Virus record (IMG/VR): IMGVR_UViG_3300040810_000567
Location: 1 to 22,034 of that record
DNA from: a virus
Strand: one strand, 5' to 3'
Length of the DNA: 22,034 nucleotides
A model generated the notes under the pieces. It was given only the letters and a program-made list of their open reading frames with translations. It was not told where the DNA came from and searched no databases. Position numbers and translations under genes: made by a program. Positions 1 through 22,034 of this stretch are shown one piece after another (position 1 is the stretch's first letter; the number at the start of each line of letters is the position of its first letter).

Positions 1-1
1 T

Positions 2-1813
2 TTAGATTATAAAAGTGATTTCAAATTTGATATTGTAATTTCATTAAGAACTATAATTCCTTTCATAACACCTAACTTATATAAACAGTTTGAAGGATAT
101 AATCCTCAAAGATATTCAGCAATCACAGCTAATGCTAGACATAAAGCAGTTTGGATGCATGACACATTTGCAAACGGCGATCTTATATTAGAAGACCTTT
201 TAATACAAGGGCATATAGATGAAGTATTTACTTTATCAGATTTTCATTCAACTTATGTGATGAATTGTGACCATGGTAAAAGAAGAAACATGGAAGTATT
301 AAAACATAAATTTTTTCAAACTAGAAATGGAATAGTAACTTATAAAAATGATGTTGATATAAGAAAGAAAGACCCACACTTATATGTTTTCAATGCAGCT
401 TTCACAAAAGGTATGGCACCTTTAGTTAACGATATATGGCCAAAAATAAAAGAAAAAATACCTGAAGCTAAACTAATATGTATTGGTGGTTTTTATGTTT
501 TTCCAGGACAAGAGTTAGACGCTCAAGGAAAAGAATGGACTAAAATGTCAAATGATCCTAAAAATAAAAATTTAGGTATAGAATTTACAGGTGTTATAAA
601 ACAATCTGAAATAGCAGATATATTAGAAAGAGCAAGTTATAAATTATTTCCAGGTGCTTTTCCTGAAACATTTGGTATATCATCTTTAGAAGCAATAGCA
701 TATAACACTCCTTTAATCACTACACGTTTTGGTGCTTTAGAAGAAACAGCAGTAAACGAAGCTTGTTACTTAATAGATTATGCAATAGAACCTAATGGTT
801 TATTTCCATGGATACCAAAAAATAAACAAGTAGATAAATTTGTCAACACTGTATTAATGGCTCATCATAATAGATATTTACATCAACAAAAACAATATGC
901 TTGTAATCAAATTAAAGGTATTGTAGGTTGGGACTCTGTAGCCTTACAATGGAAACAACATCTATATAGACAATTAGGAAATTACTTATCAAAAGAAGAA
1001 TATAGAAAAGTATGTCATATAAATTCTAGAGTTAGAAAAGTTTTTGGTAGAAGATTTACTAATATAGAAGAAAATTATTTACCAAGAAAAGTAGAACAAA
1101 AGATAGTTATAATATCTCCTACTTACAACTCTGAAAAATATATTAGCAACTGTATTGAATCAGTTGTCTCACAAGATTATGATAACTATGAAATGATTGT
1201 AATTGATGACGCCTCTACAGATAATACTTACAACATTGCCAAACAATGGGAAAGTGATAAAATAAAAGTGATTCGTAATGAAGAAAATAAAGGCGCTGTT
1301 AGAAATCAAATAGAGTCTATAAGAAAATATTGTAAAGAAGATGACATTGTTATGTTTTTAGATGGTGATGATTCTTTTATAAATGATAATGAGATACTTC
1401 ACTTTTACAATAATCTTTATGACGGCACTACAGAATTTACCTATGGGTCTTGTTACTCAATGGTTGATAGAATACCTTTGATAGCACAAAACTATCCAGA
1501 GGAAATAAAACAAAAGAAAGAATATAGAAAATACAAATTTAATTGGAACATGCCATACACACATTTGAGAACATTTAAAGCAGGACTTTTAAATGATATT
1601 GATGACAGTAATTTCCAAGACGAAAACAAAAACTGGTACAAAGCTGGCGGAGACGGTTCTATATTTTATTCACTCATAGAACAAGCTGATCCAGATAAGG
1701 TAAAAGTTGTATCAGATATAATATATAATTATAATGATATAAATCCTTTAAACGATTATAAAATTAACGGAGACGAACAAACCAAAAATGCGAATAGGAT
1801 AATGAAACAATGA
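2..1813 (+). CDS. Bifunctional glycosyltransferase, GT4 + GT2 (5' partial)
   Basis: The reading frame is open to the left edge, so the true start lies outside; the first internal ATG (155) falls inside conserved sequence and is unlikely to be the start. The first half is a GT-B/GT4 enzyme: near 655-700 it shows the family's EX7E signature (PETFGISSLEA) followed by NTPLITTRFGALEE. The second half, from about 1100, is a GT-A/GT2 domain with IISPTYN, the nucleotide-binding VIDDAST and the metal-binding LDGDD. It should transfer two sugars from nucleotide donors in the cytoplasm. Its stop overlaps the next start (ATGA), implying translational coupling with another GT2 fusion. The acceptor is unknown. 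Confidence is high for the families, low for the substrate. Confidence 0.88.
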   Translation, partial: LDYKSDFKFDIVISLRTIIPFITPNLYKQFEGYNPQRYSAITANARHKAVWMHDTFANGDLILEDLLIQGHIDEVFTLSDFHSTYVMNCDHGKRRNMEVLKHKFFQTRNGIVTYKNDVDIRKKDPHLYVFNAAFTKGMAPLVNDIWPKIKEKIPEAKLICIGGFYVFPGQELDAQGKEWTKMSNDPKNKNLGIEFTGVIKQSEIADILERASYKLFPGAFPETFGISSLEAIAYNTPLITTRFGALEETAVNEACYLIDYAIEPNGLFPWIPKNKQVDKFVNTVLMAHHNRYLHQQKQYACNQIKGIVGWDSVALQWKQHLYRQLGNYLSKEEYRKVCHINSRVRKVFGRRFTNIEENYLPRKVEQKIVIISPTYNSEKYISNCIESVVSQDYDNYEMIVIDDASTDNTYNIAKQWESDKIKVIRNEENKGAVRNQIESIRKYCKEDDIVMFLDGDDSFINDNEILHFYNNLYDGTTEFTYGSCYSMVDRIPLIAQNYPEEIKQKKEYRKYKFNWNMPYTHLRTFKAGLLNDIDDSNFQDENKNWYKAGGDGSIFYSLIEQADPDKVKVVSDIIYNYNDINPLNDYKINGDEQTKNANRIMKQ

Positions 1814-3186
1814 AAAAAGTATTAATAGCAATACCAACAAACAAGTATATAGAACCAGAAACATACAAAGCGATATATGATCTTACAATACCAGAAGGAT
1901 ACAAAGTTGAATTTCAATTCTTTTTTGGTTATCAAGTAGATCAAATTAGAAATCTAATTGCTAAATGGGGAGAACATTATGATTATTTGTTTTCAGTAGA
2001 TAGTGATATATCTTTTGATAAAGATACACTAGTTAAAATGTTAGCACATGATGTAGATATTGTATCAGGTCTTTATATTCAAAGAATACCAGGAACACAC
2101 TCATTAGAAATTTATGAAGCTTCTAATAACGGTGGTTCTAGACGTATTCCTTGGGTAAAAGTTAAAGATACTCCGTTTTTAGAAATAGTTGGTTGTGGTA
2201 TGGGTTGTGCCCTTATTAAAGGAAAAGTATTTAGAGAAGTTGGTTATCCTCAATACACATATCATTCAGCACTTGATCATAATAATACATTATCTGAAGA
2301 TGTTGACTTTTGTAGAAAAGCAAGAGCAAAAGGTTTTAAAATATGGGCAGATACTACAATACGTTGTAGACACACAGGTAACAGTACATTTGAAGTAGGA
2401 CAAATTATGGATAATCGTAATATGTTTGAAGAAAAACCACCTATTGAAAAAACTTATGTTCAAGAAGTTGAAGGCAAAGGTGAAAAAGATACTAGATTTA
2501 TTGATAAGACTGCAAAAGATGTTAGTAGAGTTTATCCAGGTATTGATCCTAAAACTGGAAAATATTCACTAGAAGTAAATGAAGGAGAAAAATTTACTGG
2601 TGATAGTGTAGAATATACTTCATTAGCAGAAGCAGTACAAAGATTAAAAAATCCTATTGGTCAAAGTATGGAGATTGGTGTTAGATTAGGTCTAGGAAGT
2701 AAAACTATTATAGACGCATACAGACATTATCATCCTAATACTAGTCTTGTTCATTTAGGTGTTGATCCATATGGTAATATTGACTATGCAGCTTCTGATA
2801 GTGTATTAGCCAGAAAATTTAACTATGATAATTTAATGAGAAAAACTACGCTAATAAATTTTGCTGAAGATTATCCAGAGTTTCATCTTGTAAATCTAGA
2901 AGATTCAGAATTTATGAATAGTTTTGCTAATGGTTATCCTGTCTATGATGAATATAAAAGAATGATAGACAAATATGAAATGATACACTTTGACGGTCCA
3001 CATGATACAAAAAGTGTTTTAAAAGAAGCAGTATTCTTTAATCAAAGAAAAGCAGATCAAACTGTATGGGTTTTTGACGATATAAGTGGTTTAAATTGGG
3101 CTACTCTAGAAAGCTTTATGACTAAAGCACAGTTTAAACTTGTTAACAAAGGTATGAACAAAGCAGTATTTGAATATCTTGCTTAA
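1810..3186 (+). CDS. GT2-like glycosyltransferase fused to a class I methyltransferase-like domain
   Basis: 458 residues. Residues 1-195 form a GT-A fold: AIPTNKYI at the N-terminus, a DSD metal site at D64-D66 and a late acidic motif SEDVDFC (about 162-168), as in GT2 enzymes. After a linker, residues 285-458 resemble class I SAM-dependent methyltransferases of the Methyltransf_24 type: motif I-like EIGVRLGLGSK (288-298), then IHFDGPHD and WVFDDISG, which match the acidic metal-site segments of that group. One protein may therefore both transfer and O-methylate a sugar. An AGGA about 10 bases upstream could serve as ribosome binding site, and the ATGA overlap couples it to the preceding glycosyltransferase. 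The 3' end overlaps the convergent small gene by 4 bases. The methyltransferase half is less certain than the GT half. Confidence 0.8.
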   Translation: MKKVLIAIPTNKYIEPETYKAIYDLTIPEGYKVEFQFFFGYQVDQIRNLIAKWGEHYDYLFSVDSDISFDKDTLVKMLAHDVDIVSGLYIQRIPGTHSLEIYEASNNGGSRRIPWVKVKDTPFLEIVGCGMGCALIKGKVFREVGYPQYTYHSALDHNNTLSEDVDFCRKARAKGFKIWADTTIRCRHTGNSTFEVGQIMDNRNMFEEKPPIEKTYVQEVEGKGEKDTRFIDKTAKDVSRVYPGIDPKTGKYSLEVNEGEKFTGDSVEYTSLAEAVQRLKNPIGQSMEIGVRLGLGSKTIIDAYRHYHPNTSLVHLGVDPYGNIDYAASDSVLARKFNYDNLMRKTTLINFAEDYPEFHLVNLEDSEFMNSFANGYPVYDEYKRMIDKYEMIHFDGPHDTKSVLKEAVFFNQRKADQTVWVFDDISGLNWATLESFMTKAQFKLVNKGMNKAVFEYLA

Positions 3187-3524
3187 AAAGATTTGACTAC
3201 AGATGGAGTTACGATAACAATACCCTCTAATAAACGAGTAACAGTACTATCAGCGTGAGTAGCTACAACATCAAATACGTGACGACCTGCCTTTAAAGCT
3301 TTTGTTTGATCGGCAGTTAAACTTATAGTTACCACACCCTCTGTAGGATTTGTTACTGTACAAGTAAATGATGTTCTAGGATATGTAGAGGAATAACCTT
3401 TAGACATTTTAGCAACCATCGTAAATCCAGTAAGATCAAAATCTGTACCATCGGTATTAGTGACTTCTAAATCGTATGTAAAATTGGACCCTTGGTCTAT
3501 CGTTAAGTTTGCTATTCCAGCCAT
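3183..3524 (-). CDS. Small Ig-like virion-type protein (BppU-N-like)
   Basis: 113 residues, all beta-strand in character: ITIDQGSNF-like start, DGTDFDLTGFTMVAKM in the middle, then GVVTISLTADQTKALKAGRHVFDV and a closing GIVIVTP. This pattern (ligand-binding-like beta sandwich with 'DLTG' and 'LTA..T..L..G.y.fDV') is common in small structural or baseplate-associated proteins of tailed phages, including marine T4-like ones. It has no signal peptide or membrane segment. No Shine-Dalgarno sequence precedes the ATG; instead an exact late-promoter octamer ends five bases upstream. It is probably a late structural or decoration protein. The exact virion location cannot be told. Confidence 0.72.
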   Translation of the reverse strand: MAGIANLTIDQGSNFTYDLEVTNTDGTDFDLTGFTMVAKMSKGYSSTYPRTSFTCTVTNPTEGVVTISLTADQTKALKAGRHVFDVVATHADSTVTRLLEGIVIVTPSVVKSF

Positions 3525-3529
3525 ACAGT

Positions 3530-3537
3530 TATTTATA
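3530..3537 (-). promoter_or_regulatory. T4-type late promoter octamer TATAAATA
   Basis: The minus strand reads TATAAATA exactly, the consensus recognised by the T4 gp55 late sigma factor, in the gap directly upstream of the small virion-type gene. If initiation is about six bases downstream, as in T4, the transcript would begin at or next to the ATG at 3524, giving a leaderless mRNA. Such octamers arise by chance in AT-rich DNA; the support is the position and orientation. Confidence 0.6.
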
Positions 3538-3546
3538 TTCGGAAAG

Positions 3547-3575
3547 TTGCCATTTTAGATAAAATATTATATACT
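3547..3575 (+). promoter_or_regulatory. sigma70-type promoter for the riboswitch-receptor unit
   Basis: A -35 element TTGCCA (3547-3552) is followed after 17 bases by a -10 element TATACT (3570-3575). Each matches the sigma70 consensus at five of six positions with ideal spacing. Predicted initiation near 3582 places the transcript start about ten bases before the riboswitch. This would make the receptor gene readable by unmodified host RNA polymerase, unlike neighbours preceded by late octamers. Confidence 0.62.
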
Positions 3576-3588
3576 ATATAGTATATAA
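3567..3588 (+). repeat. 22-bp perfect palindrome overlapping the promoter -10
   Basis: Eleven consecutive complementary pairs surround the centre between 3577 and 3578; the core is ACTATATAGT. It covers the -10 element and predicted transcription start, where a dimeric repressor could bind. It could also be an AT-rich cruciform or simply a low-complexity coincidence. No poly-T tract follows it, so it does not look like an intrinsic terminator. Confidence 0.6.
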
Positions 3589-3591
3589 CAA

Positions 3592-3694
3592 TGGCCTAAA
3601 AGTGTAGTGGGAAAGTGACGTGAAATTCGTCCAGATTACTTGATACGGTTATACTCCGAATGCCACCTAGGCCATACAACGAGCAAGGAAACTC
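3592..3694 (+). promoter_or_regulatory. Cobalamin riboswitch, env8 hydroxocobalamin (Cbl-II) class
   Basis: The leader carries the cobalamin-riboswitch core. The closing helix is TGGCCTA (3592-3598) with TAGGCCA (3668-3674). The inner helix is GTGG (3607-3610) with CCAC (3663-3666), followed by the conserved GGGAAAG stretch. GACG (3617-3620) pairs with CGTC (3628-3631) around the TGAAATT loop, and CCGAATGCCACC closes the core. A short 3' hairpin, GAG (3681-3683) with CTC (3692-3694), presents loop CAAGGAAA. That loop contains the Shine-Dalgarno AAGGA (3685-3689) of the receptor gene at 3698, and its CAAG is complementary to CTTG (3639-3642) in the L5 region: the kissing loop by which env8-type switches hide the ribosome site when B12 is bound. 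From memory it differs at only a few positions from the marine metagenome env8 RNA. It is expected to switch translation off at high B12. Confidence 0.93.
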
Positions 3695-3697
3695 AAC

Positions 3698-5305
3698 ATG
3701 ATAAGATTAATTCTTATATTAATCTTGGTATGGGCTAATGTTGCCTATTCCAAGGAAGATGATTGTAAATGGGATGACGATATTCCTTGTCTTACAATAT
3801 ATCCAAACATAAACAACTCAAACGCATTAGGTGATAAGATAACACCTACACTTACAATTAAAAAATCTGAAATTCAAAAGTATAATCTAATTGATTTACC
3901 TAAAGTATTAAACTATGTTCAAGGTTTAGACATAACTCAATCAGGTCCTACAGGTCAACAATCATCGGTGTTTTTAAGAGGCACTAATTCTAATCATACA
4001 TTAGTATTATTAAATGGAATATCAATCAATGATTACTCTACACCTACAGGCGCCCACGATGTTGGTCAAGACTTTATGTTTAATGTTGTACAAATAGATG
4101 TATACAAAGGGTCACAAGGTGCTCATTGGGGAGCAGACGCTGTTGGTGGTGCAATTAATTTTAGAACAACTGTAGATTATGATAAAAAATTAAGTATTGG
4201 TGGTAATGGTAATGATAAAACTATTAGTGGTAATTACTATACTAAATTAAATGACTTTGATATATCTTTTTCAGCTGGCGAACATAAGTCGCAAAACGTT
4301 TCTGTTTTATCAGGAGCTGACGAAAAAGATGGAACAAATAATAAAACAATAGGTGTTAACGTAAGTAAATGGTATGATCAAATACATTGGCGAACATCTT
4401 GGTTTGCAAGAAACACTTTCTCTGATATAGATGGTCATAGTGTTTCCATACAAGACGGTAAATGGGCAGATAATACTTTCTTTGCCTTACAAACAGGTGT
4501 TGATTATTTAAATAATAGTTTAACTTTTCATACACATGAATATGATAGAGACTATGACGACTCTCATTATGAAAGTGAAAACTATACAATAAGAGGAACA
4601 CATCAAAAAGAAAAATATGGTTTTGGCTTTGATTATAAACATAATGAATCTTTAGCAAGTCAACATCATAATCTAGGATACTTCTTTAATTTTTCACACA
4701 ATATATTTTCATATCATCATAGGTTTGATGAAGAACACGAAACATATAAATTAGGTTTCTTTAAAGAGGTAGAAGATGGTTTAAGTATAAGTGGTAGTAC
4801 ATCAACAAGTTATAAAGATAAGACAACATGGACTGCTATTGAATATGGAGAATCACAAGAGTTAACATTAACTAAAAATAATTTTGCAACAACTATATTT
4901 AAAAATGATATTGGTGATTTAAATACTGACGGTATAGAGTTTAGTTATAATCAAGAAAATTCTAAATTTTTTATTAGTCATTTAAATAGTAAAAAGATTG
5001 ATGTAGTACAATTAAGAAGACCTAATTGGTCTGTTGGATTTATGAATACAAAAGATTTAAAAAATAACTTTTCTATAACTACTAATTACAAATATAAAGG
5101 CAGACATTTAGATGTGCATAATTCTAATTGGTCAACTATAACAATGCCTGAAACACATTTGTTAGATTTAAATCTTGGATATAATTATTATGGTATAGAC
5201 TTTGGTGTTAGTTTGTTAAATCTATTTGATGAAAATTATGAATCACCTCATGGGTTTAGTCAAGAAGGAAGAAAATTTACTTTAGGTTTTAATAAATCTT
5301 TTTAA
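3698..5305 (+). CDS. BtuB-like TonB-dependent outer-membrane receptor (putative cobalamin transporter)
   Basis: 535 residues. Residues 1-18 look like a signal peptide (hydrophobic LILILILVWANVAYS). A plug domain follows at about 45-157, with the family signatures DLPKVLNYVQGLDI, FLRGTNSNHTLVLLNG and VYKGSQGAHWGADAVGGAINF, closest in pattern to BtuB. The rest is alternating beta-barrel sequence ending in Phe, as barrel proteins do for BAM insertion. The barrel is shorter than that of E. coli BtuB (about 594 mature residues). A TonB box is not obvious; CLTIYP (31-36) is a candidate, and C23 and C31 could pair. The B12 riboswitch in the leader supports cobalamin as substrate and also fixes the start. 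It would work with host TonB-ExbBD and host BtuFCD; none of these is in the window. Confidence 0.9.
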   Translation: MIRLILILILVWANVAYSKEDDCKWDDDIPCLTIYPNINNSNALGDKITPTLTIKKSEIQKYNLIDLPKVLNYVQGLDITQSGPTGQQSSVFLRGTNSNHTLVLLNGISINDYSTPTGAHDVGQDFMFNVVQIDVYKGSQGAHWGADAVGGAINFRTTVDYDKKLSIGGNGNDKTISGNYYTKLNDFDISFSAGEHKSQNVSVLSGADEKDGTNNKTIGVNVSKWYDQIHWRTSWFARNTFSDIDGHSVSIQDGKWADNTFFALQTGVDYLNNSLTFHTHEYDRDYDDSHYESENYTIRGTHQKEKYGFGFDYKHNESLASQHHNLGYFFNFSHNIFSYHHRFDEEHETYKLGFFKEVEDGLSISGSTSTSYKDKTTWTAIEYGESQELTLTKNNFATTIFKNDIGDLNTDGIEFSYNQENSKFFISHLNSKKIDVVQLRRPNWSVGFMNTKDLKNNFSITTNYKYKGRHLDVHNSNWSTITMPETHLLDLNLGYNYYGIDFGVSLLNLFDENYESPHGFSQEGRKFTLGFNKSF

Positions 5306-6603
5306 GATTGTACATGTAAAGAATTAACTTTTTTCTTTCTAGGGTGATCAATTCCTATAGACTTTCTATTTTCATTAAGTTTATCAGATTTGTATCTTTC
5401 TATTTTGTCAATACAATGTTGTTGAAACTGATAACCTAATTGGTTTCCTAATTCATAAAGTTTTATAAATCTTTGAAATCTTATATCAAAATCGGAGTTT
5501 TGATTTTTCCATTTGAAGCCAAATTCTCCACCAAACAATTCTCTATGTTCAAAATCTAAAGGTGTATTTTCAAAAGTCATCATAACGTGGTGAGATACAC
5601 TGATTAAATGTGAATACTTTGCATAGTCTCTTAATAGTTGCATAGTATCTTCAAACATTTCTTCCGTTTCCGTAGGATATCCTACAATCAGTAAGAACTT
5701 CATTTTAATTTTTCTTTCTCCTAAATTGGTAACAAAGTATTTTATATCATCATTAGTAAACTTTTTTTTCATATGATTTCTAACACTTTCATTACCTGAT
5801 TCTATACCCATTTCCAAACCATTACAACCAGAGTTTGCCAAATTATCAAAATCTTCTTGCGAAAAAGTCTTTTCAGCTCTGACAATAAACTGTCCTTCCC
5901 ATTTTACCTTTTTCTTTTTTATAGATAATTCGTAAACCATATCTCTAAAATGTTTCATTGAACCATTAACCAATGAATCGGAAAATGCTATCTTTTCAGA
6001 TTTAGTATGTTCAGCAACACTATGTATTTCGTCAGCAATTTTTTTACCTGATTTCCATCTAAATTTTGGCCAGATACTTGCAACATCACAGAAAGTACAA
6101 TTTCTAACACAACCTCTAGAACCAGATATTATAAATCTGCCATATTTGTGTTCTTTTATTACGTCTGAATAATCTGGTGGTGGCAAATCTTCTATGTTTT
6201 CTATCTGTTTTGGTAGTCTTCCGTTAATACCAGGATAATCAAAATTTCCTTTTAAAAATTCTTGTACAGCATATTCTCCTTCTCCTACTATAAAATTTTT
6301 AGAAGGCCATTTTATATCAACACCTGATCCTCCGTAAAAAGCATTATCATATTTTTCTCCTAATTTTAAACCATCTTCTTTTTGCATAAAAGAAAATACA
6401 GATATACCTAACCATCTAAATTTATATTTTGCAATTTCTTTGTGTATATTTTCTAAAGTATCTAATTGATTACCATCTATAACTTTAATTTTAAATCCTA
6501 ATGGTTCTAAATATCCTTTTAAAAAAGAAGGACCAGGTGCAGGTTTACCCTTATCCATTCCTGGCAGTGATGTAATAACGGCGTCATATAATGTATTATC
6601 CAT
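5302..6603 (-). CDS. B12-binding-domain radical SAM enzyme
   Basis: 433 residues from the ATG at 6603, which overlaps the upstream stop as TAATG and lies downstream of a GGAGG (about 12 bases). A TTG-started extension to 6651 has no support. Residues 5-120 match the Rossmann-like cobalamin-binding domain of class B radical SAM proteins: PAPGPSFLKGYLEPLGF, VIDGN, WLGISVFS and the closing IVGEGEYAVQEFL. The DxHxxG histidine is absent, as in many members. The radical SAM cluster motif is C165-x3-C169-x2-C172 (GCVRNCTFCD), with a later MGIESGNESVRNHM segment typical of the SAM-binding barrel. Such enzymes methylate or rearrange unactivated carbons; the substrate is unknown. It is last in a minus-strand operon and ends 4 bases inside the convergent B12 receptor gene. 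Confidence 0.87.
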   Translation of the reverse strand: MDNTLYDAVITSLPGMDKGKPAPGPSFLKGYLEPLGFKIKVIDGNQLDTLENIHKEIAKYKFRWLGISVFSFMQKEDGLKLGEKYDNAFYGGSGVDIKWPSKNFIVGEGEYAVQEFLKGNFDYPGINGRLPKQIENIEDLPPPDYSDVIKEHKYGRFIISGSRGCVRNCTFCDVASIWPKFRWKSGKKIADEIHSVAEHTKSEKIAFSDSLVNGSMKHFRDMVYELSIKKKKVKWEGQFIVRAEKTFSQEDFDNLANSGCNGLEMGIESGNESVRNHMKKKFTNDDIKYFVTNLGERKIKMKFLLIVGYPTETEEMFEDTMQLLRDYAKYSHLISVSHHVMMTFENTPLDFEHRELFGGEFGFKWKNQNSDFDIRFQRFIKLYELGNQLGYQFQQHCIDKIERYKSDKLNENRKSIGIDHPRKKKVNSLHVQS

Positions 6604-7058
6604 TAATAAGGTAGTCCTCCAACAATATGAGTACGATCTTCTTTTGAACAATTTAGTGCTGTATGTTTTTTTCTAGTGTCTATTACATACGCCTCTCCTG
6701 TGGCTGGTATGTGTATTCTATCATTATCTAGTAATAAGAAACAGTGTTCATTTGTTACTATTGGTATATGTAATCTTTGTGTCAAGTCATTATGCCAAAG
6801 ATAACATGCTTTAGGTTTCATTCTCATCAATCTTGTTCTAGTAAGTTTGTGTTCTTCCATTATACTATTAATATAAGGTATATCAAATAAAGGAACAGTA
6901 TATGTGTGTTCTACTTTATCTACGTCATAACCTTTACCAGCTCCTTCTTCAGGATCCATGTCTTTAGAATAACCTTGTAGATATAATTGTTTATTATAAT
7001 CTGGTAAAGTTTCTAACTCTTTTTTAATCTTTTCTAAATCGTACTGGTAAGTCTTCAT
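6603..7058 (-). CDS. Asp/Asn beta-hydroxylase-like 2OG-Fe(II) oxygenase
   Basis: 151 residues. The C-terminal half carries the jelly-roll metal and cosubstrate residues of the aspartyl/asparaginyl hydroxylase family: YLWHNDLTQRLHIPI with H89 and D91, a second iron ligand H132 in RKKHTALN, and R142 in DRTHIVGG for 2-oxoglutarate. GEAYVIDT before H132 matches the family's 'GE.w.fd' strand. The protein is short, little more than the catalytic core, as is common for phage oxygenases. It could hydroxylate a protein or small metabolite; the target is unknown. The start overlaps the upstream small gene (ATGA) and its stop overlaps the radical SAM start (TAATG), so the three are a translationally coupled operon. 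Confidence 0.82.
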   Translation of the reverse strand: MKTYQYDLEKIKKELETLPDYNKQLYLQGYSKDMDPEEGAGKGYDVDKVEHTYTVPLFDIPYINSIMEEHKLTRTRLMRMKPKACYLWHNDLTQRLHIPIVTNEHCFLLLDNDRIHIPATGEAYVIDTRKKHTALNCSKEDRTHIVGGLPY

Positions 7059-7225
7059 AAACTCATTCTTTTTTTAGATAATCTTAACTTATCTTTCATT
7101 TTTAGTTTTAATTTTTTTAATGTACGTAAATCTGTCCAACTTCTTGAACCACGTCTAGTTTCTCTTTTTACTTCAGCTTCTTTAACTTGCTTTTTTAAAT
7201 CTTTGTGTTTTGCTTTTATAGTCAT
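7055..7225 (-). CDS. DUF465/YdcH-like small coiled-coil protein
   Basis: 56 residues, very basic, with a KHKDLKKQVKEAE heptad-like start and an LRTLKKLKLKMKDKL end. The order 'K-H-x-x-L ... E ... L-K-K-x-K-L-x-x-K-D' is the pattern of DUF465 (YdcH-like) proteins, small two-helix hairpins frequent in proteobacteria and marine phages. A strong Shine-Dalgarno GGAGG lies seven to eight bases before the ATG, and the stop overlaps the next start (ATGA). Both support a real gene despite its size. It is the first gene of the minus-strand operon behind the late octamer at 7247-7254. Function unknown. Confidence 0.75.
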   Translation of the reverse strand: MTIKAKHKDLKKQVKEAEVKRETRRGSRSWTDLRTLKKLKLKMKDKLRLSKKRMSL

Positions 7226-7246
7226 ATAGCCTCCATGTTATATAAC

Positions 7247-7254
7247 TATTTATA
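7247..7254 (-). promoter_or_regulatory. T4-type late promoter octamer for the minus-strand operon
   Basis: The minus strand reads TATAAATA in the 85-base gap between divergent genes. Initiation about six bases downstream gives a short leader that includes the GGAGG of the DUF465-like gene at 7225. It faces away from an identical octamer on the plus strand five bases distant. Confidence 0.72.
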
Positions 7255-7259
7255 AGTGT

Positions 7260-7267
7260 TATAAATA
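7260..7267 (+). promoter_or_regulatory. T4-type late promoter octamer for the plus-strand island
   Basis: Exact TATAAATA on the plus strand, 43 bases before the ATG at 7311. With the oppositely oriented copy it forms a divergent promoter pair in the only substantial gap between the two transcription units. Expected leader is about 38 bases; no clear Shine-Dalgarno is visible in it. Confidence 0.72.
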
Positions 7268-7310
7268 TGTACAACATTGACAAATTAATCAAAAAATGTT
7301 ATAATAATAT

Positions 7311-8177
7311 ATGACTAGATTAAACGTAATAGTGACTTCTAAACCAGGCGATGGTTTAATGCATTATAGTTTTGAACAAGTACAATATCTAAACGATTTA
7401 GGTATTAATGCAAAACTTATAATCATACCTCACTACAGATTTACCAAAGAAACTTATATAGAGGCCTTAACAGAAAAGTATATACATATGAAAAATGTAT
7501 ATTTTGATTATGAAGAAGCTGATGTAAATTTAATTATGGGTAGAAGTATGTTAACTTTGGCATATAAAAGTATTAGAGACTATGATAAAGATACACAATT
7601 GACTTTACGTTTGTTATTTAAGAAACCTCTTATATCAGTATATTCAGAAAACCACCCTAAAGAATATCCTTTAGCACTAGAATTTTTTAAACCAGAAAAA
7701 GTAATTGACTTATGCGATCACGAGGTATATGTTAATGGTATAGGTAGACAATTTGAAAAGATTATTAATTACAGTGTATATAAACCTATAGTTAAAGACG
7801 TTAAGTTTAAGTATCTATTTTTAGGTACAAACGAAAGTTATTATACTGAACTAAAAAAACATATTCACAAATACCAAAATCATGGTATCTTGGCATACAA
7901 AGATAAGTACATAGACCATAATTTAAATCATGTATTTGTACCTGTAAAAAATTTATTAGGTATGTTTGACACTTACGTTTATACTAAACACACATTTGAT
8001 CCGGCACCAAGATTAATGCAGGAGTGTCGTTTTTTTGGAATGAATTTTATATATGCAAGAGATAAAAATATTAAAGACGCAGGACCTGTTTATTATAAAA
8101 GGCCAGCAAACTGTTTAACGGACCCGATAAATAAAAGTAATATAAATACACTTATAGAAGCTATAAATCAATTATAA
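7311..8177 (+). CDS. Putative GT-B-like glycosyltransferase
   Basis: 288 residues. The start MTRLNVIVTSKPGDGLMHYSF resembles GT-B glycosyltransferases (beta strand, then a Gly-rich loop). The C-terminal part has KYLFLGTN, a YVYTKHTFDPAPRLMQECRFFG stretch resembling the donor-binding 'PR...E....G' region of GT-B enzymes, then a cysteine near the end. No strict EX7E motif is visible, so the family assignment is tentative. It is first in the plus-strand island, downstream of a late octamer, and its stop overlaps the next start (TAATG). It probably adds a sugar to the island's unknown acceptor. Confidence 0.6.
   Translation: MTRLNVIVTSKPGDGLMHYSFEQVQYLNDLGINAKLIIIPHYRFTKETYIEALTEKYIHMKNVYFDYEEADVNLIMGRSMLTLAYKSIRDYDKDTQLTLRLLFKKPLISVYSENHPKEYPLALEFFKPEKVIDLCDHEVYVNGIGRQFEKIINYSVYKPIVKDVKFKYLFLGTNESYYTELKKHIHKYQNHGILAYKDKYIDHNLNHVFVPVKNLLGMFDTYVYTKHTFDPAPRLMQECRFFGMNFIYARDKNIKDAGPVYYKRPANCLTDPINKSNINTLIEAINQL
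8141..8148 (+). promoter_or_regulatory. Possible internal late promoter octamer
   Basis: Exact TATAAATA in the last codons of the preceding gene, 28 bases before the radical SAM start at 8177. The spacing would suit a promoter with a leader of about 23 bases. Because it is inside coding AT-rich sequence, chance is a fair alternative. Confidence 0.4.
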
Positions 8178-8869
8178 TGTCATATTTTAAAAAAAGATTA
8201 CACGCACTGAATTTGGATTTATCTCATAGATGTCCTTTAGAATGTCCTAATTGTCAAAGACAAACGGCCTTTACAAATAAAGGCTTAATACCACATGGGC
8301 GTGATCTAACATTGCATGAAATAGATATGATAACAGATCATTTTAAATCAGTTGGCTTTTGTGGACAATTATCGGATCCTGTACATCACCCTAGATTTAA
8401 TGAAATACTAGAACTATTTAATAAAAAAAATATTGGAGCTACAGTTCACAGCGCAGCCACGGCTAAACCTATATCATGGTTTATTAAATCATTTAAAGCA
8501 AATCCAAATGCAAGGTGGGTATTTGCCTGTGACGGCTTACCGAAAGATAGTCATAAGTATAGAAAAAATCAAGACGGAGAAAAGATGTTTGAGATAATGA
8601 AAATAGCAAAACAACATTTAAATACCACACCACAATGGCAATACATAATATTTAATTACAATGAAAATAATATAGAAGAAGCCAAAAAAATGGCTTCGGA
8701 CAACGGACTTGAATTTATATTGGTTCAATCTTCTAGATGGAGGGATGATAATGGTAAACCAGATCCTTTAAGACCAACAGGTTCTTCCGGAATTAAAACA
8801 CTATTAACAAAACAAACTGAAAAAGATAAAGATGGAAATTACAAATGGCAAAACAAAGAATTAAATTAA
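8177..8869 (+). CDS. Radical SAM domain protein, N-terminal half of a split rSAM system
   Basis: 230 residues with the [4Fe-4S] motif C19-x3-C23-x2-C26 (CPLECPNC) near the N-terminus. It then has GFCGQLSDP and CDGLPKDSHKYR, almost the same as in the single-ORF protein at 19842 (FCGTFSDP, GLPKDSHKYR), so the two are paralogs. It ends in TAA just where the paralog continues into a cysteine-rich C-terminal region. That region is present here in another frame (8845-9264), overlapping by 25 bases. Inserting one base near 8866-8868 would join KELN to LSPLCLPD and restore one reading frame. It may work as a complex with the next product, be a recent frameshift, or reflect a sequence error. Substrate unknown. 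Confidence 0.82.
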   Translation: MSYFKKRLHALNLDLSHRCPLECPNCQRQTAFTNKGLIPHGRDLTLHEIDMITDHFKSVGFCGQLSDPVHHPRFNEILELFNKKNIGATVHSAATAKPISWFIKSFKANPNARWVFACDGLPKDSHKYRKNQDGEKMFEIMKIAKQHLNTTPQWQYIIFNYNENNIEEAKKMASDNGLEFILVQSSRWRDDNGKPDPLRPTGSSGIKTLLTKQTEKDKDGNYKWQNKELN

Positions 8870-8918
8870 GTCCTCTCTGTTTACCGGATAAAGATAGACA
8901 AGGAAATTACGAATGGCA
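8825..8918 (+). repeat. Imperfect direct repeat flanking the split-gene junction
   Basis: 8825-8850 (GATAAAGAT then GGAAATTACAAATGGCA) recurs at 8887-8918 with six extra bases after GATAAAGA(T) and one change. Both encode D-K-D-x-G-N-Y-(K/E)-W type peptides in the two different frames used by the flanking ORFs. The second ORF's ATG lies inside the first copy. This suggests a local duplication close to the break. Confidence 0.55.
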
Positions 8919-9264
8919 TGGTAGAAAACATGTTATGCCTATGGCAGTTAATAATAGAGGTTATTTATTACCATGTTGTTGGTGTGACGAAAAAAATATA
9001 ATAAATTCAAAAGAATTTAAACCTTTGTATGATGTAAGTAAACTTGAAGACTATAATAGTATAAATGAAATACTTGAAACAAAAGAATGGGTTGAGTTTG
9101 AAAATGATTTAATTAATGCTAGAGATATAGGAGATGAAGACAGTTTAAAAAAAGTACAATCAGTTTGTATACATCACTGTAAAGTAAGAGAAAAAGAAGA
9201 TAAAATAAAAATAGAAACTCACTTTTCAGCTGAAGGTAAAAAAGTAGTAGAGGAAATAAAATAA
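8845..9264 (+). CDS. SPASM-like C-terminal cysteine-cluster half of a split radical SAM enzyme
   Basis: 139 residues with no radical SAM motif of its own. It carries cysteines arranged as in the C-terminal auxiliary Fe-S region of the paralog at 19842: C12 (SPLCLP; paralog PKCL), LLPCCWC (C44, C45, C47; paralog LPCCW) and a terminal pair C108 and C112. GYLLPCCW after NNRG is typical of SPASM/twitch-type domains. The ATG at 8845 is inside the end of the upstream gene; only a weak GGA lies about eight bases before it, so coupled reinitiation is more likely than independent translation. Its stop overlaps the aminotransferase start (TAATG). Confidence 0.72.
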   Translation: MAKQRIKLSPLCLPDKDRQGNYEWHGRKHVMPMAVNNRGYLLPCCWCDEKNIINSKEFKPLYDVSKLEDYNSINEILETKEWVEFENDLINARDIGDEDSLKKVQSVCIHHCKVREKEDKIKIETHFSAEGKKVVEEIK

Positions 9265-10316
9265 TGGATTCATGGAATAAAGATTATGCACTAAACAAAG
9301 AAGAATATCTTAAACTTTTTGATGAGTGTATGCAAGAAAAACAAGAACAAAATATAGAGTTTTTAGAAAAAACAATTACAGATACAATAGGAAGAAAATA
9401 TGCTGTTGCTTGTCAAAACGGTACAGACGCTTTAATGTTTTCTTTAAAATGTTTAAATATAAAACCAGGCGATGAAGTATTGACAACCAACTTTTCGTGG
9501 ATATCAACAGCGTCTTGTATATCTATGGTAGGTGCAACTCCTGTATTTTGCGATATAGATAAAGAAACTTATCATATATCACTTGACAGTATCAAACGTA
9601 TGTATTCAGACAAAGTAAAAGCAATTGTCTATCCACATTTATTTGGTAATATGTCAGATATAACAGAGATATTAAAATTTTGTAAAGAAAAAAACATATC
9701 ATTTATAGAAGACGCAGCTCAGGCCATAGGTTCTAGTCTTAACGGTGTTAAAGCAGGTACTCTAGGAGAATTAAGTACAATAAGTTTTAATGCGAACAAA
9801 ACGATAGGTGGGATCGCCGGAGGTGGTGTGGTATTGACAGATAACAAAGACTATGCTGATATGTGTATTAAGCTAAGAAAACATGGTAACCATGAGATAC
9901 TAGGATACAACTCTAAAATGTTATTCTTTAATGCAAAGTTTATTGATTATAGATTAAAAAAACTAGATCAATATGTTGAGGCTAAACAAATAATAGCAAA
10001 AAAATATGATGAACAACTAAAGGACGACATAATTATACAATCAACCTCAAATGGTGTCAATCATACGTATCATAAATATATTGTAAGATTTGAAGACAAA
10101 GAAACAAGAAACAGAGTTAAAAAGAGATTAAATGCCAATGTACACTATGAAAAACCTATATCTGAACGCCCTATGTATAAAAACATATCACATAGAAGCG
10201 ATGATTGTATTAATTGTAAACATATCAGTGATACAATTTTAACATTACCAATTGATCCTTTTTTAACAGATGAAGAAATAAATAACACATGTAATACAAT
10301 ATTAGCCTCACTGTGA
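9264..10316 (+). CDS. DegT/DnrJ/EryC1/StrS-family PLP-dependent sugar aminotransferase
   Basis: 350 residues, near the usual family length of 360-400. Visible landmarks: ACQNGTDAL (48-56, phosphate-binding loop), GDEVLTTNFSW, the PLP-contacting EDAAQAIGS (D150) and the catalytic lysine K179 in SFNANKTIGGIAGGG. The C-terminal segment ILTLPIDPFLTDEEI is characteristic. These enzymes transfer an amino group from glutamate to a keto-sugar nucleotide; the linked glycosyltransferases and an epimerase fragment at the right edge fit amino-sugar synthesis. A GAGG about ten bases upstream may be the ribosome site. The usual C-terminal end is slightly short, but no key residue is missing. Confidence 0.92.
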   Translation: MDSWNKDYALNKEEYLKLFDECMQEKQEQNIEFLEKTITDTIGRKYAVACQNGTDALMFSLKCLNIKPGDEVLTTNFSWISTASCISMVGATPVFCDIDKETYHISLDSIKRMYSDKVKAIVYPHLFGNMSDITEILKFCKEKNISFIEDAAQAIGSSLNGVKAGTLGELSTISFNANKTIGGIAGGGVVLTDNKDYADMCIKLRKHGNHEILGYNSKMLFFNAKFIDYRLKKLDQYVEAKQIIAKKYDEQLKDDIIIQSTSNGVNHTYHKYIVRFEDKETRNRVKKRLNANVHYEKPISERPMYKNISHRSDDCINCKHISDTILTLPIDPFLTDEEINNTCNTILASL

Positions 10317-10615
10317 TAGAAATAATAGCAAATCAAACTTTAGATCAAATCAGCTACATTGATAGTAATGGTAATCCTGTTGCTATAACTGATCAAAATC
10401 TTATTAAGACCTGTCAAATGATAAAAAGAGCATTAGGCACCAGTGATATATTTGATGAGAGTTTAATTAATGAGTACAATGAACCGGTTTATGAATATAT
10501 AGTTGAAAAAACTTATATAACACCAGAGTATGACTACGGTCCATTAAACTTTAAAGAAGGACCTAAACAAAAAATGAAAATAGCATTTAATAAATTATTC
10601 TGGAGTAAAATATGA
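10313..10615 (+). CDS. Hypothetical 100-residue protein
   Basis: I do not recognise it. The start is a GTG overlapping the aminotransferase stop (GTGA), and the stop overlaps the next ATG (ATGA); this exact fit on both sides is the main evidence that it is a real gene. It has an acidic, aromatic-rich middle (PVYEYIVEKTYITPEYDYGP) and a basic end (KQKMKIAFNKLFWSKI). No signal peptide, membrane helix or cysteine pair is visible. It could be a small partner of the neighbouring enzymes. Confidence 0.6.
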   Translation: MIEIIANQTLDQISYIDSNGNPVAITDQNLIKTCQMIKRALGTSDIFDESLINEYNEPVYEYIVEKTYITPEYDYGPLNFKEGPKQKMKIAFNKLFWSKI

Positions 10616-11415
10616 AAAAAATATTAATAGCTGGTGGTGATAGTTTTACAGATAAAAATTATAAGAGTCATATACATCCTGAAATAGATACATCTTGGCC
10701 AAAATGGCCAGAGTTGTTAGCAGAAAAACTAGATATGAAATGTATCAATGTAGCAAAATCTGGTTATGGAAATGATTATATTTATGAATCTGTACTTGAA
10801 ACAATAGCTAATACAGATAAAGAAAGAATAGGATTAGTTATAACAGGTTGGTCACAAGCACAAAGATATACTTGGCAAGAGGGACGAAGATTAAAATGGG
10901 AAGTTAAAGTTCCTAATTCAGATGGTGATATTTTTGGTTGGACAAAAAGATCATTAATGTACTATTTAAGTTATCAAAATGTCTGTCAACGATGGAATTT
11001 AAAATACTTACACTTTCAAATGATACCTTTATTTTGGAGTTGGTTAGAAGGATCGTGGCCCAATGATGATGAAATTATTAGCCATATGAAACAATCAAAG
11101 CCTGCAGAGGAAATGCCTAGAATAAAATATCCTGGAAATAAAAAAGAAGATCAAGAATTTTTAGAAAATATGGTTATGGATTTTGAGAAACATATTGATA
11201 TAAATAATTTTATAGGTTGGCCAGCTCTAAATGAACTAAATGGTTATTGTCTTGAACATAAAACTACGATAGAAGAAAGTCTACAGCTAAGTAATTCTTT
11301 ACAAGAAGGTCTTGAAACGGTCAGAAATTTAAGAATATCAGATTACGACAGTCATCCAAATGCAAAAGGACAAATTAAAATGATGGAGTTTTTATATGAA
11401 AAAATTAATAGTTAG
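10612..11415 (+). CDS. SGNH/GDSL hydrolase-like protein 1
   Basis: 267 residues. The SGNH blocks are visible: GGDSFTD at the N-terminus with nucleophile S11, KSGYGND at 50-55 supplying the oxyanion Gly and Asn (N54), and DSHPNAKGQ near the C-terminus with the catalytic His (H248). The spacing is D-x-H rather than the usual D-x-x-H, which is also seen in the next gene. Family members are esterases or O-acyl transferases; in this sugar-modification context, adding or removing an acetyl group is plausible. No signal peptide is present, so it acts in the cytoplasm. It overlaps the upstream gene by ATGA and the downstream paralog by 20 bases. Confidence 0.8.
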   Translation: MKKILIAGGDSFTDKNYKSHIHPEIDTSWPKWPELLAEKLDMKCINVAKSGYGNDYIYESVLETIANTDKERIGLVITGWSQAQRYTWQEGRRLKWEVKVPNSDGDIFGWTKRSLMYYLSYQNVCQRWNLKYLHFQMIPLFWSWLEGSWPNDDEIISHMKQSKPAEEMPRIKYPGNKKEDQEFLENMVMDFEKHIDINNFIGWPALNELNGYCLEHKTTIEESLQLSNSLQEGLETVRNLRISDYDSHPNAKGQIKMMEFLYEKINS

Positions 11416-12178
11416 TGGAGATAGTTGTACAGATTTAGATTTTGAATCAGTGTGCCATCCTACATGGGACTTTTCATGGCCAAAATGGCCCGAACATCTT
11501 GCAAAACATTTAGGTATGGAACTAGTTTGTTTAGGTAAAGGTGGTCAAGGTAATGAATTTATATATTCTACTCTACAAGATGAAATATTAAACACACCAA
11601 AAGAAGAAATAGGATTAGTTATAGCAGCTTGGACACAATCTCATAGAGAAGATTATCAAGAAGGATGGTTTGGTCGTTGGAGAGCCAACAGAGTCCACAA
11701 ATCTATGGATTTATTAAATTGTGTAAAAAAATCAATGCGACAATTTATGAGCTTTCAAATACTATGTGAAAGATTTAATTTACCTTATTGCCATTTTATG
11801 TTGGGAGCTATTTATGAAAGTATGTTTGAAGGATTAAAGCCTACTGAACGAGATATATTAATTAATCCTAAATTGACAAAAGACGATACGATACTACCAT
11901 ATAAAGCAATAAGAAGTCGTGAATTAGATGAAACAGAAATAAAAAGATGTATTGCAAAATATAAATATAAGATAAAAAATTTTTTAACTGATAATATACC
12001 TCAAGATAAACTTAATTTTACTCAATTTAGTATGTTAGACGTTATGCACAAATTGTATAAAAACGGTTATATAACAGATAGAATGGTATCTACTTTAGAT
12101 AAACACCCTAACGAAAAAGGACACAAATTTATAGCAGATGATATTATACAAAGACTCTCAATATATAAAATTATATGA
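11396..12178 (+). CDS. SGNH/GDSL hydrolase-like protein 2 (tandem paralog)
   Basis: 260 residues, clearly a duplicate of the preceding gene. Matching landmarks are SGDSCTD (nucleophile S10), the shared SWPKWPE, KGGQGNEF for the oxyanion residues, EEIGLVIAAWTQ and the C-terminal DKHPNEKGH. The copies have diverged strongly in the middle, so they probably differ in substrate rather than being a fresh duplication. The start lies within the end of the first copy, 20 bases before its stop, without an obvious ribosome site. The stop overlaps the next start (ATGA). Confidence 0.8.
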   Translation: MKKLIVSGDSCTDLDFESVCHPTWDFSWPKWPEHLAKHLGMELVCLGKGGQGNEFIYSTLQDEILNTPKEEIGLVIAAWTQSHREDYQEGWFGRWRANRVHKSMDLLNCVKKSMRQFMSFQILCERFNLPYCHFMLGAIYESMFEGLKPTERDILINPKLTKDDTILPYKAIRSRELDETEIKRCIAKYKYKIKNFLTDNIPQDKLNFTQFSMLDVMHKLYKNGYITDRMVSTLDKHPNEKGHKFIADDIIQRLSIYKII

Positions 12179-13014
12179 AATTTGATCTAGAATACGCACA
12201 AAAAAATTATTTAGCGATAGATTTCTTTTTATCTATGTCTTGTAATAAAGATTGTCATTATTGTACAAGTTATACTCTAGAAATGAGAAACTTGACAGTA
12301 GATTTAGATTTTTTAAGATCAACCTTAGAAGCGTTAAAAGAATATAAAGTTAGAATATGTTTACTTGGTGGTGAACCAGGTTTAATTAAAAACCTTCGTG
12401 AAGTAATTGCAATGGTAAAAGAATATCCTAATTTTATTCCTCAAGTTTTATCTAATTCTTTTATAAGAAAAAGATATCCTGAAATATTAGAAGATCCTGA
12501 AATATTATACGTAGAACACTTAACACTGGATTTTTATCCAGATAAAATAAAAAAATTAGGTAACTACGATTATCTAGCACCTAATGATATGAATAATTAT
12601 AATGTAGTACTTAAAACGCCTAATTACTTTAAGTATATAGCTAACTATCCAGAATTTAAAAAACAATTAGAACATAAAAATACTATGTTCAAAGCATTTA
12701 ACGGTAGAACACCATCTAAAGGTGATGTAGAAGAAGTACACACACAGGCGGCTGAAATAGATCGTAAAATGTGTGCTGCTTTTCCTATGGTACCTGTTAT
12801 AGATTTTGAAAAAAAACATATAGTACACTGTAGTAAAAAATTTGCAAATAACACCGAATTGTCTAGGTCTTTTCCTATGACTAAAGAAAACATTGATAAG
12901 ATGATGAACTTCCAGTTATTCAAATATGAGAAGTATTGTGTAACATGTAAAGAATATGTACAACCGAAAGGACATTTTCCTATTGAAAAGTATAGTAATA
13001 TATTAAAATTATGA
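12175..13014 (+). CDS. Radical SAM enzyme with C-terminal cysteine cluster
   Basis: 279 residues. The radical SAM motif is C23-x3-C27-x2-C30 (CNKDCHYC), followed by LLGGEPGL (63-70), the SAM-amine-binding GGE motif in its most classical form in this window. The C-terminal part has C-rich positions IVHCSKK and CVTCKEYV that could hold an auxiliary cluster. Unlike the systems at 8177 and 13011 the two parts are in one frame. It has ATGA overlaps at both ends with its neighbours, so it is in the same coupled series. Substrate unknown; peptide or sugar-nucleotide chemistry are both possible. Confidence 0.87.
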   Translation: MKFDLEYAQKNYLAIDFFLSMSCNKDCHYCTSYTLEMRNLTVDLDFLRSTLEALKEYKVRICLLGGEPGLIKNLREVIAMVKEYPNFIPQVLSNSFIRKRYPEILEDPEILYVEHLTLDFYPDKIKKLGNYDYLAPNDMNNYNVVLKTPNYFKYIANYPEFKKQLEHKNTMFKAFNGRTPSKGDVEEVHTQAAEIDRKMCAAFPMVPVIDFEKKHIVHCSKKFANNTELSRSFPMTKENIDKMMNFQLFKYEKYCVTCKEYVQPKGHFPIEKYSNILKL

Positions 13015-13709
13015 TGAAAACGGTTGATATTTCTGTTACTAATCTTTGTAACATTAAATGCCCACAATGTAGAAGAACTGATCCTAACGGATTAAAAACT
13101 CACGAATTACTTCCTCTAGATACTTGGTCATTAGAACAGTTTCAAACTGCTTTTCCAATAAATGATTTAGATGACATGGAAGAATATAGTTTTTGTGGTT
13201 TATGGGGAGATCCTTTGATGGCCAAAGATATAAAAAAGATTATATATTACATAATAGACAATTCAATAAAATCTAAAGTAACCATAACAACAAATGGTAG
13301 TATTAGGTCAGAAAAGTTTTATGAAGAAATAGGTAATTATTGTGATAAAAGATTAGCAATCGTTTTTGATATAGATGGTATTAATGAAGAAATGCACACC
13401 AAATATAGACGTGGTGCTTCATTAAAAAAATCTTTAAATAATATGTATGCTTTGTCAAAAACAAAAGCAATACCGTTATCTCAAACAATTATATTTAAAC
13501 ATAACCAGGATTATAAAAAAGATATATTAGATTTAGCAAAGAAATGGGGATCACATAACCATGAATTTTGTTTATCAGATAGATTTGATGGTAAATCAAA
13601 ATGGCATTTTGTCAATGAAAAAGGAGAAGATGAATATTTAGAAGCTGCTACGGATACAACAGTACAGATAGCAGTAGACAAATATCCAAAAAATAAAGAA
13701 AATGGCTAA
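13011..13709 (+). CDS. Radical SAM domain protein, N-terminal half of a second split rSAM system
   Basis: 232 residues with C13-x3-C17-x2-C20 (CNIKCPQC), FCGLWGDPLM in place of the GGE motif, TITTNGS and FDIDGINEEMHTKYRRG, all at positions matching the radical SAM barrel of the paralogs at 8177 and 19842. It stops immediately before a separate ORF with the auxiliary-type cysteines. The frame relation to that ORF (+1) differs from that of the first split pair (-1), so the two breaks arose independently. Two ATGs in tandem at the start are both usable. The substrate is unknown. Confidence 0.83.
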   Translation: MMKTVDISVTNLCNIKCPQCRRTDPNGLKTHELLPLDTWSLEQFQTAFPINDLDDMEEYSFCGLWGDPLMAKDIKKIIYYIIDNSIKSKVTITTNGSIRSEKFYEEIGNYCDKRLAIVFDIDGINEEMHTKYRRGASLKKSLNNMYALSKTKAIPLSQTIIFKHNQDYKKDILDLAKKWGSHNHEFCLSDRFDGKSKWHFVNEKGEDEYLEAATDTTVQIAVDKYPKNKENG

Positions 13710-14016
13710 AAGTATTATTTGTAAATGGAAAGAAAGTAGTAGGTGTTTAATACAGCCTGACGGACAAGTGTTTCAATGTTGTTTTTTAAAATTACATTTT
13801 ATAGATTATGAAAACAAAAAAGAAACTGATGGTAGATCACATCCTATTATAAAAGACTATCTATCTAAAAAAGAAGAATATAACATAAAAAATGACTCTT
13901 TAAAAAATATACTAAATAAAGAGTGGTTTAAAAAAACTTTACCAAATAGTTTGATTGATTATGATAAGGCACCTAAACCTTGTAAAAGAGTTTGTACAAT
14001 AGAAAGTAAAAAATAA
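13702..14016 (+). CDS. SPASM-like cysteine-cluster half of the second split radical SAM enzyme
   Basis: 104 residues. Cysteines C7 and C15, then VFQCCF (C26, C27) after QPDGQ, and a terminal C94-x3-C98 reproduce the arrangement of SPASM/twitch-type auxiliary domains. PDGQVFQCC corresponds to NNKGKILPCC in the single-ORF paralog at 19842. The ATG overlaps the last codons of the upstream gene by eight bases and has no clear Shine-Dalgarno, so it depends on reinitiation or on an undetected frameshift. The junction lies in a run of A residues (GAAAATGG), a place where one-base slippage or an indel is easy. Confidence 0.7.
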   Translation: MAKSIICKWKESSRCLIQPDGQVFQCCFLKLHFIDYENKKETDGRSHPIIKDYLSKKEEYNIKNDSLKNILNKEWFKKTLPNSLIDYDKAPKPCKRVCTIESKK

Positions 14017-14019
14017 ATT

Positions 14020-14388
14020 ATGAATGAACCATCAATTGATCCACAAGTAAACGCTACTTTATCAGATATTAAAGACGATCAAGAAATGCGTCTAGAGTTT
14101 ATTAATAAAATTACAGAGAAACTTAAAACTTGTTATGATCCTGAAATTTCTACAGATATATACACACTCGGACTTATATATGATGTTAAAGTTACCTCTG
14201 AAAGATATGTATTTGTATTAATGAGTTTAACGTCTGCTTTTTGTCCTGCCGTAGATGAAATAGTTAACGGAGTAAGACAAGCCGTTGAAAGTATACCAGG
14301 ACTTAAATGCAAAGTTAGAATTACAATGACACCTACGTGGTCTAGGGATATGATTGATCCCGAAATAAGAGATTTAATGGGATTATAA
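14020..14388 (+). CDS. MIP18/SufT-family (DUF59) Fe-S cluster assembly protein
   Basis: 122 residues. The family core is clear: CYDPEISTDIYTLGLIYDVKV (38-58), VLMSLTSAFCPAVDEI with the conserved Cys C75, a GLKCKVRITMTPTWSRDMI segment and the end EIRDLMGL. This is the 'YDPEi..dI..LGLi' and 'T...CP' pattern of SufT, PaaD and MIP18 proteins, which help load Fe-S clusters into client proteins. It sits directly after three radical SAM systems, each with at least one [4Fe-4S] cluster, so helping mature them is the natural reading. The N-terminal 25 residues are an extra acidic extension. Its stop overlaps a late promoter octamer. Confidence 0.88.
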   Translation: MNEPSIDPQVNATLSDIKDDQEMRLEFINKITEKLKTCYDPEISTDIYTLGLIYDVKVTSERYVFVLMSLTSAFCPAVDEIVNGVRQAVESIPGLKCKVRITMTPTWSRDMIDPEIRDLMGL

Positions 14389-14391
14389 ATA
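14384..14391 (+). promoter_or_regulatory. T4-type late promoter octamer before the carbamoyltransferase
   Basis: Exact TATAAATA overlapping the stop of the SufT-like gene, 24 bases before the chosen ATG at 14416. Initiation about six bases downstream keeps the GGAGA at 14406-14410 in the leader, so promoter, ribosome site and start are consistently spaced. Confidence 0.65.
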
Positions 14392-14415
14392 AATTTATTA
14401 AGAATGGAGAATAAA

Positions 14416-15939
14416 ATGAAAATAAATGCTGTTGCAATTAACTTACACGATCACAATACCTATGATGGTGTATATCACAATCAAAGAGAAAGACACACTA
14501 GATTTAAACATAATCTACCATACAGAGCAGAAGCTTACAATCATCAATCAGATATATTAAATCCTGGTGATTATACTTTAAATGATGAATTTTTAAGTGA
14601 ATATCTTAAAAAGCCAGAGGAGGGTGTTTTAGCATTTACATATACTTATGGTGGTATAAGAAAATCAAAAGAAGAATTATTTAATACTATATTCAAAGGT
14701 CACGATGAGATTTTAGACTATGAAGTTAAATCATTATGGCAAAATCATTATAAAGACGGTATCTATTATATTGATCATCATCAATCACATGCCGCTTATG
14801 CATTTTTAAATTCAGGTTATCAACAAAGTGATGTACTTGCAATAGATGGTATTGGCTCAAGATATAGATGTTTATTTTTTGATAGAGACGGTAAAGCAAC
14901 TAATTTATCATCACAACTTCCTATTGGCTGGTTGTGGAATCATATGTCTAATCTTACAGGTTTTGGAACATTAGGTGCAAGTAAACTTATGGGTAAAGTT
15001 GGTTATGGTAAACATAGTGATTACTATTATAATGTATTAACCACTATATTAGAAGGACCTATTTTAGAAAGAAAGTATCCTGAATGGAAACACATAGAAA
15101 TAGATAAACATGGTATAGATGATTTAGCATATACACTACAAGAAATTACTATGGAAAGAATTAAAGAACATGTTTATCCTTTAAAAAGTTCAGATAACTT
15201 ATGTCTTGCTGGTGGTGTTGCATATAACGGTTATTGTAATGAAATGTTTACCGAAAAATGGGATAATGTATTTGTTCCACCTGCAATAGGTGATGAAGGC
15301 CAAGCTATTGGTGCTTATCAACATGCCGATTATACAATAAATAATAATGTACATAAGTCTAACGTTTATGCTGGTAAATCATATGATTACTATAAAGGTG
15401 CTGAAAAGTTAATTTCATACAAAGAAGTTGCTCAGGCAATTGCTGATGGTAAAATAGTAGGTTGGTTTCAAGGTAAATCAGAAAGTGGTAATAGAGCATT
15501 AGGTAATAGAAGTATATTAGCTGACCCTCGTAATCCTGATATCAAAGATATCATCAATGGCACAATAAAAATGAGAGAAGACTTTAGACCATTTGCACCA
15601 GCAGTTTTAGAAGAACACTATAAAGAATATTTTGATACTAATTTACCTAGTCCTTATATGTCAAGAATATGTAAGGTTAAAGAATATAAAAAATCAGTAA
15701 TACCTGGTGTTACTCACGTTGATGGTACTGCTAGAATACAAACTGTAAACAAAAATGACAATAGTAAATTCTATGAACTAATAAGAGAGTTTGGAGAAAT
15801 TACTGGCGTACCCATGTTGCTTAATACAAGTTTTAATTGTCAAGAACCTATTGTAGAAAGTCCTGAACATGCATTAAAAACATTTAAAAAGACAGCATTA
15901 GATATACTAGTTATTAATGACTATATAATAAGAAAATAA
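14416..15939 (+). CDS. NodU/CmcH/TobZ-family carbamoyltransferase
   Basis: 507 residues. I chose the ATG at 14416 because GGAGA lies six bases upstream, whereas the in-frame ATG at 14404 would overlap that ribosome site. The N-terminal Kae1-like domain has DHHQSHAA (about 120-127; the metal and carbamoyl-adenylate site) and the nucleotide-binding AGGVAYN. The C-terminal domain has GWFQGKSESGNRALGNRSILADPR, REDFRPFAP, DGTARIQTV and LLNTSFN. All are hallmark segments of enzymes that make carbamoyl-adenylate from carbamoyl phosphate and ATP and transfer the group to a sugar or antibiotic hydroxyl. Related genes occur in marine T4-like phages. The acceptor is probably the same glycan handled by the neighbouring transferases. 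Confidence 0.94.
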   Translation: MKINAVAINLHDHNTYDGVYHNQRERHTRFKHNLPYRAEAYNHQSDILNPGDYTLNDEFLSEYLKKPEEGVLAFTYTYGGIRKSKEELFNTIFKGHDEILDYEVKSLWQNHYKDGIYYIDHHQSHAAYAFLNSGYQQSDVLAIDGIGSRYRCLFFDRDGKATNLSSQLPIGWLWNHMSNLTGFGTLGASKLMGKVGYGKHSDYYYNVLTTILEGPILERKYPEWKHIEIDKHGIDDLAYTLQEITMERIKEHVYPLKSSDNLCLAGGVAYNGYCNEMFTEKWDNVFVPPAIGDEGQAIGAYQHADYTINNNVHKSNVYAGKSYDYYKGAEKLISYKEVAQAIADGKIVGWFQGKSESGNRALGNRSILADPRNPDIKDIINGTIKMREDFRPFAPAVLEEHYKEYFDTNLPSPYMSRICKVKEYKKSVIPGVTHVDGTARIQTVNKNDNSKFYELIREFGEITGVPMLLNTSFNCQEPIVESPEHALKTFKKTALDILVINDYIIRK

Positions 15940-15940
15940 T

Positions 15941-16630
15941 ATGAACACATTTGAATTATTAGAAACAAAAAGAAGACACGTTAGAAAGTATAGTGAAAAA
16001 ATACCTCCGTTAGATGAGGTCAAGGACGCTTTATGGAAGGCATGGAAAACATCACCATCTAAAAATAATTTTAATCCATATGAGGTATTTGTTTTAGGTC
16101 CTGAAAAACAGAAAGACAAAGACGCTGTTTATAGTATGGTACGTAAGGATCATATTAGAGCCGAAGACGATGCCGTTAAAGCAGGATATCAAAATCATAC
16201 ACAAGGTGGGGCAGTAAATCCTTTCTACGAACATATAAAATTAAATCCTTATTTGGTAGTTATTACTGCTAGAGTATGTAAAAAAGCAAACAAATTTTAT
16301 GAAAAAAAAATAGCTGAAGGACATCATCCTGAACAAATGATTGAGGAAAAGGCAGATAGGCTTGTTTCTGTTTTTGCTGTAGAAGTAGGACTCTTTATGC
16401 AAAATTTAACAAATTATTTGTTAGAAAAAGACATTGATATATCATATAACTCATGTTTCATTAGAGATCAAAAACAATGGCAAGACGCTGGATTAAAATG
16501 GTGTACACGTATGCCAATTTCTATGATGAGTATTGGTTATGCTGAAAAAACTAGAAGACAAACATTAACACCTTTAAGTGTTAGTGAAGATATTAAACCT
16601 GAAATAGAAGAAATAGTTACTTGGTTATAA
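15941..16630 (+). CDS. Nitroreductase-family flavoprotein 1
   Basis: 229 residues. The start LLETKRRHVRKYSEKIPP and TSPSKNNFNPYEVFVLG match the FMN-binding N-terminal segments of the nitroreductase fold (R-R-x-x-R and 'PS..N.qp'). GLFMQNLTNYLLEKDIDISYNSCF and MMSIGYAEKT correspond to the later helix and the 'iGY' strand. Family members are FMN-dependent oxidoreductases or dehydrogenases acting on diverse small molecules and, in some clusters, on peptides or sugars. It starts one base after the carbamoyltransferase stop codon and is presumably cotranscribed with it. The reaction is not predictable. Confidence 0.83.
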   Translation: MNTFELLETKRRHVRKYSEKIPPLDEVKDALWKAWKTSPSKNNFNPYEVFVLGPEKQKDKDAVYSMVRKDHIRAEDDAVKAGYQNHTQGGAVNPFYEHIKLNPYLVVITARVCKKANKFYEKKIAEGHHPEQMIEEKADRLVSVFAVEVGLFMQNLTNYLLEKDIDISYNSCFIRDQKQWQDAGLKWCTRMPISMMSIGYAEKTRRQTLTPLSVSEDIKPEIEEIVTWL

Positions 16631-16646
16631 TAAGAAAAGGAGTGAA

Positions 16647-17531
16647 ATGAAAAGAGTAATATTCAGTTTATTCATAGATATACCTAAAGAAGAATTAGAT
16701 ATATTTGATAAACATATAAAAAAAGAAGGAGCCATACCTACAAACTACAATACTAAAAATGAGTTTCAAAAAAACTATAAACAGTTAGTAGAAAATAAAG
16801 TCAACTATGCTAAATCAATAGGTATAGATTTTGTAATGGTAGAAAACGATACAAAATTTGGTTCTTTAGATACTAGTTATATTGATTATTATAAGTGGAT
16901 GAGAGAATTTTATCCAGAAATCACAAGTTATAACATAGTTAATTTTTTCAAAATACATTTATTATATGAATTTAGTAAAGAGTATGATGAAGTTTTATAT
17001 CTAGACTTTGATGTAGTTACCAATACTACTGAAAACTTTTTTGAAGTGTGGGACTTATCAAAAGGTGTATGCGTTTTAAATAATAACGAGAGAGTATCTC
17101 CTATTCAAAAGATAACTGATAAAACACAAACTATAAGAAGTCCTAATGCAAAATTCTATAATGCTCAGGCTATGTTAATAGAAAAAGGATTAAGTCCTGA
17201 AAATGATGTTATCAATACAGGTATAGTAGGCATTAGTAAAAAACATTTAGATCAATTAGAATATTTTAAAGATTTTAAAGAAACAATACAATTAATGAAA
17301 AGTCTTATAGGAGAAACAGATATATTTCCTAAAAAGATTGCTGATTTTTTTGGTTATGATAATGAAACAATATTTGCTGTTAAATTAAAAGAACATAAAG
17401 TACCGGTACAATGGTTAGATCAAAAATGGCATTATTTCTTTGATACACAAATGTTTATACCTTCAACTGCAAACTTCATACATGCCATTAACAAAAGGTT
17501 TGATATAGTTTGGAGAAACATTAATGCTTAG
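16647..17531 (+). CDS. GT-A glycosyltransferase with DxD motif (GT8-like)
   Basis: 294 residues. The metal and nucleotide-sugar site is VLYLDFDVVTN with D120 and D122, preceded by FKIHLLYEFSKEYDEVLYLD, a helix and strand order typical of GT8 and related GT-A enzymes. DVINTGIVGISKKHLDQL matches the 'N.Gv' acceptor-side segment of these families, and FIHAINKR near the end is comparable to the late metal-binding His. A strong Shine-Dalgarno (AAAAGGAG at 16635-16642) precedes the ATG by four bases, the best ribosome site in the island. Its end overlaps the next glycosyltransferase by eight bases. Confidence 0.8.
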   Translation: MKRVIFSLFIDIPKEELDIFDKHIKKEGAIPTNYNTKNEFQKNYKQLVENKVNYAKSIGIDFVMVENDTKFGSLDTSYIDYYKWMREFYPEITSYNIVNFFKIHLLYEFSKEYDEVLYLDFDVVTNTTENFFEVWDLSKGVCVLNNNERVSPIQKITDKTQTIRSPNAKFYNAQAMLIEKGLSPENDVINTGIVGISKKHLDQLEYFKDFKETIQLMKSLIGETDIFPKKIADFFGYDNETIFAVKLKEHKVPVQWLDQKWHYFFDTQMFIPSTANFIHAINKRFDIVWRNINA

Positions 17532-18312
17532 AATATGTACTGTATATTATAAAGGTAGTTATACACCAGATTATGTTGGTAACTTTTATAAAGCTTTAAG
17601 AAAGAATAGTACCATACCTTTTATATCAGTATGTATAAGTGATGATCCTAATGTTGAAGCTGACATTGTACTACCATATAATCATCATAGTGATATTAAA
17701 AAACACTGGCATAAATTAAAATTCTTTAGTCCTTTATTTGGTGGCCAACAACCAGGTGATGATATAATAATAATGGATATAGATCAAGTTATTGTAGGTA
17801 ACGTAGACGATCTTATAGGTTTTCCTGTTGGAGATAATGAGTTAGTATCTTATGGTGTTTGGTGGAATAATGATACTAAAAAAATTAAAGATCCTGAAAA
17901 GTTACGTGATCATAATATTCTACCGTTAAACGGAGGCTTTTACAAGTTTAAATCAGGACAATTAAAGCATGTATGGGACGATTTTGCACTCAACCCGTCT
18001 TATTGGCAATTACACTATTATAATATAGGTAAGGTACATTTTAAGTATTATGGAGAACAGAATTATGTTGATTGGAAAATATTTGAAAAAGAAAGTAAGT
18101 TAACTTTAACACCACCAGAATGGTTAGGTAAATACACCGAAAATAAAGAAGATATGATACAGTTAAACATGTTATATTCAAAAACATTTGATACTGATTA
18201 TATGTTACTAGACGAACCAGATGAAAAATTAAAAATTTTCCATTATACAGGTGTAGGTAGAACTGTACATGAAAATAACACTAACACTTTGTATAAATAT
18301 TGGAAACAATAA
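17524..18312 (+). CDS. GT-A glycosyltransferase with DxD motif
   Basis: 262 residues. IIIMDIDQVIVGNVDDLIG gives the D85-x-D87 motif, followed by NGGFYKFKSG (the 'N.G.....s' segment), NYVDW and a late HYTGVGR with a possible metal-binding His. HWHKLKFFSP before the DxD corresponds to the usual K-x-x-x-F helix. The overall plan resembles GT8-type enzymes but I cannot place it in a numbered family. The start overlaps the preceding GT stop by eight bases. The last codons contain a late promoter octamer for the following gene. Confidence 0.78.
   Translation: MLRICTVYYKGSYTPDYVGNFYKALRKNSTIPFISVCISDDPNVEADIVLPYNHHSDIKKHWHKLKFFSPLFGGQQPGDDIIIMDIDQVIVGNVDDLIGFPVGDNELVSYGVWWNNDTKKIKDPEKLRDHNILPLNGGFYKFKSGQLKHVWDDFALNPSYWQLHYYNIGKVHFKYYGEQNYVDWKIFEKESKLTLTPPEWLGKYTENKEDMIQLNMLYSKTFDTDYMLLDEPDEKLKIFHYTGVGRTVHENNTNTLYKYWKQ
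18292..18299 (+). promoter_or_regulatory. Possible late promoter octamer before the methyltransferase
   Basis: Exact TATAAATA near the end of the preceding gene, 21 bases before the ATG at 18321. The distance matches that of the octamer upstream of the carbamoyltransferase. The location inside coding DNA lowers confidence. Confidence 0.45.
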
Positions 18313-18320
18313 TCAATAAA

Positions 18321-18908
18321 ATGGATATAGATTTACAATTATTTAAAAATATAATGGCAGAGGCCAGACACAATGATGATCTTTTAGATTCATATAGTCC
18401 TAATCAATTTAGAACTAAAGAAAAATTAGTAAATATGATATACAACAATATTGATATAAATTCTAATAGTGAAATAGTTATTTTTGGTGGTTGGTATGGT
18501 AGCATATTAATACCAGCGTTTAAAAAAGTAAAAAGAATTACATTAATAGATTTGGATAATGAAGTTGTAAGTATAGCTAAAAATAGATTGTTTTCACATT
18601 ATAAAAATGTAGATTTCATAATAGCAGATGTTTTTGATTGGGCACCCGATTCAAGTAGAATTAAAAAAACTGATTTAATTATCAATACTTCTTGTGAGCA
18701 TATGCCATCTATGAACGAATTAAAAATAGATACTAAAGCTCATTTTGCCTTTACTTCAAATAATATGTGGGATATAGAAGGACATAATAATTGTGTTGAT
18801 GATATAGAACAATTTAAAAAACAATTACCAGTTACATCAAAAGTCTTAGCTGAAGATGAAGTCACAGACGAAAGAGGAACAAGATTTTTATTAGTGGGTA
18901 AGATATAA
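18321..18908 (+). CDS. Class I SAM-dependent methyltransferase-like protein
   Basis: 195 residues from the ATG at 18321; an upstream in-frame TTG at 18300 would lie inside the preceding gene and the octamer, and is rejected. Rossmann-fold landmarks are EIVIFGGWYGSILIPAF (motif I), ITLIDLDNEVVSIAKN (acidic motif II), VDFIIADVFDW (motif III) and DLIINTSCEHM (motif IV). The motif I glycine pattern (GGWYGS) is unusual and recalls nicotianamine synthase-like and other small-molecule methyltransferases. The substrate is unknown. It follows two glycosyltransferases, so sugar methylation is one possibility. Confidence 0.75.
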   Translation: MDIDLQLFKNIMAEARHNDDLLDSYSPNQFRTKEKLVNMIYNNIDINSNSEIVIFGGWYGSILIPAFKKVKRITLIDLDNEVVSIAKNRLFSHYKNVDFIIADVFDWAPDSSRIKKTDLIINTSCEHMPSMNELKIDTKAHFAFTSNNMWDIEGHNNCVDDIEQFKKQLPVTSKVLAEDEVTDERGTRFLLVGKI

Positions 18909-18933
18909 AAAAATTTAGAAAGGAATATTAGAA

Positions 18934-19827
18934 ATGGCAATAAACAGATACGAAAAAGGTATGAGAAAATACATGAATGAGACTTATGATTGGGATGAAG
19001 AACATAAAATATTAGAACAAATTACTAAATGTCAAAGAAACTGGGATTATAAAAAATTTGAAGATGATAAAATTGAAAATAAAGAAAGACATGTAGCAGA
19101 ATTATTGTATATTGCTCAAAATACCCCTAGCAAACAATATGAATCACATTTTGATTTATATTATACATGGGATAGAAAAGTAATTCAAGAAATATCTAGA
19201 TATACTTGGGGTAATACTCATAGAAGAAATCCACCATCAACATGGAGAAACACACAAGCAAATGCTAGTATTTACATTATATGGGTAGCTAAAGAACCTG
19301 ACACACAATTAAACTGTAACGCTGATGGTTCTTTAAAACCAAATTCACACCATGAAAGATGGATAAATTCTTATTGTAGTATTGGCATATCTTTAGGGTT
19401 GACTATGAGAGCTGCAGCTAAAATGGGATATGTTACTGGACCAAATAAAAGTCATAATGATGTAAACGGAAATGATTTTTGGGGAAAAAAATTAGGAATT
19501 TTAGATGATATAGATAAAGGTATTAAGAAAGTAGCCTATGGTTTAGGTGTAGGTTATCCAAATGAAAACCGACCACGTTGGGAACAAGATGATACTGAAC
19601 TTTTAATAGGTGCAGGTAATGGAAGTAGAATTACTTTAACCGGTCAAGAAGTTCATCCTCGTACAGGAATGAAAATGAGAAAGGCAAAACTAGTTAATAT
19701 AAAAGGTAATGAAAATAAAACAATGATTGATCCATATGGTGTTGAACATATTATTCCCGAAACTGCTGATACAAAAATAAATTCTTCAGCATATAAAAGA
19801 AATATAAAAGTTACAGAAATTAAATAA
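18934..19827 (+). CDS. Nitroreductase-like protein 2
   Basis: 297 residues. QNTPSKQYESHFDLYYTWD (about 62-80) resembles the N-terminal FMN-binding segment of nitroreductases. After a lower-similarity stretch with TQANASIYIIWVAKEP, the residues SYCSIGISLGLTMRAAAKMGYVTG match the central helix of the fold ('s.G.a..n..l.A...Gy.t'), and VAYGLGVGYPNENRPR matches the 'iG.P....' strand. The C-terminal 70 residues (LTGQEVHPRTGM onward) are not recognised. A ribosome site AAAGGAA at 18919-18925 supports the ATG. It is the more divergent of two nitroreductase-like proteins here and not an obvious duplicate of the other. Confidence 0.65.
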   Translation: MAINRYEKGMRKYMNETYDWDEEHKILEQITKCQRNWDYKKFEDDKIENKERHVAELLYIAQNTPSKQYESHFDLYYTWDRKVIQEISRYTWGNTHRRNPPSTWRNTQANASIYIIWVAKEPDTQLNCNADGSLKPNSHHERWINSYCSIGISLGLTMRAAAKMGYVTGPNKSHNDVNGNDFWGKKLGILDDIDKGIKKVAYGLGVGYPNENRPRWEQDDTELLIGAGNGSRITLTGQEVHPRTGMKMRKAKLVNIKGNENKTMIDPYGVEHIIPETADTKINSSAYKRNIKVTEIK

Positions 19828-19841
19828 GTTTAAATTATGTT

Positions 19842-20768
19842 ATGAATTTTAGAGATAGAGCTATTAATATTGACTCTGGAAATAAGTGTACATTAGAATG
19901 TGCTGCTTGTGCTAGACAACAATATAAACAAGAAGGCCAAAGTATTCCAGGAAAAGATTTAACATTAGAACAACTTGACAAATTAACTGATTATTTCAAA
20001 AAAATTAGTTTTTGTGGAACATTTTCAGACCCTATCTTTAATCCAAACTTTATAGAAATGTTAAAGTTGTGTAAGAAGAAAGATATTAAAACAGAAATTT
20101 CTACAGCAGCTTCACAAAGACCTGAAAAATGGTATGATGAAGCATTTAAAGCTTCTTCAGAAAAAACAACCTGGGTTTTTGGTATTGATGGACTTCCAAA
20201 AGATAGCCATAAGTATAGAATACATCAAAAAGGAGAATATCTTTTTAATATTATGTTAAAAGCAGTTAAGCAAGGACTTAAAGTACAATGGCAATGTATT
20301 GTATTTGATTATAATAAAAATGATATAAAAGAAGTTGAACAATTGGCAAAATTGCATAATATACCTCTTTTATTAATTTATTCATCTAGAACAGATAACG
20401 GCATAAAAGAAGTGAAAGAAGAAAAGTTAGGTAAAATAGTATATAAAATAACTAAACCTGAAGAAAAAAAAGTTTTTGAACCTAAATGTTTAAAAACAAA
20501 AAGAGATTTGGCATGGAATAATAAAGGAAAAATACTTCCTTGTTGTTGGTTAAATACCAGATACAACGAACCAATAATAAAAGATTTATTTAATGATAGT
20601 CTTCATATGGATAATAATGATACAGTTGAAGATATAATTAATAGTAAAGAATGGATTAAATTTTTTAATATAATTAAAAGACCAACAAAAGATAAACCTA
20701 AAAGATGTTTAACTATGTGTACTGGTCCAGCAAATAGTAATCCTGAAGAAAATAAAGTTGTAATATGA
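19842..20768 (+). CDS. Radical SAM enzyme with SPASM-like C-terminal domain (intact single ORF)
   Basis: 308 residues. The radical SAM motif is C16-x3-C20-x2-C23 (CTLECAAC). FCGTFSDPIFNPNF and GIDGLPKDSHKYR repeat the sequence of the split protein at 8177, showing a common origin. The C-terminal cysteines (PKCLKTKRD, ILPCCWLN and KRCLTMC) are in the same frame here, where the 8177 and 13011 systems have them in a separate ORF. It therefore serves as the reference for what the unsplit enzyme looks like. No clear ribosome site is seen. The stop overlaps the following start (ATGA). Substrate unknown. Confidence 0.86.
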   Translation: MNFRDRAINIDSGNKCTLECAACARQQYKQEGQSIPGKDLTLEQLDKLTDYFKKISFCGTFSDPIFNPNFIEMLKLCKKKDIKTEISTAASQRPEKWYDEAFKASSEKTTWVFGIDGLPKDSHKYRIHQKGEYLFNIMLKAVKQGLKVQWQCIVFDYNKNDIKEVEQLAKLHNIPLLLIYSSRTDNGIKEVKEEKLGKIVYKITKPEEKKVFEPKCLKTKRDLAWNNKGKILPCCWLNTRYNEPIIKDLFNDSLHMDNNDTVEDIINSKEWIKFFNIIKRPTKDKPKRCLTMCTGPANSNPEENKVVI

Positions 20769-21352
20769 GAAGAATAATAGTTTGTAGGTTTGGTAACAAA
20801 TTTACTCAATGGCATGTTGATAATTTAAAGTATATGATAGATTTCCATTCTGGAATATCTTATGATAGTTTTGAAGTTATTGAAAATGACATTTATGGTA
20901 ATTGGTATAACAAGTTTCAAATGTATGATAAATTTAGAGACGGAGAAAATCTATACTTTGATTTAGATGTTATTATATGGAAAGAATTACCAGATTTATT
21001 TCGTAAAGACTTTACTTTATTGAATGATTTGTGGTGGAGAGAAGAAGCTCATACACCACTTAACTCAACTATCGTTTCTTGGACAGGCGATGTATCTCAT
21101 ATATGGGATAAATTTAAAGAAGACGAAGATGTTTACCTAGAAAAATATGATAGAGGTAGTGATGAATTTTACTATAGAGAAATAGATTATAAAAACTATG
21201 ATAAAGTTTGTCCTTCTATTAAAAACCATATATATGAAATACCACCAAAAGAATTTAGTATTTGCACTCTAGGTCAAATGAACCACCTATTAGAACCAGG
21301 TTGGCAAGGTTGGTGGTCAGATTTTATTCTGCCTCACTATAAAGATCAATAG
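20765..21352 (+). CDS. Small GT-A glycosyltransferase-like protein
   Basis: 195 residues. NLYFDLDVIIWKEL carries the D66-x-D68 metal motif in the usual strand, preceded by WYNKFQMYDKF, the conserved K/Y helix. The remainder (LLNDLWWREEAHTPLNSTIVSW) fits the acceptor-side strand and 'N.s...w' segment of small phage GT-A enzymes. It is shorter than the two glycosyltransferases at 16647 and 17524. It closes the plus-strand island and overlaps the convergent gene by 29 bases, without room for a terminator between them. Confidence 0.74.
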   Translation: MRRIIVCRFGNKFTQWHVDNLKYMIDFHSGISYDSFEVIENDIYGNWYNKFQMYDKFRDGENLYFDLDVIIWKELPDLFRKDFTLLNDLWWREEAHTPLNSTIVSWTGDVSHIWDKFKEDEDVYLEKYDRGSDEFYYREIDYKNYDKVCPSIKNHIYEIPPKEFSICTLGQMNHLLEPGWQGWWSDFILPHYKDQ

Positions 21353-21860
21353 CACCTTTAAGTAATTCTATTCTAGTCTTACTTTTTCTTAATGCTTTTT
21401 TACCGTCAAGATTTTTAGAATCTTTTATCTTGTCTACTTCAAATAAAGCAATTTTTAAAGCAAACATTTCATCTTCATCTGCTTCTTTATCACTAAAAAT
21501 ATAATCAAGTATTCTACTTGGAGAAGTATCGTCTGTTTGTACAAGACCGTCTCTTTTAGCAATTTGAATTGCAAATTCTTCAAATTCTTTTCTTTCCTTA
21601 TTCACTTTAATATACGTAGCTTCATGTATATCATCTAACGTAGTAAATTTCATTAATGCTTGACAATTAGGATGATCTAAATCGTATTCAATGTGATGTG
21701 AAGAAAGACTATCTCCATTTTCATTAGTTAAAACTTCTATCCATGTTCTTTCGTTGTTTGTAAAGTGAGCTCCTGCAAAATGATTTTTTAGTAATTCTTC
21801 ACCAAATCCTATTTCTTTATGTTCTACACTAGCTACATTTATTTTCATATCAGTTGACAT
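21324..21860 (-). CDS. Hypothetical 178-residue acidic protein
   Basis: I do not recognise the family. The protein is charged and soluble: an N-terminal part with GFGEELLKNHFAGAHFTNNERTWIEV, then a helical region (KERKEFEEFAIQIAKRDGL) and a C-terminal helix-rich part (MFALKIALFEVDKIKD, KKALRKSKTRIELLKGAIDLY). No signal peptide, membrane segment or cysteine. The ATG has a good ribosome site, AAAGGAG, about eight bases upstream. The start overlaps the end of the epimerase fragment by 11 bases, so it is the downstream gene of that minus-strand operon. Confidence 0.75.
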   Translation of the reverse strand: MSTDMKINVASVEHKEIGFGEELLKNHFAGAHFTNNERTWIEVLTNENGDSLSSHHIEYDLDHPNCQALMKFTTLDDIHEATYIKVNKERKEFEEFAIQIAKRDGLVQTDDTSPSRILDYIFSDKEADEDEMFALKIALFEVDKIKDSKNLDGKKALRKSKTRIELLKGAIDLYSEAE

Positions 21861-22032
21861 TTTTATACTCCTTTATATAATCGTAAAGGTCAATTGTAGT
21901 TGACCAGTTTAATTTGTTTAATACTTTGTTGTCTGCTTTATTATCTTCTCTCTCAAACTCGTTCCCAATTCTTTTTTCAGCGTCAATTCCGAAGTAAGTT
22001 AATAACTCTATTAAGTTATAAGATTCTCCTCT
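21850..22032 (-). CDS. C-terminal end of an NAD-dependent nucleotide-sugar epimerase/dehydratase (5' partial)
   Basis: The last 60 residues of a protein that enters from the right edge. GESYNLIELLTYFGIDAEKR, then REDNKADNKVLNKLNWSTTIDLYDYIKEY, match the C-terminal end of extended SDR sugar epimerases and dehydratases ('i.el...~g', 'R..e....~~.k....LgW.p...l.egi'). It would supply a nucleotide sugar for the glycosyltransferases and aminotransferase of the island. The catalytic YxxxK region is outside the window, so the assignment rests on this tail only. Confidence 0.6.
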   Translation of the reverse strand, partial: RGESYNLIELLTYFGIDAEKRIGNEFEREDNKADNKVLNKLNWSTTIDLYDYIKEYKNVN

Positions 22033-22034
22033 AC

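Follow-up and report, generated by a model that had tools for sequence, protein, structure and literature searches.

An env8-type cobalamin riboswitch precedes a btuB-like gene in the genome of a probable T4-like marine phage

The DNA analysed here, called the window throughout, is the 22,034-nt IMG/VR virus record IMGVR_UViG_3300040810_000567. The locus of interest lies between two minus-strand genes and contains the following features:

3183..3524, minus strand: L-shaped tail fibre assembly-type protein (phrog_1084, 1.1e-26; phrog_3304, 3.6e-19)
3547..3575, plus strand: likely sigma-70 promoter, TTGCCA-17-TATACT (10/12 consensus matches)
3593..3673, plus strand: cobalamin aptamer, env8 type, RF01689 AdoCbl-II (cmscan 75.2 bits, cut-off 36.5, E 2.1e-17)
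3681..3694, plus strand: P13 expression-platform hairpin GAG-CAAGGAAA-CUC, loop CAAG complementary to aptamer L5 CUUG
3685..3690, plus strand: Shine-Dalgarno AAGGAA in the P13 loop, 7 nt upstream of the ATG at 3698
3698..5305, plus strand: BtuB-like TonB-dependent receptor, 535 aa (Pfam Plug 1.1e-17)
5302..6606, minus strand: radical SAM protein (PF04055 1.2e-19; core CxxxCxxC, CVRNCTFC)

The original prediction placed a cobalamin riboswitch at 3592-3694, and an Rfam covariance search confirmed both the identification and, to within one base, the limits. RF01689 aligns over its whole model (positions 1-81 of 81) and is the sole family above its gathering score in the window. By comparison, the classical cobalamin riboswitch, RF00174, has 189 model positions. 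In an alignment of 11 phage leaders, 10 of them distinct, standard pairs fill 92.8% of the paired cells. Covariation is confined to P1, in which three pairs have changed on both sides and the covariation score was attained in none of 500 shuffles; as the leaders are almost invariant outside P1, they are hardly informative on the remaining helices, and two of the 28 pairs (14-75 and 24-40) are formed by none of them. Folded by minimum energy, the single strand did not recover the aptamer and did no better than shuffles (z -0.31), a result that is not decisive because the aptamer is pseudoknotted. A blastn search of phage and plasmid collections with the leader gave no match.

With position 1 set at 3593, the window matches all seven env8 residues that we could compare by published residue number rather than by the 4FRN letters: A9, G12, U13 and U69, named in the accessible text of one paper (PMC12138973), and the pocket residues G19, A20 and A68, named in that of another (PMC11838749). 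Near-identity to env8 had been proposed for this RNA; these residues support it as far as they go. Among 55 SAR11 rows, G19 is found in 55, U13 in 51, A9 in 41, U69 in 9, G12 in 8 and A68 in 3, and it is A68, U69 and G12 that separate the window from most SAR11 switches. The window appears to differ from the env8 RNA at two positions, 11 and 98, at both of which L006 and L020 (C11, G98) appear to agree with env8. The env8 hydroxocobalamin riboswitch (PDB 4FRG, 4FRN) and the window RNA share their numbering, the placement of the RBS in the P13 loop and the L5-L13 kissing arrangement. In the portions available of the papers on it, env8 is presented as a standard structure for kissing-loop B12 switching and as a translational repressor, in which ligand-promoted L5-L13 docking hides the RBS in the P13 loop (PMC10907184). 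The same partial sources describe position 68 as recognising the axial ligand (PMC11838749) and env8 as the parent of an RNA imaging tag (PMC12138973). By analogy, the window RNA would bind its ligand and act as a translational OFF switch, with selectivity presumably for hydroxocobalamin. The text accessible to us gives that RNA no origin more specific than environmental or metagenomic; the window RNA has a phage genome and a target gene. A text search of the literature with the window letters found no paper.

A 3' hairpin presenting the Shine-Dalgarno in a loop complementary to L5 had also been anticipated, and it lies at 3681-3694, with CUUG.CAAG complementarity by sequence between aptamer positions 47-50 (3639-3642) and the P13 loop. 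The accompanying remark that GGAG has weakened to GGAA in this loop is correct: GGAA occurs in 3 of 23 env8-type rows (the window, L002 and L028) and GGAG in the remaining 20. In L135 the P13 stem is kept through a change of the outer pair from G-C to A-U. The kissing loop covaries among leader types (CUUG.CAAG, CCUG.CAGG and CCAGG.CCUGG), and a leader's own pairing averages 5.09 pairs, compared with a shuffled mean of 4.72 and a top value of 4.94 among 200 shuffles. Upstream, the promoter boxes of the window are kept in L018 and L019, both of which are without a riboswitch. Promoter-like sequences arise readily by chance in DNA of this kind (14 sites in the region, against 13.6 expected from shuffles); what is argued from promoters, also for the switchless loci below, rests on conservation and not on the scan. 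Three loci (L012, L013 and L014) carry about 60 extra bases between promoter and aptamer, including the inverted repeat AGTCTACAC ... GTGTAGACT.

E. coli btuB encodes the B12 outer-membrane receptor and is controlled by a B12 leader RNA. The closest solved relatives of the window receptor are E. coli-type BtuB chains (E 3.3e-23), and its relationship to E. coli BtuB is distant. Because its TIGR01779 score (95.3 bits) falls under the equivalog cut-off (599.7), we call it BtuB-like rather than a BtuB equivalog. Its predicted structure is poor (pLDDT 37) and was left unused.

Tail to tail with btuB, and overlapping it by 4 nt, is the radical SAM gene. No PF02310 B12-binding domain was matched in its product at E 0.01. 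Its NCBIfam matches include many B12-binding radical SAM families, all far under their cut-offs, and in a Foldseek search its model (pLDDT 78.8) was closest to MgmA (E 9e-17), then OxsB and TsrM, with AprD4 and MiaB not far behind at 1e-12. As PF02310 is absent by sequence, we call this protein putatively B12-type, by fold only. The neighbourhood recurs: 34 of 40 testable contigs have a B12-type radical SAM gene no more than 5 kb from btuB. These forty are the members of a list of 59 btuB contigs (L033 and L043 stand outside it) with at least 1.5 kb on either side, and for a second radical SAM profile, only matches below E 1e-20 entered the count. The other six (L016, L021, L025, L113, L114 and L130) have no such gene within 5 kb. 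When ten of these radical SAM proteins were scanned for PF02310, five scored above the cut-off, four below it and one not at all; those directly beside btuB in G060, G062 and G026 fall below it, and of the five above, that of L155 lies within 5 kb of btuB. We also considered a class II ribonucleotide reductase as a phage B12 user and found no support for it, the two large subunits scanned (G060 and G062) matching NrdA-type families. Elsewhere in the window, two pairs of overlapping ORFs (8177-8869 with 8845-9264, and 13011-13709 with 13702-14016) divide a radical SAM core from a Cys-rich part, and a similar split recurs in L073; such pairs could be split enzymes or cases of frameshifting.

The analysis directly establishes the sequence of the RNA and its conserved P1, its phage setting, its association with btuB, its recurrence and its independent exchange. 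Homology and neighbourhood suggest that the receptor transports B12 and that the radical SAM enzymes beside btuB use it. We consider it very likely that an env8-type (Cbl-II) riboswitch in the 5' leader of this phage btuB-like gene translationally represses phage B12 import. When B12 in the host is low, the Shine-Dalgarno in the P13 loop would be open to ribosomes, and the receptor produced would bring B12 across the outer membrane, probably to serve B12-type radical SAM enzymes that the phage encodes close by. Abundant cobalamin would bind the aptamer and L5 would kiss L13, hiding the Shine-Dalgarno and stopping translation.

The destination of the imported B12 is the part of this reading with the strongest competitor, in which uptake supports general host metabolism and the radical SAM genes are merely common in the region. 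Five radical SAM genes lie in the window; judged by matches, B12-type architecture is confined to the btuB neighbour. SAR11 is described as the most abundant surface marine bacterioplankton in the accessible text of PMC10504331, and in SAR11 genomes the switch also accompanies PF02310 proteins. We scored 397 SAR11-family genomes, drawn from a larger group, with stricter filters, and found RF01689 in 61. PF02310 occurs in 54 of these 61 and in 48 of the 336 others, counts that are not corrected for kinship, and in at least 28 of the 61, a lower bound rather than a rate, a PF02310 protein lies within 5.5 kb of the riboswitch. Against host metabolism as the destination, the classic host B12 sink was not found: MetH-type PF02607 is above its cut-off in none of the 397 genomes, with one weak match below, and we dropped MetH as the host B12 user. 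Nor do pelagimyophage isolates appear among the INPHARED matches to either gene, which comprise eight records for the radical SAM gene (tblastn) and five for btuB, the Salmonella and Acinetobacter ones among the latter covering 19-21% of the query; since neither search found such an isolate, the two genes are absent together from the pelagimyophage isolates of that collection. On balance, we think that support of general host metabolism is unlikely, while granting it an appreciable chance. Across the SAR11-family set, 102 genomes match PF02310, 61 match RF01689 and none matches PF02607 above the cut-off; radical SAM enzymes may be what these cells need B12 for.

The arrangement seen in the window is widespread among viral contigs. 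We found the env8-type leader in 29 viral contigs besides the window, RF01689 scored above its cut-off in 28 of the 31 viral records behind the first loci, and a btuB-like gene lies downstream of every env8-type leader whose downstream gene was examined. Two large contigs have the env8-type leader: G060 (172 kb), whose DNA polymerase is nearest to those of phages of alphaproteobacteria with ~480 kb genomes (49%, Phosso), and G062 (115 kb), with baseplate-connector, ligase and RNR genes. G020 and G026 (60 kb each) instead carry a SAR11-type RF01689 leader before a btuB that is 83-85% identical to that of the window. Because the terminase of G022, a contig related to the window, has no match in G060, G062, G020, G026, G034 or G024, the virus status of these six rests on IMG/VR and PHROG matches.

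RF01689 is absent from 30 phage-btuB contigs (3 of 31 records in one set and 27 of 31 in another), and we conclude that control by RF01689 is dispensable. The remaining four records of the second set comprise two with RF01689 and two motif false positives. RF00174 does not take its place, being found in none of 35 records that include all thirty. L132 and L134 matched the motif and not the model, and were dropped as riboswitch loci. At 16 of the 30 switchless loci, only 5-10 nt separate the end of the best promoter-like -10 box from the ATG, a Shine-Dalgarno is not seen, and the mRNAs are probably leaderless. The promoter stretch is identical in L098, which has the switch, and L101, which does not; it is followed directly by the ATG in L101, and in L098 the switch intervenes.

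Comparison of genes and leaders indicates that the two have separate histories. The window and L021 have BtuBs that are 85% identical and aptamers that are 54% identical, while the window and L135 have BtuBs at 31.5% and aptamers at 87.7%; for ten SAR11 pairs with BtuBs 35-40% identical, the aptamers average 74% (maximum 83%). Given this discordance, we conclude that leaders move between btuB genes independently of the gene. In the main group the signal peptide MIRLILxLILVWANxAYSK goes with the env8 leader. L133 has a similar one and L135 a different one, so the moving piece need not contain the signal peptide.

A second phage group links the same aptamer family to a different gene order. RF01689 is present in 13 of 13 viral loci (L258-L272 except L260 and L267) at 81.7-93 bits, for example at L264:181-2699, L270:1241-3771 and L265:1891-4403, on contigs of up to 242,646 b. 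These leaders have the SAR11-type platform. The next gene encodes a DUF6580-like membrane protein in 11 of the 13 loci (in L266 only its start), the other two ending too soon, and three proteins that were scanned match PF20221 at E 5.5e-40 to 1.1e-46. A TonB receptor follows in the six loci whose gene order we mapped, and DUF6580 may accordingly be a component of an inner-membrane cobalamin transporter. From these RF01689-DUF6580-TonB loci we conclude that more than one phage lineage has uptake genes coupled to B12 switches.

These patterns bear on the idea that the receptor has nothing to do with B12 nutrition and that a newly supplied TonB receptor alters adsorption or superinfection, with the riboswitch a passenger on a host gene. 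TonB receptors can be phage receptors, and the paper on pelagiphage Skadi, in the part of it accessible to us, takes a phage-encoded TonB receptor as pointing to adsorption; the thirty contigs without RF01689 fit this idea as well. A passenger, however, would not be expected from a switch that is exchanged independently of its gene and stays intact across phages, and neither the B12-type radical SAM genes adjoining btuB nor the second group, where RF01689 precedes a membrane protein as well as a receptor, favors adsorption. We therefore regard it as improbable, and retain regulated B12 import as our reading.

We turned to cellular genomes for relatives of the switch. Scanning 84,980 species genomes for the riboswitch motif gave 23 matches, eight of them in uncultured Pelagibacteraceae, and no env8-type leader among the 23; the motif fixes position 31 of the aptamer as A, so that env8-type variants of the L012 and L017 kind would escape it. 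All eight Pelagibacteraceae matches have a TonB receptor downstream, six resembling phage BtuB (38-40%, best segment) and two weakly so (22%). A BtuB profile search of species-genome contigs found nothing, although the motif scan did find these SAR11 relatives. The env8-type leader was not seen in the 397 SAR11-family genomes either. Our env8-type model, R1, matches 31 of them at no more than 60.7 bits, compared with 111.7-132.3 bits for the phage rows, a gap that arises partly by construction because those rows built R1.

SAR11 (Pelagibacteraceae) btuB-type riboswitches thus resemble that of the window in placing RF01689 upstream of TonB receptor genes, but they differ from the env8-type phage switches in platform and at position 68. 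Independently of R1, the env8 P13 motif occurs in none of 58 SAR11 loci, which include repeats of some genomes, and a long platform core is recognised in 52 of them. All 11 env8-type phage leaders have A at position 68, where 52 of 55 SAR11 leaders have G. The aptamers of four env8-type phages and 14 SAR11 loci are 62.7% identical on average and 70.4% at most. In a phylogenetic tree, phage BtuB without L135 is sister to SAR11 type-A BtuB with moderate support (90/92 and 90/95), and L135 falls outside both groups on a long branch. Besides the phage-like type, a second, distant TonB receptor family (L166, L173, L223, L240 and others) stands behind SAR11 RF01689 leaders. Reading the long SAR11 platform by eye (L193-L226, and phage L021 and L027), we noticed a possible helix of CCGCTGTT with AGCAGTGG, the 3' arm of which has an alternative partner in the area around the RBS in several leaders (GTGGC with GCCAC). 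The long platform may therefore switch in another way than env8, perhaps by strand exchange.

The window itself in all likelihood comes from an uncultivated T4-like pelagimyophage, an assignment that forms part of our joint best explanation. Another virus record, G001, is collinear with it at 99.99-100% identity across all 22,034 bases and has baseplate wedge genes, and the stretch around 3540-5305 is unbroken in further contigs. The sole structural match in the window is the tail fibre assembly gene, the divergent neighbor of the riboswitch, and the T4-like hallmarks sit on G001 and on related contigs: G022 and G027 have terminase, sheath, neck and head-closure genes, and G019 has a baseplate wedge gene. 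The G022 terminase (TerL) is nearest to that of Pelagibacter phage Mosig (79%), followed by Melnitz (66%) and HTVC008M (62%). Mosig is also the nearest isolate for the tail fibre gene (49.6%); it has this same gene and, in the 18 kb inspected, no annotated btuB. RF01689 and btuB are also cellular, and SAR11 has both, yet the notion that bacterial DNA or a chimeric assembly near 3540-5305 put them beside phage genes can be dismissed on the collinear and continuous contigs, the T4-like genes and the lack of an env8-type leader in the cellular sets searched.

These results also divide the proposal that this riboswitch class circulates in, or came from, marine phages. Circulation of the env8 type among them is borne out by its additional viral contigs; an origin of the class in phages is not, as the wider RF01689 family is found in SAR11-family cells. 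As far as we have searched, the env8 type with its short P13 platform looks virus-specific. We tentatively suggest, while holding it somewhat less probable than its negation, that the env8 type was made by viruses. A SAR11-like aptamer would have been taken up, its platform cut down to a kissing hairpin and position 68 changed from G to A, perhaps to suit another cobalamin form. The leader, partly with signal-peptide sequence, would then have passed among phage lineages and among btuB genes that are only distantly related, in alternation with alleles that have no leader and no regulation, so as to supply phage B12-dependent radical SAM enzymes.

The glutamine riboswitch of Melnitz and Mosig offers a parallel, being likewise a riboswitch in marine T4-like phages of a streamlined host, but it belongs to another ligand class and has another target, the tmRNA region (PMC9004378). 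As far as its accessible text goes, the paper regards phage riboswitches as rare, cites an example for psbA of cyanophages, and mentions cobalamin once, for a host riboswitch upstream of btuB (PMC9004378). Among the literature matches listed, and in the portions of them available, we found no phage cobalamin riboswitch. The kind of RNA is known; within the reach of our searches, its residence in phages, the gene that it targets, its exchange and the tie to B12-type enzymes are unreported.

With its phage setting, the env8 type gains phage btuB as its natural target, and a need of viruses for B12 is indicated. The setting also provides natural alleles of one gene that have an env8-type switch, a SAR11-type switch or, apparently, no leader. 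That phages take in a vitamin under feedback control during infection of SAR11-like bacteria is an idea that can be put to the test.
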